Assembly: GCF_900111765.1 (NCBI RefSeq)
Contig: NZ_FOIB01000016.1
Location: 1-64,000 of the forward strand
Source of the DNA: Myxococcus fulvus
GTDB taxonomy: Bacteria; Myxococcota; Myxococcia; Myxococcales; Myxococcaceae
Reading direction: 5' to 3'
DNA: 64,000 nucleotides
A program made the position numbers and the translations under genes. The first letter of the stretch is position 1; every line of letters begins with the position of its first letter. The notes below the pieces were generated by a model, which worked only from the letters and a program-made list of their open reading frames with translations, was not told the origin of the DNA and made no database searches. This document shows positions 1-64,000 of the stretch, in pieces.

Positions 1-121
1 TGAGGATGCGGCGACGTAAGTCCTCGGAAATCGGTCGGGTCATCCCCCGAGCAGATCACGCCCGGAGGATCGGCTCAACCGGGCCCCGCTGTCAGACGGA
101 GTCGGTGGCCCCCTGTGCTGC

Positions 122-2602
122 ATGGTCGTCCTCGGGCTGGGCGCGTGGGGTGGCATTGTCTGGCTCAACAAGGTCAATGCCCGCTGGAAGGCCGCGCAGC
201 AGGCGCGGTCCGGCGTCGCGCCCACTTCCGTCCCTGCTCCAGCGGCGTCCTCGCCTGCTTCGTCCACCATCGCCCTGCGCTTCGAGAACGTGAGCGCGCC
301 CCGGCTCTCGCCTGGGCTCAGGGTGCGTATCGCGGATGAGCCACGCGCCGTGACGAAGAGCTCCGCCGAGCCGCTCGAGCTCAGCGTGCTCTCGGCTTCC
401 GTACCGCCTCCGAAGCCCGTCGCGTCCACGCCCATGGTCGAGGTCGTGCAACGCGTCGCCCCTGCCCGGTCCGTTGAGCCAACGTCCGCGCCCGGTCCCA
501 CGTTGTGGCCTCCCACTCCGCAGAAGACGGAGTGGATTGCTCCAGGCCAGTCCATCGAGGTCGCCGGGTACATGCTCAAGGACGGCATGGTCTACGTGGG
601 CTCGCGGCTGCGCGCGGTGAAGCTCCCGAGCAGCGAACCCGCCCTCATCAACCCCAAGCTCGAGGTCGCGTCCCGCCCCAACCGCGGTGGACAGGGCTTG
701 CGGTACTGGCCCTCATACTCGGACCTCTCGCCCTCGGCCCGCGCGGGATACCTCGCATGGCTCGCGGGTGGACGGCGTCAGCCTGGAATCGATATCGGCT
801 ACGTCTTCCTGTTCTTCTACGGGCTGGAACGGCGCGTGCTCCACGACCTGGGCACCGAGCCCGAAGCGCTGGCTGAAGCGCGTCTCATCGAAGGCGAAGT
901 CCACGGACTCCTCGAGGTCTACAGCGAGAACAGCTCCTTCGCCGGCTATGCCTCGGCCTTCCTCGACATCCTGCGCGTGCACCGCGCCGGCGAGGATGGA
1001 TTGCTGAAGGAGTCTCCCGACTTCGCCTCGCGAAGCGCTGGCTCCGCCTCGTTCGACGTGCGCATGGCCGCGGGCACCGCCGCCACCCGCGGGCTTCCGC
1101 TCCCCGCGGACTGGGCCCTCGTCTGGGCCGTGGAGACCCATGTCACCCGGCCGCGAACCCCCGCCATCCGCTGTCCCGCGGAGTTCCAGGCGCTCTTCCG
1201 CGCGCGCTACCAGCGCGACCACGGCGCGGGCATCGTCCCTCGCGCCCTGAAGGGAAAGGTGGAGGCCCGCTACAACCCCGCGAGCGCCTCCTTCGGTGGC
1301 GAGGTGCGACTGGCGTCGACCTCCATCAACGAGGCCTCCGAGACCTCCCTCAAGCCCGTGCGCGCGCTCATCGAGGAGTGCTGCGAGTCGCTCGAGTCCT
1401 ACAGTCGCTGGGTGGGCAAGAACCCCGACGCACGCAACAGCATGAGCGCCCTGGCGCTGCTTCCTCCCGAGCTCGCCGCTTCCATCGACGGAGGCTCGGA
1501 CGTGCAGGCACTCCGCGCGCTGCTGCGCCAATCCCTCGGGAACAACCCCTCCGCTCCCGTGCCCGCGACGGAGCTCCTGAAGCACTGGCCCACCACGACC
1601 CTCGGCAAGCTCACAAAAGCCGAGGCCGTGGGCCTGGCCCAGGCCCTGGAGAAGCTGGGCCACGGCATGGAGCCCGACCCTCGCATGGGCGGCGCCGTGC
1701 TCTTCTCCGATGAGTCCGCGTGGCTCTTCCTCCTGCCCTCCGATTCACCGAGCGCCCCTTCCGCGAGCTACCTGTCCGCGCTCGCCATGCTCCACCTCGC
1801 CGCCGCGGTGGCCACCGCCGATGGCACCGTCTCCACGGATGAAATCCACCGCATGGAGGCCCTCGTCGAGGCCGCGCAGGGACTGCTCCCTTCCGAGAAG
1901 GTCCGGCTCCGGGCCCACGTGTCCTGGCTGCTCGCGCGCCCCGCCTCCAGCGCGGGCCACAAGAAGCGCGTGGAGGCGCTGACGCCCGAGGCCCGCACGT
2001 CGCTCGGCAACCTCCTGGTCGAGGTCGCCGTGGCCGACGGCAACGTGTCACCCGAGGAGCTCAAGACCCTGTCGAGGCTCTACGCCATGCTGGGGCTCGA
2101 CGAGAACAGCGTCTACTCGCGCGTCCACGCCGCCACCGCGTCTCGCCCCGCGACCGAGCCCGTCTCCATGCGACTGGCGGGCGCACCCGAGCAGGGCTTC
2201 GCCATCCCCGCGCCACCTCCCGAGAAGGGCGAGCGGGTGGCGCTCGACATGCGCAGCGTCCAGGCGAAGCTCGCGGAGACCGCCGCCGTCTCCAGCCTCC
2301 TGGGGAGCATCTTCGCGGACGAAGAGCCCACCCCTCCCGCGCCCCAGCCGACACCGGCCGTGACGGAGGCGGGCATCGCGGGCCTCGATGCCCTCCACAC
2401 TTCACTCCTGCGCGCGCTCGTCGCGAAGCCCGAGTGGCCTCGCGCGGAGGTGGAGAAGCTGGCCAGCGGGCTCGGCCTGCTCCCCGACGGCGCGCTGGAT
2501 GTCATCAACGACGCGGCGTTCGAGGTGTGCGGCGAGCCCATCCTCGAGGGCGACGAAACCCTTCAGCTCAATGAACAGGCGGTCAAGGAGATGATGCCAT
2601 GA
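122..2602 (+). CDS. TerB-N/TerB/TerB-C domain membrane-anchored protein
   Basis: An 826-residue protein of the TerB (tellurite-resistance-type) superfamily. Residues 1-17 are a hydrophobic N-terminal anchor (MVVLGLGAWGGIVWL), followed by a Pro/Ala/Ser-rich linker to about residue 135. A TerB-N-like region (about 140-340) contains a GLRYWPSYSDLSP stretch and an LAGGR...IGYVFLFFYGLERR stretch typical of that domain. A TerB domain (about 550-690) has two acidic metal-site-like motifs, ATADGTVSTDE and AVADGNVSPEE. The last 70 residues fit TerB-C. The reading frame is closed upstream at 17-19 and this ATG is its first start, but no good ribosome site precedes it. The stop overlaps the next start by 4 bases (ATGA), so it heads the eight-gene unit. 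Family knowledge: TerB-N/C proteins recur beside ATPases and helicases in predicted stress or defence systems. The molecular role is unknown. Confidence 0.8.
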   Translation: MVVLGLGAWGGIVWLNKVNARWKAAQQARSGVAPTSVPAPAASSPASSTIALRFENVSAPRLSPGLRVRIADEPRAVTKSSAEPLELSVLSASVPPPKPVASTPMVEVVQRVAPARSVEPTSAPGPTLWPPTPQKTEWIAPGQSIEVAGYMLKDGMVYVGSRLRAVKLPSSEPALINPKLEVASRPNRGGQGLRYWPSYSDLSPSARAGYLAWLAGGRRQPGIDIGYVFLFFYGLERRVLHDLGTEPEALAEARLIEGEVHGLLEVYSENSSFAGYASAFLDILRVHRAGEDGLLKESPDFASRSAGSASFDVRMAAGTAATRGLPLPADWALVWAVETHVTRPRTPAIRCPAEFQALFRARYQRDHGAGIVPRALKGKVEARYNPASASFGGEVRLASTSINEASETSLKPVRALIEECCESLESYSRWVGKNPDARNSMSALALLPPELAASIDGGSDVQALRALLRQSLGNNPSAPVPATELLKHWPTTTLGKLTKAEAVGLAQALEKLGHGMEPDPRMGGAVLFSDESAWLFLLPSDSPSAPSASYLSALAMLHLAAAVATADGTVSTDEIHRMEALVEAAQGLLPSEKVRLRAHVSWLLARPASSAGHKKRVEALTPEARTSLGNLLVEVAVADGNVSPEELKTLSRLYAMLGLDENSVYSRVHAATASRPATEPVSMRLAGAPEQGFAIPAPPPEKGERVALDMRSVQAKLAETAAVSSLLGSIFADEEPTPPAPQPTPAVTEAGIAGLDALHTSLLRALVAKPEWPRAEVEKLASGLGLLPDGALDVINDAAFEVCGEPILEGDETLQLNEQAVKEMMP

Positions 2603-3939
2603 CGGACGCGACGCCCCAGGGACGCATCAGGCCGAAGGACCGGGACGCCATCGTCCAGTCGCTGCGCGCGGGCGTCGTGCCTCGCGTGGGACAGCAGCAC
2701 ATCCAGGTGGGCCGGGCCGAGGAGGTCCGCGCCCTGGTCCGCGACGTGGAGCGCATCGCCGAGGGCGGCAGCGCCATCCGCTTCGTCATCGGCGAGTACG
2801 GCTCCGGCAAGACGTTCTTCCTCAACCTCATCCGCTCCATCGCCCTGGAGAAGCGGCTGGTCACCCTGCACGCGGACCTCAACCCCGACCGACGCCTGCA
2901 CGCGACGGATGGCAAGGCCCGCAGCCTCTACGCGGAGCTGATGCGCAACCTGGCCACCCGGGCCCGTCCCGAGGGCGGCGCGCTCGCCAGCGTCGTGGAG
3001 CGCTTCGTCTCCAGCGCCCTCACCGACGCCAAGAGCCGCGAGCTGAACCCCGAGGTCGTCATCCGCGAGAAGCTCGCCGCGCTGTCGGAGCTGGTCGGCG
3101 GCTACGACTTCGCGGAGGTCATCGCCGCCTACTGGCGCGGCCATGACACGGGCAACGAGGTGCTCAAGGCCGACGCCGTGAAGTGGCTGCGCGGCGAGTT
3201 CTCCACGCGCACCGATGCCCGCAAGGCGCTCGGCGTGCGCTCCATCATCGACGACGCGGATGTCTACGACCAGCTCAAGCTCCTGGCGCGCTTCGTCCGC
3301 CTGTCCGGCTACGACGGGTTGATGGTGTGTCTGGATGAGCTGGTCAATCTCTACAAGATGGCCAACACCAAGGCCCGCGCGTCCAACTACGAGCAGATAT
3401 TGCGCATCCTCAATGACTGTCTCCAGGGCAGCGCCGAGGGCCTGGGCTTCATCCTGGGAGGAACGCCCGAGTTCCTCATGGACACCCGGCGCGGCCTCTA
3501 CAGCTACGAGGCCCTCCAGTCGCGCCTCGCCCAGAACACCTTCGCCGTGGGCCACCTGGTCGACTACAGCTCCCCGGTCCTCCGGCTGGCCAACCTCACG
3601 CCCGAGGACCTCTACGTCCTGCTCACCAAGCTGCGGCACGTCTACTCCGCGGGAGACGCGTCCGCGCAACGACTGCCCGACGAGGGACTCCACGGCTTCA
3701 TGACCCACTGCTCGGAGCGCATCGGCGAGGCGTACTTCCGCACGCCCCGCAGCACCGTGACGGCGTTCATCAACCTGCTGGCCGTGCTCGAACAGAACCC
3801 GGGCGCGGATTGGAAGGAGCTGCTCGGCGGCGTGGAGCTCGCCGCGGACATCAATCCCGACCTGGCGCCCCTGAGCGAAACGGAGGCGGGCGCCCCCGCG
3901 GCCGGAGCGGACGATGAGCTCGCATCCTTCAAGCTCTGA
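2599..3939 (+). CDS. ATP-binding protein, DUF2791 / BrxD-like P-loop NTPase
   Basis: A 446-residue P-loop ATPase. The Walker A motif GEYGSGKTF lies at about residues 65-73 and a Walker B-like strand, GLMVCLDELVNLY, at about 240-252. Length and motifs fit the DUF2791 family, which includes BrxD of type 2 BREX phage-defence loci. It overlaps the TerB gene by 4 bases and the helicase gene by 26 bases, so the three are probably co-translated and may form a complex. Unlike BREX, no pglX methylase, pglZ phosphatase or large pglY-type ATPase is visible nearby, so this is a BrxD-like module rather than a BREX locus. The DNA or RNA substrate is not evident from sequence. Confidence 0.85.
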   Translation: MTDATPQGRIRPKDRDAIVQSLRAGVVPRVGQQHIQVGRAEEVRALVRDVERIAEGGSAIRFVIGEYGSGKTFFLNLIRSIALEKRLVTLHADLNPDRRLHATDGKARSLYAELMRNLATRARPEGGALASVVERFVSSALTDAKSRELNPEVVIREKLAALSELVGGYDFAEVIAAYWRGHDTGNEVLKADAVKWLRGEFSTRTDARKALGVRSIIDDADVYDQLKLLARFVRLSGYDGLMVCLDELVNLYKMANTKARASNYEQILRILNDCLQGSAEGLGFILGGTPEFLMDTRRGLYSYEALQSRLAQNTFAVGHLVDYSSPVLRLANLTPEDLYVLLTKLRHVYSAGDASAQRLPDEGLHGFMTHCSERIGEAYFRTPRSTVTAFINLLAVLEQNPGADWKELLGGVELAADINPDLAPLSETEAGAPAAGADDELASFKL

Positions 3940-6139
3940 CCCGAGCGGCGCCGCGTCGAGCGCCTTCCACCGACTGCACCCCCAGGTGCGGCGCTGGGTG
4001 TGGACCCAGGGGTGGAAGGAGCTGCGCGGCATCCAGGAGGCCGCCATCGTCCCCATCCTCAAGGGGACCCAGGACGTCATCCTCTCCGCGTCGACGGCGA
4101 GCGGGAAGACGGAGGCCGCCTTCCTCCCCATCTGCAGCCGACTGGCGGAGGACGCCGGCGGCAGCGTGCGCGCCATCTACGTCGGTCCCCTCAAGGCGCT
4201 CATCAACGACCAGTTCGAGCGACTCGACGGGCTCTGCGAGGGGCTGCACATCCCCGTGCACCGGTGGCACGGCGATGTGTCCCAGGGCCACAAGGCCCGG
4301 CTGCTCCAGTCCCCCGCGGGCATCCTCCTCATCACCCCCGAGTCACTCGAGGCGCTCTTCATCCGACAGGGCTCCGCGCTCGCCGGCCTGTTCTCCGGAC
4401 TGGAGCACATCGTCATCGACGAGCTGCATGCCTTCATCGGCACCGAACGGGGCTGTCAGCTCCAGTCGCTCCTGCACCGTGTCGAGCTGAGCCTGCGTCG
4501 CACCGTGCCTCGCGTGGGCCTCAGCGCCACCCTGGGCGACATGTCGCTGGCCGCGGAGTTCCTCCGTCCCGGCGCGGGCGCGAAGGTCCGGCTGTGCAAC
4601 TCCGACTCGGGCGGCGGCGAGCTGCTCCTCCAGCTCCGGGGCTATCGCAAGCGCGCGCCCGACATGCGCACGGAAGAAGACGAGGAGCCCTCGGACGACC
4701 TGCCCGAGGACGAGCACGACGTGGGGGCGCACCTCTTCAAGACGCTGCGCGGGACACACAACCTGGTGTTCGCCAACAGCCGCGCGAACGTCGAGCTGTA
4801 CGCGGACCTCCTGCGTCGCATGTGTGAAGACGCGCGGCTGCCCAACGAGTTCTTCCCGCACCACGGCAACCTGTCCAAGGAGCTGCGCGAGGAGGCGGAG
4901 GCCGCGCTCAAGGCGAAGCAGCGCCCCGTGAGCCTCGTGTGCACGACGACGCTGGAGATGGGCATCGACGTGGGCTCCGTGCAGAGCATCGCGCAGGTGG
5001 GCGTGCCTCCCTCGGTGTCCAGCCTCCGTCAGCGATTGGGACGCAGCGGACGCAAGGGCGGCCCCTCCGTGCTCCGGCTGTATCTCCAAGAAGCCGAGCT
5101 GACGAAAACCAGTCCCCTGTCGGACCAGCTCCGGGTGCGGCTGGTCCAGTCGGTGGCGATGCTGGAGCTGCTGCTGACGAACTGGTTCGAGCCCCCCGCC
5201 TCGGGCGCCTTCCACTTCTCCACGCTGGTGCAGCAGTTGCTCTCGCTCATCGCCCAGCACGGCGGCGTCAAGGCGGGCGAGGCCTTCCTGGCGCTGTGCC
5301 ACGAAGGTCCCTTCGCACGGGTGTCACGCGAGGACTTCGTGCGCTTCCTGCGCGGGCTGGGGCAGCGGGAGCTGCTCTCGCAGTCCTCGGATGGGACGCT
5401 GCTGTTGGGCCGCGTGGGTGAGCGGCTCGTCAACCACTACAGCTTCTATGCGGCCTTCGCCTCGGTGGAGGAGTTCCGGTTGGTGGCCGGGGGCCGCACG
5501 CTGGGCACGATGCCCATCGACCAGCCGCTCTTCGTCGGCACGTACCTCATCTTCGGTGGACGACGGTGGCGCGTGCTCGCGGTGCAGGGCGACGAGAAGG
5601 TCGTGGAGCTGGAGCCCGCGCCCGCCGGACGCGTGCCCGTCTTCGAGCCCACCGGCGTCGGCCGCGTGCATGACCGCGTCCGGGAGCAGATGCGCGCCAT
5701 CTATGCCGGGGATGGGCTGCCTCGCTATCTGGATGCGCGGGCGCTGGAGCTGCTCGCGGAGGCTCGGGCGACGTTCCAGCGATGGCGGCTCAACGAGCGC
5801 TCCATCGTGGCCTCGGGGATGGAGGTCCATGTCTTCCCGTGGGCCGGTGACGCGGTGGTGCACACGCTGGCGCTCGCGCTCCAGGCCCGTGGGTTGTCGG
5901 TGCAGACGCTGGGGCCCGTGTTGAGCGTGGCGGGACAGCAGGCCGACGTGGAGGGCGCCCTGCGTGCGCTCGTGGCGGAGGGTCCACCTCGGGCCGAGTC
6001 CCTCACGCGCCACGTGGTGAACATGGCGCTCGAGAAACATGACGGTTTCGTGCCGGAGGACCTGCTCGCTCGCGACTACGCCGCTCGGTACCTGGATGCC
6101 GAGGGCGCGTGGCGTGTCGCCCGGCAGGTGTTGCAGTGA
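3914..6139 (+). CDS. DEAD/DEAH-box helicase, Lhr-like (BrxHI-like)
   Basis: A 741-residue superfamily 2 helicase. Motif I is SASTASGKTEA (about residues 58-68), motif II is VIDELHAF (about 165-172, a DELH box), motif III is LSATLGD (about 202-208). Motif V is TTTLEMGIDVG and motif VI is QRLGRSGRKGG (about 372-382). The spacing and the TLEMGIDVG block resemble Lhr-type helicases and BrxHI of BREX. The C-terminal 300 residues are an Lhr-like accessory region. Translation starts 26 bases inside the ATPase gene, which suggests coupling and equal dosage. With the BrxD-like ATPase it forms the usual BrxD-BrxHI pair, here together with a TerB protein. It probably translocates on nucleic acid, but polarity and target cannot be read from sequence. 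Confidence 0.87.
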   Translation: MSSHPSSSDPSGAASSAFHRLHPQVRRWVWTQGWKELRGIQEAAIVPILKGTQDVILSASTASGKTEAAFLPICSRLAEDAGGSVRAIYVGPLKALINDQFERLDGLCEGLHIPVHRWHGDVSQGHKARLLQSPAGILLITPESLEALFIRQGSALAGLFSGLEHIVIDELHAFIGTERGCQLQSLLHRVELSLRRTVPRVGLSATLGDMSLAAEFLRPGAGAKVRLCNSDSGGGELLLQLRGYRKRAPDMRTEEDEEPSDDLPEDEHDVGAHLFKTLRGTHNLVFANSRANVELYADLLRRMCEDARLPNEFFPHHGNLSKELREEAEAALKAKQRPVSLVCTTTLEMGIDVGSVQSIAQVGVPPSVSSLRQRLGRSGRKGGPSVLRLYLQEAELTKTSPLSDQLRVRLVQSVAMLELLLTNWFEPPASGAFHFSTLVQQLLSLIAQHGGVKAGEAFLALCHEGPFARVSREDFVRFLRGLGQRELLSQSSDGTLLLGRVGERLVNHYSFYAAFASVEEFRLVAGGRTLGTMPIDQPLFVGTYLIFGGRRWRVLAVQGDEKVVELEPAPAGRVPVFEPTGVGRVHDRVREQMRAIYAGDGLPRYLDARALELLAEARATFQRWRLNERSIVASGMEVHVFPWAGDAVVHTLALALQARGLSVQTLGPVLSVAGQQADVEGALRALVAEGPPRAESLTRHVVNMALEKHDGFVPEDLLARDYAARYLDAEGAWRVARQVLQ

Positions 6140-6167
6140 TGCGTCTTCTGAAGAGGCCTTGTCTCCC

Positions 6168-8405
6168 ATGAGCCTTCCGTCCCAGGAACCCCAGGCCGTC
6201 GACCCGATGCCTCCCGCGGACGCGGAGGCCCTCAAGAATGCCGCGGTCCAGGCCTTCGTCGAGTGGACCCGGCGCCTGCCCGTTCCACCTCCGAACTCGC
6301 AAGAGTTCATCCGCTCGGTGGAGCCGAAGACGCGCAGGGCAGCCCGTATCTACTCCACCATCACGGAGCGGAGAGTCGTGTGGAAGGAAGGCCCGACCCA
6401 CGGCTCTCCCGTCGTTACAGGATTGAGGCGACAAGCCAGCAGCGTCGACCTCTGGGCGGAAACCCCCGAGAGCCTTCGCAATAGCAGCCTCTCCGTTCTC
6501 GCCTGCTCTCCATGCGGAGGCGTGGGCTCATCCCCCTGCCCCAAGTGCAAGGGGAGAGGGAACATCCAATGCTGGAACTGTCGAGGCACTCGGAAGGCCT
6601 ACGGATACGCCAAGGACAATTCGCGCCGACTCATGAACTGCCGGCAGTGCGATGCGAGTGGGAGGCTCACCTGTAGTGGTTGCAATTCAGGGAGCGTGTC
6701 CTGCGCAGCCTGTCTAGGACACGGTCGCGAACAGCGTTGGCTCGAATTCGTCGATTCGGTCCGCTCTGACGTCCTAGTGCTTTCCGAGGACGAGCACCTG
6801 CGCCGGCTGGTGTGGACGACTGAGGGCATGGAGCAGGACGCAAAACTCGTGGGGGAAATCAGCGCGAATGGCGTGCTCACCCAGGAGAAGGTCGCGCAGC
6901 ACCTCCCGGAGGAATGGGTCCAGGAGCACTGGGGAAAGACCCGAGTCCCCCTGAAGGTATACGAGCGCATCACCCGCCAGACCTTCCAGGTGTTCGAGGT
7001 CCCCGCCGCGCGCGTGTCCTACGGCATCGCGGACGCGCCCTCGACCACGGTTCAATTCGAGGGGAGGCGGATGCTGGCGCCACCGGTCGCGGAGGACCGG
7101 CAGCTCACCACTCGGGGGCGAAAGGTCCTCGCGGTACGCCTGCCCCTCATCGCTGTGGCCTTGGGAATCCCGCTTCTTTACATCCTCCGAGGCTCGTTCT
7201 TCTGGAACGGCTGGTTGGCGGCACTGCTGTTCTCCCTCGGTGGTTTCGCGGTCGTCACTGACCGCTTGGTCCAGGACTGGACCCTGGGCAGGAGACAGAA
7301 GATTCGCCAGTGGAGACGTGGCATGGCCGTGTATGCGCTCAGCGCCATTGTCGTTGCGCTACTCGCAGAGCCACGGCTGTTTGAAGCACGTCGATACATT
7401 TCGAAGGGCCGCCTCGACGACGCACAGACGGAGCTGCAGGCGCTGGGTGAGCCCGAGTCTCCCGAGCTCCAGGCGGCCTGGACGGACCTCCACCTGGCCC
7501 ATGCGCTGCGTGAGCAGCAGGTGCACGAGGTCGCCAAGGATGCCCTCGCGATGAAGCCCGGCTCACCGGAGCGGGCCCAGGTCGACCAGCATCTGCTGTC
7601 CCTCACCCGGCAACAGGTCCTCGCGTCCCTCGGGCGCAAGGACGTGACCTCCGCCTCGGCGGTGCTCGCCTCCGCCCACCCCGTGCTCGCACAGGGATTC
7701 CCGAAGGACATCGGCGAGCTGACCGCGCGCCTCTACGAGGCGGAGCACGCCGCCTGTACAACGGACCCCTGCCGATGGAAGACGCTCTCTGTCGCGCTTC
7801 GCGCCGAGCCTACGCCGAGCCGTGAGCAACGACTCGGACAGGCGCGCGCGACGCTGGTGGAGCAATTGACGCCCAGGCCGCGCCCCAAGGCTGCCACCCT
7901 GGACTGGGTCCTCCACCTCCACAAGACGACCGCGCTCGCCAGCGAGCTTGCGGACACGCCGTACGACCCACAGGTGTCTGTCCACGCGAAGCAGGCCCTC
8001 ACCTGGGCCCGGGAGGAACGGGAGCGGATTCCGCTCATCGGCGCGGAGCGCGAGGTGGCCATCTCCCTGCTCCAACTGACGGCCAGCAGTCACCCGAACA
8101 TCCTGTCGAAGACCACGGAGTCCGTCGCCCTCTCGTGCGAGCTGCGGGACGGGCGCTGCGTGGGCGCGTACCTGGCCGGCGCGGACAAGGAGTCACGCGT
8201 GCTCAACAACCTGAAGCGCACGCCCGTGACGAAGGAGCTGCTCTCCCGTGTCCTCGGACATCCGGTCGAGCTGCCCGCGCCGCCCCAGCCTCGTGGAGGC
8301 AAGCCCCCCACGCAGACGACCTGGAAGGATGGCCGCGTGACGCTCGTGGCGAGATGGAACGGCATCTACCTGATGGAGCTGCGCGTCGGTGAGGTGAAGC
8401 CATGA
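6168..8405 (+). CDS. DnaJ-type cysteine-finger membrane protein with helical C-terminal region
   Basis: A 745-residue protein with an unusual layout. Residues about 112-185 hold repeated CxxC pairs of the DnaJ central-domain kind (CSPCGGVGS, CPKCKGRG, CWNCRG, CRQCDASG, CSGCNSG, CAACLGHG), probably binding several zinc ions. Hydrophobic segments follow at about 325-365 and 387-402, predicted as two or three membrane spans, then about 340 residues of alpha-helical, TPR-like sequence (RYISKGRLDDAQTELQALG). The ATG at 6168 lies 28 bases after the helicase stop; an in-frame start exists at 6039 but lies inside the helicase gene. The first 1.2 kb looks less GC-extreme than its neighbours by eye. 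Overlap of 4 bases with hxsA ties it to the Hxs cassette. Function unknown; a scaffold or chaperone-like role is inference. Confidence 0.7.
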   Translation: MSLPSQEPQAVDPMPPADAEALKNAAVQAFVEWTRRLPVPPPNSQEFIRSVEPKTRRAARIYSTITERRVVWKEGPTHGSPVVTGLRRQASSVDLWAETPESLRNSSLSVLACSPCGGVGSSPCPKCKGRGNIQCWNCRGTRKAYGYAKDNSRRLMNCRQCDASGRLTCSGCNSGSVSCAACLGHGREQRWLEFVDSVRSDVLVLSEDEHLRRLVWTTEGMEQDAKLVGEISANGVLTQEKVAQHLPEEWVQEHWGKTRVPLKVYERITRQTFQVFEVPAARVSYGIADAPSTTVQFEGRRMLAPPVAEDRQLTTRGRKVLAVRLPLIAVALGIPLLYILRGSFFWNGWLAALLFSLGGFAVVTDRLVQDWTLGRRQKIRQWRRGMAVYALSAIVVALLAEPRLFEARRYISKGRLDDAQTELQALGEPESPELQAAWTDLHLAHALREQQVHEVAKDALAMKPGSPERAQVDQHLLSLTRQQVLASLGRKDVTSASAVLASAHPVLAQGFPKDIGELTARLYEAEHAACTTDPCRWKTLSVALRAEPTPSREQRLGQARATLVEQLTPRPRPKAATLDWVLHLHKTTALASELADTPYDPQVSVHAKQALTWAREERERIPLIGAEREVAISLLQLTASSHPNILSKTTESVALSCELRDGRCVGAYLAGADKESRVLNNLKRTPVTKELLSRVLGHPVELPAPPQPRGGKPPTQTTWKDGRVTLVARWNGIYLMELRVGEVKP

Positions 8406-8920
8406 ACCCGAAACCTCCCCGGCTGCTCTCCGTCAGCGCGGCGCTCATGGGACTGCTCGGAGGCGCGGCGCCCTCGGGGCTGCTCGTGCCCGGCATCGAG
8501 CTCCAGGTCGCTCAACCCACGTGGCGACGGCGCAACGAAGAGGACTCGCGCGACGAGCTGCTCCTCGTCGTCCCTCCCACCAACAGCCAGATTCTGCTCG
8601 CGGGTCATCGCTCGCACCGCTCCCACTCCTCGCACCGCAGCCACTACTCCGGCAGCAGGAGCCGGAGCTACGGCGGCGGCTACTCTGCTCCCGCTGAAGA
8701 GCCCGAGCCTCCGCCCAAGCCCGCGTCGGTGTCCTTCGTCGCCTTCCCCGGCGGACGCATCTTCGTCGACGACAAGCCCGCGGGTCAGGACGTGACGGCC
8801 CTCATGCGGCTGGCGGCGGGCAAGCACACCGTCCGCATCGAGAACCGCTTCCTCGGCACCACCACCGTCGAAGTGGACCTGGTCGCGGGACAGACGGGCG
8901 ACGTCACCATCGAGTGGTGA
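8402..8920 (+). CDS. hxsA: His-Xaa-Ser repeat protein HxsA with PEGA domain
   Basis: A 172-residue predicted exported protein, likely the substrate of the HxsB/HxsC radical SAM enzymes. Residues 8-38 are a hydrophobic signal-like stretch. Residues 69-83 are five back-to-back His-Xaa-Ser units (HRS HRS HSS HRS HYS), followed by a Ser/Arg/Gly/Tyr-rich tract and a short proline-rich linker. Residues about 105-172 read as a PEGA domain (GGRIFVDDKPAG ... GKHTVRIE), a surface module in bacterial envelope proteins. The start overlaps the upstream stop (ATGA). Family knowledge: HxsA proteins are defined by HxS tandem repeats beside hxsB, hxsC and hxsD. The chemical modification is, to my knowledge, unresolved. 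The PEGA fusion is directly visible; surface location is inference. Confidence 0.8.
   Translation: MNPKPPRLLSVSAALMGLLGGAAPSGLLVPGIELQVAQPTWRRRNEEDSRDELLLVVPPTNSQILLAGHRSHRSHSSHRSHYSGSRSRSYGGGYSAPAEEPEPPPKPASVSFVAFPGGRIFVDDKPAGQDVTALMRLAAGKHTVRIENRFLGTTTVEVDLVAGQTGDVTIEW
8606..8650 (+). repeat. Five tandem His-Xaa-Ser codon triplets in hxsA
   Basis: Fifteen consecutive codons encode five HxS units. X is Arg in three, Ser in one and Tyr in one. This is the signature repeat of the Hxs system and the most likely site of radical-SAM modification. Confidence 0.85.
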
Positions 8921-8931
8921 GGAGCAGACAC

Positions 8932-9267
8932 GTGACCACGGACACCGACCTCACCTTCCGCGACGGCGCCGTGCAGGCCGTCCTCGACCTGCGCGTCTAT
9001 CGACTCGCGGCGATACAGAAGTCCGCGTACCGCTTCGCCGACCGGTGCACCGCCGTGCTCGGCTCGCCCGACGCGGACCGGATTCCCATCCGCTTCCTCT
9101 TCGCCCCCGCCGTCACCGAGCAGCACGCGCTGGAGACGGTGCGGCTGTTCTTCCAGGAGCTGCTGGACCAGGAGCTGCGAGAGCAGGTGGGCGACGAGAC
9201 CCGGGCCCTGCGCGCGTTGATTGTCGCGCAGGCCTTCTCGCGCACCGGACTGATTCGCCAGGACTGA
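8932..9267 (+). CDS. hxsD: His-Xaa-Ser system protein HxsD
   Basis: A small 111-residue protein that matches HxsD in size and position, with features such as LRVYRLAAIQKSAYRFADRC near the N-terminus. HxsD is an accessory of the system and has no assigned reaction. The GTG at 8932 is chosen because GGAG lies 8 bases upstream; a GTG at 8914 would overlap the hxsA stop and has no ribosome site. hxsB follows after 14 bases. Its size and lack of catalytic motifs would suit a substrate-recognition or carrier role, but that is inference. Confidence 0.78.
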   Translation: MTTDTDLTFRDGAVQAVLDLRVYRLAAIQKSAYRFADRCTAVLGSPDADRIPIRFLFAPAVTEQHALETVRLFFQELLDQELREQVGDETRALRALIVAQAFSRTGLIRQD

Positions 9268-9281
9268 GGTCGACGCACGCC

Positions 9282-10724
9282 ATGTTCCATGACCGCTCCA
9301 GGTACCAGTCCACACGGGGCTACCAGCTCGCGCCCCTGCGCTTCAGCCGGCTGGACGACTCGCGCTACGTCGTGACGAACGACGTGGGCGAATACGTCGT
9401 GCTCCCCCGACACGAGCTGGTCGACTTCGTCCGTCACGCGCTGCCCCCGCACCGCGAGGCCTACAAGACGCTCAAGTCACGGCACTTCCTGTTCGACGAG
9501 CACTCCCGCGTGGCGCTGGAGCTGCTCGCGCTGAAGTACCGCACCCGCACCGAGCAGCTCGCGAACTTCACCGGGCTGCACATCTTCGTGGTCACCCTGC
9601 GCTGCGACCACTCCTGCGCCTACTGCCAGGTGTCCCGGCAGGCGGAGGGTGCCCTCGAGTTCGACATGTCGCAGGAGCACGCGGACCGCGCGCTCGACTT
9701 CATGTTCCGCAGCCCCTCGCCCACCCTCAAGGTCGAGTTCCAGGGCGGAGAGCCGCTGCTCCACTTCGAGCGCATCCGGTACATCGTCGAGCGCGCCAAG
9801 GCCCTCAACCAGGTGCACCGCAGAGAGCTCCAGTTCGTCATCGCGAGCAACCTCTCCCGCCTCACCGACGAGGTGCTCGACTTCTGCCGCGAGCACGGCG
9901 TGCTCCTCTCGACCTCCCTGGACGGCCCCGAGGACCTGCACAACACCCAGCGCCCCGTGCGCGGCGGGGACAGCCACCGACGCACGCTCCAGGCGATTCA
10001 CCGGGCGCGACAGGCGCTCGGGCCGGACGCGGTCTCCGCGCTGATGACGACGACCCAGGCGAGCCTGGCGCGCGTCGAGGACATCATCGACGAGTACGTG
10101 CGCCAGGGCTTCCACGGCATCTTCCTCAGGAACATCAGCCCCTATGGGTTCGCCGTCCGCCAGCGCGCCTCACGCCAGTACGACGTCGAGGCGTGGGTGG
10201 AGTTCTACAAGCGCGGGCTCGCGCACATCCTCCGCGTCAACGAGCAGGGCTACCCGCTCCAGGAGGAGTACACCGCCATCCTGTTGCAGAAGCTCTTCTC
10301 GCCCCGGGGCTCGACGTACGTCGACCTCCAGTCGCCCGCGGGCATCGGCATCGGCGCGCTCGTCTACAACTACGACGGCGCGGTGTACGCCTCCGACGAG
10401 GGGCGGATGCTCGCGGAGATGGGTGACTTCTCCTTCCGGCTCGGCCACCTCTCGCGCGACTCCTACGAGTCCATCATGACGTCCGACACGCTCCTCGCCC
10501 ACCTGAGCGACACCATGCCGGAGGGCGTACCCATGTGCGGCGACTGCGCCTTCCTCCCCTACTGCGGCGCGGACCCCGTCTTCCACCAGGCGACGATGAA
10601 GGACGCCGTCGGACACAAGGCGTTCAGCGCCTTCTGCCAGAAGCAGATGAGCGTGCTGCGTCACCTCATCGGCCTGCTCGAGGACGACGCCCGCGCGCGC
10701 GACATCCTCATGGGGTGGCGCTGA
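9282..10724 (+). CDS. hxsB: Radical SAM maturase HxsB
   Basis: A 480-residue radical SAM/SPASM protein. The 4Fe-4S motif is C108-x3-C112-x2-C115 (CDHSCAYC). A VEFQGGEPLLHFERI motif supports SAM binding, and a C-terminal cysteine set (CGDCAFLPYCGADPV and a later FCQKQ) is SPASM-like for auxiliary clusters. The first about 95 residues may form a leader-recognition region. Order, length and motif context identify HxsB, which is predicted to modify the His-Xaa-Ser repeats of HxsA. It starts 14 bases after hxsD and ends 3 bases before hxsC. The reaction type (crosslink, epimerisation or other) cannot be read from sequence. Confidence 0.87.
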   Translation: MFHDRSRYQSTRGYQLAPLRFSRLDDSRYVVTNDVGEYVVLPRHELVDFVRHALPPHREAYKTLKSRHFLFDEHSRVALELLALKYRTRTEQLANFTGLHIFVVTLRCDHSCAYCQVSRQAEGALEFDMSQEHADRALDFMFRSPSPTLKVEFQGGEPLLHFERIRYIVERAKALNQVHRRELQFVIASNLSRLTDEVLDFCREHGVLLSTSLDGPEDLHNTQRPVRGGDSHRRTLQAIHRARQALGPDAVSALMTTTQASLARVEDIIDEYVRQGFHGIFLRNISPYGFAVRQRASRQYDVEAWVEFYKRGLAHILRVNEQGYPLQEEYTAILLQKLFSPRGSTYVDLQSPAGIGIGALVYNYDGAVYASDEGRMLAEMGDFSFRLGHLSRDSYESIMTSDTLLAHLSDTMPEGVPMCGDCAFLPYCGADPVFHQATMKDAVGHKAFSAFCQKQMSVLRHLIGLLEDDARARDILMGWR

Positions 10725-10727
10725 GCC

Positions 10728-11897
10728 ATGCCCGCCCTGGACCTCTCCTCGGCCGGACTGAAGGCGCTCTCCACGCGCTCCTCCGAGCCGTTCATCGCCC
10801 GCGTCCGTGAGCACCTGGACGACACGTCCCCGGCCCGTGAGCAGGAGGTGCTCCTCGTCCGGCGTCCCACGGCGTCACTGCCCCCGGGCTTCCGGGGGTA
10901 CCTCCTGTGGGACGAGCGCCTCGTGAGCAGCAGCCCGGCCCCGGGGGACACCTACGTCCTGCCTCCCAACCTGCGCTACCTCGCGGACGGGGACGTGGTG
11001 CGCCTCCACCCCGAGCGCGAGGCCCTGTCGACGCTGTACCGCCGCGCCTCGCCGTCGAACACGTTCCTGGTGACGGAGCGCTGCGACAATCACTGCCTGA
11101 TGTGCTCCCAGCCGCCCCGCAAGCAGGATGACTCCTGGCTCGTGGACGAGCTGATGCAGGCGCTCCCGCTCATCTCCCCGGAGACGCGCGAGCTCGGCAT
11201 CACCGGCGGCGAGCCGAGCCTGCTCAAGGGCCGCCTCGTCGCGCTGCTCGCGCAGATGAAGCAGCACCTGCCGCGAACCGCCGTCCACATCCTGACCAAC
11301 GGGCGCGGCTTCGCGAACCCCGAGCTGGCGCGCGCGGTGGCGGACGTCCAGCACCCCGACCTGATGCTGGGCATCCCGCTCTACTCGGACCTGCCCGAGG
11401 AGCATGACTACGTCGTCCAGGCCCTGGGCGCCTTCGACGAGACCGTCCGAGGCATCCTCCACCTCAAGCGCGCCCGGGTGCGCGTGGAGCTGCGCTGCGT
11501 GGTCCACGCGCAGACGTACGCGCGCCTGCCCCAGCTCGCGGAGTTCATCGCGCGCAACCTGGCCTTCGTCGACCACGTCGCGCTGATGGGGCTGGAGCTG
11601 ATGGGGTTCGCCAAGACGAACCTCGGCCTGCTCTGGATGGACCCGCTCGACTACCAGCCCCAGCTCAGCGCGGCGGTCCGCACGCTGAGCCGCGCGGGGC
11701 TGGAGACGTCCCTCTACAACCACCCGCTCTGCACCCTGCCCGGCGAGCTGCACCCTTTCGCGCGCAAGAGCATCTCCGACTGGAAGAACCTCTACGCCGA
11801 GGACTGCGAGCGCTGCACCCGCCGGGAGGACTGCGGCGGGTTCTTCGCCTCCGGCTTCGTGAAGCGAAGCCGGGGCATCCAGCCCTTCGTGGACTGA
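10728..11897 (+). CDS. hxsC: Radical SAM maturase HxsC
   Basis: A 389-residue second radical SAM enzyme. The cluster motif is C119-x3-C123-x2-C126 (CDNHCLMC), followed by an LGITGGEPSLL SAM-binding motif. The C-terminus has a short cysteine cluster (CERCTRREDCGGFF). The order A-D-B-C is complete in this window. The gene ends only 8 bases from the convergent 612-aa gene, with no room for a hairpin terminator between them, so antisense read-through between the two loci is possible. The role is modification of HxsA together with HxsB (family knowledge plus inference). Confidence 0.87.
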   Translation: MPALDLSSAGLKALSTRSSEPFIARVREHLDDTSPAREQEVLLVRRPTASLPPGFRGYLLWDERLVSSSPAPGDTYVLPPNLRYLADGDVVRLHPEREALSTLYRRASPSNTFLVTERCDNHCLMCSQPPRKQDDSWLVDELMQALPLISPETRELGITGGEPSLLKGRLVALLAQMKQHLPRTAVHILTNGRGFANPELARAVADVQHPDLMLGIPLYSDLPEEHDYVVQALGAFDETVRGILHLKRARVRVELRCVVHAQTYARLPQLAEFIARNLAFVDHVALMGLELMGFAKTNLGLLWMDPLDYQPQLSAAVRTLSRAGLETSLYNHPLCTLPGELHPFARKSISDWKNLYAEDCERCTRREDCGGFFASGFVKRSRGIQPFVD

Positions 11898-11905
11898 ACG
11901 GGCGC

Positions 11906-13744
11906 CTACGCGACGGACGCCGTCCGCCCGGTGAACGGGCACACCGCGCCCGCGGCCGCTGGAGGAGCGCCCACCCGCGTCAGCTTCGTCCCCTCTGGCG
12001 AGTTGTCGATGTCCACGCCGAACTCGTCCTGGAACACGTCCAGCAGGTACGGCAGCACGCCGACGGTGCCCGCGCGCATGCGGTGGTGGAGCGACAGGTC
12101 CTTGTTGGTGAAGCGCCGCTCCGGGTGCGGCCGCTCGAGGAGCGCGTTGGTCTCCCGCTGCACGTTCTCCAGCGCCAGCAGCGCCGAGCGCTCCAGCGTC
12201 AGGTACTCCGCCACCGCGTCCGCGATGGCCTCCGCCTGCGTCCCGAAACCGTCGCCCACCTTCGCGCGGACCACCATGCGGAGCCGCTTGCGCGTCTCCT
12301 CGTACACCGCGTCGTGCACGGGCGTGAAGATGTCCTTCAGGTGGACGAGCGACTCCTCCTTGAAGGTGCTCACGCCCCGCTGCGCGCGGTCGAACATCTC
12401 GACGTAGCGCGCCTCCGCCCAGTCGCGCTGGGTGGCCGTGTGCAGGCGCGTGGGCCGCATCATCTCGAAGTCCTTCTTCAGGCGCGCCCTGAGGCCGCTC
12501 CAGAAGTCGCCCTCCGTCGACGTGACGGACTCGGCCACCGCGCGGACCTGCTCGTACGCGCGGCACATGTAGCTCCACAGGTTGAACTGGAGCGAGTAGA
12601 GCTGCAGCCCCAGCTGCCCGTAGTCCACGCCCGGGACGATGTCCTTCTCCCACGAGAAGGACATGGGCTCCTCGTTCGCCACCGGCCGCCCGTCCATCAG
12701 CGTCTGGAAGTACTCGTCCACCAGGTTCGGCGGCCCCGCGCACACGCCGCGGTTGGACAGGTAGTGGTTGTCGCGGTCCGTCACGTACAAGAGCTCCGCG
12801 GACGAGATGGGCGAGTCGTAGGTGAGCGGCTCCTCCGGCAGGAAGAGCATGTACGCGGCCACCATCCGCACGCCGTCCGTCACGCGGTAGATGTTGGAGA
12901 GCACCGGGTCCAGCTGCCCGTTGGGCACCGGGTCGTTGGCGCGCATCAACATGTACGAGGGCACCGCGAGCACCGCGCACGCCGCCGCGTGCAGGTCCCC
13001 CATCCGCCAGCGCCCGTCCGGGAGCACCGTGTCGGGGCGCAGGAACGCCTGCCGCACCGCGCGCACCGCGTGCATCATCGGCTTCCAGTGCCGCATCATC
13101 GACTTGAGCGCCGTCACGTTCATGGGCGCGTTGTTGCGATAGCGGCTGCCGGCGAAGTGGCAGGCCTTGAACTCGGTGTCCATCTTCATGCGCAGCTGCT
13201 CGGGGAAGGTGTTGCTCTCCCCGATGTGCCGCCCCTCGGTGTCGAGCGCGGGGTGCGCGATGCGGTACACCGGCAGCACCGCCTCCAGGAACCCCAGCTC
13301 CAGGGGCCGCCCGGTCAGCATGCGCATCACCTCCGGGGCGTCCGGGTTCCACCACAGGGGCTCCGTGGGCGCGACCCGCTTCGCCTCCATCGCCAGGTAC
13401 TTGCGGTGGGACTCGCTCTCGAAGGCGAGCGTCGGGGCCTCGCGCGTGACGACGCCCTCCTCCAGCAGCGCCTCCAGCAGCTCCTTCACGCGCTCCCAGG
13501 GATACGGCTCACCCGTCGTCCACTTCGTGGCGTTGCCCGCCATGAAGGAGTCCTCCAGGCACAGCTGCTCCCCGAAGGAGTGCAGGTCCTGCTCCTCGAT
13601 GGAGATCTCCCGGGTGCCGTAATAGATGTGCAGCTCGAGCACACCCTCGGGCGTCGTCAGGTACTCCTTGATGAAGCGACGCCTCAGCGGCACGTACAGC
13701 GTCTCGTGAGGGTCCACCGACACCGGCACCGAGTCCTGGCTCAC
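11906..13744 (-). CDS. Unrecognised 612-aa protein downstream of two tiny peptide genes; candidate peptide-maturation enzyme
   Basis: A 612-residue soluble protein without a signal peptide; I recognise no family. The N-terminal 110 residues alternate strand-like and helix-like segments (LELHIYYGTREISI, then WERVKELLEALLEEGVVT) that could fold as a winged helix of the PqqD/RRE kind that binds RiPP leaders; this is a weak inference. The middle is helical with several conserved-looking His residues (RIAHPALD, GRHIGESN, MRHWKPMMHAV). A short CPFTG motif ends the protein. The GTG start at 13744 has an AGGAG site 8 bases upstream. The gene lies 92 bases after the second small peptide gene, beyond a strong terminator, as in many precursor-enzyme pairs. 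It could also be an unrelated enzyme. Confidence 0.6.
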   Translation of the reverse strand: MSQDSVPVSVDPHETLYVPLRRRFIKEYLTTPEGVLELHIYYGTREISIEEQDLHSFGEQLCLEDSFMAGNATKWTTGEPYPWERVKELLEALLEEGVVTREAPTLAFESESHRKYLAMEAKRVAPTEPLWWNPDAPEVMRMLTGRPLELGFLEAVLPVYRIAHPALDTEGRHIGESNTFPEQLRMKMDTEFKACHFAGSRYRNNAPMNVTALKSMMRHWKPMMHAVRAVRQAFLRPDTVLPDGRWRMGDLHAAACAVLAVPSYMLMRANDPVPNGQLDPVLSNIYRVTDGVRMVAAYMLFLPEEPLTYDSPISSAELLYVTDRDNHYLSNRGVCAGPPNLVDEYFQTLMDGRPVANEEPMSFSWEKDIVPGVDYGQLGLQLYSLQFNLWSYMCRAYEQVRAVAESVTSTEGDFWSGLRARLKKDFEMMRPTRLHTATQRDWAEARYVEMFDRAQRGVSTFKEESLVHLKDIFTPVHDAVYEETRKRLRMVVRAKVGDGFGTQAEAIADAVAEYLTLERSALLALENVQRETNALLERPHPERRFTNKDLSLHHRMRAGTVGVLPYLLDVFQDEFGVDIDNSPEGTKLTRVGAPPAAAGAVCPFTGRTASVA

Positions 13745-13765
13745 GTGAATGCTCCTGGCGGGTCC

Positions 13766-13813
13766 TGAAAGAAAAAACAGCCGCCAGCGGCCCGTGCACA
13801 GGCCACCAGCGAC
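13766..13813 (-). terminator. Intrinsic terminator/attenuator between peptide gene 1 and the 612-aa gene
   Basis: The - strand transcript forms a 15-bp stem (13799-13813 with 13780-13794) closed by a UGCA loop at 13795-13798, followed by UGUUUUUUCUUU. Five pairs are G-U, so the stem is complete only in the - strand RNA. It begins 23 bases after the peptide stop codon. Partial read-through would give much more peptide message than enzyme message. Confidence 0.85.
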
Positions 13814-13836
13814 TGGGTCAGCTCACCAACTCCACC

Positions 13837-13938
13837 TCAGATGTCGAGGGGCGCGGCGATGATGACGCCACCACCACAGCCACGACCACCGCTGCCCGCG
13901 GCAATCGGCCCAGCACGAACGCGCGTCTTGATCTTCAT
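13837..13938 (-). CDS. 33-aa Gly/Cys-rich peptide, RiPP-precursor-like (copy 1)
   Basis: A 33-residue peptide. It starts MKIKTRVRAGP, has a short spacer (IAAGS) and ends GGRGCGGGVIIAAPLDI. The first 11 residues are identical to copy 2, and the last 17 differ by only two conservative changes, while the spacer differs; that is the leader/linker/core pattern of peptide precursors. The ATG has GAGGAG about 7 bases upstream. The gene has its own conserved promoter-like block (13996-14041) and terminator (13766-13813). One cysteine (residue 21) sits in an RGCGGG context. It could be a ribosomally made, modified peptide or a signalling peptide; no similarity to a named family is claimed. Confidence 0.78.
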   Translation of the reverse strand: MKIKTRVRAGPIAAGSGGRGCGGGVIIAAPLDI

Positions 13939-13995
13939 GGACTGCTCCTCGTGTGAGTGAGACGTGATTTCCGATTCACGCGAAGCACAACCCTC

Positions 13996-14041
13996 GCGGA
14001 CCCGGAGTCGCAATCAAAACCAATCCGAATCTTGAGGTCAA
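13996..14041 (-). promoter_or_regulatory. Promoter-like block P1 for peptide gene 1
   Basis: Read on the - strand: TTGACC (14036-14041), 17 bases, a weak TTTGAT -10-like element, then a 13-mer ACTCCGGGTCCGC (13996-14008). The TTGAC and the 13-mer recur with exactly the same separation upstream of copy 2, so the block is a conserved unit. The 13-mer lies downstream of the putative -10, so it may be a transcribed or activator-bound element. Confidence 0.6.
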
Positions 14042-14268
14042 GTTGCACCAGCCACTCGAACACCGGACGCAGACACGCGTGACGCGATGCCCCGCAATCA
14101 CTGTCCTATGTGCTGGAATTCCGGCGGCGAAGACATAAATACGAGAATATCAAGGATTAACCGCCCCGCCGGGACATGCGTGTCCAATCGGGTGACTGCC
14201 ATTTCTCGAACCGTGTGAAACGCAGTGCGGCAAGGCAGGCCGCGCGACGGCGGCCCGAACGACAACGA

Positions 14269-14300
14269 CCGCCGACGGACCGTGCACGGTCCGCCGACGG
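14269..14300 (-). terminator. Hairpin after peptide gene 2
   Basis: A 14-bp stem with a UGCA loop. Two of the pairs are G-U only in the - strand RNA and would be A-C mismatches on the other strand, so the structure belongs to the peptide transcript. It starts 25 bases after the stop codon of copy 2. Only scattered U residues follow, so it is weaker than the hairpin of copy 1. The shared loop and similar stem indicate that it duplicated with the gene. Confidence 0.7.
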
Positions 14301-14325
14301 CCGAAGCGTCACGACGGGAAGCCGC

Positions 14326-14442
14326 TCAGATGTCGAGGGGCGTGGCGATGATGATGCCGCCGCCACAGCCGCGGCCGCCACCGCCGGTGGTACCGTCATC
14401 AGCCGACATGGGGCCCGCACGAACGCGCGTCTTGATCTTCAT
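14326..14442 (-). CDS. 38-aa Gly/Cys-rich peptide, RiPP-precursor-like (copy 2)
   Basis: A 38-residue paralogue of the 33-aa peptide: MKIKTRVRAGP, a longer variable spacer (MSADDGTTGG), then GGRGCGGGIIIATPLDI. The start has an AGGAG site in the same CTCACAC context as copy 1. Promoter block, coding sequence and UGCA-loop hairpin are all duplicated, so this is a tandem duplication of a whole transcription unit with selection on both ends of the peptide. It is the first gene of the - strand series leading to the 612-aa protein. The bioactive form, if any, is unknown. Confidence 0.78.
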   Translation of the reverse strand: MKIKTRVRAGPMSADDGTTGGGGRGCGGGIIIATPLDI

Positions 14443-14790
14443 GGGTTGCTCCTGTGTGAGTGATACGGAAGACCGGTTCACACCACGAGAACAGCTGGCG
14501 GACCCGGAGTAATCATTGAAACGGGATAAAGTCTGTCAGTCAAGACGTATCATCCATGACGCCATGCATCGTCTTCCGACCAACATGCAGGCCCAATCCC
14601 AACCTGGTTGGATGGGATTTCCTTTGCGTGTCGCGGAATGCATCGGATTGAGCCTGGGAGTCAGGCGGCCGGGCAGGCCAGGCCTTCCGAGCGCGCTCAC
14701 CGGTGCGCTCGGGCGCCAGGATGAGGGGGAGAGGGAGCCCCGCCTCGGGGTGAAGCCCTCGACGTACCCACCGGGTCCTGCCTAACTTGG
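14443..14790. other. Intergenic region between peptide gene 2 and the histidine kinase
   Basis: It contains promoter block P2 (14498-14543). Two further hairpins are visible: one with arms 14595-14601 and 14613-14619 (AATCCCA/TGGGATT), and one with perfect 8-bp arms 14687-14694 and 14705-14712 (CCGAGCGC/GCGCTCGG) about 80 bases before the kinase. No convincing gene is seen. Confidence 0.5.
14498..14543 (-). promoter_or_regulatory. Promoter-like block P2 for peptide gene 2
   Basis: On the - strand: TTGACT (14538-14543), 17 bases, TTCAAT, then the same 13-mer ACTCCGGGTCCGC (14498-14510) found in P1. From the TTGAC end to the 13-mer end both copies span 46 bases. The 13-mer sits 56 bases before the start codon here and 58 in copy 1. 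Confidence 0.6.
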
Positions 14791-16767
14791 GTGGGCAAGC
14801 GCCCCCGCGCCCCACCGACGTCCCGACCCTTGAACCCACCCGCCAGCATTCCTCCAGACCCGAAGGAGCGCCCTTCGCGCACCGCGCCATCCGCCCACGT
14901 GTGGCTGGTCGAGGACAGCCCGCTGCAGCGCGCGCGGGCCCGGGAGCTGCTGGCGAGGCACCACGCGGTGGAGACGTTCGAGGACGCCGAGCAGGCGCTC
15001 GAGCGGCTCTCCTCGGGGCCACCCCCCGACGTGCTCCTGCTGGACTGGCGGTTGCCGGGCGTCTCGGGCCTGGACGCGTGCCGCTATGTCCGCGAGCGCT
15101 ACGATGAGGTCACCCTGCCCATCCTGATGATCTCCACGCGAGGAGCCCACGAGGACTTCACGGAGGGCCTGCAGGCGGGCGCCAACGACTACGTCGCCAA
15201 GCCCTTCGACGACGCGGAGATGCTCGCCCGGGTGGCCAGCCTGCTGCGCGTGCGGTCCCAGGGGGAGCGGCTGAGGGAGCGCGAAGCGCACCTGTCCACG
15301 ACGCTCTCCTCCATCAGCGACGCGGTCATCACCACGGACAAGGCAGGACGCGTCCTCTTCCTCAACCCGGTGGCCGAGCGGCTCACCGGCTGGAGCACGT
15401 CCGAGGCCTTGCATCTCCCCGTCGCGGAGGTCTTCCGCGTCATCGACGCCGCCACCCGGGAGCCGTTGGAGAACCCCGTCGAGCGGGCGCTCGGGCTCGA
15501 GTCGGTCCAGCGGCCCACGCGGCCCGCGCTGCTCTTGCGCAAGGATGGGAAGGAGGTCCCCATCGAGGACAGCGCCGCGCCGATTCGCACGGGGCCGGAC
15601 TCTTCCTCTGGCGCCGTGCTCATCTTCCGCGACGTCACCGAGAAGACCGAGGTGAGCCGGCGCAACGAGGCGCTCACGGAGCAGCTGCGCGTGAGCGAGG
15701 CCGAGCAGTCCCTGCTGCTCGACGCGATTCCCGTCCTGGTCTCGTACGTCAACGCGGACGAGCGCTACGGCCGCGTCAACAAGGCGTACGAGGAGTGGTT
15801 CGGGATTTCGCGCGACCAGCTGCGCAACCGCAAGGTCCGGGAGGTCATCGGGGAGGCGGCCTACGCGGTGCTGGGCCCCTACGTGCGGCGGGGCCTCGCG
15901 GGCGAGAGCCTCTCCTTCGAGCAGCATGACGTGCCCTACCGGCTGGGCGGCAAGCGGGACGTGCGGGTGTCCTTCATCGCGCACCAGACACCGGACGGCG
16001 CCGTGGACGGCTATGTCGCGCTCCTGCAGGACATCACGATGCAGCGCAAGCTGGAGCAGGAGCGGGAGCAGCACGCGCGACAGCTCCAGCAGCAGGCGGA
16101 GTTCGAGCAGCTGCTCATCGGCATCGTGAGCCACGACCTGCGCAACCCCCTGGGCGCCATCCTCATGGGGGCCGAGCGGCTCAAGCGCCTGGGAATCGTG
16201 CCGCCGGAGGCGCTCAGGACGGTGGAGCGCATCCAGGTGTCGGCCACCCGCGCGGTGAAGTTGGTGAAGGAGCTGCTCGACTTCACCCAGGCCCGGCTGG
16301 GCGGCGGCATCCGGCTGGAGCGCACCCCCTCGGACCTCCATCAGGTCTGCCAGGCGGCCACGGAGGAGGTGGAGACGGCCCACCCCGACGCCGACGTGCG
16401 GGTGGTGGCGAGCGGCGACGGGCGCGGCACGTGGGACGCGGACCGCCTGGCCCAGGTCGTCCAGAACCTGCTGACGAACGCGCTGAAGCACGGCCGGCCC
16501 GGGGCGCCCGTCCAGGTGGAGACGCGAGGAGAAGACGCCCAGGTGACGCTGCGGGTCCACAACGAGGGCCCGCCCATTGCCGCGTCGCAGCTCCCGAGCC
16601 TCTTCCAGCCCCTCCAGCGCGGCACCGACGCGGTGGACATGGCGAGCCGCAGCGTGGGGCTGGGGCTCTTCATCGTGAAGGCCATCGTCGACGCGCACCA
16701 GGGGAGCGTCGAGGTGGAGTCCACGGCGGAGCGTGGCACCACCTTCACCGTGAGCCTGCCGCGCTAG
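14791..16767 (+). CDS. Hybrid sensor histidine kinase (REC-PAS-PAS-HisKA-HATPase)
   Basis: A 658-residue cytoplasmic kinase. An N-terminal receiver domain (VWLVEDSPLQRAR, then DVLLLDWRLPG with the acceptor Asp, and a YVAKPFD Lys) is followed by two PAS domains (SISDAVITTDKAGRVLFLN and AIPVLVSYVNADERYGRVN). The HisKA box is IGIVSHDLRNPLGA, and the ATPase carries QNLLTNALKHG and VGLGLFIVKAIVDAHQG. No membrane span is seen, so it senses a soluble signal or is driven by a partner kinase through its receiver. GTG at 14791 is the first start; a TTG at 14830 is an alternative that loses only 13 residues. No cognate response regulator lies beside it. Confidence 0.88.
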   Translation: MGKRPRAPPTSRPLNPPASIPPDPKERPSRTAPSAHVWLVEDSPLQRARARELLARHHAVETFEDAEQALERLSSGPPPDVLLLDWRLPGVSGLDACRYVRERYDEVTLPILMISTRGAHEDFTEGLQAGANDYVAKPFDDAEMLARVASLLRVRSQGERLREREAHLSTTLSSISDAVITTDKAGRVLFLNPVAERLTGWSTSEALHLPVAEVFRVIDAATREPLENPVERALGLESVQRPTRPALLLRKDGKEVPIEDSAAPIRTGPDSSSGAVLIFRDVTEKTEVSRRNEALTEQLRVSEAEQSLLLDAIPVLVSYVNADERYGRVNKAYEEWFGISRDQLRNRKVREVIGEAAYAVLGPYVRRGLAGESLSFEQHDVPYRLGGKRDVRVSFIAHQTPDGAVDGYVALLQDITMQRKLEQEREQHARQLQQQAEFEQLLIGIVSHDLRNPLGAILMGAERLKRLGIVPPEALRTVERIQVSATRAVKLVKELLDFTQARLGGGIRLERTPSDLHQVCQAATEEVETAHPDADVRVVASGDGRGTWDADRLAQVVQNLLTNALKHGRPGAPVQVETRGEDAQVTLRVHNEGPPIAASQLPSLFQPLQRGTDAVDMASRSVGLGLFIVKAIVDAHQGSVEVESTAERGTTFTVSLPR

Positions 16768-16920
16768 CGCGAGCGGAAGGCTCGATGACGTGGCGGAGCG
16801 TCACCTTGGCCAAGGCCCCAGGAGCCCCCACCCTGGAGGGGCACGGGTTGACTCGCGGGACTACCCGCTGCGTTCAGGCTGCGTCGTCAGGAAGACGTGT
16901 CACTCCAGAACGGACGATGT

Positions 16921-17925
16921 TCAGCCCATCGAGACGACGACCTTGCCCTTGGCGCGGCCCTTCTCGAGATAGTCGAACGCATCGGCGATGTTGGAGAAGG
17001 GAAAGACCCGGTCGATGACGACTTCGAGCTTCTTCGCGTCGATGAGGGCAGCGAGCTCTTCAAGGTCCTTTCCACTCGGATGCATGAACAGGTAGCGGTA
17101 GGTGACTCCCGAACGCCAGGCACGAAATCGAACCCCAGCGCTCGCGAGCCAGAAGAGCATTGCGAGTCCAGGGCCTCGGCCGAGGTCCTGGGTCGCGGTC
17201 AGGGGCTCGGGCATGCCCGCGATGCTGACGACTTTGGCGCCACGGCGAACGGTCGAGAAGGTCTGCGTGAGGGTGTCGCCGCCGACGAGGTCCAGAGCGG
17301 CATCGTACTCGCGCAGCTCGGTGGTGATGTCCTGGGTGGTGTAATCGACGACGACATCCGCACCGAGGCGCTCGACGAGTCTCCTGCCCCGCGCGGACGC
17401 CGTCGTCGCGACGGTCGCGCCAAGGTGCTTGGCGAGCTGGATGGCAAAAGTGCCAACACCCCCTGCGCCACCTGGAATGAAGACGCGCATGCCCGGCGCG
17501 ACGGCGAGCTCGTCACGCAGCGATTGAAGCGCGGTGAGCGCCGCGAGCGGCACCGCGGCGGCCTGAACGAAATCGAGTGACGCCGGCTTCTTCGCGACGA
17601 GCTCTTCGCCCACGCACGCTGTCTCAGCGAAGGCGCCGAGCCGATGCTTGGCCACGCGTGCGAAGACCTCGTCACCTGGGCGAAACCGCGTCACGCCTTC
17701 ACCGACCGACGTGACAACGCCGGACAACTCGCAGCCGAACACGACCGGAAGCGCGTAGGAGTCGATGACCCGGAGTTTGCCTTCGCGTGTCTTGAAGTCG
17801 ACGGGATTCAGGCCTGCCGCCTTCACGTCGATGCGCACCTCGCCAGGACCCGGCTCGGGCGGTGGCATGTCGCGAAGCTCGGCGGCCTGGGGGCCGCCAT
17901 ACCGGGTGAGGACGAATGCACGCAT
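16921..17925 (-). CDS. NADP-dependent zinc-free quinone oxidoreductase (MDR family)
   Basis: A 334-residue medium-chain dehydrogenase/reductase of the quinone oxidoreductase kind. The N-terminal GroES-like fold (MRAFVLTRYGG ... AAGLNPVDFKTREG ... FGCELSGVV) precedes a Rossmann fold with VFIPGGAGGVGTFAIQLAKHLGA for NADPH. The catalytic-zinc Cys/His set is absent, as expected for this class. Start chosen at the ATG giving MRAFVLTRYGG, the normal N-terminus of the family; a GTG-type extension exists upstream. It diverges from the TetR gene with about 127 bases between, so TetR control is likely. The probable substrate is a quinone or enone, unspecified. Confidence 0.87.
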   Translation of the reverse strand: MRAFVLTRYGGPQAAELRDMPPPEPGPGEVRIDVKAAGLNPVDFKTREGKLRVIDSYALPVVFGCELSGVVTSVGEGVTRFRPGDEVFARVAKHRLGAFAETACVGEELVAKKPASLDFVQAAAVPLAALTALQSLRDELAVAPGMRVFIPGGAGGVGTFAIQLAKHLGATVATTASARGRRLVERLGADVVVDYTTQDITTELREYDAALDLVGGDTLTQTFSTVRRGAKVVSIAGMPEPLTATQDLGRGPGLAMLFWLASAGVRFRAWRSGVTYRYLFMHPSGKDLEELAALIDAKKLEVVIDRVFPFSNIADAFDYLEKGRAKGKVVVSMG

Positions 17926-18027
17926 GAGGTCTCTTGCCTTCACTGAGGACCCGGGCACGATTCGGGGCTTGCGCGGCGGGGTGCTCTGCCTCAGGGCCTT
18001 GTCGCGAGCCGAACCGAAGTTTACGGT

Positions 18028-18060
18028 GCATACATATGCGAGGGTGTTAACGGTGTCAAC
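18028..18060. promoter_or_regulatory. Two palindromic candidate operators in the oxidoreductase/tetR gap
   Basis: GCATA-CA-TATGC (18028-18039) and GTTAAC-GGT-GTCAAC (18046-18060, one mismatch) lie side by side just before and over the tetR start. They are the likely sites for TetR autoregulation and control of the divergent oxidoreductase. Confidence 0.45.
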
Positions 18061-18676
18061 ATCGGGAAAGGACGGTTACCATCACGGAGATCTCCACTCG
18101 GCGCTGCTGAAGGCCGCGCTGGAGCTGCTCAAGACAGGTAGCGAGCTTTCCCTGCGAGAGGTCGCCCGGCGTGCCGGAGTGTCGTCCGCCGCACCCTATC
18201 GTCACTTCGCCGACAAGCGTGCGCTGGAGTCCGCGCTGGCCATGGAGGGCTTCCGCGAGTTGGGACGCGAGCTCTCCCAGGCGGGCGTCATCCCGCGGAC
18301 TGTGTCCGATATCGCCGAGCTGGGCGTCAGGTACGTGGAGTTCGCGCTGAAGCGGCCAGCTCTCTTCTGTCTCATGTTCGGCAACGCGTGTGACGACTCG
18401 AACGATGAGCGGGTTCGAGCAGCGGCTGAAGTCCGAGGCCTCGTGTCCACGGCCTTGGCGAGCGTCTTCCCGGGAGCCGACGCGACCGCGCTATCGACGG
18501 CGGGCTGGTCCCTTGTCCACGGGCTTGCCTTCCTTCACCTCGACGGGAAGCTCGGCACAGGGACAAGGCAGGAGGTGGCCGCTCGAGTGCGCTCCTCGAT
18601 TGAGGCGATTTTTTCCGGTGGGAGCACCGCTGTCGGTCGAAGGAAACCCGAGAGCACGCGCACCCGGTCCCGGTGA
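18053..18676 (+). CDS. TetR/AcrR family transcriptional regulator
   Basis: A 207-residue repressor. The N-terminal helix-turn-helix is clear (SALLKAALELLKTG, then LREVARRAGVSSAAPYRHFADKRAL), followed by a helical ligand domain of WHG type (RPALFCLMFG, then GWSLVHGLAFLHLDG). The GTG at 18053 is preferred because AGGG lies about 8 bases upstream; GTG at 18044 is also in frame. It probably represses the divergent oxidoreductase. Its last 142 bases overlap the 3' end of arsC on the other strand, which looks like the result of a rearrangement. Confidence 0.85.
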   Translation: MSTSGKDGYHHGDLHSALLKAALELLKTGSELSLREVARRAGVSSAAPYRHFADKRALESALAMEGFRELGRELSQAGVIPRTVSDIAELGVRYVEFALKRPALFCLMFGNACDDSNDERVRAAAEVRGLVSTALASVFPGADATALSTAGWSLVHGLAFLHLDGKLGTGTRQEVAARVRSSIEAIFSGGSTAVGRRKPESTRTRSR

Positions 18677-19068
18677 TGTTGGCGAGGCGCGCGGGCGCGG
18701 TGTGAGCAGCGCGGCTTCACGCCAGGAGTGCCCTGTCGGCTCTCTCGCACACGCTCCACCGGCTTGCCCTTGGGGTCCTCCAAGGGCCAGTCGCCCCGCT
18801 TCAGCCCGGGCACGAAGGGGCACGCATCACCGCATCCCCTGGTGATGAGCCACTGGGCTCCCTGGGCGAGTTCATCCGTGAGGTGCTGGGGACTGGCCCC
18901 CGACAGGTCGATGCCCACTTCGGCCATGACGGCCTGGACTCGGGTGCCCGGCTGCGTGCCAGCGGACACGGCCTGCGCCCGCTTTGGGTCCACCAAGGCA
19001 TTGAAGAACGCAGCCGCCATCTGGGAGCGGCCCGCGTTGTGCACACAGGCGAAGATGACCTTCTTCAT
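18535..19068 (-). CDS. arsC: Arsenate reductase ArsC (LMW-phosphatase type) with abnormal C-terminus
   Basis: The N-terminal 110 residues are a normal thioredoxin-type arsenate reductase: CVHNAGRS gives the CX5R loop with Cys8 and Arg14, Cys79 and Cys83 lie in RGCGDACPF, and GDWPLEDPKGKPVERVRE is the Asp loop. After that the sequence changes to an Arg-rich tail (QGTPGVKPRCSHRAR) that continues to residue 177 and overlaps tetR, instead of the usual final helix of about 20 residues. No alternative frame restores the helix. The gene is probably truncated or fused by a rearrangement; activity is uncertain because the final helix packs on the core. It overlaps acr3 by 4 bases and is last in the ars operon. 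Confidence 0.75.
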   Translation of the reverse strand: MKKVIFACVHNAGRSQMAAAFFNALVDPKRAQAVSAGTQPGTRVQAVMAEVGIDLSGASPQHLTDELAQGAQWLITRGCGDACPFVPGLKRGDWPLEDPKGKPVERVRESRQGTPGVKPRCSHRARAPRQHHRDRVRVLSGFLRPTAVLPPEKIASIEERTRAATSCLVPVPSFPSR

Positions 19069-20186
19069 CGGGAGGACTCCTCGAACGGGCCCTCACCCAG
19101 ACGGCGAGGAAGGACTGCGTTTGTCGCCGTGGGGAACAGCCGACGTCGCAGCCACAACGAGAGGTAGACGAGGGCGATGAGGGCGGGCACCTCGATGAGC
19201 GGCCCCACCACTCCGGCCAGCGCTTCTCCAGAGGACACGCCGAAGACCCCCACGGCGACGGCGATGGCCAGTTCGAAGTTGTTGCCCGCCGCCGTGAAGG
19301 AAAGTGACGCGGTCTCCTCGTAGTTGAAGCCCAGCTTGCGCGAGAGGAAGAACGCGCTGGCGAACATGACGACGAAGTAGACCAGCAGCGGGATGCTGAT
19401 GCGCACCACATCCAACGGCAGGCGGGTGATCTTCTCGCCCTGCATCGCGAACATGAGCACGATGGTGTAGAGCAAGCCCAGCAGCGCGGTAGGCCCCAGC
19501 CGCGGCAAGAAGCGCTGCTCGTACCATGCCTCTCCCTTGAGGCGGGTAAGACCCACGCGTGTCAGCGCGCCCGCCACCAGCGGCACGCCCAGGAAGATGA
19601 GCACGCTCTTGGCGATGCTCCACATGGACACGTCGAACGCCGCGACATCCGCTCCGAGCCACCCCGGAACGACGGTGAGGAAGAGCCAGCCGAGCACCGA
19701 ATAGAAGAGGATCTGAAAGACGGAGTTGAGGGCCACGAGCACGGCGGCGACCTCGTTGCTGCCGCACGCCAGCATGTTCCAGATGAGGACCATGGCGATG
19801 CAGCGCGCAAGCCCGATGAGCACCAAGCCATTTCGGTAGTGCGGCAGGTCCGGAAGGAAGAGCCACGCCAGCGCGAACATGAGCAGAGGCCCCACCACCC
19901 AGTTGAGAAACAGGGACGTGGTGAAGAGCTTCCCTCGCGTGCGCAGGCTCCCCAGTTCGCCGTAGCGCACCTTCGCGAGCACCGGATACATCATCCACAA
20001 GAGGCCCAACGCGATGGGCAGCGAAACGGTGTCCAGCTTCACCGTGTCCAACCGGCTTCCGAGGTCCGGGAAGGCGCGCCCCAGGCCGATGCCCAGGCCC
20101 ATGGCGGCGAAGATCCACACCGGCAGGAAACGGTCGATGAGGGAGAGCTTCTTGACGACGTTTTCGGAGGCGGTCAGCGAGGACAT
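19065..20186 (-). CDS. acr3: ACR3-family arsenite efflux permease
   Basis: A 373-residue membrane protein with about ten hydrophobic spans. Family signatures include IALGLLWMMYPVLAKVRYGEL near the N-terminus, IGLARCIAMVLIWNMLACGSNEVAAVLVALNS (the conserved Cys-containing span), and FTAAGNNFELAIAVAVG. It exports arsenite, and possibly antimonite, using the proton gradient. The ATG at 20186 is chosen; a GTG at 20198 adds four residues. It lies 31 bases after arsR and overlaps arsC by 4 bases, giving a standard arsR-acr3-arsC order. Confidence 0.92.
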   Translation of the reverse strand: MSSLTASENVVKKLSLIDRFLPVWIFAAMGLGIGLGRAFPDLGSRLDTVKLDTVSLPIALGLLWMMYPVLAKVRYGELGSLRTRGKLFTTSLFLNWVVGPLLMFALAWLFLPDLPHYRNGLVLIGLARCIAMVLIWNMLACGSNEVAAVLVALNSVFQILFYSVLGWLFLTVVPGWLGADVAAFDVSMWSIAKSVLIFLGVPLVAGALTRVGLTRLKGEAWYEQRFLPRLGPTALLGLLYTIVLMFAMQGEKITRLPLDVVRISIPLLVYFVVMFASAFFLSRKLGFNYEETASLSFTAAGNNFELAIAVAVGVFGVSSGEALAGVVGPLIEVPALIALVYLSLWLRRRLFPTATNAVLPRRLGEGPFEESSR

Positions 20187-20217
20187 GGGCGGAAGCACCC
20201 AGGGGAAGCAATTCGCG

Positions 20218-20580
20218 CTACTTGCAGGCGTCAGGTCCGCAGGACTTCAGGACACGCGCCACTTCACGTTGGAGCGTCGCGCGCGTAGCAAAGGCCGCGA
20301 CAAGGGCCTGCACCTGGGAAGCGCACAGCGCGTCCGTCTGCGGCGCCAGCCGGTAGTAGACCCAACTGCCCTCCCGACGTGCCTCGACGAGCCCAGCCGC
20401 CTTGAGGACGGACAGGTGCCGGGAGGTGTTGGACTGAGGAATGGAGAGGGCACTCTCCAGATGGCAGACGCACAATTCCGAGTGCGAGAGCAGGGACACG
20501 ATGCGCAGGCGCGTCTCATCGCCCAGGGCCTTGAGCACACGGGTCAGCGGGCGCACGTCGAGAGAAGGACCAGGAGACAT
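20218..20580 (-). CDS. arsR: ArsR-family arsenic-responsive repressor
   Basis: A 120-residue winged-helix repressor. The sequence LKALGDETRLRIVSLLSHSELCVCHLESALSIPQSNTSRHLSVLKAAGLV contains the CVC metal site (Cys37, Cys39) and the recognition helix. A C-terminal CGPDACK may add a ligand. The start at 20580 gives the usual length; the longer frame upstream is not family-like. Arsenite binding would release the repressor from the operator just upstream and allow expression of acr3 and arsC. Confidence 0.9.
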   Translation of the reverse strand: MSPGPSLDVRPLTRVLKALGDETRLRIVSLLSHSELCVCHLESALSIPQSNTSRHLSVLKAAGLVEARREGSWVYYRLAPQTDALCASQVQALVAAFATRATLQREVARVLKSCGPDACK

Positions 20581-20589
20581 GACGACATG

Positions 20590-20612
20590 AACATATTCGC
20601 ATGTCAACATAT
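20590..20612 (-). promoter_or_regulatory. Candidate ArsR operator
   Basis: Two copies of AACATAT (20590-20596 and 20606-20612) are spaced 16 bases apart in an AT-rich patch 10-32 bases before the arsR start. On the - strand a TTGACA sits between them. This fits an autoregulated ars promoter. Confidence 0.5.
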
Positions 20613-20769
20613 CGACAACCCTGTCGCGAGGCTCGCTCTGTAGGCAGGGGTCGATTCGGCAAGAACCCGGTGACCGGGGCAGGACACCGTGAGGGTCACA
20701 CTGGGGGCACATGCCCGAACCACCGGCATGGAGCACCCCAGCATGCCCTGGATATCGCTGGACGACGGA

Positions 20770-21534
20770 CTAGCGCGCGGACTCGATGACGTAGATGAGC
20801 GTCACCTTGGCCTGCACCGTCTGCTCCTCCGGCTGGATGGGCGTGGCGACGCGCGCGTCGGACGCCATCTCCGCCATGGCGAAGCGGGCCGGGTAGAGCT
20901 GCGGCGGCTCCGTCACGGTGCTCGCGTCCACCACCGCGCCCAGCTTCACGTTGAGGGCGGCGGCCAGCACCTCGGCCGACTTGCGGGCCCGCGCCACCGC
21001 CTGCCGCAGCGCCTCACCCTGCACCGCGTCCTGGCGCGCCAGGCCGAAGCGCACCTGGTCCACCCGGTTGGCGCCCGCCGCCAGCGCCTGGTCCAGCACG
21101 CTGCCCACGCGCGACAGCTCCGTCAGGTGCACGCTCACCACGTTGCTGACGCGGTAGCCGCGCAGCTTGGGCTCCGTCTCGTTGGGCGCCGGCGGGCCGT
21201 AGTCCGGGTACACCGAGTAGTTGCGCGTCTGGATTTCCTTGCGGGGGATGCCCGCGGACGTCAGCGCGGCGATGACCTTCTCCATCTTCTTCGCGTTCTG
21301 CTCGCCCGCGGCCTTCGCCGTCTTCTCCAGCGTCTCCACCGCCAGGTCGATGAAGGCCTCGTCGGGCTGCGCCTTCACCTCGCCGGTGCCCTCGACGCGC
21401 AGGGTGCGCGTGGACGGGTCCACCGCGGGACGAGCCTGGGACACGGGCTGGGGCTGGGGCTGGGCGGAGGCGCCCATGGTGGCGAGCAGGACGGCGGTGA
21501 GCAGCCAGGAACGAACGGGACGGGCGTGAAGCAT
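20770..21534 (-). CDS. SIMPL domain-containing exported protein
   Basis: A 254-residue protein with a cleavable signal peptide (MLHARPVRSWLLTAVLLATMGASAQ). The mature part is a SIMPL/DUF541 domain with the hallmark start RTLRVEGTGEVKAQPDEAFIDLAVET and later ALRQAVARARKSAEVLAAALNVKLG. Such periplasmic or outer-membrane proteins are linked to stress tolerance, but the reaction is unknown. The start has a strong AAGGAGG site. It is transcribed apart from the hemerythrin gene by the hairpin at 21636-21667. Confidence 0.88.
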   Translation of the reverse strand: MLHARPVRSWLLTAVLLATMGASAQPQPQPVSQARPAVDPSTRTLRVEGTGEVKAQPDEAFIDLAVETLEKTAKAAGEQNAKKMEKVIAALTSAGIPRKEIQTRNYSVYPDYGPPAPNETEPKLRGYRVSNVVSVHLTELSRVGSVLDQALAAGANRVDQVRFGLARQDAVQGEALRQAVARARKSAEVLAAALNVKLGAVVDASTVTEPPQLYPARFAMAEMASDARVATPIQPEEQTVQAKVTLIYVIESAR

Positions 21535-21635
21535 GGCGCCTCCTTGGGGCGGATGGGCGGTACGGCGGGGTCGTGTTGCCGCTGCCTTACTCCCTGGGAC
21601 GGCCCCTCCACGAGGACATTCACGCCCACGAGAAA

Positions 21636-21667
21636 GGGCCCGGCCCACCACACGGGGAGCCGGGCCC
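21636..21667 (-). terminator. Hairpin terminator after the hemerythrin gene
   Basis: Perfect 9-bp arms GGGCCCGGC (21636-21644) and GCCGGGCCC (21659-21667) with a 14-base loop lie 21 bases after the hemerythrin stop. A short TTTCTC follows on the - strand. Confidence 0.65.
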
Positions 21668-21688
21668 GCCCACTCGGGGAGCACGCGC

Positions 21689-22333
21689 TCACGGACTGGC
21701 GGACTCGCCGGCCTCGTACTCGGGGGCGGAGGGAGCGCGCGACTTCGGGCCGCGCCCCGTCACCTCGCGCACCTTGGTCGTGGCCTTGCGGCGGGCGGCC
21801 CGGAGCGCGTCCCGGCCGATGTCCATCACCGCCGACACGGCCCCGGCGACCAGGTTGCCCGGCGGCGTGTCCGGTGCCATCGGGTGCGGCCGCGTGGGGG
21901 CCGCCTGCTTCGCGGCCTCCAGCACCTGGCCCAGCTCCCGCAGCTCATTCGGACGGAACGCCTTCTTCACCTCGGGGAAGAGCGTGCTCTCCTCCTCGAG
22001 GACGTGCGCGCGCACGTTCTCCATCAGCACGTAGACCTTCGCGTCGAAGCGCTCGGCCTCCGAGGGCAGCTCGTCCAGCTCCGACAGCACCCACTTCACC
22101 ACGTGGTGCTCCTCCAGCGAGCGGAGCACCTCGTCGCGCAAGGACGCGGAGCGCTGGCGCACCGCCGGGTAGAAGACCTGCTCCTCGATGGAGGAGTGCA
22201 CGGACAATTCGAGCACCATCTGCTCCACCAGCTTGCGCTTGAGCTTGTGGGCATTGGGGCCCGCCTTCTCGAACCGGCGGAACAGCTGCTCCACCGTCTT
22301 GTGGTCCGCCTTCAGCAACGCGATGGCATCCAT
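21689..22333 (-). CDS. Hemerythrin HHE domain protein
   Basis: A 214-residue protein. Residues 1-135 are a hemerythrin-like four-helix bundle with iron ligands visible as DHKTVEQLF, SVHSSIEEQVFYPAV, EEHHVVKWVL and NVRAHVLEEESTLFPEV. The last 80 residues are a Pro/Ala/Arg-rich tail that may lie against the membrane or DNA. ATG at 22333 is preferred for the family N-terminus MDAIALLKADHK and an AGGGAGG upstream. The role is likely oxygen, NO or iron handling. The neighbour on the other side is a ferredoxin-type reductase, transcribed divergently. Confidence 0.87.
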   Translation of the reverse strand: MDAIALLKADHKTVEQLFRRFEKAGPNAHKLKRKLVEQMVLELSVHSSIEEQVFYPAVRQRSASLRDEVLRSLEEHHVVKWVLSELDELPSEAERFDAKVYVLMENVRAHVLEEESTLFPEVKKAFRPNELRELGQVLEAAKQAAPTRPHPMAPDTPPGNLVAGAVSAVMDIGRDALRAARRKATTKVREVTGRGPKSRAPSAPEYEAGESASP

Positions 22334-22770
22334 GTCGTTTGCCTCCCTGGGGTTCCGGGGGCCGCGCATCCCCTCCGTGGCGTGCACGGCCCATGACGCG
22401 GCATGTCCTGGATGGTGGGGATGACCTCCGCGCGATGCCGGAGCGACGCGCGGACGGCCTGCTCTCCCGTGTGCTCGGCGACCGGGCGACACGCTTGCCG
22501 TGTCAGACGCTCCCAGGCCCCAGGCAAGGCACGCCCGCGCTCATCCACGAGGCGCGGGCACCTCGGGAGGGAAGCGCCGTTCCCACGTCGGGCAACGCGG
22601 GCGCCGCGGTGGCCCCGGGCGTCCCCCCGTCGTCACCCGGAGCGTGGAGGAGGCGACGCGCCGACAGCCCCCGGGGGCAATCCCACGCTGGCCCACCTCT
22701 GCTCAATGTCGTGTCCGTCGGAACGGAGGGTTGGGCCCGCGTCGTCCGCGGGAAGGGAGAGGGGAAGTTG
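22334..22770. other. Divergent intergenic region, hemerythrin / reductase
   Basis: About 440 bases with no plausible gene. One small inverted repeat is visible, GACACG-cttgc-CGTGTC at 22488-22504, which could be an operator. A purine-rich ribosome site precedes the reductase start. Confidence 0.45.
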
Positions 22771-23754
22771 GTGAACACCGTGATGAATGAAGCGCTGCGC
22801 GTGCGCGTCGCCCGCATCGCCCGCGAGGCCGAGGACATCCTGTCGTACGAGCTGGTCGCGGAAGACGGCGGGGCGCTCGCGGCGTTCGAGGCCGGAGCCC
22901 ACCTGGACGTGCGCATCCCCGGCAGGGAGTCCACGCTGCGCTCGTACTCGCTCTGCAACGACCCGGAGGAGACACACCGCTACGTCATCGCCGTGCAGCG
23001 GGACGCCAAGGGCCGCGGCGGCTCGCGCGCCATGCACGAGCGCGTGCACGAGGGGGACGTGCTGGTGGTGAGCCCTCCGCGCAACGACTTCCCGCTGCTG
23101 TTCGCGCGCGGCTACGTGCTGGTGGCCGGCGGCATCGGCGTCACCCCGCTGTTGTCCATGGCGCGGCAGCTCCAGCGGACCGGGACGCCCTACACGATGT
23201 ACTACTGCGCACGCGCCCCGGAGCGCGCGGCGTTCCGCGAGCTGCTGTCCACACCGCCCTTCGCGGAGCACGTGCGCTTCCACTTCGATGGGGGAGACCC
23301 GGACAAGGGCCTGGATGTGTCGGGGCTGTTGTCCACACGCGCGCCGGGCACGCGGCTGTACTGCTGCGGCCCCGCGGGGCTGATGAAGGCGGTGCGCGAC
23401 GCGTCCGCCCGACACCGCTGGCCGTGGGAGAAGGTCCACTTCGAGTCGTTCGGCGCCGAGGGCGTGGGCGCGCTCGCCGCCAAGGAGGACACCGACTTCG
23501 AGGTGACCATCCGCAGCACGGGGCAGGTGCTCAGCGTGCCCAAGGGGCAGTCGGTGCTCAACGTGCTGCGCCGCAACGGGCTGCGCGTGACGAGCGACTG
23601 TGAAGCGGGCTCCTGCGGGACGTGCGTCACCCGCGTCTGCGAGGGAGAGCCCGAGCACCGCGACACCTTCTTCCAGCAGGAGCCCGCGGGAAACCAGCGC
23701 ATGCTCATCTGCGTGTCACGGGCCCGCTCGAAGCGCCTGGTGCTGGACCTGTAG
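22771..23754 (+). CDS. Phthalate-dioxygenase-type flavin reductase with C-terminal 2Fe-2S ferredoxin
   Basis: A 327-residue class IA oxygenase reductase (VanB-like). The FMN/FAD barrel (about 5-105, RSYSLCNDPEE) is followed by an NAD(P)H domain (GYVLVAGGIGVTPLLSMARQL, then YCCGPAGLMKAV). A C-terminal plant-type ferredoxin follows with CEAGSCGTC, and a later Cys in MLICVSRA. It would pass electrons from NAD(P)H to a Rieske oxygenase or a demethylase, but no oxygenase partner lies in the window. The GTG at 22771 has GGGGAAG upstream; ATG at 22783 is possible. It ends 10 bases from the convergent sensor kinase gene. Confidence 0.87.
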   Translation: MNTVMNEALRVRVARIAREAEDILSYELVAEDGGALAAFEAGAHLDVRIPGRESTLRSYSLCNDPEETHRYVIAVQRDAKGRGGSRAMHERVHEGDVLVVSPPRNDFPLLFARGYVLVAGGIGVTPLLSMARQLQRTGTPYTMYYCARAPERAAFRELLSTPPFAEHVRFHFDGGDPDKGLDVSGLLSTRAPGTRLYCCGPAGLMKAVRDASARHRWPWEKVHFESFGAEGVGALAAKEDTDFEVTIRSTGQVLSVPKGQSVLNVLRRNGLRVTSDCEAGSCGTCVTRVCEGEPEHRDTFFQQEPAGNQRMLICVSRARSKRLVLDL

Positions 23755-23764
23755 ACCGAACGGC

Positions 23765-26700
23765 TCAGGCGGCCCGGCCCGCGGCCTCGCGTCGCGCCCG
23801 GGCCACCTCCGAGCGGACCAGCGCGCGCAGGGACTCCGGGTCGAACGGCTTCTCCACGCGCGGGTTCTCCACCCGCTCCAGGAAGGTGCGCGCCGTGGGC
23901 GTGAAGGCGCCGCCGGTGATGAACACCATCCGCTCCGCGATGGCCGGCGCCGCGTGCCCCAGCGCCTCGTGGAGGTCCATCCCGGTCATCTCCGGCATCA
24001 TCAAGTCGCAGAGCACGACGTCGTAGTGACGGGGCTCCGGTCCGCTGAGCCGCTCCAGCGCCTGCCGGGCGCTCACCACCACGTCCACGTCGTTCTCGCG
24101 CGAGAGCGTGCGCCGGATGGCCCCGCTCACCAGCGCGTCGTCGTCCACGACCAGCACACGGCCACGGGCCTGGGGCACGACAGCCTCGGACTCGGCGGGC
24201 CGCGCGCCCTGGGGGGCGCCCTGGGGGGCGTCCTGGGTGGGGCCTCGAGTCGGGCTCGACATGGACACCTCGGTGCTGCCTGGGGCGGGGCGCGAAGCGG
24301 TGGAGTCCCCGGAACCGGCGGCCCCCCCCGGTTCGGGGTGTGGAGACGCGGGGGCCCCCCCTCCGGGAGCCACCGCCGCGGACGCGCCCGCGCGGGGTGA
24401 CGCGGGCTCCGACGCGTGGGTCGGAGACGGGCTCGCCTCCACGCGCGGGCTCGCCCCCGAGACGGGCTTCATCGGTGACGCGCGGGCCGGAGACGGGCTC
24501 GCCTCCGCGCGCGGGCTCAAGCCCGAGACGGGCTTCATGGGTGACGCGGGCGCCGACGCGGACCGCATGTCCGAAGAGGGCTCGATGGCCGGGGCGGGTC
24601 CCGTCACGAACGTGCGTCCCGTCGTCGCTCCCGCGACCTCGGAGGCACGGTGCGCGATGGCGCTGACGTCCGGCGGCTCGGAGGAGCGCTCCATCGATGG
24701 CCGGGGACCCGGCGCTGGAGACGGCGCGGGGCCCGACACGGCGACACGGTCCTCCGGGGAGGGTTCGCGCGCCGGCACGGACACGGGCCCGGTGCCGGCC
24801 CTGTCGCCCGCAGAGGACTCGGAGAACCTCGGCGCGGACGCACGCTCGGAGACGGCCCTCGCGTCCACGAAGGTGTGATTCGACATGCTGGCCGGCGGGT
24901 CCCCCACGGGCTTCGACGCGTCCTGCGCCACCGTCGGATAGCCCGTGGGCGACGACGCGCGCTCACCCGGCCCACGCACGGACCAGCCTCCGCCCCGCCG
25001 CACATCCACGGCCACACCCGCGCCCGGGGCCCTCGCGCGCCGCAGGGACACGCGGAACACCGAGCCCCTGCCCAGCTCGCTCTCCACCGAGATGGTGCCG
25101 CCCATCGCCGTCACGTACGCGTGGCACAAGGACAACCCCAACCCCGTGCCCACGCCCACCGGCTTCGTCGTGTAGAACGGGTCGAAGATGCGCCCGAGCG
25201 ACTCCGGCGAAATCCCGCTCCCCGTGTCGCGCACCTCCGCCACCACCCAGCCGTCCGCGCCCCCGCGCGTCACCAGCCGCACCTCGTTCTGCTCCGCCCG
25301 CCCCTCCGGCAAGGCCTGCGCCGCATTGATGAGCAGGTTGAGGAACACCTGCGCCAGGCGCGCCTCGTTCCCCTCCACCCACGTCACGTCCCCGTAGTCG
25401 CGCACCAGCTTCGCGCGCGGCCGCAGCTCGCCCATGGCGATCTTCACCGCCGAGTCGAGCACCGCCCCCAGCTCCACCGGCCCCTGCTTCTCGTCGTCCG
25501 GCCGGGAGAAGGTCTTCAAGTCACGCACGATGCGCCGCACCCGGTCCGCGCCGTGCAGCGCCTCGCGCAGGGCCTGCCCCACCTCGCGCAGCCGCGTCCC
25601 CGCCGCGCGCGTCTCGCCGAGCTCGCGGGCGAGCATGTCCGACTCCTCGCTCGCGTGCTCCAGGTTCGACACGATGTACGCCAGCGGGTTGTTGATTTCG
25701 TGCCCCACGCCCGCGGCGAGCTGGCCCACCGCCGCCATCCTCCCGGCCTGGACCAGCTGCGCCTGCGTCTGCCGCAGCGTGCGCACGTTGGCCTCCAGCT
25801 CCTCGTTCGCGCGCGCCAGCTCCCGCGTGCGCTCCTGCACGCGCGCCTCCAGCCACCGCTCGCGCGCCTTCAGCTGCCCCACGCGCAAGAGGTACACGCT
25901 GACGCCCAGCATCCCCATGCCCAGCACGAACAGCGCCCAGAACTCCGTGCGCTGCCACAGGCTCGGCTCCAGCACCACGTCCAGCGACACGGGCTCCGTC
26001 CACCCGCCGTCGCGCAGCTCCGCCTGCACCTGGAACAGGTAGCGCCCGGGACGCAGGCCCGTGTACGTGGCCCGGCGAATCTCCGCGCGCACCCAGCCGT
26101 CGTCGTGCCCCACCAGCCGGTACCGGAAGGGCACGCGCACCGCGTCCCCCGGCGTGAAGGCCGTGAAGCGGATGTCCAGCCGCGAGTCGTCCGGCCGTAG
26201 CTCCACCGGCCCCAGCACCGACACCAGCTTCCCGTTGACCCGCACCTCCTCGATGCGCACCTCGGGAGGCTGCCGCGTCGCGCGCACGCGCACCGGGTCC
26301 ACCACGATGGCGCCCTGGATGGTGGTGAACCACAGCCGCCCGTCCCGGCCCCGCCACCCCGACGGCTGCGTGTTCCCGTTGCACTCCGCGGTGCGCATGC
26401 CGTCCGTCTGGTCGAACCCCATCACCGCCAGCCGCGTGCGCTTGCCCTCCGCGACCTCCTCCAGCTCGCGCCGCGACACCCGGGACACGCCCTTGTTGCT
26501 GCTCATCCACAGGTGCTCGTCCCCGTCCGAGACGATGCTGAACACCGCGTCGTCATAGAGGCCGTGCTGCGACACCGTGTAGCGGAACCACGTCCCGTCC
26601 CTCCACCGGCCCAGGCCCGTCTCCGTCCCCACCCACACCGTGCCGTCCGGGTCCGCCAGCAGCGCCAGCACCACCTCGCCCGGCGCGCCGTCCTTCGCGG

Positions 26701-28219
26701 TGAAGCGGCGCAGGCCCTTGCCCTCCTCGTAGCGCCACAGCCCGCTGTCCGCGCCCAGCCACAGCGCCCCGGACGCGTCCTCGGCCATGACGATGATGGG
26801 GGACGTCAGCCCCTGCTTCTGACCGAACACCGTCACGTCGCCGCCGCGCACCCGCGCCAGGCCCTTGCGCGTGCCGAACCACTGCGTACCCCGCGAGTCC
26901 ACCAGGATGGACGTCACCACGTCGTCCGGCAGCCCCTGCACCCGCGAGGACTTCGCGAAGCGGTGCCCGTCGTACCGGAACGCGCCCGCCTTCGAGCCCG
27001 CCCACAGCGTCCCGTCCGGCGCCTCGTGCAGCGCGGTGATGACCGGGTCCGTGCCGCCCTCGAAGTCGTCCATGCGCTGGATGCGCCCGTCGCGCAGGAA
27101 GAACAGGCCGCCGCCCACCGTGCCCAGCCACACCGTGCCGTGCTTGTCCTCCAGCACCGTGCTCACCGTCTCGTTGCTCAGGCCCTCCGGCGCGCCGAAC
27201 GTCGCGAACGGGCCGTCGCGCAGGCGGAACAGGCCCGAATAGGTGCCCACCCACAGCGAGCCGTCCCGGTCCTCGAGCAGCGACAGCACCTCCGCGTCCA
27301 CCAGCCCCGCGCCATGCAGCGGCGCGCTGAAGCCCGCGGCCTCGCGCCGCAGCAGTCCGCCCCGCCGCGTGCCCACCCAGAGGTTGCCCTGGCTGTCCGC
27401 GAGCAGCGCGGTGACGACGGCCGGCAGTCCGTCCGACGTGCTGTAGCGCCGGGCCACCGCGCCGTTCCACGACACCAGCCCCGCCTCCGTGCCCATCCAC
27501 AGCGTGCCGGTGACGTCCTGGAACAACGACGTCACCTCCGAGCGCACGTCCCCGCCGGGTATCGGGAAGGGCAGGCCCCGCACCTGTCCGCCCTCCAGCA
27601 GCGCCAGGCCCGTCTTGGTGCCCACCCACAGCCGGTTGTCCCCGCCGCCTCGCGCCAGCGCGGTGATGGACATGCCCGGCATGCCGTCGGCTTCCGTGTA
27701 CTGCCGCGCCACGCCCTCGCCCAGCGGCACCTGCCACAGGCCGCCCGAGGTGCCCGCCCACAAGGAGCCCTCGCCCACGATGAGGTGCTCCACGCGGAAG
27801 CCCTCCAGCGGGGCCGAGGCCCCCGGGGCCCGCTCGAAGCGGCCGTCCACGTACGAGACGAGGCCCTGGTCCGTGCCCACCCACAACACGCCGGACGCGT
27901 CCTCCGCGAGCGCCTTGATGGTGTGGTTGCGCAGCTCCGGCGTGTTGCGCTTGTCGAAGACGACGAAGCGCGCGCCGTCGAAGCGCACCAGGCCCTCCCA
28001 CGTGCCCAGCCACACGTAGCCGTCACGCGTCTGCGCCATCGACAGCAGGCTGTTCTGCGGCAGCCCGTCGTCGCTGCGCCACGAGTCCTGGCTGTACTGG
28101 GAGACCCAGCGCTGCGGGTCCAAGGCAAGGCCCGGCCACGCCAGGACGAGCCCAGCGAGCAAGACGAACCCCCCGAGCCCGCGCCACGCCGCGCGGAGCC
28201 GATGCCCTGGAATGCCCAT
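23765..28219 (-). CDS. Two-component hybrid sensor kinase with propeller, Y_Y_Y, kinase and receiver domains
   Basis: A 1484-residue giant sensor. Order: signal segment (1-32), about 14 WVGT/LWVG-type beta-propeller repeats (about 40-620), a Y_Y_Y domain (PFRYRLVGHDDGW ... PGRYLFQVQAEL, about 680-745), one membrane span (about 755-780), a short coiled coil, and HisKA with GVGHEINNPLAY (His about 840). Next come HATPase with DTGSGISPESLGRIFDPFYTT and VGTGLGLSLCHAYV, a low-complexity linker (about 1090-1345), and a C-terminal receiver (VLVVDDDALVSGAIRR, CDLMMPEMTG). It resembles the HTCS/propeller sensors for external ligands but lacks a DNA-binding domain. The large Pro/Ser/Ala linker has 22-residue repeats. 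It is monocistronic. Confidence 0.9.
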   Translation of the reverse strand: MGIPGHRLRAAWRGLGGFVLLAGLVLAWPGLALDPQRWVSQYSQDSWRSDDGLPQNSLLSMAQTRDGYVWLGTWEGLVRFDGARFVVFDKRNTPELRNHTIKALAEDASGVLWVGTDQGLVSYVDGRFERAPGASAPLEGFRVEHLIVGEGSLWAGTSGGLWQVPLGEGVARQYTEADGMPGMSITALARGGGDNRLWVGTKTGLALLEGGQVRGLPFPIPGGDVRSEVTSLFQDVTGTLWMGTEAGLVSWNGAVARRYSTSDGLPAVVTALLADSQGNLWVGTRRGGLLRREAAGFSAPLHGAGLVDAEVLSLLEDRDGSLWVGTYSGLFRLRDGPFATFGAPEGLSNETVSTVLEDKHGTVWLGTVGGGLFFLRDGRIQRMDDFEGGTDPVITALHEAPDGTLWAGSKAGAFRYDGHRFAKSSRVQGLPDDVVTSILVDSRGTQWFGTRKGLARVRGGDVTVFGQKQGLTSPIIVMAEDASGALWLGADSGLWRYEEGKGLRRFTAKDGAPGEVVLALLADPDGTVWVGTETGLGRWRDGTWFRYTVSQHGLYDDAVFSIVSDGDEHLWMSSNKGVSRVSRRELEEVAEGKRTRLAVMGFDQTDGMRTAECNGNTQPSGWRGRDGRLWFTTIQGAIVVDPVRVRATRQPPEVRIEEVRVNGKLVSVLGPVELRPDDSRLDIRFTAFTPGDAVRVPFRYRLVGHDDGWVRAEIRRATYTGLRPGRYLFQVQAELRDGGWTEPVSLDVVLEPSLWQRTEFWALFVLGMGMLGVSVYLLRVGQLKARERWLEARVQERTRELARANEELEANVRTLRQTQAQLVQAGRMAAVGQLAAGVGHEINNPLAYIVSNLEHASEESDMLARELGETRAAGTRLREVGQALREALHGADRVRRIVRDLKTFSRPDDEKQGPVELGAVLDSAVKIAMGELRPRAKLVRDYGDVTWVEGNEARLAQVFLNLLINAAQALPEGRAEQNEVRLVTRGGADGWVVAEVRDTGSGISPESLGRIFDPFYTTKPVGVGTGLGLSLCHAYVTAMGGTISVESELGRGSVFRVSLRRARAPGAGVAVDVRRGGGWSVRGPGERASSPTGYPTVAQDASKPVGDPPASMSNHTFVDARAVSERASAPRFSESSAGDRAGTGPVSVPAREPSPEDRVAVSGPAPSPAPGPRPSMERSSEPPDVSAIAHRASEVAGATTGRTFVTGPAPAIEPSSDMRSASAPASPMKPVSGLSPRAEASPSPARASPMKPVSGASPRVEASPSPTHASEPASPRAGASAAVAPGGGAPASPHPEPGGAAGSGDSTASRPAPGSTEVSMSSPTRGPTQDAPQGAPQGARPAESEAVVPQARGRVLVVDDDALVSGAIRRTLSRENDVDVVVSARQALERLSGPEPRHYDVVLCDLMMPEMTGMDLHEALGHAAPAIAERMVFITGGAFTPTARTFLERVENPRVEKPFDPESLRALVRSEVARARREAAGRAA
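24423..24554 (-). repeat. 66-bp tandem repeat (two copies) in the sensor kinase linker
   Basis: Two adjacent copies, 24423-24488 and 24489-24554, with few differences. Each codes 22 residues of the form ASPMKPVSGxSPRxEASPSPxx. The period keeps the frame, so copy number can vary without breaking the kinase. Confidence 0.75.
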
Positions 28220-28712
28220 GACGGGCCACAGTGTCCGGCAGAATCGCCCGCGAGGCCAAACCTCGGGCGTTCACCCGGAGTGGAACGTTGGCCGCCAACG
28301 GCCTCGGCGACAGCGGCGGGGGACCACCTGCCCCCCCACGACTCCCAAACTTCCCCCCGCCGCTGTCGCCTCGTACGCCACCACCTGTCGGCACCTGAGG
28401 AGCCACGCGCCCCGGAGGACCGGGGACGTGGCGTCCGCGCCGCGCATCGAGGCCCCGGTGGTGGCGGGGGCCTCGCCGCATCGCGCTGAACCCAAGATGG
28501 GAGCCGGGGGCCCGGAGCGCCACTGCGGGAAACAGACATGAGTCACGTCCCCCGGTCGCCCCAGGGCGGCCCGTGGGCGCCCGCTCTCCCGCCCGGCGTC
28601 ACGCGCGCGGAAGACGGTTTCTGGACGGGGGCCCGCGCGGGAAGGCAGGCGCGTCAGTCCCCCGCGGTGCCGGGCGAAGGTCTATGCTCCGCGCCCCGAG
28701 GAGCGTGGGCGG
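28220..28712. other. Divergent intergenic region with a 17-bp perfect inverted repeat
   Basis: About 490 bases between the sensor kinase and the RDD gene. The dominant feature is the inverted repeat at 28306-28370. No credible open frame is seen elsewhere. Confidence 0.6.
28306..28370. repeat. Long perfect inverted repeat, 17-bp arms
   Basis: Arms GGCGACAGCGGCGGGGG (28306-28322) and its exact complement (28354-28370) with a 31-base C-rich loop. It could be an operator, a transcript hairpin or a mobile-element remnant. No T-run follows, so it is not a classical terminator. Confidence 0.7.
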
Positions 28713-29387
28713 ATGAGCGACGGGGCGTTGTTCTCGACGGACAAGGTGACCACCGAGGCGCGGTACCAGTGGCACCTGTGGGTGGCGGACGTGCTGGACC
28801 TGGCGACGGCGGCCCTGGTGGGCTGGGCGGCGCTGCGGGCGCTGGAGCACGAGCGGACCCCGGTGGCGATGCTCGTCGCCATCCTGCTGGCCTGGCTGGC
28901 GGTGTCGGCGGTGGGCGGCCTCTGGGGCAGGACGCTGTGGCGGCAGCTTCTGGGCGTGCGGCTGGTGCACATGGGCCGGGCGCCCGGGGTGCCGCGCGCG
29001 CTGGCCCGGGCGCTCACCACGCCGGTGGACCTGCTCATCACCCCGGTGCTGCAGCGCCGTCCCCTGGACACCTGGCTGGGCGTGCACGCGGAGCCGGTGA
29101 CGGCGGGCGCTTCGGCGCGGCTCAAGGGGCTGGGCGCGCAGTTGCCCTGGCTGGGGCTCATCGCGGGCGCGGTGTGGCTGCTCGTCACGCCCACGCGGGC
29201 GGAGATGCTCAAGTACCTGGGGCGGACACTGACGGGCTGGCACTGCTGCCACGGCACGCGGGACGTGACGTGGGAGTGCAAGACGTCCCTGAGCCGAGCC
29301 GTGCGCGAGGCCCACGGCGACCGCGAGGACGTGCGCAAGGTGGTGGCGGACTGTCCGGTGGCAAAGGAGCGCTCGGGCAGGCCGTAG
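28713..29387 (+). CDS. RDD-family membrane protein
   Basis: A 224-residue integral membrane protein. The first span region (VADVLDLATAALVGWAALRAL) and second (VAMLVAILLAWLAVSAVGGLWGRTLWRQLLGVRLV) fit the RDD fold, with GRTLWRQLLGVRLV as the conserved post-span motif. A third span (LGLIAGAVWLLV) precedes a cysteine-containing soluble tail (CCHGTRD, CKTS, CPVAK). RDD proteins are poorly understood membrane proteins, sometimes ion exchangers or activators. It is convergent with the Ser/Thr kinase gene, with only 13 bases between. Confidence 0.7.
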   Translation: MSDGALFSTDKVTTEARYQWHLWVADVLDLATAALVGWAALRALEHERTPVAMLVAILLAWLAVSAVGGLWGRTLWRQLLGVRLVHMGRAPGVPRALARALTTPVDLLITPVLQRRPLDTWLGVHAEPVTAGASARLKGLGAQLPWLGLIAGAVWLLVTPTRAEMLKYLGRTLTGWHCCHGTRDVTWECKTSLSRAVREAHGDREDVRKVVADCPVAKERSGRP

Positions 29388-29400
29388 CGCCCGGAGGGCG

Positions 29401-31875
29401 TCACTTCACCGTCGAGAAGAGCGTCCCCTCCTTGCAGTACACGCCCGCCTTGCCCGCGGGGGGCACCTGCTGCGTCTGGGGCTTGCTGAAGCGCTTCACC
29501 TCTCGCTTCGTGTAGGCGGGCACCTCTCCCAGGGTCGCGCGCTGGCGCGTCTCGATGACGAGGACGCAGTCGGTCCACTCGAACTCGTCGGCGTTGCTCA
29601 CCGTGTAGGAGGTGTTGCCAATCAGGGGATCTCTCTTCGAGATATGCCCCGTCAACGCCCCCGGCTTCGGGGGCGGGGCGGTGGCGGACGCGGGCTCCAA
29701 GCCCCGCTCGGTGGGCTCTCCGAAGTAGAGGTCCTCCGCGGGGACGGCGGCGTAGAGCCTCGGGGCGGACTTGACGTCCTTGGCCAGCTTCAAGCGAGCC
29801 TGCCGCCTGTCGGAGGCGACGACCCGGGCGGTGCCGAGCACCGGACGCTGTCCATCGGACGTCGCGTCGCCCACCACCTTCACGTCCATGCCCGTCTGGA
29901 AGGTCCTGGCGCGGGCCCCCCTCACCAGGAAGGTACCGTCATCGGCGGTCAGCGGCAGCACCTGCGCGAAGTAGCCGAAGGCGGGGGTGTTGGCGGCCAC
30001 GACGGGCTCCACCACCGGCGCCTTGTCCGGCTCCTGAGTCGGCTTGGGCGAAGGGGTGGGGCGCTTGGGTGGCGCCGTGACGACCTTGTCCGGCTTGGGC
30101 GTCGGCTTCTTGGGGACGGGCGTCGGCTCGGGCTGGGTCGGCGCCTGGGCGGTGGCGGGCGGTGGCGTCTCCTTGATGACCGGAGCCGTGGTGGGCGGAG
30201 GGTCCCGAGGAGGGGGCCGCCCCGGCGGCGGGGGCCTTCCGTCCATCCCCGCCAGGCCCCCCGGAGGAGGCGGCGGCGGGGCATCCACGGGCGGCGGGCC
30301 CTGGGGCCGCATGAAGTGCGCCGTGGTCACCGCGGTGCCCACCATCAACAGCACGACCAGGCCGGCGACCAACGCGAACAGCCCCTTGCGGCCCCGACCC
30401 TCGTCACTCCGCGCGGGAACCTGCTCCCGTGACGAAGACACCGGGCGCACCGGGGCCTGCTCCTCCGGAGCAGCGGCGCGAGGACCCGAGCCCGAGGCAC
30501 CCTCGGCCTGGGGCGTGAGCACCGAGGTGTTGCCCGAGAACCGGGGGCCAGAGCCGGACGGCTTCTCGGCCCGGGGACCGGAGGGCGACGCCTCGGCGCC
30601 GGCAGGCCGCGGCGTGCTCCCCGTCGCTCCGTCGAAGACGGCCGTCCTCGCCGTGGCGGCGCCGGGGTCCGAGCCGGAGCGCAGGGTGGTGGCGTCGGTG
30701 GCCATCGACTCGCCGTGGCCGGGCAGGTCCGGGCGGGCCATGCCGGCCACCTGCTTCTCCCCCGACGGCGTGTCCTGCTTGCGCATCAGGGTCGGCTCGA
30801 AGCCCGCGGACTCCACCTCCTGAGGCCCCGTCCCGTACGCGCCCGTGCCGCCGGCGACCAGGGGGATGGGCGTGGGGGTGCGGCGGTGGCTGGAGGACGA
30901 CGTCACCTTGGAGATGAGCTGCCGCTGCGCCGCGAAGGCCTCCGGGCACAGCGCGCGGACGAAGTGGCCCACCTCCTCCGCGCCCACCGCCGCGCCGGAG
31001 CGCACCAGCTCGCCGTTGAGCGCGCGCGCCAGCTCGTCCGAGCGCGAGTAGCGCTCATCCGGCTTCGTCGCCAGCGCGCGGCGCACCACCGCGTCCAGCG
31101 CCTCGTCCACGTCCCCGCGCAGCCCTGTCAGCGGCGGCACCGTGGGATGGGACATGGCCGCCATCATCTCGCCCACCGTCCCGTGGGGGATGAGCGAGCG
31201 GCCGGCGAGCATCTCCCAGAGCACCACGCCGCAGGAGTAGATGTCGCTGCGGTGGTCCAGCGCCTCAGCGCGCACCTGCTCCGGCGACATGTAGCCCAGC
31301 TTGCCCATCACCGTGGCGGGCAGCGTGTACTTGCTGCGCGCGGCGGACTTGGCCAGGCCGAAGTCGATGACCTTGACCTCGCCCTCGTACGACACCATGA
31401 CGTTGTGGGGCGACACGTCGCGGTGGACGATGCCCAGCGGCACCCCGTCCGGCCCCACCTTGCGGTGCGCGTAGCCCAGGCCCTCCGCCATGCGCTGGCC
31501 CAGGAACAGCGCCACCGGCACGGGCACCTGCGCGCCCTGCACCCGCGCCTGCTCCAAGAGGTACGCCAGGTCCACGCCGGCCACGTACTCCAGGGCCATG
31601 TAGTACGTCCCGTCCGCCTCCCCCATGTCGTAGACCTGGGCGATGGACGAGTGCACCAGGTGCACCAGCACCTTGGCCTCATGGTGGAAGCGGTCCAGGA
31701 ACTGCCGGTCCTTCAGCAGCGCCGGGAGGATGGTCTTCACGATGCACGGCTTCTCGAAGCCCGCCGCGCCGCTGATCTTCGCCAGGAACACCTCGCCCAT
31801 CCCTCCCTGGCCCAGGGGGTGGACGAGCTCGTAGCGCCCGAGGAAACGGGAGGACTCTGTAGGTTCGGTGCTCAT
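29401..31875 (-). CDS. Membrane-anchored Ser/Thr protein kinase (PknB-like, myxobacterial)
   Basis: An 824-residue kinase. The catalytic domain (about 14-280) has LGQGGMGEVF, Lys47, HRDVSPHNVM (Asp153), DFG at 171-173 and GYMSPEQ. A low-complexity Pro/Ser region follows (about 335-480), then one membrane span (LFALVAGLVVLLMVG, about 490-515). A very proline-rich outside segment and a C-terminal globular region with Cys pairs (DCVLVIETRQ, GVYCKEG) end the protein. The HRDVSPHN form of the loop is typical of myxobacterial kinases. The start at 31875 gives MSTEPTESSRFLGRYELV. The extracytoplasmic part may be a sensor. It diverges from the S8 protease. Confidence 0.9.
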   Translation of the reverse strand: MSTEPTESSRFLGRYELVHPLGQGGMGEVFLAKISGAAGFEKPCIVKTILPALLKDRQFLDRFHHEAKVLVHLVHSSIAQVYDMGEADGTYYMALEYVAGVDLAYLLEQARVQGAQVPVPVALFLGQRMAEGLGYAHRKVGPDGVPLGIVHRDVSPHNVMVSYEGEVKVIDFGLAKSAARSKYTLPATVMGKLGYMSPEQVRAEALDHRSDIYSCGVVLWEMLAGRSLIPHGTVGEMMAAMSHPTVPPLTGLRGDVDEALDAVVRRALATKPDERYSRSDELARALNGELVRSGAAVGAEEVGHFVRALCPEAFAAQRQLISKVTSSSSHRRTPTPIPLVAGGTGAYGTGPQEVESAGFEPTLMRKQDTPSGEKQVAGMARPDLPGHGESMATDATTLRSGSDPGAATARTAVFDGATGSTPRPAGAEASPSGPRAEKPSGSGPRFSGNTSVLTPQAEGASGSGPRAAAPEEQAPVRPVSSSREQVPARSDEGRGRKGLFALVAGLVVLLMVGTAVTTAHFMRPQGPPPVDAPPPPPPGGLAGMDGRPPPPGRPPPRDPPPTTAPVIKETPPPATAQAPTQPEPTPVPKKPTPKPDKVVTAPPKRPTPSPKPTQEPDKAPVVEPVVAANTPAFGYFAQVLPLTADDGTFLVRGARARTFQTGMDVKVVGDATSDGQRPVLGTARVVASDRRQARLKLAKDVKSAPRLYAAVPAEDLYFGEPTERGLEPASATAPPPKPGALTGHISKRDPLIGNTSYTVSNADEFEWTDCVLVIETRQRATLGEVPAYTKREVKRFSKPQTQQVPPAGKAGVYCKEGTLFSTVK

Positions 31876-32349
31876 GGCTTCTCGTGGCAGCGAAGCACCC
31901 GGACACACACGGAAGCAAGCACCGGGGGCTCCCTCGTCTCTGTCGGACACCGCACGGGCCCGAAACGCAAAGCCGGCCGCTCCCCCTCCCGGTGTCAGAC
32001 CCGTGGGGCAGAAAGGAGCGTGACGGCGCCCTCCCCGCCCGTCCGGCCTGGGCGCTTCAGGCCCCTTCAGCCCGGCGCCGCGGGGGTCCTCCCCTCCGCG
32101 TGGAGGTGGGCAAGGAGGGCGGGTTTCGGGACAGCCGCTCCCAGGGGCGGTCGGGGTCGCACGCCAGTTTGCGACACGCGGCGCGGTCCGGATGTGAACC
32201 CACGCACCTCCCGTCGGCGGCGGGCTCGGAGCGCCGTTGCCGCCCGGGGGAGGGATGCACTCCCTGGGGGCTGGTGGGGTCGTCCGGCCGGAAGCCCTCC
32301 GGCCGGGCCCCGCGAGGTCGCCCGGGATGGCGATGGAAGGAAGTGGCTC
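31876..32349. other. Divergent intergenic region, Ser/Thr kinase / S8 protease
   Basis: About 470 bases without a supported gene. A perfect 9-bp hairpin, CCGGCCGGA-agccc-TCCGGCCGG (32284-32306), lies in the leader of the protease gene, 43 bases before its start, and could act on mRNA stability or translation. Confidence 0.55.
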
Positions 32350-34080
32350 ATGAAGCGCTGGGGATTCATCGGGCTGATGGTGCTGGCGGCGTGCATGCCG
32401 GACGAGTCGGAGCAGCGGGACGCCCAGCGCAACGTCTGCCCTGGCATCACCGCCGGCGAGGTTCCCCACGAGCCCCGGGCGACCTGGAAGGTCACGTCCG
32501 ACGAGGACGGGCGGGAGCCGGTCATCATCCGCTACCGCCAGGCCCAGGGGGTGACGGCGGCGCGGGTGCACCAGCTGGGCGGCCAGGTGACGGCGAGCTT
32601 CCGCCACGCGCCCGCCCTGGCCGCGCGCGTGACACCCGAGGAGCGCCTGGAGCTGGCGTTGGACCCCTCGGTGGAGAGCATCGAGCCGGACGCGGAGCTG
32701 CGCGCGACGGGGCTCGGCGCGCTTCCATTGGGGGCGCTGACCCGCGCGGGGCTCGGGGCGAGCGGCACCGGGGATTACACCGGGAAGCTGCAGCGGGTGC
32801 AGGCGCTGGAGGTGTGGGACCAGAACGGGGACGGGGTGCCGGACCCGGGCGCGGTGACGGGCGAGGGCGTGCGCGTGTGCGTCATCGACAGCGGCATGGA
32901 CATGAACCACCCGGAGCTGCGTGACGCGGTGGTGGCGGCGCGAGACTTCCTGGACGCCGACGACGACGCGACCGACGGCGAGGAGGGCCACTGGGGCACC
33001 GGCCACGGCACGCACGTGGCGGGCATCATCGCGGCCCGGGCGGGCATGGGGGGCCAGGGCGGGCCGGTGCTCACCGAGAGCGGGCTGATGGGCGTGGCGC
33101 CGGGGGCCCAGTTGCTCGTGGCGCGGGTGCTGGACATGAACGGCCGCACGAACATGAGCGTGGTGCTCGAGGCCGTCGAGTGGTGCATGAGCCAGGGCGC
33201 CCGGGTGGCCTCGCTGTCGCTGGCCGGAGGCCTGGCCACCTTCACCTCCGAGGACATCTTCAAGGCCGCGCTCGACGGCGGGATGCTGGTGGTGGCGGCG
33301 GCGGGCAACGAGGGCCAGTTCCTGGTGTCCTATCCGGCGTCGGACCCGTCCGTGCTCGCGGTGGGCGCGGTGGATGACCTGGACCGGCGCGTGTACTTCT
33401 CCTCCCATGGCGAGCGGCTGGCGCTGATGGCGCCGGGCGTGGACGTGCTGTCCACCTTCCCCCGGGGCCTGGGCTCGTTCGCGCAGCTGGAGCTGGGCCG
33501 GGCCCGGCCCGCGTCGCGCTCCCTCCTGTATGCGCCCACCGGGAACACCTGGGGCGCGCTGGTGGACTGCGGGCACGGCGGGACGCTGGACTCGTGCGGC
33601 GAGGACAGCAGCTGTGACGGCTTCATCGCCTATGTGCACCCGCACCCCTACGTGAGGCCCGAGCGGGCCATGGTCAACGTGATGAAGCAGGGCGCGCGCG
33701 CGGTCATCTTCGCCAGCGAGCTGATGGAGGGCGGCGCGGAAATCCTCTCCGTCCCGCAGCAGGGCGCGTGGGTGCCCGCCGTCACCATCACCCAGGCGGC
33801 CAGCACGGTGATGGGCCGGCAGCTGGGCGCCACCACGCGGCTGACGCTGCGCCCGGTGGACTACGCGTACATGTCCGGCACCTCCATGGCCACCCCGTAC
33901 GTCAGCGGCATCGCCGCGCTGCTGTTCAGCGCCCGCCCCGGCGCGACGCCCGCCCAGGTGCGCGCCGCGCTCCAGTCCAGCGCGAAGGACCTGGGCCCCG
34001 CGGGCTATGACACCGAGCATGGCCACGGCCTGGTGCAGGCGCGCGGCGCGCTGGAGGCGCTCATCGGCGCCATGCCCTGA
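32350..34080 (+). CDS. Subtilisin-like S8 serine protease lipoprotein with PA insertion
   Basis: A 576-residue secreted protease. The N-terminus MKRWGFIGLMVLAAC is a lipoprotein signal with Cys15. An inhibitor_I9-like propeptide (about 45-115) precedes the catalytic domain: Asp180 in VCVIDSG, His219 in GHGTHVAG, and Ser512 in GTSMATP. Between the His and Ser blocks a PA-type insertion of about 110 residues (about 390-495) contains CGHGGTLDSCGEDSSCDGFIAYV, with cysteines probably disulfide-bonded. It likely acts outside the cell in predation or protein turnover. GAAGGAAG precedes the start. Confidence 0.9.
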   Translation: MKRWGFIGLMVLAACMPDESEQRDAQRNVCPGITAGEVPHEPRATWKVTSDEDGREPVIIRYRQAQGVTAARVHQLGGQVTASFRHAPALAARVTPEERLELALDPSVESIEPDAELRATGLGALPLGALTRAGLGASGTGDYTGKLQRVQALEVWDQNGDGVPDPGAVTGEGVRVCVIDSGMDMNHPELRDAVVAARDFLDADDDATDGEEGHWGTGHGTHVAGIIAARAGMGGQGGPVLTESGLMGVAPGAQLLVARVLDMNGRTNMSVVLEAVEWCMSQGARVASLSLAGGLATFTSEDIFKAALDGGMLVVAAAGNEGQFLVSYPASDPSVLAVGAVDDLDRRVYFSSHGERLALMAPGVDVLSTFPRGLGSFAQLELGRARPASRSLLYAPTGNTWGALVDCGHGGTLDSCGEDSSCDGFIAYVHPHPYVRPERAMVNVMKQGARAVIFASELMEGGAEILSVPQQGAWVPAVTITQAASTVMGRQLGATTRLTLRPVDYAYMSGTSMATPYVSGIAALLFSARPGATPAQVRAALQSSAKDLGPAGYDTEHGHGLVQARGALEALIGAMP

Positions 34081-34245
34081 GGCCTCGAGTCGCCCAGGCG
34101 CGGGAAGCCCGCCCGCCCTGCCCGCCGGGGAGGGACGCGGGGACGGCCGACGCGTCCTCCCTCCTCCCGCGCCTCCCCGTGGAACCATGCCGGGGAGGGA
34201 TGAGGACGTCACGTTGCCTTCCGGACGCTTGGAAAGGAGTCCGAC

Positions 34246-34938
34246 ATGAAGACCTTCGTGCGTATCGCGGGATGTGTGGGGGCGCTGTGGGGATGCGCCG
34301 TGGCGGCCCAGGAGGATTTCCGCCCCAGCGCGGAGCGGGCCCAGGGTTATGTGGAGCCGGCGCGGGAGGACGAGCCGCGCCGTCACAAATCGTCCAGTCG
34401 CGCCGACACCGGGCTGTACGCGCAGCTGGGCGGCGGCGCGGAGGGCTACACCGGCCAGCTGGCGCCCCGCATGGAGGCGGGGTTCGCCTACGGAGCCGCG
34501 GTGGGCTACCGGCCCATTCCCTTCATGGCGGTGGAGCTGGGCTACAACGGCAGCCTCAATGACGTGGACGTCGACGGCAACGGCCGCGGCGGCAGCCTGG
34601 GCAGCGGCCCGGACGTGGTGCGCAGCGGAGGCCAGGCGCTCGTCGTCGGCAACTTCACCGAGACCCGGCTGCAGCCCTACGCGGTGACGGGCCTGGGCAT
34701 CGACGACTACAACATCCGCCACGACGCCCAGGGCCGCCTCTTCGGCTTCGAGGACGACACCAGCGGCTACGTGCCCGCGGGCCTGGGCCTGCGCTACCAG
34801 GTCAACAAGCTCATCACCGCCGACGCGCGCGTCAGCTACAACTTCCTCTTCGACCAGGGCTTCGCTCCCACCTCGGCGACGCCCAACGCCCTGGACGGCC
34901 GCTACATGGGCACGCTGCAGATTGGCGGCACCTACTAG
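34246..34938 (+). CDS. Outer-membrane beta-barrel protein
   Basis: A 230-residue exported protein (signal MKTFVRIAGCVGALWGCAVAAQ). After a charged linker, the mature part alternates hydrophobic strands and turns (GLYAQLGGGAEGYTG, AGFAYGAAVGYRPIPFMAVELGYNGS, VTGLGIDDYNI, YVPAGLGLRYQVNKLITADARVSYNFLF) and ends with a terminal aromatic (QIGGTY), as in 8-strand OmpA/OmpW-like barrels. It lies downstream of the S8 protease with its own ribosome site (AAAGGAG). Specific function unknown. A bidirectional terminator follows. Confidence 0.78.
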   Translation: MKTFVRIAGCVGALWGCAVAAQEDFRPSAERAQGYVEPAREDEPRRHKSSSRADTGLYAQLGGGAEGYTGQLAPRMEAGFAYGAAVGYRPIPFMAVELGYNGSLNDVDVDGNGRGGSLGSGPDVVRSGGQALVVGNFTETRLQPYAVTGLGIDDYNIRHDAQGRLFGFEDDTSGYVPAGLGLRYQVNKLITADARVSYNFLFDQGFAPTSATPNALDGRYMGTLQIGGTY

Positions 34939-34948
34939 CGGGCGCGAG

Positions 34949-34983
34949 CGAGGCGTCCGGGCCGCCAGGGTCCGGACGCCTCG
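34949..34983. terminator. Bidirectional hairpin between the barrel gene and the DUF2267 gene
   Basis: Perfect 12-bp arms CGAGGCGTCCGG (34949-34960) and CCGGACGCCTCG (34972-34983) with an 11-base loop, between two convergent genes. Confidence 0.7.
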
Positions 34984-35017
34984 GGTGGAGCACGAGCCCG
35001 CGCCCCGTCGGTCGCGC

Positions 35018-35473
35018 TCACGAGGGCCGGTCGATGCCCAGCTTCGCCGCGGCCCACGTGCCCTGGAGCCACCGGGGGAGCTGGCCCTCGACCTTGCCCG
35101 CCTCCTGCTCGGTGAGCTGGGCCCGCAGCGCCGCGAAGACGCCGTGCAGCACCAGCCTCACGTTCTCCGGCTCGGCGTTCAGGTGGTTGGCCACCTGCAG
35201 GTAGAAGTCATCCCGGTCCACCTTGCCGCCCTCGCGTTGATGCCGCGGGCACGCATCCAGCATTCCCCGCAGGTCCTCCGGGAGCTGCTCGCGCAGCTGC
35301 CGCATCAGCCCGTCGGACAACAGCTCCGACAGGCCACAGAACACCGCCTCCGCCGCGCGCTCGGCCTCGAAGTCCGGAAGCTGCGCGGACACCGCGGCCA
35401 GGAAGGACTTGCGGTCCGTCCCCACGCCCAGCCCCGACCACGACTGCGTCGTCTCCTGCTTCTGCATCGACAT
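35018..35473 (-). CDS. DUF2267 domain protein
   Basis: A 151-residue cytoplasmic protein. The core RKSFLAAVSAQLPDFEAERAAEAVFCGLSELLSDGLMRQLREQLPEDLRGML matches the DUF2267 helical domain, and the second half repeats a similar pattern (DDFYLQVANHLNAEPENVRLVLHGVFAALRAQL). The function of the family is unknown; it is often found with stress-related genes. ATG at 35473 with GAGAGGAG upstream is chosen; longer frames above are not family-like. Confidence 0.82.
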   Translation of the reverse strand: MSMQKQETTQSWSGLGVGTDRKSFLAAVSAQLPDFEAERAAEAVFCGLSELLSDGLMRQLREQLPEDLRGMLDACPRHQREGGKVDRDDFYLQVANHLNAEPENVRLVLHGVFAALRAQLTEQEAGKVEGQLPRWLQGTWAAAKLGIDRPS

Positions 35474-35887
35474 GCGCGTCTCCTCTCTCGCGCCTTGAAC
35501 CGTGGGGGCGCGCGCGCTGTCCCGCAGCAGACAAAGGGACTGCGTCCCGGCCGCACGCTCCGCGCGGGGCACGAGCGTTCGTGCATTCCCAAACACGGGA
35601 TTCCCGTCCGCTCCTGGGACGTCCAAGCGTCCCAGGGCCGCACACCATGTCTGTCTTTGATTCGAGCGATGAAGAAGACTCATCGAACCGCACGCCGAGT
35701 CACACCGCCCGTCGACGCGGCGTCCGAAACCGCACGGACTTCCATGCGATTTGGAGAAAACCCGGCACGTCGAGTGCGCGCGAAATGGATGGAATGAAAT
35801 GTCGTCGCAATTGTAATGGGCGCGCGACGTAGGTCGTCTGTGCGGCGACCGAGCCGCCTTCTCCTTCCCCCATGAATTGAGGAAAAA
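35474..35887. other. Intergenic region, DUF2267 gene / small lipoprotein
   Basis: About 410 bases, more AT-rich near 35660-35880. A perfect hairpin CCTGGGACG (35613-35621)/CGTCCCAGG (35628-35636) with a 6-base loop is present. A 42-codon frame beginning ATGAAGAAG at 35670 lacks a ribosome site and is not called. Confidence 0.5.
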
Positions 35888-36301
35888 ATGTATCGCATCG
35901 CCGTTGCCGCCTTGATGCTCGCCGCCACTGGTTGTGCCACCACGGGAGGCGGCGGGAGCCGCGAGGGCAACGCCAACGTCGCCGGGGTCATCAAGCTGCC
36001 GGAGACCGGGCTCGCCCAGGCGGGAAACCCCTGTGACCAGCTTCGCGTGGTGGTCGCTCACGCGAGCACGCCCACGGACGCCCTGGGTCACGGCATGGTG
36101 AAGTCCAGCCGCGGAAACCGCTGTTCCTTCACGGTGTCCGGCATCCCCAGCAACGCCAAGCTGCAGATCAGCGCGGTGGCCGAGTCCGGCCTGAAGTGCG
36201 ACAACGGCTCCGCGCCCAGCATCTCCCCGGAGCCGTCCGAGCTGGAGCTGAAGAACTACGCCACCGGCACGCGCGACTTCGCCGTGAGCTGCGGCTCCTG
36301 A
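35888..36301 (+). CDS. Small lipoprotein of unknown function
   Basis: A 137-residue lipoprotein. The signal MYRIAVAALMLAATGC places lipidation at Cys16. The mature domain carries three more cysteines (NPCDQLRVVVAHAS, GNRCSFTVSGI, LKCDNGSA) and ends FAVSCGS, suggesting two disulfide bonds in a beta-rich fold. A TGAGGAAA ribosome site precedes the start. I recognise no family. It may be co-oriented with the downstream peroxidase but has a 196-base gap. Confidence 0.75.
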   Translation: MYRIAVAALMLAATGCATTGGGGSREGNANVAGVIKLPETGLAQAGNPCDQLRVVVAHASTPTDALGHGMVKSSRGNRCSFTVSGIPSNAKLQISAVAESGLKCDNGSAPSISPEPSELELKNYATGTRDFAVSCGS

Positions 36302-36497
36302 AGTCGACCGTCGTTCGCCGTGCCCTGTCGCTCCGCTCCGGTGTCGGGAGCGGAGCGGGCAGGTAGGCTCCAGGTCGTCCAGGAATTCCGGATTGATTCG
36401 CGCACCGAGGGGCGCGAAGCTTCCGGGAGACCGCCCGTGGAGCGGCGCGAGGTACCGGACCAGGCCGGGCCGCATGGTGAAGAAGGACGACCCGGTG

Positions 36498-37658
36498 ATG
36501 ATTTCGAGAAGCTGGCGCACTGCCCTGCTCGCCCTGAGCCTGGGTGGGATGGGGCTGGCGTGTGAGTCCGAGGAACCCTTCCCCACGCTGGACGAGCTGG
36601 ACCAGCTGCGCAGCCTGCACTCGCTGTCGAGCCACCCGCGCCTGGACTCCACCAACCGCGTGGACGGGCTGGAGGCGGCGCGCACGCTGGGCAACGAGCT
36701 GTTCCGGGACCCGGGGCTGTCGCGCTGCGGCTCGGTGTCGTGTGAGAGCTGTCACACCGGCGAGGGCCGCACGGTGGAGACGCCGACGGCGGAGGGCTGC
36801 GGGGGCCAGCGCACGGAGAGAAACCCGCCCACCGTGCTGAACGTGCGGCACAACCGCTGGTTCATGTGGGACGGCCGGGCGGACTCGCTCTGGTCCCAGG
36901 CGATTCTCCCGCTGACGAACCCGGTGGAGATGGACTCGGACGCGGAGGTGGTGCGCGCCCGGCTGCAGGCGCAGGACTCGTACCGCTCGCGCTACCTGGC
37001 GCTGTTCGGCGCGGACCCGGGCGCGGAGCCCGGCCCGGAGCTGATGGCCAACGTGGGCAAGGTGCTGGCGGCGTACGAGCGGGACTTGATGCGGGTGGAG
37101 GCGCCCTTCGACGTGGACGTGCGGCGCTTCCTCGCGGCGGTGGACGCGGGCACGGCCGAGAGCGACCCGGCGTACCTGGGGCTGAAGACCTTCGTGCGCA
37201 AGGGCCAGTGCATCGTGTGCCACAAGGGCCCGTCGCTGACGGACGAGCTGTTCCACAACGTGGGCCTGCAGGACAAGGGGCCGGGCGCGGGGGGACAGTG
37301 GGCGGTGCTGCAGTCGCTGCTGGACTGGGAGTTCAACGCGGCGGGGCGCTACAGCGATGACCGGAGCGGCGCGGACGCGCGGCGGCTGAACACGCTGCGC
37401 ACGCAGGCCAAGCAGGAGGAGCTGGAGGGCGCGTTCCGCACGCCGTCGCTGCGCAACGTGGCGCTGACGGCGCCGTACATGCACACGGGCGCGCAGGCCA
37501 CGCTGGAGGAGGTCGTCGACTTCTACAACGAGGGCGGCGACGCGGACGGCACCTTCACGGGCAAGCGCACGGTGTCCATCGTCGCGCTGGAGCTGACGGA
37601 CGCGGAGAAGCGCGCGCTGGTGGAGCTGCTCAAGTCGCTGACGGGCACGCCGCGCTGA
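36498..37658 (+). CDS. Di-heme cytochrome c peroxidase / MauG-family lipoprotein
   Basis: A 386-residue lipoprotein (signal MISRSWRTALLALSLGGMGLAC, Cys22). Two c-type heme sites are visible: CESCH (Cys82, Cys85, His86) and CIVCHKGP (Cys238, Cys241, His242). The spacing and the block FRTPSLRNVALTAPYMHTGAQATLEEVVDFYNEGG are typical of the CcpA/MauG superfamily. It either reduces hydrogen peroxide in the periplasm or oxidises a partner protein. The ATG at 36498 has GAAGGA upstream; an ATG at 36474 is a less likely alternative. A hairpin terminator follows. Confidence 0.88.
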   Translation: MISRSWRTALLALSLGGMGLACESEEPFPTLDELDQLRSLHSLSSHPRLDSTNRVDGLEAARTLGNELFRDPGLSRCGSVSCESCHTGEGRTVETPTAEGCGGQRTERNPPTVLNVRHNRWFMWDGRADSLWSQAILPLTNPVEMDSDAEVVRARLQAQDSYRSRYLALFGADPGAEPGPELMANVGKVLAAYERDLMRVEAPFDVDVRRFLAAVDAGTAESDPAYLGLKTFVRKGQCIVCHKGPSLTDELFHNVGLQDKGPGAGGQWAVLQSLLDWEFNAAGRYSDDRSGADARRLNTLRTQAKQEELEGAFRTPSLRNVALTAPYMHTGAQATLEEVVDFYNEGGDADGTFTGKRTVSIVALELTDAEKRALVELLKSLTGTPR

Positions 37659-37666
37659 GGAAGCCA

Positions 37667-37697
37667 GGGCTCTCGCGCGGGGTGCGCACGAGAGCCC
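37667..37697. terminator. Bidirectional hairpin between the peroxidase and M24 genes
   Basis: Perfect 9-bp arms GGGCTCTCG (37667-37675) and CGAGAGCCC (37689-37697), loop 13 bases, between convergent stops. Confidence 0.7.
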
Positions 37698-37717
37698 GCC
37701 TTGCGTGACGCGGGGCT

Positions 37718-39121
37718 TCAGCGCACCAGGTGGAAGTCCGTCTGACGCTTCCAGGCCCAGTGCACGCGGCCCTCGGCGTCGATGGTGATGTCCTCTTCCT
37801 GGGCGGAGCGCACGCGCTGGCCGTTCCACTCGGGGACGGCGCTCGTCGCCTGCAGCTCGATGGAGTACCACATGTTCGGCATGACCTTGTGGTCACCGTT
37901 GCCGGGCACGCCCTCCTGACGGTCCCACAGGCCCACCATGGCGCCGGCGCCGTGGCCATGCAGGCCGATGGGGTGCGAGTAGATGGTGCCGTCGATGCCC
38001 TCGCTCGTCATGCGCTGACGGGCGCGCTGGAGGACCTCGTTGCCGGTGCGACCGGGGACCAGCTCCTCGAAGACGATGTCCTGCAGGCGGTTGGACGTCT
38101 TGAGCGCGGCCTTGAGGCCCTCGGGCACGTCCGTCTCGCCCTCGCGCAGCACGTAGCCCATGTGCTGGGTGTCGGTGTTGAGGCGCAGGGCGGTGACGCC
38201 GTAGTCGCAGTGGAGCACGTCGCCGCGCTGGATGACGGGGTCGTCGCCGAGCTGCTCGTCGGTGACGCCCTGGCGCTGCACGTCGACGGAGGGCTGGAAC
38301 CAGGTCTCCAGGCCCAGGTCGGCCAGGCGCTGGCGCATCCACCACTCCACGTCCTTCACGCGGGTGGTGCCGGGGGTGATGACCTGGTTGGAGAAGGCGG
38401 TCTCGATGATGTTCCAGGCGAGCTTCGTCTGGTCCTCGTAGAAGCGCGCCTCGTCGGGGATGCGCCAGGCGAGCAGGTCCACGGGCAGGCCGCCCGCGGG
38501 CTTGAAGCGCTTGACCCAGTCGGGGCCGAGCGCCTCGGCCATGCCCTCGTACTCGCCATGGGAGAGGCCGTCCGCGAAGGCGAAGGTGCGCGAGATGTCG
38601 AGCGCGATGCTCTTGGGCTGACGCTCCTCGAGCACCTGCTTGAGGACGAGCCACTGGTCGGGGCCCCACAGCTCCGCCTGGCGCAGGCCCTGGCCGCCGT
38701 GGCTGACCTGCTGCTGCGCGCGGCGCGGCACGTAGACGCCGCCCTGGGGACCACCGCCGAGCGCCAGGCGCTCCACGCCCTTCTCGGGGCCACGGTCATG
38801 GAACACGTAGATGGTGCGGCGGCGGGCGGCGAACGTGGTGGGGGACACGAGCGCCTTGAAGACGGGGTCCTCGTTGTACTCGCGCATGGGGATGACCCAC
38901 ATCTCCACGCCGTACTTGCGCATGAGCTGGGGCAGGGCCGTGTCCATGCGCTCGCGCAGCCAGGCCTGTTGCCGCTCGGCCTGCTCGCGCAGCGTGCCGA
39001 AGGGGCGCTCGGGAGAGGTGGACTTCACCGTCGCGGCGGGGGCATCCGGGGACTGAGAGGAGACGGAGGCGCATGCGGTGCAGAGCATGAGCGGTGCGAG
39101 GAGGCGGAGGCGGGTTCGCAT
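37718..39121 (-). CDS. M24-family metallopeptidase-like lipoprotein
   Basis: A 467-residue exported protein. MRTRLRLLAPLMLCTAC gives a lipoprotein signal. The C-terminal half is a pita-bread (creatinase/aminopeptidase P) fold: GDVLHCDYGVTALRLNTDTQHMGYVL carries the Asp-type metal ligands, SHPIGLHGHGAG the His ligand, and YSIELQA a Glu ligand. An N-terminal creatinase-like domain starts RQQAWLRERMDTALPQLMRKYGVEMWVIPMREYN. Substrate unknown; some M24 relatives are not peptidases. The start at 39121 is preferred for the signal peptide. Confidence 0.82.
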   Translation of the reverse strand: MRTRLRLLAPLMLCTACASVSSQSPDAPAATVKSTSPERPFGTLREQAERQQAWLRERMDTALPQLMRKYGVEMWVIPMREYNEDPVFKALVSPTTFAARRRTIYVFHDRGPEKGVERLALGGGPQGGVYVPRRAQQQVSHGGQGLRQAELWGPDQWLVLKQVLEERQPKSIALDISRTFAFADGLSHGEYEGMAEALGPDWVKRFKPAGGLPVDLLAWRIPDEARFYEDQTKLAWNIIETAFSNQVITPGTTRVKDVEWWMRQRLADLGLETWFQPSVDVQRQGVTDEQLGDDPVIQRGDVLHCDYGVTALRLNTDTQHMGYVLREGETDVPEGLKAALKTSNRLQDIVFEELVPGRTGNEVLQRARQRMTSEGIDGTIYSHPIGLHGHGAGAMVGLWDRQEGVPGNGDHKVMPNMWYSIELQATSAVPEWNGQRVRSAQEEDITIDAEGRVHWAWKRQTDFHLVR

Positions 39122-39247
39122 GGGCGCGCAGTGTGGCACGCACGGCCGGGGCCGTCTCGCGTCGCTCGGAGCACACGGGTCCGGGGCTTCGTGGGTTGCG
39201 AGGCTTTCCGTGCGGGAGTGCTCACGCAGTCGCACGCGGGCTCGGGC

Positions 39248-39640
39248 TCAGGGTGTGAGCGATGGCGCACCGAGGCAGGCTTGACGCTCGGCGCCACAGA
39301 CCGCGTCGATGCGCGCGGTGTCGGGCGGGCGCTGGCAGCCGCTGTCGAGTGAGGTGGTGAGCTCCTCGGTCCGGATGCGCATGCACTGGACGCAGCCGGA
39401 CCTGGCGCCCTCGGCGCCCTCCAGCGTGGGCTCCACTTGCTGGTAGCTGTCGAGGACCTGGGCGACACAGGGCTCCTGCTCCAGCGTGGAGCCCGCGCAG
39501 GTGCGCGCGTGGGAGCACTGCGCGGTGGCCGAACGTTCGGCCCACTCGTCGTAGGTGAGCGTGGGGACACCGTCACCGCCGCAGCCGAGCAGTCCCAGTC
39601 CCACGACGATTCCGACGAGCCACCCGCGCATGCGGTGCAT
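39248..39640 (-). CDS. Cysteine-rich small lipoprotein
   Basis: A 130-residue lipoprotein (MHRMRGWLVGIVVGLGLLGC). The mature region has eight further cysteines (CSHARTCAG, EPCVAQ, GCVQCMR, GCQRP, VCGAERQACLG), consistent with four disulfides. I recognise no domain. It has the same orientation as the M24 gene, with 126 bases between. Small Cys-rich lipoproteins of this kind are common in myxobacteria. Confidence 0.72.
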   Translation of the reverse strand: MHRMRGWLVGIVVGLGLLGCGGDGVPTLTYDEWAERSATAQCSHARTCAGSTLEQEPCVAQVLDSYQQVEPTLEGAEGARSGCVQCMRIRTEELTTSLDSGCQRPPDTARIDAVCGAERQACLGAPSLTP

Positions 39641-39925
39641 TCCAGTCAGAATCGTCCACGGCTGTCATCTCCGCTCGACGTGGGCTCACAGGTGGCGAGG
39701 CCGCCGCGGCGCGTCCGGAGCGCGCTCAACCACCGCGGGAGGAGCCGCGCGGCATCGAGTCCGGTGTCGCGCATCCCCCTGGCGTACGAGCCACACGGGA
39801 TGAGCGTCGCGGTACCTGGGTGGCATCGAGACGGGAGCAAGTCATCAACCCGCCACGCCTCGAAGTGCCCTCCATGCGCAAGCACGAGGGGCACGCCGTG
39901 GGTGCCTCTCCACGGCGCTCCACCG

Positions 39926-41176
39926 TCACCGTCGCGTGAGGCCCTCCGCGTGACACGGGGGCGCGTCACAGCGGTCCACGAAGCAAGGCGCGCACTGCAG
40001 CTCCCCACCGCAGCCATCCGGCACCGCGCCACACGCGCCCACTCGGGCCTCACAGGTCACGGGCACGCAGCCCCCGGGCAAATACCGCTCGCCCGAGCCG
40101 AGCATGCCCGTCATCTCGTTCGCCCCGCCCACCAGCAACACCGCGCCGTCCGCCAGCAGCAGCGCGTGCGAAAACCTCCGAGGCTCCTCGAGCGCCGGCG
40201 CCGAGGACCACTGGCCCGTCATCGGATTGAAGCGCTCCACGGACGTGAGCGCCCCCGTGGTGAAGTGCTCACCGCCGAGCACCAGCACCGTCCCCTCCTT
40301 CGTCACCAACGCCGCGTGGTGCTCGCGAGGCACGGACGGCGCGGCCACCAGCGTCCACAGGCCCGTCATGGGGTCATACAGCTCCGCCGTGCTGGAGGCG
40401 CGCGCGGTGGCGCCGCCGACCACGAGCACCCGTCCATCCGGCAGCGCCGTCACGGAGTGACCCACGCGATGGGTCCCCGCCGCGCCCCCCGTCAGGCCCG
40501 CCTTCTCCCAGCGACCCGTGGCCACGTCGTAGAGCTCCGCCTGGAGCCCGCTCGCGAAGAGCACCTTGCCCTGCCCGAGCACCACCGCCGTCCCCGCGCC
40601 CCCTCGCACGAAGCCCGGCGGCGTCGCGGGCACCCACGTGCCCGTCTCCGGATGGAACAGCTCCGCCGAGCGCAGCGGCCGACGGTCCGCGTCCGTGCCA
40701 CCCGCGACCAGCACGCGCCCGTCCGGCAGCAGCACCGCGGCGGGGTCATTGCGCGGCTCGGACATCGGCGACACCACCGTCCACTGTCCCGTGGTCGGCG
40801 CGTACACCTCCGCGTCCGCCAGCGCGCTCGGCGCGGCGACCTGGGCACCGCCCACCACCAGCACCCGACCATCCAACAGGCGCACCGCCGCGTGGTTGCG
40901 ACGCGCCTTGTTCAGCGCCCCCGTCGCGCGCCACAGCCCCGTCTCCGGCTCGAACACCTCGCAGCTCGCGAGCGTGCGCTGACCATCGTGCCCACCCGCG
41001 GCCAGCACGCGGCCATCCGCCAGCGTGACGAACGGCAGCAGCTTGCGCGGCGTCAGCAGGCGCAGCGGCACCGCGACGGCGTCCCGAGTGCCCTCGTCCG
41101 GACGCGGAGCGGCGCCGCACGAGAACACCAGCGCGCACAGCGCCACGCCCAGAAAGGATGTCGGAACACGTCGCAT
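39926..41176 (-). CDS. Kelch-repeat beta-propeller lipoprotein
   Basis: A 416-residue lipoprotein (MRRVPTSFLGVALCALVFSC). Six or more Kelch units of about 50 residues follow, each with a DGRVLVVGG-like strand and an ExFxPxTGxW motif (EVFEPETGLW, EVYAPTTGQW, ELFHPETGTW, ELYDPMTGLW, RFNPMTGQW). A C-terminal Cys-rich tail (CVPVTCEARVGACGAVPDGCGGELQCAPCFVDRCDAPPCH) is a myxobacterial type. Likely a surface binding protein; partner unknown. The start at 41176 gives the better signal. Confidence 0.87.
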   Translation of the reverse strand: MRRVPTSFLGVALCALVFSCGAAPRPDEGTRDAVAVPLRLLTPRKLLPFVTLADGRVLAAGGHDGQRTLASCEVFEPETGLWRATGALNKARRNHAAVRLLDGRVLVVGGAQVAAPSALADAEVYAPTTGQWTVVSPMSEPRNDPAAVLLPDGRVLVAGGTDADRRPLRSAELFHPETGTWVPATPPGFVRGGAGTAVVLGQGKVLFASGLQAELYDVATGRWEKAGLTGGAAGTHRVGHSVTALPDGRVLVVGGATARASSTAELYDPMTGLWTLVAAPSVPREHHAALVTKEGTVLVLGGEHFTTGALTSVERFNPMTGQWSSAPALEEPRRFSHALLLADGAVLLVGGANEMTGMLGSGERYLPGGCVPVTCEARVGACGAVPDGCGGELQCAPCFVDRCDAPPCHAEGLTRR

Positions 41177-41323
41177 GGAGCCCACTCGCCTCGCAGGTCG
41201 AAGAGAGCCCGTGTAGCCTGACGGTCTGACATTCCAGGGATGTCCAACCTGAGTGATTCCGGACGCTTGACCCGCCTGAAGGGTCGGACGTCAGGCCCCC
41301 TCGGAGGAGGCCCCGCGAGCCGC

Positions 41324-41650
41324 TCAGTGGCGTACGGAGTCGTCGTCCCCGGGGACCGGAGTGTTCACCGGCTCGGCGTCCATGCCACGAGAGCTTCGGG
41401 GTGGCAGCGCGCCGCCGTCATCATCCACCTCGAGCTTCAACAGCGGATGGTCCGCGTTGGCGAGGTAGACGTCGTCGGCGCTGACGTAGTCCACGTCACG
41501 GAACTCCACGAGGTAGTCGCGGCGAGGCACGGGCACCAGGCCCTGCTCGAGCTCGAAGTGGATGTCACCGACCGCGGCGACGCGCCCCAGCTTGCGTCCA
41601 TCCGCGGTCCTCACCGTCATTCCCTCACGCACTTCGCCGGACTGAATCAT
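41324..41650 (-). CDS. PRC-barrel-like / DUF2171 small protein
   Basis: A 108-residue protein. The N-terminus MIQSGEVREGMTVRTADGRKLGRVAAVGDIHFELEQG and later RRDYLVEFRDVDYVSADDVYL fit a PRC-barrel or DUF2171-type fold. The acidic C-terminal tail is disordered. The GAGGAG site upstream supports the start at 41650. Role unknown. Confidence 0.7.
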   Translation of the reverse strand: MIQSGEVREGMTVRTADGRKLGRVAAVGDIHFELEQGLVPVPRRDYLVEFRDVDYVSADDVYLANADHPLLKLEVDDDGGALPPRSSRGMDAEPVNTPVPGDDDSVRH

Positions 41651-41929
41651 CGCAAGCTCCTCGCGGCCACACCGTGCCCTCGTCAGGGAGAACCTGCGGG
41701 CACCGGGTGGCCGATGACAGTCCGAGGGAGCAGGCGAGGAGGCGCTCGCGCCAGGGCTCACGGACCGAGACGCGGCGAGGCCGAGGTCCCCATGGCGCCA
41801 TGCAGCCCTTGCCTGGAGTGATGTCGGGAGGACGGACAGCGGCCGAGAGGTCGCCGGGGTCCGCGCCGAGCGGACAGGCCCTGCCCGCATGAGGAGGAGG
41901 TGCCTACTTTCCGTCACGGGAGGTGCGGC

Positions 41930-42127
41930 ATGTTACTGGAGCTCTCCGAGGTAGAGGGGCGCGAGCTGAAGCAGGCCTTGGACACGGCGTTGCGCGAGCT
42001 GCTCGACGAGATTGCCCGAACGGACCAGCGTGCCTACCGGGACATGCTGCGCGAGCGACATGACCGACTGGAGCAGCTCAACCGTCGGCTGGAGATGTCG
42101 CTCGAGGGCAACCCCGTCTACGCCTGA
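41930..42127 (+). CDS. Conserved 65-aa helical protein
   Basis: A 65-residue acidic/basic helical protein (MLLELSEVEGRELKQALDTALRELLDEIARTDQRAYRDMLRERHDRLEQLNRRLE...). It is one long amphipathic helix pair, likely dimeric. The ATG at 41930 has GGGAGG just upstream. No function is assigned. Confidence 0.65.
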   Translation: MLLELSEVEGRELKQALDTALRELLDEIARTDQRAYRDMLRERHDRLEQLNRRLEMSLEGNPVYA

Positions 42128-42238
42128 GCGAGGAGCGCCAGGGCGGCGGCTCGCGGGACATGCGCGCGAGTGACAGCGGTTGGTCCTCGTGCGCGGAGGG
42201 GCGCACCTTCCTTGGGAAGGACCGAGGGAGGCCGCGCC

Positions 42239-42760
42239 ATGATTCCGCAGAACATCCTCCAGTACCTGGAACGTCACCAGGTTCCCTACGAGCGAAGACC
42301 GCACCTGCGAGCCATCACCGCGCAGGCGCTCGCGCAGTCGCTGCACGTCAGCGGCTTCCAGGTGGCCAAGTCGGTCATCCTCCGCTCGGAGGACGCGTTC
42401 TGGATTTGTGTCGTGGGAGCGCCGGACACGGTGGACGTGGACCGCGTCGCGGAGGTGACGGGCGCGAAGGGCCTGCGGCTCGCGGACGAAGCCGAGTTCG
42501 CCGACCTCTTCCCCGACTGCGAGGTGGGCGCGGAGCCACCGTTCGGCAGGCGGTATGGATTGCCGGTGGTGATGGACGGGCACCTGGGCGAGGCGGAGAC
42601 GCTGTTGTTCCGCGCGGGCTCACACGAGGAAGCGCTGGAGCTGCGCGTCGCGGACTTCGTGGGCGTGGAGGCGCCGTACCTCGGGGCCATCATCCATGAC
42701 CGCCCGGGCGAGGCGCGCAGGCTCCCGTTCGACAGCGAGGCACTCCAGCCCGACTACTGA
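42239..42760 (+). CDS. YbaK/ProX-type aminoacyl-tRNA deacylase
   Basis: A 173-residue YbaK-domain protein. The hallmarks are AQALAQSLHVSGFQVAKSVIL (the AKS Lys), FGRRYGLPVVMDGHLGEAETLLFRAGSHEEALELRVADF, and the usual length. Such proteins hydrolyse mischarged tRNA (for example Ala- or Cys-tRNAPro), or are truncated editing homologues. Start ATG at 42239 with GGGAGG upstream. It overlaps the convergent ABC gene by 7 bases. Confidence 0.82.
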   Translation: MIPQNILQYLERHQVPYERRPHLRAITAQALAQSLHVSGFQVAKSVILRSEDAFWICVVGAPDTVDVDRVAEVTGAKGLRLADEAEFADLFPDCEVGAEPPFGRRYGLPVVMDGHLGEAETLLFRAGSHEEALELRVADFVGVEAPYLGAIIHDRPGEARRLPFDSEALQPDY

Positions 42761-43773
42761 GCGAGCGCGCGGCCCGTGCGCGCATCGAAGCGGCGCAGCC
42801 TGGACGCATCGAAGCGCAGCGCGACCTCCGAGCCCGACGCAGCACGGAAGTCACCGGGGGCACGGGCCACCAGGTGTTCACCGCCCACGTCCACCGTCAC
42901 CCAGCTCTCGGCGCCCATGGGTTCCACCAGGTACACGCGGCCCGTCAGCGCACTGTCGGGCGAGGGGGACGCAATCACTTCCAGGTGTTCCGGGCGCAGG
43001 CCCAGCACCACCTCATCCCCGGCGAGTCCCAGGGTCCGGGGCTTGAACTGGTTGATGCGAGGCGAGCCGAAGAAGCCCGCGACGAAGAGGTTCGTGGGGG
43101 CGTCATACAGCTCGCGCGGTGGAGCCACCTGCTGCACCTCGCCCTGGCTCATCACGACGACGCGGTCGGAGAGCGTCATGGCCTCGGCCTGGTCATGGGT
43201 GACGTAGATGAAGGTGGCCTGGAGTCGCTCGTGCAGCTTCTTGATTTCGCCGCGCATCTGGGTGCGCAGGGCGGCGTCCAGGTTCGAGAGGGGTTCGTCG
43301 AACAGGAACACCTTGGGGCGGCGCACGAGCGCGCGGCCCAGTGCCACGCGTTGACGCTGTCCGCCGGAGAGCTCCTTCGGACGACGCGAGAGCAGGGCCT
43401 CCAGTCCGAGCACCGAGGCGACCTCGCGCACGCGAGCGTCGATGTCCGAGCGAGGAAGGCCAGCGACCTCCAACGGGAAGGCGAGGTTCCGGGCCACATC
43501 CAGGTGCGGATAGAGGGCGTAGCTCTGGAAGACCATGGCGATGTCCCGCTCCTTGGGGGACATGCCGTTCACCACTTCGCCATCGATGCGCAGCGTTCCG
43601 GAGGACAGCTCCTCCAGCCCGGCGATGAGGTTGAGGGTGGTGGACTTGCCACAGCCGGACGGGCCGACGAGCGACACGAACTCACCGTCGGCGATGTGGA
43701 GCGTCACACCCTTCACGGCGGCGACACCGCCCCGGTACACCTTGCGCACGTCCTCCAGGGACACCGTCGCCAC
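42754..43773 (-). CDS. MalK/UgpC-type ABC transporter ATPase (orphan)
   Basis: A 339-residue ATPase. Walker A GPSGCGKST, Q-loop MVFQSYALYPHLDV, signature LSGGQRQRVALGRAL, Walker B VFLFDEPLSNLD, switch His in THDQAEA, and a C-terminal OB/TOBE regulatory domain (VVLGLRPEHLEVI) make it a member of the carbohydrate-importer subfamily. It powers sugar or glycerol-phosphate uptake by binding cognate permeases, but no permease or binding protein lies here, so it may serve several importers as MsmX does. GTG at 43773 gives MATVSLEDVRKVY; an ATG at 43809 is possible. Confidence 0.9.
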   Translation of the reverse strand: MATVSLEDVRKVYRGGVAAVKGVTLHIADGEFVSLVGPSGCGKSTTLNLIAGLEELSSGTLRIDGEVVNGMSPKERDIAMVFQSYALYPHLDVARNLAFPLEVAGLPRSDIDARVREVASVLGLEALLSRRPKELSGGQRQRVALGRALVRRPKVFLFDEPLSNLDAALRTQMRGEIKKLHERLQATFIYVTHDQAEAMTLSDRVVVMSQGEVQQVAPPRELYDAPTNLFVAGFFGSPRINQFKPRTLGLAGDEVVLGLRPEHLEVIASPSPDSALTGRVYLVEPMGAESWVTVDVGGEHLVARAPGDFRAASGSEVALRFDASRLRRFDARTGRALAQ

Positions 43774-43916
43774 GCGGCTAGGCCTCCCCGAGGCCCGGAG
43801 CCCGGGCACAAGTCGTCCAAGTCGAAGCTGTCGTCCGAGGATGCATGACCCCGGAGCATCGCCACGACACCCCGCACGGCAAGCGCGATGTCACGCAGAC
43901 GTGCACCTGCCGACAA

Positions 43917-45263
43917 CTACCGGGCCTTCTTCCGCTCCATCACCTGCTGAAGCCCGGACACCGGAGAGAAGGAGTACGCACGTCCGACCCGGACCTTCCT
44001 CAGCAACCCCGCCGCCTCCAGGTCGAGCAGGTCCTGCCGGGCGGTCTGGTACACCACGGAATGCTGCCGCCGATAGGAGTCGATGTCATAGCGCGCCGTG
44101 GGGTGCCGCAGCGCATGGAGCAGCAGCTCGCGCTGCCGATGGTTCAGGTCGACTTCTCTCCGGAGGATCTGCTCCGCGTGAAGCGCCTCCTCCTGCTTGC
44201 GCCTCAGATAGACATAGAGGTCGTCGGTCGCATAGCGGAGCACCTCCAACTGGTGCAGCAGGAAATAGGTCAAGTCATTGCTGTCCGTCTCGGTGAACAG
44301 GAACGCGCGACCGTACTTCACAGGGGCACGCTGCAGGATGCGGGAGATGGGGAGGAACTCGGCAATCCAATATCCCTGCCGGATCATGCTCCAGTAGAAG
44401 AGTGCTCTCGCGGTCCGCCCGTTCCCGTCGACAAAGGGATGCTCGTACCCCAGCGCGAAGTGCAGCGCGATGGCGCGCACCACGGGGTGGACGAAGCCGT
44501 TCGCTCCTTCCTCGTTGGCGAAGGTACAGAGCGCCTTGAGCCGCTCCGGCAACGCCTCCGCCTCGGGAGGGATGTGAAGAACCTCTCCATCCCCCTGGTC
44601 CATCACCGTGACCTGCTCGTCCGCACGTCGAAGCCTTCCGACTTCATCGGCCTCCAACGTGTCCTGCGTGAGGATCTCGTGGAGCTCCCGGAGGAAGGAG
44701 ATGGAGAGCCGCTCCTTCGTCTGCCTTCGCAGCCACTCCATCGCCTGGAAGTTGTTGAAGATCATCCGCTCGCTCTTCGTGCGAGGCTGACGCTTTTCGA
44801 CCAGCATCTCCTTGGCGACCTTGCGCGTGGTCGAGGCGCCCTCGAGCTGGCTGGAGGTGATGGCCTCCTCCATGAGCGAGCGAACGATGTAGCGATCCTG
44901 GATTTCCTTGTCGCCCAACTGAGGGGCGGTCGACTCCAGGTGATTGCCCAGCTCACGGTCGATGCGATGGAGCCCTTCGAGCACGTTGCCCGGAGTCGCA
45001 TAGCAGAACGGACGCCCCTGCTTGTCCCTCAGGGCAAGGGGGGCTCTCATCGCCCGCCGGGTCATGTCGATCTGAAACCACCACTCCCGATGGGTCAGCC
45101 CCACGGGGACCGGGTGACGCCGCAGCTCGTCCCAATGCAGGTAGCGCCCCTCCACCTCGGACTGCCCCGGTCGGGCCAGCAGCTCCAGCGTACGCGCTAC
45201 CTCCCAGGGGGCCCTCCCCTGAAGGATCTCCTTGGAATCAGGAGGGATTTCCGGCATCCGCAT
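43917..45263 (-). CDS. Fic-domain adenylyltransferase, self-inhibited, with winged helix
   Basis: A 448-residue Fic protein. The active motif HPFVDGNGRTAR matches HPFx[D/E]GNGRxxR. An N-terminal inhibitory motif (SSQLEG) of the [S/T]xxxE[G/N] type indicates a class II enzyme held off until the helix is moved. The C-terminal 70 residues resemble a winged helix (SVVYQTARQDLLDLEAAGLLRKVRVGRAYSF) that could bind DNA. It would AMPylate or de-AMPylate a target. GC content is lower than neighbours by eye. A perfect palindrome just upstream suggests autoregulation. No antitoxin gene is adjacent. Confidence 0.9.
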   Translation of the reverse strand: MRMPEIPPDSKEILQGRAPWEVARTLELLARPGQSEVEGRYLHWDELRRHPVPVGLTHREWWFQIDMTRRAMRAPLALRDKQGRPFCYATPGNVLEGLHRIDRELGNHLESTAPQLGDKEIQDRYIVRSLMEEAITSSQLEGASTTRKVAKEMLVEKRQPRTKSERMIFNNFQAMEWLRRQTKERLSISFLRELHEILTQDTLEADEVGRLRRADEQVTVMDQGDGEVLHIPPEAEALPERLKALCTFANEEGANGFVHPVVRAIALHFALGYEHPFVDGNGRTARALFYWSMIRQGYWIAEFLPISRILQRAPVKYGRAFLFTETDSNDLTYFLLHQLEVLRYATDDLYVYLRRKQEEALHAEQILRREVDLNHRQRELLLHALRHPTARYDIDSYRRQHSVVYQTARQDLLDLEAAGLLRKVRVGRAYSFSPVSGLQQVMERKKAR

Positions 45264-45280
45264 GGACGAAAAGTACCAGC

Positions 45281-45311
45281 AACTACTAATGACCGCATGA
45301 AATTAGTAGTT
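45281..45311. promoter_or_regulatory. Perfect 10-bp palindrome upstream of fic
   Basis: AACTACTAAT (45281-45290) and ATTAGTAGTT (45302-45311) with an 11-base spacer, 18 bases before the Fic start. The AT-rich, perfectly paired site stands out against the GC-rich region and is a likely operator, perhaps for the Fic winged helix. Confidence 0.75.
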
Positions 45312-45473
45312 CATGCCGAAGTCGGGGGCCAGGCGTCCACCCGCCCACCCCATCCCACACTCCCAGTCAAAGCCTCTCCCGCCAGGGACAGGCCCCCGTG
45401 CTAGCGTCCGGGAACATCTGACGCGAGGCCCGTTCCATGGGTCCGCACGTCCTGACGGTAGGGGGAAACAGGC

Positions 45474-45764
45474 ATGTCATCCGACACCATCACACTCATC
45501 AAGGGCCAGGGGCCCCTCGTGCTCCCGCAGAAGCCGCACCTGCGCCTGGCCAGCGGCAACTTCTGGCCCGAGGAAGTGGACGGCCGCGAGAAGCAGCTCA
45601 CCGCGGGCCTCTTCATCATCGACACCCGCACCTCCCCCTCCAAGCAGGACCACGTGCGCGTCCACGCGTCCCAGGTCGTCGAGGTCGACGGCGCGAAGCT
45701 GGAGATCCTCGAGGTCCGCGGCGAGAACGGCCAGGAAGCCGCCATCCACCTCAAGGTCCGCTAG
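45474..45764 (+). CDS. 96-aa NFWPE-motif protein (soluble copy)
   Basis: A 96-residue cytoplasmic protein. It starts MSSDTITLIKGQGPLVLPQ, then LRLASGNFWPEEVDG and a beta-rich remainder ending LEILEVRGENGQEAAIHLKVR. It is a clear paralogue of the lipoprotein at 46880-47272 (shared ITLxKxxGPL, LATGNFWPED, HVRV and LEVxEV motifs). A GGGGGAAA ribosome site precedes it. The calpain gene starts 132 bases later, so the two are probably coexpressed. No named family is recognised. It could be an inhibitor or partner of the protease (inference). Confidence 0.7.
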   Translation: MSSDTITLIKGQGPLVLPQKPHLRLASGNFWPEEVDGREKQLTAGLFIIDTRTSPSKQDHVRVHASQVVEVDGAKLEILEVRGENGQEAAIHLKVR

Positions 45765-45896
45765 CACCCCACACCGCAAGTGCGGGCCCCACGCAACTCG
45801 GGGCAGCGCCGTTGAGATAATCCAGACATCCACCACCGTCCTTGGGGGACGGCGGTCCCAAGTTCAAAGTCAGTCGCATCGAGGGGGAGTACGTTC

Positions 45897-46883
45897 ATGA
45901 GCTTCAAGATTGGGAATGAAGGGTCCCGCGTCACCCAGACCACCCGCAAGGAAACCGAGGCGGTGCGTCCGGAGGTGAAGAAGCAGGAGGTCCGCGAGAC
46001 GAAGCCCGAGTGGGCCAGCGGACGCAGCCAGGACGGGATGCTGCCTCCCAGCCGCCGCGAGCAGTTCGCCGCCGCGCTCGGACAGACCTTCCAGGCCAGC
46101 GGCGCCGAGACGCCCAAGACCAAGGACCCCAAGGCGCTCGACACGAACGTCACCTACGGCCCGGTCAAGAACGGCAGCGTCTTCGAGGCCGGCACCGACG
46201 GCACCAAGGCCCACTGGAACGACGTGCAGCAGGGCCAGATTGGCGACTGCTACCTGATGACCTCCATGGGCGCCATCGCCCGCGCCAACCCGGCCCTCAT
46301 CGAGAACATGGTCAAGGGCCCGGACGCGTCCGGCAACTACACCGTCACCTTCCAGGACAAGGGCAAGCCGGTGAACATCACCGTCACCCCGGACCTGCCC
46401 CTCAACGCCAGCGGTGACCCGGCCTACGCCGGCACCCCGCAGGAGGGTGGCAAGGCGGAGCTGTGGCCGGCCCTGGTCGAGAAGGCCTATGCCCAGTGGA
46501 AGGGCGGCTACCCCGAAATCGTCCACGGCAACAGCGCCAAGGCGATGGAGGCCATCACCGGCAAGAAGAGCAGCAGCCTGGACGTCGACAGCACCACGCT
46601 GGCCGACCTGGACAAGCGGATGAAGGCCGGCGAGGCCCTCACCGCGGGCACGCACGACGACCTCAAGATTCTCGGCTTCGACCTGCCGGACGGCACCGAC
46701 GGCGCGCGCTACAAGGACGGCACGCTGGTGGCGGACCACGAGTACTTCATCACCGGCGTGGACACCAAGGCCGGCACCGTCACGCTGCGCAACCCCTGGG
46801 GCGCCGGCACGCCGGACATCGTGCTGACCGAGAAGGAGTTCCAGGAGTCCTTCCAGTACGCCAACAGCAACCCCACCAAGTGA
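45897..46883 (+). CDS. Calpain-like C2 cysteine protease
   Basis: A 328-residue protease with a catalytic triad of Cys118 (QGQIGDCYLM), His281 (VADHEYFITG) and Asn299 (LRNPWG), the order of the C2 calpain family. The N-terminal 85 residues are charged and likely disordered. No signal peptide is visible, so export, if any, is by another route or the protein stays inside. It lies between two paralogous small proteins and overlaps the second by 4 bases (GTGA), which strongly suggests a functional trio. Start ATG with GGGGGAG upstream. Confidence 0.87.
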   Translation: MSFKIGNEGSRVTQTTRKETEAVRPEVKKQEVRETKPEWASGRSQDGMLPPSRREQFAAALGQTFQASGAETPKTKDPKALDTNVTYGPVKNGSVFEAGTDGTKAHWNDVQQGQIGDCYLMTSMGAIARANPALIENMVKGPDASGNYTVTFQDKGKPVNITVTPDLPLNASGDPAYAGTPQEGGKAELWPALVEKAYAQWKGGYPEIVHGNSAKAMEAITGKKSSSLDVDSTTLADLDKRMKAGEALTAGTHDDLKILGFDLPDGTDGARYKDGTLVADHEYFITGVDTKAGTVTLRNPWGAGTPDIVLTEKEFQESFQYANSNPTK

Positions 46884-47272
46884 GTCCCCGGACGTCGCGC
46901 GGATACACCAGTCTGGCGCTGGCCCTCGGGCTGGTGCTGACCGCGTGCGCCCGCGAGACGCCCGCCGTGGCGCCGTCCTCCGAGGCGGCGCCCGGCGTCA
47001 TCACCCTGACGAAGAACCACGGGCCCCTGAAGGTGACGCCCCGCTTGAGCCTGGCCACGGGCAACTTCTGGCCCGAGGACACCGACGCAGGCACCCACGA
47101 GCCCTCCGCCGCGCTGTTCATCTTCGACGCGAACCTCCAGCCTCCCTCGCAGCAGCACGTGCGCGTGCGCGCGGGGCAGACGGTGGAGGCCGCGGGCTCG
47201 GTGCTGGAGGTCTCCGAGGTCATCGACCGGGGAGACGACCAGCGCCTGCGGCTCAAGCTCCGCGCGCCCTGA
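46880..47272 (+). CDS. 130-aa NFWPE-motif lipoprotein (membrane copy)
   Basis: A 130-residue protein starting at GTG 46880 inside the calpain stop. It has a lipoprotein signal (LALALGLVLTAC) and then a domain homologous to the 96-aa protein (ITLTKNHGPLKV, LATGNFWPED, HVRVRAGQTVEA). Translational coupling to calpain is visible. A membrane-anchored and a soluble version of the same small domain around one protease is unusual. Function unknown. Confidence 0.75.
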   Translation: MSPRTSRGYTSLALALGLVLTACARETPAVAPSSEAAPGVITLTKNHGPLKVTPRLSLATGNFWPEDTDAGTHEPSAALFIFDANLQPPSQQHVRVRAGQTVEAAGSVLEVSEVIDRGDDQRLRLKLRAP

Positions 47273-47348
47273 GTTTTTCGCAAAGCAGCGTGAATACCCC
47301 GGGGGCCCGCGCGTCGGACGCCCACCTTCATTCCCCCGTGGAGCCCCC

Positions 47349-47690
47349 ATGCGTCTGGTCCTCGCCCCGCTCGTCCTCGCCGGTCTGCTGCTGCCCCTGC
47401 ACGCGGACGCCGCCACGCTGCGCTGTGGCAACAACCTCATCTCCGATGGGGCCACCACCACCGACGCCGTCATCAAGTGCGGAGAGCCCCTGTCCAAGCA
47501 GCGCCGCACCGAGTCCACCTCCACGAAGGAGCGGGTGCGCGAGGGCAAGGACGAGTCCTCGACCTCCAAGACCGTCACGGTCGAGGTCGAGGAGTGGACC
47601 TACAACTTCGGCCCCAACCGCCTCATGCAGGTGGTGACCTTCACCGACGGCAAGCTGACGGACGTGCGCAGCACGGTCTACGGCAAGTAG
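47349..47690 (+). CDS. DUF2845 exported protein
   Basis: A 113-residue secreted protein (signal MRLVLAPLVLAGLLLPLHADA). The mature part carries LRCGNNLISDGATTTDAVIKCGEP with two cysteines and EEWTYNFGPNRLMQVVTFTDGKL, the DUF2845 signature. Family function is unknown; members are short periplasmic proteins. It ends 15 bases from the convergent flavoprotein gene. Confidence 0.85.
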   Translation: MRLVLAPLVLAGLLLPLHADAATLRCGNNLISDGATTTDAVIKCGEPLSKQRRTESTSTKERVREGKDESSTSKTVTVEVEEWTYNFGPNRLMQVVTFTDGKLTDVRSTVYGK

Positions 47691-47705
47691 CAGCCCACCC
47701 CCGCG

Positions 47706-49361
47706 CTACACCGTCGCCGCCAGCGCCCTGCCCGCCGCGCGTCCCGAGAAGATGCACCCGCCCAGGAAGGTGCCCTCGAGCGCGCGGTAGCCGTGCACAC
47801 CGCCGCCGCCAAACCCAGCCACCTCGCCCGCGGCGTAGAGGCCGGGGACCAGCTTGCCCTCGGCGCCGAACACGCGGCTGGACAGGTCCGTCTCGAAGCC
47901 GCCCAGCGTCTTGCGCGTGAGGATGTTCAGCTTCACGCCGATGAGCGGCGCGGCCTTCGGGTCCAGCAGCCGGTGCAGCTTCGCGGTGCGCACCAGCTGG
48001 TCTCCGCGGTAGTTGCGCGCCTGGCGAATCGCGGCGATCTGCAGGTCCTTGCCGAACGGGTTGTCGAGCTGCCTGTCCCGCGCGAGCACCTCACGCTCCA
48101 CCGTGGCGAAGTCGAGCAGCTTCGTCTCGGTCTTCTCGTTCATCTTCGCCACGAGCGTGCGCAGGTCCTCGGCGACGACGAAGTCCGCGCCGTGCTCCTT
48201 GAACGCCTCCACCGGGCCCATGGCCTTCTTGCCCACCGCGCGGTTGAGCACGCCCTTCCAGTCCTTGCCCGTGAGGTCCGGGTTCTGCTCGGAGCCGGAG
48301 AGCGCGAACTCCTTCTTGAGAATCGACTGGTTCAGCACGAACCACGAGTAGTCGTGCCCCGTCTTCAGGATGTGCTCCAGCGTCCCCAGCGTGTCGAAGC
48401 CCGGATACAGCGGCGGCGGCAGTCGCTTGCCCGTAGCGTCCAGCCACAGCGAGCTTGGCCCCGGCAGGATGCGGATGCCGTGGCGCGGCCAGATGGGGTT
48501 CCAGTTCCGCAAGCCCTCCGTGTAGTGCCACATGCGGTCGCGGTTGATGACCCGTCCGCCCGCGGACTCGGTGATGGCAATCATCCGTCCGTCGACATGG
48601 TCGGGGACGCCCTGCACCATGAAGGCGGGCGCGGGGCCCAGGCGCGACGGCCAGCTCTTGCGCACCAGCTCGTGGTTGCCGCCGATGCCGCCCGAGGTGA
48701 CGACGACGGCGGACGCGCGCACCTCGAAGTCGCCCACCGTGTCGCGCGAGCTCTTCACACCACGCTCCACGTCCGAGGGCACCAACGTCATGCCCCGCAC
48801 GCCGACGACGGCGCCGCCCTCCGTGAGCAGCTCGTCCACGCGGTGACGGAAGAGGAACGTGAGCGTCCCCTTCTTCCGCGCCTCCTGGGCTCGCCGCACG
48901 AAGGGCGCGAGCACACCGGGCCCGGTGCCCCACGTGACATGGAAGCGCGGCACGGAGTTGCCGTGGCCCACGGCGCCGTAACCACCGCGCTCGGCCCAGC
49001 CGACGACGGGGAACCAGCGCAGGCCCTGGTTGTAGAGCCACGGACGCATCTCGCCGGCGGCGAAGTCGACGAAGGCCTCTGCCCACTTGCGGGGCCAGTG
49101 GTCCTCCTCGCGGTCGAAGCCCGCGGTGCCCAGCCAGTCCTCGAGCGCGAGCGCGTGCGAGTCATGGATGCCCATGCGCCGCTGCTCGGGTGAGTCCACC
49201 AGGAACAGGCCGCCGAAGGACCAGAACGCCTGCCCTCCCAGGTTCTGCTCGCCCTCCTGGTCCACCACGATGACACGCTTGCCCGCGTCGGCGAGCTCCG
49301 TCGCGGCGACGAGCCCCGCCAGCCCCGCGCCCACCACGATGACGTCCGCTTGCTGTCCCAT
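47706..49361 (-). CDS. KsdD-like FAD-dependent dehydrogenase / fumarate reductase-type flavoprotein
   Basis: A 551-residue flavoprotein. The FAD fold starts ADVIVVGAGLAGLVAATELADAGKRVIVVDQEG and continues with GGQAFWSFGGLF. The C-terminus has the ADP-binding end motif (GLYAAGEVAGFGGGGVHGYRALEGTFLGGCIFSG). This fits ketosteroid dehydrogenase/fumarate reductase-like enzymes that transfer hydride between a substrate and FAD. No signal peptide. It stands alone. The start at 49361 removes an upstream extension (MGWRLR). Confidence 0.85.
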   Translation of the reverse strand: MGQQADVIVVGAGLAGLVAATELADAGKRVIVVDQEGEQNLGGQAFWSFGGLFLVDSPEQRRMGIHDSHALALEDWLGTAGFDREEDHWPRKWAEAFVDFAAGEMRPWLYNQGLRWFPVVGWAERGGYGAVGHGNSVPRFHVTWGTGPGVLAPFVRRAQEARKKGTLTFLFRHRVDELLTEGGAVVGVRGMTLVPSDVERGVKSSRDTVGDFEVRASAVVVTSGGIGGNHELVRKSWPSRLGPAPAFMVQGVPDHVDGRMIAITESAGGRVINRDRMWHYTEGLRNWNPIWPRHGIRILPGPSSLWLDATGKRLPPPLYPGFDTLGTLEHILKTGHDYSWFVLNQSILKKEFALSGSEQNPDLTGKDWKGVLNRAVGKKAMGPVEAFKEHGADFVVAEDLRTLVAKMNEKTETKLLDFATVEREVLARDRQLDNPFGKDLQIAAIRQARNYRGDQLVRTAKLHRLLDPKAAPLIGVKLNILTRKTLGGFETDLSSRVFGAEGKLVPGLYAAGEVAGFGGGGVHGYRALEGTFLGGCIFSGRAAGRALAATV

Positions 49362-49437
49362 CCGGAGCCTCCAACCCATGAGGAAGGCCCCGGATGATAG
49401 GGGAAGCGCGCGCGTCCGTCCGCGTCGACGTCACACC

Positions 49438-49983
49438 TCAGCCGTCGAATCGCACCTGGACGTGCGCGGACGGCTCGAAGTGCAGCACCACACAGTCGCC
49501 CTCGCTGCCGTCCTCCCAGGCCAGCATGGCCAGCTCCGCGGGCGCGTCGAGCGCGACGATGGGGTGATGCCACACGCCCCGGTGATAGTTCACACCCTCA
49601 CCAGGGCCGCAGACGAACGCCTCCAGTCGCTCCAGGTCCGGACCGCCCGAGGGCGCCGTCGGCGCGACGCACACGAGGTAGCGCTCGCAGCGCAGGGGCA
49701 GGAACACCTGGCTCGAGTACGGGTGATGCTCCAGCAGCTTCACGGTGAACGGCAGTGAGCGCGCCACCGAGCGGAACACCGCGAGGTTGGGCTTCGCGGA
49801 CTCGCGAGCGTTCTCCAGCCGCGCGGACCAGTCGAAGCGCACCGCGGTGCCCTGGTTCGCGAGCGCGCCGGGTCCGAGCCCCGCGCTGACCACGTCTCCG
49901 TAGGGAGCGAAGCCCTCGGGTGTCAGCGGCCGCGCGACGAGGACCCGGGGCACGTCTGGAGGCTCACGCATGGGAATGAGCAT
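49438..49983 (-). CDS. Ureidoglycolate lyase
   Basis: A 181-residue protein of the AllA family, which cleaves ureidoglycolate to glyoxylate and urea in purine breakdown. Family marks are ALANQGTAVRFDW near the N-terminus, LLEHHPYSSQVFLPLR, EAFVCGPGEGVNYHRGVWHHPIVAL (metal/substrate His residues), and a final CVVLHFEPS. No other allantoin genes lie nearby. ATG at 49983 or 49971 could start the gene. Confidence 0.85.
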   Translation of the reverse strand: MLIPMREPPDVPRVLVARPLTPEGFAPYGDVVSAGLGPGALANQGTAVRFDWSARLENARESAKPNLAVFRSVARSLPFTVKLLEHHPYSSQVFLPLRCERYLVCVAPTAPSGGPDLERLEAFVCGPGEGVNYHRGVWHHPIVALDAPAELAMLAWEDGSEGDCVVLHFEPSAHVQVRFDG

Positions 49984-50151
49984 ACAGGGCGGTTCGTGCG
50001 CAGTGCCACGGAACGGTCATGGTCAACGGGCATCGCCCGACGCGTCACGTTGCTTGTCGGACCGAGGGGCACTTCCAGATACCTCGACATCGACATGACA
50101 TGGTCTCTTCGCCTCGCGAGCCATCATCCCGATGACTCCGACCACACCTCC

Positions 50152-52317
50152 ATGCGAATCCTCCTCACCGCCCTGGTCCTGCTGAGCACGCCCGTGCTCG
50201 CCCAGCCTCCCCCCGCGTCGGCGCCGACGACGGAGCGCTTCATCCGTCAGCTCGTGGAGACGCGCTACTTCAACAGTGGTCGGCCCACGGCCACGAGCTT
50301 CACGCCGGACGAGCAGACGCTCTTCTTCCTGCGCACCAGGGAGGGCTCGCGCACCGTCGTGCTCCACGCGTTCGACACCACCACGGGACAGACGCGCGAG
50401 TACCTCACCGCGGAGAGCCTCAACGCCGAGGCGAGAGCGCTCCAGGAGCCCGTGCGCGCCGCCCCGCGAGGCCTGAGCTCCTATGCGTTGTCCGAGGACG
50501 GCGAGAAGCTGCTCGTGGGGATGTCGGGCAAGCAGTACGTCGTCGCGCGCGCCTCCGGGAAGGTGACGGAGCTGAAGCTGGGCGCGGGCGCGATGGACGT
50601 GCGCTTCTCGCCGGACGCGACGCAGGTCGCCTACGTGCGGGGCCACGACGTGTATCGCCTGGACCTCGCGACGAACACCGAGCGCGCGGTGACGAAGGGT
50701 GGCACGGAGGACAAGAGCCACGGGACTCCGGAGTTCATCGCCACCGCCGAGATGATGCGCTTCTCCGGCTACTGGTGGAGCCCGGACGGCAAGTCCCTGG
50801 CCTACACGGAGTCCGACACGAGCGGGGTGGAGAAGCTGGTCGTCCCGGACGCGCTGAACCCCGAGCGGGAGGGACAGCGGCTCGCCTATCCTCGCGCGGG
50901 CAAGCCCAACGCACAGGTGCGCCTGGGCATCATCCCCGTCACGGGCGGGAAGACGACGTGGGTGCAGTGGGATGCCGGGAAGTATCCCTATCTCGCCACG
51001 GTGCGCTGGCCCGCGAAGGGACCGCTGACGGTGCTGGTGCAGAACCGCGCGCAGACGGAGGAGCTGCTGCTCGCGGTGGACCCGAGGACGGGGAGCACGC
51101 GCACGCTGCTCGTGGAGAAGGACGACGCCTGGCTCACGTTGCACCAGACGTTCCCCCACTGGCTCGCGGATGGGAGCGGGTTCCTCTGGTACACCGAGCG
51201 CAACGGGGCCAGTGAGCTGGAGCTGCGCGATGCCACGGGCAAGCTCGTGCGCTCGCTCGTGCCGCCCGACGCGGGCTTCTACGACCTGGTGGGCTACGTG
51301 GAGCAGGACGGCACGGTGTACTTCTCCGGCGGCACCGCGTCGGAGGAGCGCTACGTGTGGCGACTGAGCCCGGGAGGCAAGCCGACGCGTGTCACCGCCG
51401 AGCGTCCCGCGCTGGAGCAGGCGAAGCTCTCCAAGCGGGGTGGGTTCCTCGCCCTGTCCTCCGAGGGGCCGCGGCGAATGAAGAACACCACGGTGCTGAA
51501 GGCGGATGGCACGAGGGTGGGAGAGCTGCCCTCGCTGGCGAAGGTGCCGACCCTGCAGCCGCGCATCGAGGTGCGGCACGTGGGCAAGGAGCGCTACCCC
51601 ACGTCGCTGGTGCGGCCTCGCGACGCGAAGCCCGGGGTGAAGCTGCCGGTCATCGTGGACATCTACGGCGGGCCCGGCATGGCCATGGTCTACCAGAGCA
51701 TGATGCAGCACCTCACGGACCAGTGGTTGGCGGACCAGGGCTTCATCGTGGTGAAGCTCGACGGGCGCGGCGTGTCGCCCACGGCGGACGCGAAGTTGCG
51801 CAAGCCGAAGTACGACTGGCCTCGACAGATTCTCGACGAGCAGGTGGCGGCGTTGCGCGCGCTCGCGGCCGAGGTGCCGGAGATGGACCTGAGCCGCGTG
51901 GGAATCACGGGCGCGAGCAACGGCGGCTACATGTCCGCGCTGGCGGTGCTCACGCGCCCGGACGTCTTCAAGGCCGCGGTGGCCGTGTCCTCGGTGACGG
52001 ACTGGAGGGACTACGACTCCCACCTGACGGAGCGCTTCTTTGGCCTGCCCGACGAGCAGCCCCAGGCGTATGAGCAGGCCTCGCTGCTCACGCACGTGAA
52101 GGCGGGCAAGCCCATGGGCAAGCTGCTGGTGGTCCACGGCACGGCGGACGACAACGTCCTCTTCTTCCAGGCGCTCAAGCTGTCGGACGCGCTGTTCCGC
52201 GCGGGCCAGCCCCACGAACTGCTGCCCCTGAGCGGCATGGGGCACATGGTGTTCGACCCCGTGCTCGCCGAGCGCCTGTGGGAGGAGACGGCGCGCTACT
52301 TCCACGCGCACCTGTAA
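50152..52317 (+). CDS. Prolyl oligopeptidase-family S9 peptidase (DPP-IV-like)
   Basis: A 721-residue exported serine peptidase (signal MRILLTALVLLSTPVLAQ). An N-terminal beta-propeller (about 40-455) is followed by an alpha/beta hydrolase: Ser589 in GASNGGY, the Asp region GTADDNV (666-667), and His698 in GMGHMV. The FSGYWWSPDGKSLAYTE and EFIATAEMMR blocks resemble the DPP-IV type that removes N-terminal dipeptides. ATG at 50152 is chosen for its signal peptide. Likely used for peptide nutrition from prey. A bidirectional terminator follows. Confidence 0.9.
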   Translation: MRILLTALVLLSTPVLAQPPPASAPTTERFIRQLVETRYFNSGRPTATSFTPDEQTLFFLRTREGSRTVVLHAFDTTTGQTREYLTAESLNAEARALQEPVRAAPRGLSSYALSEDGEKLLVGMSGKQYVVARASGKVTELKLGAGAMDVRFSPDATQVAYVRGHDVYRLDLATNTERAVTKGGTEDKSHGTPEFIATAEMMRFSGYWWSPDGKSLAYTESDTSGVEKLVVPDALNPEREGQRLAYPRAGKPNAQVRLGIIPVTGGKTTWVQWDAGKYPYLATVRWPAKGPLTVLVQNRAQTEELLLAVDPRTGSTRTLLVEKDDAWLTLHQTFPHWLADGSGFLWYTERNGASELELRDATGKLVRSLVPPDAGFYDLVGYVEQDGTVYFSGGTASEERYVWRLSPGGKPTRVTAERPALEQAKLSKRGGFLALSSEGPRRMKNTTVLKADGTRVGELPSLAKVPTLQPRIEVRHVGKERYPTSLVRPRDAKPGVKLPVIVDIYGGPGMAMVYQSMMQHLTDQWLADQGFIVVKLDGRGVSPTADAKLRKPKYDWPRQILDEQVAALRALAAEVPEMDLSRVGITGASNGGYMSALAVLTRPDVFKAAVAVSSVTDWRDYDSHLTERFFGLPDEQPQAYEQASLLTHVKAGKPMGKLLVVHGTADDNVLFFQALKLSDALFRAGQPHELLPLSGMGHMVFDPVLAERLWEETARYFHAHL

Positions 52318-52328
52318 CAACAAGACCA

Positions 52329-52360
52329 GGAGCGGAAGACCCAGCAGGGCCTTCCGCTCC
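52329..52360. terminator. Bidirectional hairpin between S9 and M16 genes
   Basis: Perfect 10-bp arms GGAGCGGAAG (52329-52338) and CTTCCGCTCC (52351-52360) between convergent genes, 11 bases after the S9 stop. Confidence 0.7.
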
Positions 52361-52373
52361 CGGGAACCTCGCC

Positions 52374-53798
52374 TCAGCGCAGCTTCGGCGGCAGCACCTT
52401 CAGCTGCGGCTTGACCACCTTCATGTCGCCGACGATGACGATGGTCATCGCGTCCTGCGCGAGCACCTTCGCCGCCACGGCGCGCACCTGCTCCGGCGTC
52501 ACCGCCATCACCCGGCTCACGTAGTCCTTCAGGTACGTCTCCGGCAGGCCGTGCAGGTCCACGTAGCGCAGCTTGTAGATGATGCCCATGCGCGACGAGT
52601 TCTCGAGCAGGAACGCTCCCGCCAGGTAGTTCTGCACGTCACGCAACTCCTCCGCGGGCGGCGGCGTCTTCCTCAGCGTGTCCACCTCCTTGAGGATCTC
52701 CTTCAGCGAGTCGCCCGTGTTCGCCGTCGTCACGTCCGCGTTCTGCACCCAGTACGCATCCTCCGGGTGCTCGGACACGTTGCTGTAGGGCGAGTACGCG
52801 TAGCCCTTCTTCTCGCGGATGTTCGAGGTGACGCGCGAGCTGAAGTACCCACCCAGCATCGTGTTCAACACATCCAGCGTGACGGCGTCCTCGCTCGTCG
52901 GCGGCAACGCCTTCGCCGCCACCCGCACCGTGGACTGCACCGAGCCCGGCCGGTCGAGGAACAGCACCGACTTCGCCACCTTCTGCTTCGGCACGTTCTT
53001 CAACCGCGCGGGGCCCGCGCGCCAGCCGCTGAACGCCTCGCGCACCACCTTCTCCACCTGAGCGGGCTCGAAGCGCCCCACCACGTACAACCGCGAGCGC
53101 GCCGCGCCCACGTTGGCCTCGTAGTGCTTCACCGCCTGGTCCCGCGTGTACCGCTTGAGCTGCTCCTCTGTCGCCAACCGGCGCCCGTACGGATGGTCCC
53201 CGTAGAGCGCCTTCGCCAGCATCTCGTTGGCCAGCACCTGGGGCATCGTCCGATACACCGCCAGGTCACGCATCAGGTCCCCCTTCAGCCGCTCCACCTC
53301 CGACGCGGGGAAGGCCGGGTTCTGGATGACGTCCGCCACCAGCGCCACCGCCTGCGGCGCGAACTCGGAGAGGACCTCGATGCTCACGTGGGACTCGTCC
53401 TCCTGCGTGCCCACGTCCAGCTCTCCACCCAGCTCGGCGGCGGCCTGGGCCACCTGCTCCGCGGAGCGCGTCGTCGTGCCCTCCTTGAGCAGCTTGCCCG
53501 CCAGGTCCGTGAGCCAGACCTCGTCCGCCTTCTCATGGATGTTGCCCGTCTCCACCACCAGCTGGATGGCCACCTTGGGCATGTCGCCATACGGCAACAG
53601 CGAGACCTCCAGCCCGTTGTCGAGCTTGAAGGACGTGCGCTGGGGGACGTTGAACGGCTTGGGCGCCGCCGGAGCCGGAGGCGCCTGTTTCGCGGCGGGC
53701 GCGGCGAGGACGGGCGCGGCGACCAGGCCGAACACCAACAGCGAGGACGCGACGAGACGATTTCGAAGAGAAGGGAAGGTCATGGTCGCGTTCCTCAT
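52374..53798 (-). CDS. M16 metalloprotease homologue lacking the zinc site
   Basis: A 474-residue exported protein (signal ending VAAPVLAAPA). It has two M16 domains, but the HxxEH motif is replaced by W95-L-T-D98-L99, so zinc cannot bind. The gene starts inside the stop of the upstream active gene (ATGA). Family knowledge: bacterial M16 pairs of one active and one inactive subunit work as a heterodimer. It ends with a VVKPQLKVLPPKLR tail. Confidence 0.88.
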   Translation of the reverse strand: MRNATMTFPSLRNRLVASSLLVFGLVAAPVLAAPAAKQAPPAPAAPKPFNVPQRTSFKLDNGLEVSLLPYGDMPKVAIQLVVETGNIHEKADEVWLTDLAGKLLKEGTTTRSAEQVAQAAAELGGELDVGTQEDESHVSIEVLSEFAPQAVALVADVIQNPAFPASEVERLKGDLMRDLAVYRTMPQVLANEMLAKALYGDHPYGRRLATEEQLKRYTRDQAVKHYEANVGAARSRLYVVGRFEPAQVEKVVREAFSGWRAGPARLKNVPKQKVAKSVLFLDRPGSVQSTVRVAAKALPPTSEDAVTLDVLNTMLGGYFSSRVTSNIREKKGYAYSPYSNVSEHPEDAYWVQNADVTTANTGDSLKEILKEVDTLRKTPPPAEELRDVQNYLAGAFLLENSSRMGIIYKLRYVDLHGLPETYLKDYVSRVMAVTPEQVRAVAAKVLAQDAMTIVIVGDMKVVKPQLKVLPPKLR

Positions 53799-55231
53799 TC
53801 AGCCAGCATCGTCTGGGGGGAAGCCGACACCGTCAGCACCGTGCGGTTCGTCGAACGCAGGTACTCGCGGGCCGTGCGCTGAATCACCTCGGGCGTCACC
53901 TTCATCAGCTCATCCTCCAGCTGGTTGAGCCGCCCCGGGTCGTCGAAGAACAGCGCGGACGAGGCCATCAGGTCCGCGCGCCCGAAGCCGAGCATGCCCT
54001 CCAGCTGCGCATACAAGCGGGAGCGCGCCTTCACCCGCGCCCGCGCCAGCGTCGCCGCGTCCACCGGCTTCTCCACCAGCTTCGCCACCACCCCGTCAAT
54101 CTCCCCGGCAATCGTCTCCGGCGAGATGACCGTGTCGTGGAACAGGTAGACGGTCCACAGCATGGGGCCGTTGTAGTTCCACTGGTTGCCCAGCTCGTTC
54201 ACCCCACCGCTCAGCTCGCCGGCGATGCCCTTCTTCTGCACCAGCTGCTGGTAGAGCGCGCTGTCGCTGCCCTGCAGCAGGATTTCGTCGATGAGCGCCA
54301 TCGCGTAGAACTCCGGCGTCCCCACCGGGGGCATGTGATAGCCCGCCGCGAACGCCGGCCGCGTGATTCGCGTGTCCTTCAGGTCGTGCCGCTTCTCCTT
54401 CTCCTGGCGCGGCTCGGAGATGTCCGGCAGCTGCGGCACCGGCGCCTTGGGCAGCGGGCCGAAGTACTGCCGCACCCAGCCCTTCACCTGCTCGGGCTCG
54501 AAGTCACCCACCACCACCAGCGCCGCGTTGCTCGGCGCGTAGTACGTCTTGAAGAACGCCCGCACGTCCTCGAGCGTGGCGGCCTCCAGGTCCTTCAGGT
54601 CGCCGTAGAAGTTGTGCGCGTTGTACCAGTTGGTGTTCGCCACCTGCGGCATGTCCAGCCACGGGAAGCCGCCATACGGCCGGTTGAGGACGTTGACCTT
54701 CACCTCGTTGGCCACCACGCCCTGCTGGTTCTTGAGGTTCTCCTCCGTCACCTCCAGGCCGCGCATGCGGTCGGCCTCGGCCCACAGCATGGTCTCCAGC
54801 GTGTTGGACGGGACGATTTCGAAGTAGTTGGTGAAGTCGAACCGGGTGGAGCCGTTGAACATGCCGCCGTTCTTCTGGATGAGGCGCGCCAGCTCCATCT
54901 TCCCCAGGTTCGTCGAGCCCTGGAACATCATGTGCTCGAACAGGTGCGCGAAGCCCGTGCGGTTCCTCGGCTCGATGCGGAAGCCGATGTTGTAATAGAC
55001 GCCGACCACCGCCTTGGGCACGGTGGTGTCGCGCGAGAGCACCACCCGCAAGCCGTTGTCGAGCTTGTAGTACTCCACCGGCACCTGGAGCTTCGGCGCC
55101 TGCGCTTCGGCGGGGGCCTCCACCTTCGCCGGCTCGGGCGCGGGTGACGCGGGCGTGGGCTGTGCTGCTTCTCGTGAAGCCGCGCACCCGAGGAACGCGG
55201 CGGCGGTTACCGCTCCGAGGACTCTTCTCAT
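53795..55231 (-). CDS. M16 zinc metalloprotease (active subunit), lipoprotein
   Basis: A 478-residue lipoprotein (MRRVLGAVTAAAFLGC). The inverted zinc motif H96-LF-E99-H100 with a distal Glu176 (75 residues later, in ANEVKVN) is complete, so the protein should be catalytically active. The PYGGFPWLDMPQVANTNWYNAHNFYGDLKDLEAATLEDVRAFFKTYYAPSN stretch is typical. It overlaps the inactive M16 gene by 4 bases. The pair likely forms a periplasmic peptidase clearing peptides. A CAGGGAGG site precedes the start. Confidence 0.9.
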   Translation of the reverse strand: MRRVLGAVTAAAFLGCAASREAAQPTPASPAPEPAKVEAPAEAQAPKLQVPVEYYKLDNGLRVVLSRDTTVPKAVVGVYYNIGFRIEPRNRTGFAHLFEHMMFQGSTNLGKMELARLIQKNGGMFNGSTRFDFTNYFEIVPSNTLETMLWAEADRMRGLEVTEENLKNQQGVVANEVKVNVLNRPYGGFPWLDMPQVANTNWYNAHNFYGDLKDLEAATLEDVRAFFKTYYAPSNAALVVVGDFEPEQVKGWVRQYFGPLPKAPVPQLPDISEPRQEKEKRHDLKDTRITRPAFAAGYHMPPVGTPEFYAMALIDEILLQGSDSALYQQLVQKKGIAGELSGGVNELGNQWNYNGPMLWTVYLFHDTVISPETIAGEIDGVVAKLVEKPVDAATLARARVKARSRLYAQLEGMLGFGRADLMASSALFFDDPGRLNQLEDELMKVTPEVIQRTAREYLRSTNRTVLTVSASPQTMLAE

Positions 55232-55325
55232 CGACCCTCCCTGGAACCTGGCCTGACGTCGAAAGGACGAGGCCACTACGAGCCCGCGCGGGACGTGATT
55301 GCCCCGGACAGGTGAAACAAATCGC

Positions 55326-55943
55326 TCAGGCCACCAGGAAGGCGGCCTGACAGTAGGCACACTCCAGCTTGTCCCCCGGCAGCACGCTCATCGCGCCCAC
55401 CGGCGCGTCACAGGTGGGGCAGTTGCGCGCCACGCCATGCGCCTGGATGAAGACGCTCCGGTGCACGTACTCGCGCGTCGCCCAGAGGAAGACGAGGTCC
55501 GCCTCGTGCCGGGCGACGATGGTCGAGAGCAGCTCCCGCGCCTCGGGCTCCGACACCTTGAGGAGGTCGGCCACGTCGCTCGTGCGGATGCGTGACTGTG
55601 CACGGATGATCCCAAACAGGAGCTCCCTGCGCCGCGCGTCGCGGAACGGCGCCATGCCCTTCTTCCACAAGTAGCGCCCCGCCCAGACGAACACCCCCAT
55701 CATCAGCAGCAACAACACGCCTTCGGAGCGGCTCTTCCCCGCATCCGGCGAAAAAATCCCCACCACGCCCACCATCATCCCCAGCAGCCCGAACACCACC
55801 AGCGGCCCCCCCGCCGCCATCCCCACCGCCCCCAACAGCTTCTTCAGCCCGCCCGCGGCGCCCTCGGAACGGGGGACCACCCTCGGCACGAAGGGCATGA
55901 GGGCGGAGGACTGCGGGGCATCGGACTCGAGTGGAGCGGTCAT
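55326..55943 (-). CDS. Membrane protein with winged-helix-like segment and C-terminal zinc ribbon
   Basis: A 205-residue protein. Two hydrophobic spans (GAVGMAAGGPLVVFGLLGMMVGVVGIF and GVLLLLMMGVFVWAGRYLW) precede a helical segment (ELLFGIIRAQSRIRTSDVADLLKVSEPEARELLSTIV) that looks like a winged helix. The protein ends in a zinc ribbon, CPTCDAP then CAYCQAAF. The start at 55943 is preferred over a longer frame. Family not recognised; a membrane-bound regulator is an inference. Confidence 0.7.
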   Translation of the reverse strand: MTAPLESDAPQSSALMPFVPRVVPRSEGAAGGLKKLLGAVGMAAGGPLVVFGLLGMMVGVVGIFSPDAGKSRSEGVLLLLMMGVFVWAGRYLWKKGMAPFRDARRRELLFGIIRAQSRIRTSDVADLLKVSEPEARELLSTIVARHEADLVFLWATREYVHRSVFIQAHGVARNCPTCDAPVGAMSVLPGDKLECAYCQAAFLVA

Positions 55944-56337
55944 GGCGTCTCGGAGGGCCAACAGGAGGACCCGGCCCCACATCCTAGAGGCCGCGCCGCC
56001 TCTCCTGGCGCACGGAATTTCCACGCCCGCCCAGGCGACCTCCACCCTGCCCGCATTCAATGACAGACGTGCAACCGCGTTGCGCGCGGCGTCACACGCC
56101 ATGCGCTCGGCCCGCACGGACGGGAAGTATCAATCCGCCCGAGGGTCCACGCTCACCCCGTCATTTTCCCAGCGGTTTTCCGCCTCGGAGGGGTGACACA
56201 TCCAGATGCCCATGGTAACCGGAACCTCCACCTCGTTGGTGGTCAAAAGGCACGTCTGACCATCGACTCACCTCTCATCCCAGGGCCGTTTCCGCGGAGC
56301 CTCGCGGAGGACCCTGTCATGCAAAGCGAGGAACCGC
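55944..56337. other. Divergent intergenic region upstream of kamA-like gene
   Basis: About 390 bases with no credible gene. Only short hairpins such as CCACC-tcgtt-GGTGG near 56230 are visible. GAGGAACC precedes the GTG start of the radical SAM gene. Confidence 0.4.
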
Positions 56338-57693
56338 GTGAGCGCTTCATCCAACGCGGTGCGGTCTCTGTCCGTGGGACAGCGGTACCGTGCCTTCACC
56401 CACAGGAACCTGGACGAGCTGACCGCCAGGGCGGGGCTCTCCGCGGAGGAGCGGCTGGCCGTGCAGGCGGTGGCCCAGGTGCTGCCCTTCCGCGTCAACA
56501 GCTACGTCGTCGAGGAGCTCATCGACTGGTCGGCCGCGCCCGACGACCCCATCTACCGGCTGGTGTTCCCGCAGGCGGACATGCTGCCGGCCGAGGACGT
56601 GTCGCGCCTGGTCGACCTGATGCGCGAGGGCACGGGCAGCCTGGAGCTCGCGGCGTACGTGCGTGAGGTGCGCGCGCGGCTCAATCCACATCCCGCCGGG
56701 CAGATGGAGTTGAACGTGCCCCGGCAGGCGAACGAGGAGGCGCTACCGGGGCTCCAGCACAAGTACCAGGAGACGGTGCTGTTCTTCCCCAAGCAGGGGC
56801 AGACCTGTCACGCCTACTGCACGTACTGCTTCCGCTGGGCGCAGTTCGTGGGAGACGCGGATTTGAAGTTCGCGTCGAAGGACATCGCGCCCATGGTGGA
56901 CTACGTGCGCGAGCACGAGGAGGTCACCAACGTGCTCTTCACCGGGGGCGACCCCATGGTGATGGGCGAGGCGGTGCTGTCGCGCTACATCGAGCCGCTC
57001 CTGGACATCGAGCACCTGGAGGCCATCCGCATCGGCACCAAGTCGCTGGCGTACTGGCCGCAGCGCTTCGTGACGGACCCGGACGCGGACGACACGCTGC
57101 GCCTGTTCGAGAAGGTGGTGGCGTCCGGCAAGAGCCTGGCCTTCATGGCGCACTTCTCCCATCCGCGGGAGATGGAGCCGGACATCGTGCAGGAGGCGGT
57201 GCGCCGCATCCGCTCCACCGGCGCGGTCATCCGCACCCAGGCGCCGCTCATCCGCGGCATCAACGATGACGCGGCCACGTGGGAGCGCATGTGGCGCACG
57301 CACCTGCGCCACGGCTTGGTGCCGTATTACATGTTCGTCGAGCGGGACACGGGGCCGCAGGACTACTTCGCCGTGCCGCTCGCGTCCGCGTACGACATCT
57401 TCCAGCAGGCGTACCGGCGCGTGTCGGGGCTGGCGCGCACGGTGCGCGGGCCCTCCATGTCCGCCACGCCGGGCAAGGTGTGCGTGGACGGAGTGATGGA
57501 GCTGGGCGGCGAGAAGGTGTTCATGCTGCACTTCATCCAGGCGCGCGACGCGGCGCTGGTGGGCAAGCCCTTCTTCGCGCGCTACGACGAGCACGCCACG
57601 TGGCTGCATGACTTGAAGCCCGCGCTGGGCGCCTCGCGCTTCCCGTGGGAAGCGGACCTGTCGCTGGGGGAGGCCGCTAACCTCCCAGGATGA
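56338..57693 (+). CDS. KamA-family radical SAM protein (lysine 2,3-aminomutase-like)
   Basis: A 451-residue enzyme. The radical SAM motif is C157-x3-C161-x2-C164 (CHAYCTYCF), followed by VLFTGGDPMVMGEAVLSRY. A TPGKVCVDG near the C-terminus is a candidate PLP-lysine region. The closest family is lysine 2,3-aminomutase, making beta-lysine as an osmolyte or precursor, though some relatives act on other amino acids. GTG start at 56338. The acetyltransferase partner (YodP/AblB) is not next to it. It overlaps the convergent EamA gene by 17 bases. Confidence 0.85.
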   Translation: MSASSNAVRSLSVGQRYRAFTHRNLDELTARAGLSAEERLAVQAVAQVLPFRVNSYVVEELIDWSAAPDDPIYRLVFPQADMLPAEDVSRLVDLMREGTGSLELAAYVREVRARLNPHPAGQMELNVPRQANEEALPGLQHKYQETVLFFPKQGQTCHAYCTYCFRWAQFVGDADLKFASKDIAPMVDYVREHEEVTNVLFTGGDPMVMGEAVLSRYIEPLLDIEHLEAIRIGTKSLAYWPQRFVTDPDADDTLRLFEKVVASGKSLAFMAHFSHPREMEPDIVQEAVRRIRSTGAVIRTQAPLIRGINDDAATWERMWRTHLRHGLVPYYMFVERDTGPQDYFAVPLASAYDIFQQAYRRVSGLARTVRGPSMSATPGKVCVDGVMELGGEKVFMLHFIQARDAALVGKPFFARYDEHATWLHDLKPALGASRFPWEADLSLGEAANLPG

Positions 57694-58561
57694 GGATGGC
57701 CATGCCCAGGATGAGCACGGCGATCATCCCGGACTTCAGCGCGATGTTGGCCTCGCGGAAGAAGAGCGCCGACAGCACGAAGCCGACGATGAGGCTCGTC
57801 CTGCGCAGCACGGACAGGTGTGTCACCAAAGCCTGGGGCTCGGAGATGGCGACGAAGTAGATGAGCTCCGCCGCCACCCACGAGCACCCCACCAGGGGGA
57901 TGCCCCAGCTCCACGTGAGCCCCAGGCCCCACGCGCCCCGTCGCCACATGTACGGGACGAAGACGAGCGCGGACAAGAGGCAGCGCTGGAACGCGGAGCT
58001 GGCTTGCAGCTCCAGCACGGGAAGGGCCAGCCGCGCGACGAGGAACTTGTCGTAGACGGTGGTCGCCGCCGACAGCGCGGTGGCGGCGAGCATCCACCAG
58101 AAGGAGCGGCTCTTCGACAGCGCGAGGCCCTCCTTCCGGCCCACGATGGACAGCACGTAGTACGAGCAGACGGTGAGCATCAGCCCGAGGAACTGGAGGG
58201 GCGTGAGCAGCTCGCGGAACATCAGGAACCCGCCCGCGAGCGTCCACAGAGGGCCGGACGCTCGCACCGCGCCCGCGATGGAGATGGGCAGCTCGCGCAC
58301 CGCGTAGTACGCGAGAATCCATGAGGCCGTCATCGCCACGCCCTTGGGCAACAGCCACGCCTGCTCGCGCCACGTCAGGCCGAAGGGGTCGATGGGTACG
58401 GGCAGCGCGCCCGGAATCAGCGCCGGCACCCAGCACAGCGCGCCGAAGAGGGAGGACCACATGACGACGGGGATGACGCTGTTGCCCGTCATCGCCTTCT
58501 TCGTCCAGACGTCATACAGGCCGAGCATCACGCCCGCGCCCAGGCCATACGCAATCCACAT
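57677..58561 (-). CDS. EamA/DMT-family transporter
   Basis: A 294-residue integral membrane protein with about ten spans in two EamA repeats (first MWIAYGLGAGVMLGLYDVWTKKAM; second FWWMLAATALSAATTVYDKF). These exporters move small metabolites or amino acids. It is 33 bases after the aldo-keto reductase gene, so it may be the export step of that gene set. It overlaps kamA-like DNA by 17 bases at the 3' end. Confidence 0.88.
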   Translation of the reverse strand: MWIAYGLGAGVMLGLYDVWTKKAMTGNSVIPVVMWSSLFGALCWVPALIPGALPVPIDPFGLTWREQAWLLPKGVAMTASWILAYYAVRELPISIAGAVRASGPLWTLAGGFLMFRELLTPLQFLGLMLTVCSYYVLSIVGRKEGLALSKSRSFWWMLAATALSAATTVYDKFLVARLALPVLELQASSAFQRCLLSALVFVPYMWRRGAWGLGLTWSWGIPLVGCSWVAAELIYFVAISEPQALVTHLSVLRRTSLIVGFVLSALFFREANIALKSGMIAVLILGMAILILGG

Positions 58562-58594
58562 GGGAATCGAGTCCTCGGAAACGGGGGTGCGCCG

Positions 58595-59356
58595 TCAGCC
58601 CTGGAGCGAGCGGAAGACGGCGTGGGTTTCGAGCAGGTGCTTCGCGGACTTGGTGCCCGTGAGCACGTAGCCGGAGAAGCGCTGGGCCAGGATGTGCTGG
58701 AGCGACTCGCGCGCGGCCCGCGTGGGCTCCCTCCCCTCCTCCTGGACGAGCTGCCCCATGGCGAAGGGACGGTTGACCAGGACCTGGAGCCCGTGGCGCG
58801 CGGCCAGCTCGAACGCGGGCGCGAGCGTGGTGTTCAACACGTTGAACGGGAACTGGAGGAACGAATACACGCCCACGTCACACGCGGCCTCCGCGGCAGT
58901 GACATCACTCACGCTGACGCCCACGTGACGCACGCCGAGCGTCCCCGCGTATTCGAGCACGCGCAACACGTCAGGTGAGCTCACGTTGGCCGCCGTCGCC
59001 TTGTGCACCTGGAGCAGGTCGATGCGCCCGAGCAGCCGCGTGCTCTCGTCCAGACTCCTGCGAAGCGCGTCGTACGAATGGTCCGTGAACGACGCCTGCC
59101 TCCCCGCGTCCCAGTGTTCGCCCAGCTTGGTGGCGACGAAGACGGAGCTCCGCTCGGCGCCGAGCCGCGACAGGAAGGCGCCGAAGCGCTGCTCGCTCGA
59201 ACCATACGCGGGCGCGGTGTCGTAGCAGCGCACCCCCAGCTCGAACGCGGTGTCGAGCAGGTGTTGTCCATCGGCCTCGGTCGGAGGCGGCTCGGAGCGA
59301 TAGCCCCACGTGCGCCCGAGCGAGAGCAGCCCGAGCCCCAGTCCCACCGCGCTCAT
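58595..59356 (-). CDS. Aldo/keto reductase
   Basis: A 253-residue NADPH-dependent reductase of the AKR fold. The catalytic set appears as D46-x-Y-like (GVRCYDTAPAYGSSE), Lys in FVATKLGEHW, and a His-containing strand (DLLQVHKA). It is slightly shorter than usual (about 300). It overlaps the beta-helix gene by 4 bases (ATGA), linking it to the flavoprotein operon. Substrate unknown. Confidence 0.85.
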   Translation of the reverse strand: MSAVGLGLGLLSLGRTWGYRSEPPPTEADGQHLLDTAFELGVRCYDTAPAYGSSEQRFGAFLSRLGAERSSVFVATKLGEHWDAGRQASFTDHSYDALRRSLDESTRLLGRIDLLQVHKATAANVSSPDVLRVLEYAGTLGVRHVGVSVSDVTAAEAACDVGVYSFLQFPFNVLNTTLAPAFELAARHGLQVLVNRPFAMGQLVQEEGREPTRAARESLQHILAQRFSGYVLTGTKSAKHLLETHAVFRSLQG

Positions 59357-59979
59357 GACTTCACCTTCGGGTGATAGAAGGCCTGGGGCTTCACGTCCTC
59401 GGCGCGGAACACGCCGTTGCCCAGGATGACCTGCCCCACCTCGAGCACCAGCCCCCGCGCCGTCCCCGAGCCCTTGAGCACCGCCGCGCGCGCGTCCGGG
59501 TCCGCGTCACTGAAGGGCGCGCCGCCCGCCAGCTTGCAGTTGTCCACCGTGATGGCCCCGAGCAGCTGTGAGCCCGAGCCGAGCGAGCACTCGCCGAACA
59601 CCGACGCCCCGCCGAGATAGCGGCCGCCATCGCCGAGGGTGATGCGCGCGCCGGGACGGTTGGCCTTCGCGGTGAATCCTCCCTCACCGAACTGGTTGCC
59701 ATCGCCGACGAGGATGGCGCCCGTCTCCGCGGCCAGCAGCGTGCCGGTGTGCAACACATTGCGATTCCCCAGCCGCAGCTCGGCCGTGGGCGCGCAGGTG
59801 AGCGTGACGCACGGGTAGATGACATTGCCCTCGCCCAGCTTCAGGTGCCGCGAGATGAGGACGGAGAACGGGTCGTAGACGACGTTGCCGGCGTCCGCGA
59901 GCGCGAGCACCTCCGTCACCGTCAACAACCCCGCCGAGCGCCGGGGCGCATCCAGGGCCGCGAGCAGCTCAAGCCGCAT
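59353..59979 (-). CDS. Left-handed beta-helix (hexapeptide-like) protein
   Basis: A 208-residue protein. The centre consists of repeated beta-helix turns (LGEGNVIYPCVTLT, LRLGNRNVLHTGTLLAAETGAILVGDGNQFGEGGFTA, ITLGDGGRYLGGASVFGECSLGSGSQLLGAITVDNCKLAGG), as in acyltransferases and gamma-carbonic anhydrases, but without a clear metal His triad. It overlaps the flavoprotein gene by 11 bases and the AKR gene by 4. It may transfer an acyl group or act as a scaffold. Confidence 0.7.
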   Translation of the reverse strand: MRLELLAALDAPRRSAGLLTVTEVLALADAGNVVYDPFSVLISRHLKLGEGNVIYPCVTLTCAPTAELRLGNRNVLHTGTLLAAETGAILVGDGNQFGEGGFTAKANRPGARITLGDGGRYLGGASVFGECSLGSGSQLLGAITVDNCKLAGGAPFSDADPDARAAVLKGSGTARGLVLEVGQVILGNGVFRAEDVKPQAFYHPKVKS

Positions 59980-61141
59980 GGTGGGCCTCCCGCGCGACGG
60001 AGGCGAGGCTGGCGTGGAGCACGTCACACGGCCGCTTCGCGATGAGCCCGTCCTCCAGCCGCTCGTAGAGCCGCGCCGTGAGCACGTCGGTGAGGAACGG
60101 CGCCTCGGTCATCTTCCCCGGCAGGATGCAGATGTGGCCCGGCACCGGCTCGTGGATGGCGATGTTGAGCGAGCGCGCGGACGTGGCATCCGGCGCGAAG
60201 TCCACCTTGGTGCACGCGACGTCGCTGTACGTGCCCGCATTCCTCCAGCCCGGCACCAGGCGCTCCAGCGCGCGGTGCAGGTTGTCGGCGCGCTCGGGCA
60301 CCACGAGATAGTCGGGGTTCGCGCACAGGAGCGCGTCCTCGTTGAGCCCCACGACGCTGTAGTCCCCGTGGTGCATCATCGCCGCCTCGTGCGGGTCCAC
60401 GTAGAACAGCCCGTGGCCGCCCAGCCGAGGCACCACCACCAGGTGGCTCTTCCAGTAGCGGATGGGCAGCTCCAGCTCGAAGAACTGGCGGAACAAGTCC
60501 CTTGCGCCGAAGCCCGTCGAGTAGACGAACAGCCGTGACTCCAGCTGCAGCGTCGAGCCGTCCGCCATGACGACGGTGGCCTCCGAGCCGCGCACGTGCT
60601 CCAGACGGGCGCCGGTGAGCACCTCGGCGCCGCCCTGCTGCGCGGAGGTGAGCAGCTTGCGGTACAGCATCCGCGTGTTGATGCTCACGTCCGCCACCTC
60701 GAACGCCTCCGAGGCCCGCGTCAGGTCCGCCGACGGGAAGCGCGCGGAGGCCTGCGCCTTCGTCAGCGGCCGATAGAACACGCCCGCCTCGTCCCACCGC
60801 GACACCAGCTCCTCGAGCCGGTCCGCGTCCCGCACCAGCACCATGGGCGGACGGTCCGCGTCCTCCACCGCCTCCGGCGCGAAGGCGCGAATCTGCTCGT
60901 GGCCGTAGATGCAGCGCCGCGCCACCTGCACCGCCGCCTGCCGGTCCTTCACCGAGCCCGCGTGATAGCTGCCCCGGTGCAGCCAGCCCTCGTTGCGCGT
61001 GGACGGCCCGCTCGCCAACGTCGGCTGCTTCTCCAACAACAACAACCGCAGGCCGAGCCGCGCCAGCTTGTGGCTCGCCATCAATCCCGTCACCCCGCCC
61101 CCCACCAACACCACGTCATATCGCTGCAGGTTTCGCGTCAC
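59969..61141 (-). CDS. FAD-dependent oxidoreductase, DAO-type
   Basis: A 390-residue flavoenzyme of the D-amino acid/glycine oxidase fold. The FAD motif is YDVVLVGGGVTGLMASHKLARLGLRLLLLEKQ, followed by the STRNEGWLHRGSYH region that resembles L-2-hydroxyglutarate and sarcosine-type oxidases. GTG at 61141 is chosen (GGGGAG upstream); a TTG at 61156 adds five residues. It leads a tightly overlapped set with the beta-helix and AKR genes, then EamA, suggesting one small-molecule pathway. Confidence 0.83.
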   Translation of the reverse strand: MTRNLQRYDVVLVGGGVTGLMASHKLARLGLRLLLLEKQPTLASGPSTRNEGWLHRGSYHAGSVKDRQAAVQVARRCIYGHEQIRAFAPEAVEDADRPPMVLVRDADRLEELVSRWDEAGVFYRPLTKAQASARFPSADLTRASEAFEVADVSINTRMLYRKLLTSAQQGGAEVLTGARLEHVRGSEATVVMADGSTLQLESRLFVYSTGFGARDLFRQFFELELPIRYWKSHLVVVPRLGGHGLFYVDPHEAAMMHHGDYSVVGLNEDALLCANPDYLVVPERADNLHRALERLVPGWRNAGTYSDVACTKVDFAPDATSARSLNIAIHEPVPGHICILPGKMTEAPFLTDVLTARLYERLEDGLIAKRPCDVLHASLASVAREAHHAA

Positions 61142-61545
61142 GGAAGGTCTCCCCAAAAAGCTCGCGGCCCCCCGTCAGACAGTGTTCATGACGGAGAGTT
61201 TTCAGAATCGTGACTTGCACGATTAACTTGATTTGCAACTATTGACGGTTCGCGTCTGGATTCGGAAGGACGCGCCGGGTGCGGCGTCCAGCGCCATGTC
61301 AGACATCGCCAGGAGTCGGTGCCCCGAGGCCCTCCGGTGACGACGGACCTGTCGCGCCGTGCGTCGACACCGAGGGCGGAGGCACGTGGAGGCGCCCCGG
61401 CGCGTGCGTGCACGGAACCCGCCGTCACGGGAGGTGCACGGCCGCGCTCGTTGGGACACACAAGTTCCCCACAGGCCCGCGCGCGAGGACCGAAGCAAAA
61501 ACACCGGATGCGTTCACCCTGCAATTCTTCAGGAGGCGTGAGCGC
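61142..61545. other. Divergent intergenic region with AT-rich promoter zone
   Basis: About 400 bases. The part nearest the flavoprotein (61195-61260) is AT-rich, with TTGCAC-16-AACTAT on the + strand and the palindrome at 61206-61224. The rest holds no supported gene. Confidence 0.5.
61206..61224. promoter_or_regulatory. Candidate operator palindrome
   Basis: AATCGTG-ACTTG-CACGATT, perfect 7-bp arms, in the AT-rich promoter zone between the flavoprotein operon and the secreted lipoprotein. Confidence 0.5.
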
Positions 61546-63132
61546 GTGCGAGGTCTGTTCAAGTGGGCTGGCTGTGCGGCGATGCTGGTGGCGTGTGGAG
61601 GTCCGGAGACGGACGAGGCGCTGGAGGCCGGTGAGGACCCGGGCACGCGGCTGGCGAGCGTGACGCTCCCCGAGGGCCAGTCCATCTCGTTCCACGAGGT
61701 GCCCGACTACGGCATCGTCACCGTGGTGAAGGGCCCGCGCGGCACGCCCATGCCGGACGCGGCGGCGTTCGACGGGATGCCCATCACGGAGGTCTACCGC
61801 AAGCTGTCCGGCGGGCAGGAGCCCCCCGCGAAGCTGGTGGAGGCCGCCAGCCGCGCGCCGTCCATGCTGCACCTCACGCCCACCCGCGAGGCCCTGGCGC
61901 CCGAGGGGCCCGCCCGCAGCTCCGCCGACGTGGGGCCCGGCGTCGTCAGCCAGCAGGCCCTGCCCGACACCGCGTGGTGGTCAGCCAACTTCTGCCAGGG
62001 GCTCAACCAGGAGTACGACGCCATCTGGTGTCCGACGAACGTGTACAGCTGGGCGCATTCCGGCTGGGGCCCGGTGCAGAAGTACTACCAGGCCTGCGCC
62101 ACCACGGGCGAGGCCACCGGCACGCTGTGGCTGGAGAAGTGGGCCAGCGGCGCGTGGCAGCGCCTGCAGACGGCCAGCCTGCCCAAGTGGTGGTGGACGT
62201 GCACGTGGGCGGTGGGCGCGGCCCAGTACCGCTCGGGCGTCGACGCCACCGCGAACGCGCTCTTCATGGAGCGCTACCGCTACGCCATCCCCAACATCGT
62301 CGCCAACCTGTCGGACTTCCCGAGCGACCGCAGCTACACGGGCTTCTCCGACAACCTCCAGGGCCTCACCCACGACGCCCACTACTGGTACCAGACGCGC
62401 AACGCGACGAACTTCTGGAAGGACGAGTCCACCGAGGGGCTCATCGCCTGGTGGCCGATGTCGGGGCTGAACAACAACCCCGGCGGGACCTATCGAATGC
62501 CTTCGCCCTGGTACAACGCGGGCTTCCGGCACTACGGCGACCTGGTGCACGTCAACGGCTATCTCTACATCGCCATGGACGGTCCGGGGCGCAGCGGCGC
62601 GGTGGGCGTGTTCAACACGAGCATGCAGTACATCGGCTATGCGTCGCTGCCGCAGTGGGAGGGCGGCGTGGCCTTCATCGCGCACAACCCACGTGACGGC
62701 CTGTTCTACGCGGTGACGAACCACCCGGGCTACACGGTGCTGCGCGGCTATCAAATCACGCTGTCCGGCACGACGGTGTCCATCACGCACAAGCGCACGC
62801 TGTCCTTCTCGAGCAACATCCCGCAGGGCACCTGGATCCAGGGCGGCAAGATTTCCGCGCGCGGCAACCTCTACGTGAGCGTGGGCGGCGGAGGCCAGAC
62901 GTCCGGCATCTACATGGTGGACGTCGTCAACGGCTACGTGCAGGGCTACTACTACGTCCCCTACGGCTCCACCGACGAGTTCGAGGGCCTGGACCTCTGG
63001 GACCTGGACGCGGACCAGCGCATGGGCGCGCGCGGCCAGATTCACATGCAGAAGATCAACATCGACCTGCCCGGCTTCGACGACGACTACTGGTTGGGCC
63101 ACTACCGCGTGGACGACCCGAGCCGGCTGTAG
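61546..63132 (+). CDS. Large secreted lipoprotein of unknown family
   Basis: A 528-residue lipoprotein. The GTG at 61546 has a perfect AGGAGG 9 bases upstream, and the signal (LFKWAGCAAMLVACGG) lipidates the Cys. The N-terminal 150 residues are low-complexity. The mature region is rich in Trp/Tyr (WWWTCTWAVGAAQYRSG, HYWYQTRNATNFWKD, PQWEGGVAF) and has repeated beta-strand patterns (DLVHVNGYLYIAMDG, VTLRGYQITLSG), like a carbohydrate- or surface-binding beta-propeller. I recognise no family. Confidence 0.78.
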   Translation: MRGLFKWAGCAAMLVACGGPETDEALEAGEDPGTRLASVTLPEGQSISFHEVPDYGIVTVVKGPRGTPMPDAAAFDGMPITEVYRKLSGGQEPPAKLVEAASRAPSMLHLTPTREALAPEGPARSSADVGPGVVSQQALPDTAWWSANFCQGLNQEYDAIWCPTNVYSWAHSGWGPVQKYYQACATTGEATGTLWLEKWASGAWQRLQTASLPKWWWTCTWAVGAAQYRSGVDATANALFMERYRYAIPNIVANLSDFPSDRSYTGFSDNLQGLTHDAHYWYQTRNATNFWKDESTEGLIAWWPMSGLNNNPGGTYRMPSPWYNAGFRHYGDLVHVNGYLYIAMDGPGRSGAVGVFNTSMQYIGYASLPQWEGGVAFIAHNPRDGLFYAVTNHPGYTVLRGYQITLSGTTVSITHKRTLSFSSNIPQGTWIQGGKISARGNLYVSVGGGGQTSGIYMVDVVNGYVQGYYYVPYGSTDEFEGLDLWDLDADQRMGARGQIHMQKINIDLPGFDDDYWLGHYRVDDPSRL

Positions 63133-63153
63133 GCGCTCAGGGGCCAATCACAT

Positions 63154-63183
63154 CAGCGCCAACACACTCCTGCCGTGGCGCTG
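63154..63183 (+). terminator. Hairpin after the secreted lipoprotein
   Basis: CAGCGCCA (63154-63161) and TGGCGCTG (63176-63183), perfect 8-bp arms, loop 14, starting 22 bases after the stop. No T-run. Confidence 0.5.
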
Positions 63184-63286
63184 GAAGAAGGCCTGTCATC
63201 GGGGCCCGGAAGCCCCTCGAGATTCCGGGCGCCGTCTGACAATGACATGATTGCGGGCACACCTCGCCGTCCCATCGGAGCCTGCA

Positions 63287-63556
63287 ATGACTCTCCCTGG
63301 TCGAGCGCTGTTCCTCGCATGTGCCACCATCGCCTCGCTGCTCACGGGCTGTTCCGGGCCCGACGAGGCCACCGTCGGCGGTGACGCCACCTCGGAGGCG
63401 ACGTCCTCCGAGTCCGCCCTGGCCGCCTGCACCAGCACCACCCAGACGACGTGCCGGATGGAGGCCGGGTGCTCGTGGAACGCCGGCTGCTGCGGCGGCC
63501 TGTGCCTGCCCACCAGCCAGACCTGCCCCATCACCTGCCCGCCGCCCGAGTCCTGA
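63287..63556 (+). CDS. Small cysteine-rich lipoprotein
   Basis: An 89-residue lipoprotein (MTLPGRALFLACATIASLLTGC). The mature end is packed with cysteines (AACTSTTQTTCRMEAGCSWNAGCCGGLC, TCPITC), consistent with several disulfides. GGAG precedes the start. Similar tiny Cys-rich lipoproteins occur in predatory myxobacteria. Function unknown. Confidence 0.72.
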   Translation: MTLPGRALFLACATIASLLTGCSGPDEATVGGDATSEATSSESALAACTSTTQTTCRMEAGCSWNAGCCGGLCLPTSQTCPITCPPPES

Positions 63557-63577
63557 GCGACGCGCGCGCATCGCGCC

Positions 63578-63643
63578 AAAAAACAACCGCGCGGTCGGCC
63601 GTCACCTCGGGAGGACTCCCGGAAGTGACAGCCGCCGCGCGGT
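63578..63643 (-). terminator. Intrinsic terminator for the M4 metalloprotease gene
   Basis: A long imperfect hairpin with outer arms ACCGCGCGG/CCGCGCGGT and an inner CGGGAG-GA-CTCCCG, followed on the - strand by TTGTTTTTT. It can also end the convergent lipoprotein transcript. Confidence 0.8.
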
Positions 63644-63749
63644 GAAGGACTCGGAACGCCCCCCCTTCCCGCTCAGGAACCACGGAGGCTCCCGGAGCGT
63701 CCCGAATCACAGGGCCCGACGGGCGAAGGCCACCCCGTCACGTCGAGCC

Positions 63750-63774
63750 CCCGGGCACCTGCTGCGTGCCCGGG
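63750..63774 (-). terminator. Hairpin immediately after the M4 gene
   Basis: CCCGGGCAC (63750-63758) and GTGCCCGGG (63766-63774), perfect 9-bp arms, 21 bases after the stop on the - strand. It lacks a U-tract and precedes the stronger terminator. Confidence 0.55.
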
Positions 63775-63795
63775 TCCTGCAACGACAGTCGCGAG

Positions 63796-64000
63796 CTAGT
63801 TCACGCCGACGGCGGTCCAGCTCTCCTTCACCTTCGTCACCTCGGCCGAGTCCGCGCCGTACAGGTCCGTGGCCGCCTTGATGGTGGCCGTGCGCGCCTG
63901 GGCGAACGTGGTGCTGGGCGTCATGTAGTGGGCCAGGGCGCGGTAGTAGATCTTCAGGCCCTTCTCCATCCCGATGCCGTCCTTCACCTCAATCTTGGAC
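63796..64000 (-). CDS. M4 zinc metalloprotease (thermolysin-type), C-terminal part only
   Basis: Only the last 67 residues are in the window. GMEKGLKIYYRALAHYMTPSTTFAQARTATIKAATDLYG and the final AEVTKVKESWTAVGVN match the helical C-terminal domain of thermolysin-family proteases. The gene starts beyond 64000. No PPC or other tail follows the peptidase domain. It would be a secreted broad-range protease, and strong terminators follow it. Confidence 0.8.
   Translation of the reverse strand, partial: SKIEVKDGIGMEKGLKIYYRALAHYMTPSTTFAQARTATIKAATDLYGADSAEVTKVKESWTAVGVN

Follow-up and report, generated by a model that had tools for sequence, protein, structure and literature searches.

The window analysed here is a 64,000-nucleotide stretch of Myxococcus fulvus DNA (assembly GCF_900111765.1, contig NZ_FOIB01000016.1, positions 1 to 64,000 of the forward strand). 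Two putative precursor peptide genes lie on its reverse strand: gene 1 (13837..13938), with the 33-aa translation MKIKTRVRAGPIAAGSGGRGCGGGVIIAAPLDI, and gene 2 (14326..14442), with the 38-aa translation MKIKTRVRAGPMSADDGTTGGGGRGCGGGIIIATPLDI. Both translations open with the leader MKIKTRVRAG, followed by the tail PIAAGSGGRGCGGGVIIAAPLDI in peptide 1 and PMSADDGTTGGGGRGCGGGIIIATPLDI in peptide 2. The original prediction for this DNA described two peptides of 33 and 38 aa with a common N-terminus, duplicated as a whole unit, and the translations agree with it, as do the DNA repeats D1, D2, D5 and D15, which have a spacing of 489-504 bp. A paralogous peptide starting with MKIKTKVRGGPRGCG belongs to the same family.

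Each unit is bounded by promoter-like boxes and a hairpin, all on the reverse strand. Upstream of gene 1, sequence comparison placed a TTGAC box at 14037..14041 (-103 from the start codon), and the 13-mer ACTCCGGGTCCGC, detected as repeat D5, lies at 13996..14008 (-70); the corresponding positions for gene 2 are 14539..14543 (-101) and 14498..14510 (-68). Intrinsic-terminator-like hairpins with 17-bp stems and UGCA loops are found 3' of peptide 2 (14266..14303) and 3' of peptide 1 (13778..13815), the latter with a T-run and ahead of the next gene, which starts at 13744. The hairpins have z-scores of -5.2 and -6.1, and three terminator-like sites (two of them overlapping) were counted against a shuffle mean of 0.5. 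A TTGAC box and 13-mer at equal spacing, with a UGCA-loop hairpin for each unit, had been predicted, and this is borne out by a start-to-start distance of 33 nt in both units and by the 17-bp stems. The consensus promoter scan returned a single site, 14539-14512 on the reverse strand ahead of unit 2, and no site ahead of unit 1. Among seven peptide units checked in four related genomes, the TTGAC box is present in six and the exact 13-mer is intact in one, so the latter is not fully conserved.

Strong hairpins and promoter-like boxes on both flanks would also be expected if the duplicated units were regulatory RNAs or promoter/terminator modules in which the open reading frames are accidental. 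We regard this non-coding interpretation as extremely improbable. Compared with the near relative L010, the two genes together show four synonymous codon changes and one Thr/Ser change (one synonymous change in gene 1; three synonymous changes and the Thr/Ser change in gene 2), and next to one enzyme family the same start and frame are found repeatedly, in two phyla. Codon data from a shorter branch of the family, given below, argue against it as well.

The gene next after peptide 1, on the same strand, encodes the 612-aa protein P0005 (11906..13744), which from its homologues and predicted fold is presumed to be a modifying enzyme with an RRE-like and a helical domain. This unannotated neighbour, the relevant enzyme candidate, went unmentioned in the original prediction. 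P0005 matched no Pfam family at E ≤ 10 and no NCBIfam family at E ≤ 1, and no family emerged from Pfam, NCBIfam and PDB sequence searches with P0005, its profiles and seven homologous precursors, in which only weak noise such as apolipoprotein or Tugs appeared. The N-terminal fold was compared by VIA-align using an AlphaFold2 model built from 12 sequences (mean pLDDT 72), in which residues ~10-103 (13436..13717, reverse strand) form a predicted winged helix. This domain aligns with the RRE of PbtF (8t19; Z 6.2, rmsd 3.1, 80 aligned), with McbB (6gos; Z 7.0, rmsd 2.7, 77 aligned) and with ThcOx (5lq4; Z 7.1, rmsd 3.0, 84 aligned), a moderate match (Z 6-7) in a range, under 8, where VIA-align scores may mean merely a common arrangement. 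The winged helix of the NO66/MINA53 hydroxylases scores above the RRE chains (Z 7.4-9.2). Foldseek assigned RRE-bearing chains probabilities of 0.69-0.93, but with E-values of 0.4-2.1. The predicted N-terminal domain moderately resembles the leader-binding RRE of RiPP systems and is a candidate for a leader-binding role.

The remainder of P0005 (residues 104-600; 11945..13435, reverse strand) was delimited from its AlphaFold2 model and its conservation. The model, built from 42 sequences (42 of 43 chosen rows, with L011 omitted), is predicted to be a helical domain with a pLDDT of 91.5 and a pTM of 0.92. Foldseek found no match to it at E ≤ 0.001, and the best VIA Z on a second look was 5.7; the fold matches listed are generic helical-bundle, fumarase-like and transporter structures with low scores, and P450, peptidase and TDO-like folds are not prominent among them. 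Scanning the stand-alone relatives of the helical domain yielded no family name. Residues invariant in the 42 sequences include Asp168, Arg172, Glu176, Arg201, Asn209, Arg231, Arg287, Cys335 and Tyr375 (P0005 numbering), and His164 is near-invariant; column frequencies were also taken over 71 sequences. Selenocysteine was considered for several homologues with a flagged internal TGA and rejected, as the frames listed show natural C-terminal stops.

Homologues of P0005 were found in 21 of 61 near genomes and in 32 of 195 genomes of the phylum Myxococcota. A scan of contigs with a P0005 profile gave 42 loci, including ones from Methylococcaceae, Ramlibacter, Rubrivivax, Steroidobacter, Phenylobacterium, Nitrosomonas, Prosthecomicrobium and methanotrophs, while a scan of the same contigs with the single P0005 sequence gave no relative. 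Most long homologues have at least one tiny gene, before or after them, that begins in the same way as the window's peptide genes. A gene whose product opens with a match to M[KQ][IV]K[TS]x[IVL]R[AG]G lies within 1.5 kb of 36 of the 41 enzymes longer than 590 aa that are distinct in their last 380 residues. Of the five exceptions, three closely related ones (L015-L017) have motif peptides on the same contig at a distance of ~6.7-6.8 kb, and the other two (L094 and L105) lie ≤1.3 kb from a contig or locus end; for most loci from the wider genome search the flanks span 1.5 kb only. Examples are the peptides MKIKTKVRGGPRGCGPGGISIYYEL from Myxococcus arrays, MKIKTTIRGGLTAIRTVPIVGRGCGGGGGFPVLLPKTIVVE from Archangium, and MKVKTNIRAGKGG...YVPPVSRCTGA and MKVKTKVRAGLRKCGGVHE from Proteobacteria. 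In a shorter enzyme branch (582 aa, ~33% identity to P0005), the distance to the leader motif on the same contig is 7.7-9.1 kb for 24 of 24 enzymes among the 195-genome matches; in the loci inspected, the peptide adjoins an HlyD gene and is either MKIKIHVRGGPKAR or one of its relatives, for instance MKIQTNVRAGVLVKGR. Judged by gene content, the enzyme and peptide arrangement is a recurrent one across two phyla, Myxococcota and Proteobacteria, and is accompanied by a C39-peptidase ABC exporter, encoded either within the cluster or at another place in the genome. Whether the peptides are unique to the M. fulvus locus, the outcome that would have told against the original prediction, was searched for, and the opposite was found, with a widespread family.

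A second candidate partner lies close to the window's peptides. Genes for HxsA-like, HxsD, HxsB and HxsC proteins are located ≤6 kb away, convergent with the peptide operon, and Hxs genes accompany the window's peptide sub-group in three of the five genomes having it, so that the peptides might be substrates of the HxsB/HxsC radical-SAM pair and not of P0005. However, tblastn finds HxsB/HxsC at L009, L010 and L079 but not at L080 (21.8 kb) or L043 (16.1 kb), two loci of the same peptide and enzyme sub-group, and at other long loci HxsB/HxsC are absent, with many further loci too short-flanked to tell. The Hxs radical SAM system adjoins the window locus but acts on a different type of substrate: it is expected to use the local HxsA-like protein, and neither window peptide contains any His, a residue of the His-Xaa-Ser repeats. 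We consider a role for this pair very unlikely, and the nearby Hxs radical-SAM genes, from their distribution, are probably incidental. With HxsB/HxsC missing from two of five loci of one sub-group, Hxs was rejected as the partner.

To describe the peptides themselves, 130 distinct sequences were gathered with the leader pattern; they include many paralogues and a few noise matches from genomes lacking enzyme or exporter. With few exceptions, the leader follows M-[KQ]-[IV]-[KQ]-[TS]-x-[VIL]-[RK]-[GA]-G, a conservation that is partly by construction because the peptides were collected by a similar pattern. Position -1 is Gly in 130 of 130 peptides and position -2 is Gly in 81, Ala in 48 and Ser in one, both positions being limited by the search pattern. 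The leader is ~10 residues long and ends in R-[AG]-G, not the 11 residues first proposed, and the tail beyond it is variable. A 17-residue core had also been proposed; it is restricted to the window's sub-group, and elsewhere mostly a single Cys and a nearby Arg are retained. In the core, which is free of pattern constraint, exactly one Cys occurs in 108 of 130 peptides and none in the other 22. Arg lies no more than two residues from the Cys in 106 of the 108, compared with a mean of 28 and a maximum of 39 for shuffled cores (200 rounds), and the context RGCG is found in 61 of the 108. Eleven of the Cys-free peptides belong to a short-core branch, four are from G236, three contain NPQP[DE]PPG, and the remainder are single cases or noise. 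As sequences, the 130 peptides combine a conserved leader with a variable core, as would be expected of ribosomal precursors.

Cores of the short-core branch comprise only 3-7 residues (PKAR, KARL, KVR, LTKIR, VLVKGR and others). The peptide MKIK[IL]HVRGGPKAR occurs in Myxococcus and Corallococcus in 12 DNA versions, among which all differences outside codon 5 (I/L) are synonymous. Core codons 11, 13 and 14 show 27, 41 and 35 pairwise synonymous differences and 0 non-synonymous ones; pooled over codons 7, 11, 13 and 14, all 138 pairwise codon differences are synonymous, which argues further against accidental reading frames. Synonymous-only differences are strong evidence, at the level of the gene sequences, for translation of these 14-codon genes and for selection acting on the tetrapeptide itself, although the branch also has second copies, outside the set of 12, that end PKARA, PKARS or GGVKAR.

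A transport apparatus recurs near the enzymes. An HlyD adaptor is a neighbour at 15 of 35 loci and an outer-membrane channel at 10 of 35, and ABC proteins of 900 and 715 aa also recur. The 900-aa protein scored above the cut-off for Peptidase_C39 (PF03412) in three of three cases scanned, and the C39 His and Asp are retained in 15 of 15 proteins chosen by their Gln...Cys-Gly motif. By sequence these proteins are C39 exporters, with an ABC transporter fused to a peptidase domain that has the C39 residues Gln, Cys, His and Asp. The window's genome encodes two of them, on contigs C10 and C5. The C10 cluster consists of a MauG/MbnH-like di-heme protein, a P0005 paralogue (56%) and seven peptides, followed by an opposite-strand ABC pair with HlyD and then by seven more peptides, 14 in all. 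Among the genes scanned around the window locus there is no exporter, and its peptides would therefore rely in trans on the C10 or C5 exporters.

The lack of an exporter beside the window's enzyme and peptides, together with the invariant Cys335 and Asp168 and the near-invariant His164, could be taken to mean that P0005 is itself the leader peptidase, using Cys335 with His164 or Asp168, and that the exporter is a mere transporter. We judge this quite improbable, since P0005 matches no peptidase family and the exporters retain the C39 Gln, Cys, His and Asp (15 of 15, with Gln and Cys the basis of selection).

Co-occurrence of the three components was counted across the 195 Myxococcota genomes, using ATGMARRTNMARNNNNNNVTNMGNGSNGGN as the leader DNA pattern and E ≤ 1e-120 to define the exporter clade. 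The leader pattern was found in 34 genomes and its reversed form in 0; up to 28 leader-motif matches occur per genome. Motif and enzyme occur together in 30 genomes, with four having the motif only (G022, G067, G068 and G146), two the enzyme only (G057 and G143) and 159 neither. The exporter clade is present in 40 genomes, of which 32 also have the motif and eight do not; two genomes have the motif only and 153 neither. All three components are combined in 30 of the 195 genomes. Fisher tests that treat related genomes as independent gave p = 1e-28 for motif and enzyme and p = 8e-27 for motif and exporter; at the level of 90 genera the associations are weaker and still significant (4e-6 and 2e-7, respectively). 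With its RRE-like cognate protein, a co-occurring C39-peptidase exporter and many paralogues and homologues, the family supports in outline the leader, spacer and core precursor organization originally proposed.

Taken with the predicted structures, these sequence patterns make it likely that the loci produce small secreted peptides that are modified by P0005 under guidance of the leader, cleaved after R-[AG]-G and exported by the C39 system. Promoter and terminator would be separate for each unit, and the hairpin that separates the enzyme gene from peptide 1 would allow more peptide than enzyme to be made. The RRE-like domain of P0005 would bind the leader, and the helical domain would modify the tail, with the Arg/Cys motif or its surroundings as the most likely site. 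The exporter, composed of the C39-ABC protein, the second ABC protein, the HlyD adaptor and the outer-membrane channel, would then recognise the same leader, cut after R-[AG]-G and release the product. In the 582-aa branch the product may be as short as Pro-Lys-Ala-Arg and looks like a conserved signal, and the large, diverse arrays are suggestive of combinatorial sets of products used in competition or recognition.

The modification step is the part of this scheme with the most serious alternative, in which the peptides are plain, unmodified C39-exported products of microcin-like or pheromone-like type and P0005 is a leader-binding chaperone, a targeting factor, or an immunity or sensor protein. 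Both G068 and G236 have leader peptides and the exporter and no enzyme match, the helical domain matches no known fold among the matches listed, and cores of 3-7 residues such as PKAR offer little to modify. On the other hand, many polar positions of the helical domain are invariant, as would be expected of a catalytic site, and the domain fused to it is RRE-like, the type that brings in modifying enzymes in known systems; the motif and exporter occur without the enzyme in only two of the 195 genomes (G022 and G068). We consider the unmodified reading unlikely, though deserving of some weight, and P0005, by its conservation and modelled fold, is probably a leader-guided modifying enzyme of the peptides. 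The leader with exporter in G068 and G236 suggests that export is possibly the basic role of the leader and that the enzyme is a partner it often has; the leader may serve export alone.

Precursor anatomy and the associated enzyme candidate suggest a system that works like the RiPPs with RRE enzymes, with which it shares a short precursor, a conserved N-terminal leader, a variable C-terminal part and a neighbour with an RRE-like winged helix. It differs from them in a second domain without family or fold match, in a leader of only ~10 residues and in cores down to 3-7 residues. The closest printed context, in the part of the source available to us, is a 2025 RRE survey, according to which RREs occur on proteins without other Pfam annotation (PMC12710340). 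Tiny precursor genes are also a feature of the myxobacterial myxarylin/biarylitide and cittilin systems, insofar as the accessible accounts describe them. Cittilin involves a cytochrome P450. Biarylitides likewise use cytochrome P450s in those accounts, whereas P0005 matches no P450 family (Pfam, E ≤ 10) and is by this measure not a P450-type RiPP enzyme.

The exporter invites comparison with PCAT (C39) systems and their substrates, which include bacteriocins, class II microcins and pheromones. The likeness lies in a C39-ABC protein with catalytic residues, HlyD, an outer-membrane channel and the candidate cleavage site R-[GA]-G. Characterised C39 substrates need hydrophobic residues at -7 and -12, as stated in the portion of the source consulted (PMC6959990), and the double-glycine leader ends in GG, GA or GS, according to the available excerpt of another (PMC10885120). 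The window family, in contrast, lacks the L(-7), L(-12) and E(-8) contacts, having, within the limits set by the search pattern, I/V at -8 and K/Q at -7, and no position -12 at all, and Ala stands at -2 in 48 of 130 peptides, so these leaders depart from the canonical double-glycine type. The exporter scores far below the thresholds of the NHLM/NHLP bacteriocin export models TIGR03796, TIGR03797 and TIGR03794, with best scores of 192, 170 and 33 bits against cut-offs of 853.3, 709.4 and 156.2.

Four exact peptide strings had no occurrence in the 5.39 million papers searched, topic literature searches found no description of the family in titles or the openings of abstracts, and none of the NCBIfam and Pfam models matched the precursors or enzymes scanned. 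The peptide family is apparently undescribed. It resembles RiPP and double-glycine peptide systems in its probable mode of action, and there is a substantial chance that it forms a new class. A bolder version, which we offer tentatively as a serious possibility, is a new class of natural products in which a 10-residue leader is read both by an enzyme family that has no described relative, RRE-like with a new helical catalytic fold, and by a C39 exporter dedicated to it, and in which cores can be as short as 3-4 residues; Pro-Lys-Ala-Arg would be an interspecies myxobacterial signal and the other branch a combinatorial single-Cys set. We know of no smaller leader-plus-core design of this kind. 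If correct, the proposal would bring in a RiPP-like class, present in Myxococcota and Proteobacteria, whose enzyme is uncharacterised; enzymologists would gain an enzyme for which a set of substrates is defined, and the range of possible C39 exporter leaders would widen. It would also provide a concrete candidate peptide signal in Myxococcus and Corallococcus, in which the nature of diffusible peptide signals is a long-standing question. Precursor genes of 13-58 codons are easily overlooked by annotation.

A second sample of 369 genomes was drawn evenly from the class of the Ramlibacter genome G196, which we take to be Gammaproteobacteria in GTDB. The enzyme is rare in this sample, with one full and one partial match. 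The motif occurs in five genomes and the exporter in three, two of which are common to both (p = 4e-4). The other three motif genomes each have a single match and no exporter, and look like noise.

A complete His-Xaa-Ser system (HxsA-like, HxsD (TIGR03976), HxsB and HxsC) occupies 8402-11897 of the window and is convergent with the operon of the two MKIK-type leader peptides. It accompanies the window's peptide/enzyme sub-group in three loci and is missing from two others. A cluster of the Myxococcus type, including an identical MKIKIHVRGGPKAR gene, is found in a record titled Comamonas sp. KCTC 72670 (L115), a name that looks wrong for this record.

P0005, the presumed modifying enzyme with an RRE-like and a helical domain, carries a CPFTG motif near its C-terminus (window 11927-11941), and a CP[FM]H motif lies in the N-terminal part of several proteobacterial enzymes (e.g., in loci L120, L093, L107 and L106). 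Enzymes of this family are adjoined by a MauG/MbnH-like di-heme protein in loci of methanotrophs and Steroidobacter, as well as in the C10 cluster of the window's own genome. This protein was assigned by scan in L090, L093, L120 and L039 (3781-5451), and by clustering only in L088 and L089. In the branch of shorter, 582-aa homologues, a related gene comes after the enzyme in three loci (L109, L113 and L116); the L109 copy (11737-12750) encodes an APH-family kinase-like protein. Relatives of the helical domain also occur as stand-alone proteins of 421-466 aa that lack the RRE-like part (L186, 8682-9947; L187, 6838-8136; L047, 7310-8710), and no leader peptide was seen near any of these three. 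The stand-alone relatives may display the ancestral reaction.

Orphan peptides of genomes G104 and G105 (L155, 6016-6197; L163, 6245-6304), MKVKTHIRGGFNPQPDPPG and MKVKTNIRGGFNPQPDPPG, have the same leader, followed by NPQP[DE]PPG cores. A genome of the window's genus (G020; loci L157, L158 and L164) contains 28 matches to the leader motif, several of which are in loci without an enzyme gene. Genome G236, in which the exporter is present and a P0005 homologue is absent, encodes four peptides in tandem, MKVKTDVKAGFIKF, MKVKTDIRAGDLPWLR, MKVKTDVRAGDLPMF and MKVKTDVRAGMKLPT (L185, 9573-10555). Adjoining these tandem peptides are an O-methyltransferase gene and apparent PKS genes, the latter judged by eye only.

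Within the window's genus, some genomes (loci L191, L192, L193, L199 and L200) have members of the same C39-peptidase ABC exporter clade adjoined by a JmjC_2/cupin oxygenase and an AurF-like protein rather than by the P0005 family. No MKIK-type peptide was seen in these five loci. Perhaps the exporter clade, the oxygenase and the AurF-like protein together constitute a sister peptide system. The JmjC_2/cupin oxygenase (PF08007) was detected by scan in L192 and L193, and the AurF-like protein by scan in L192.
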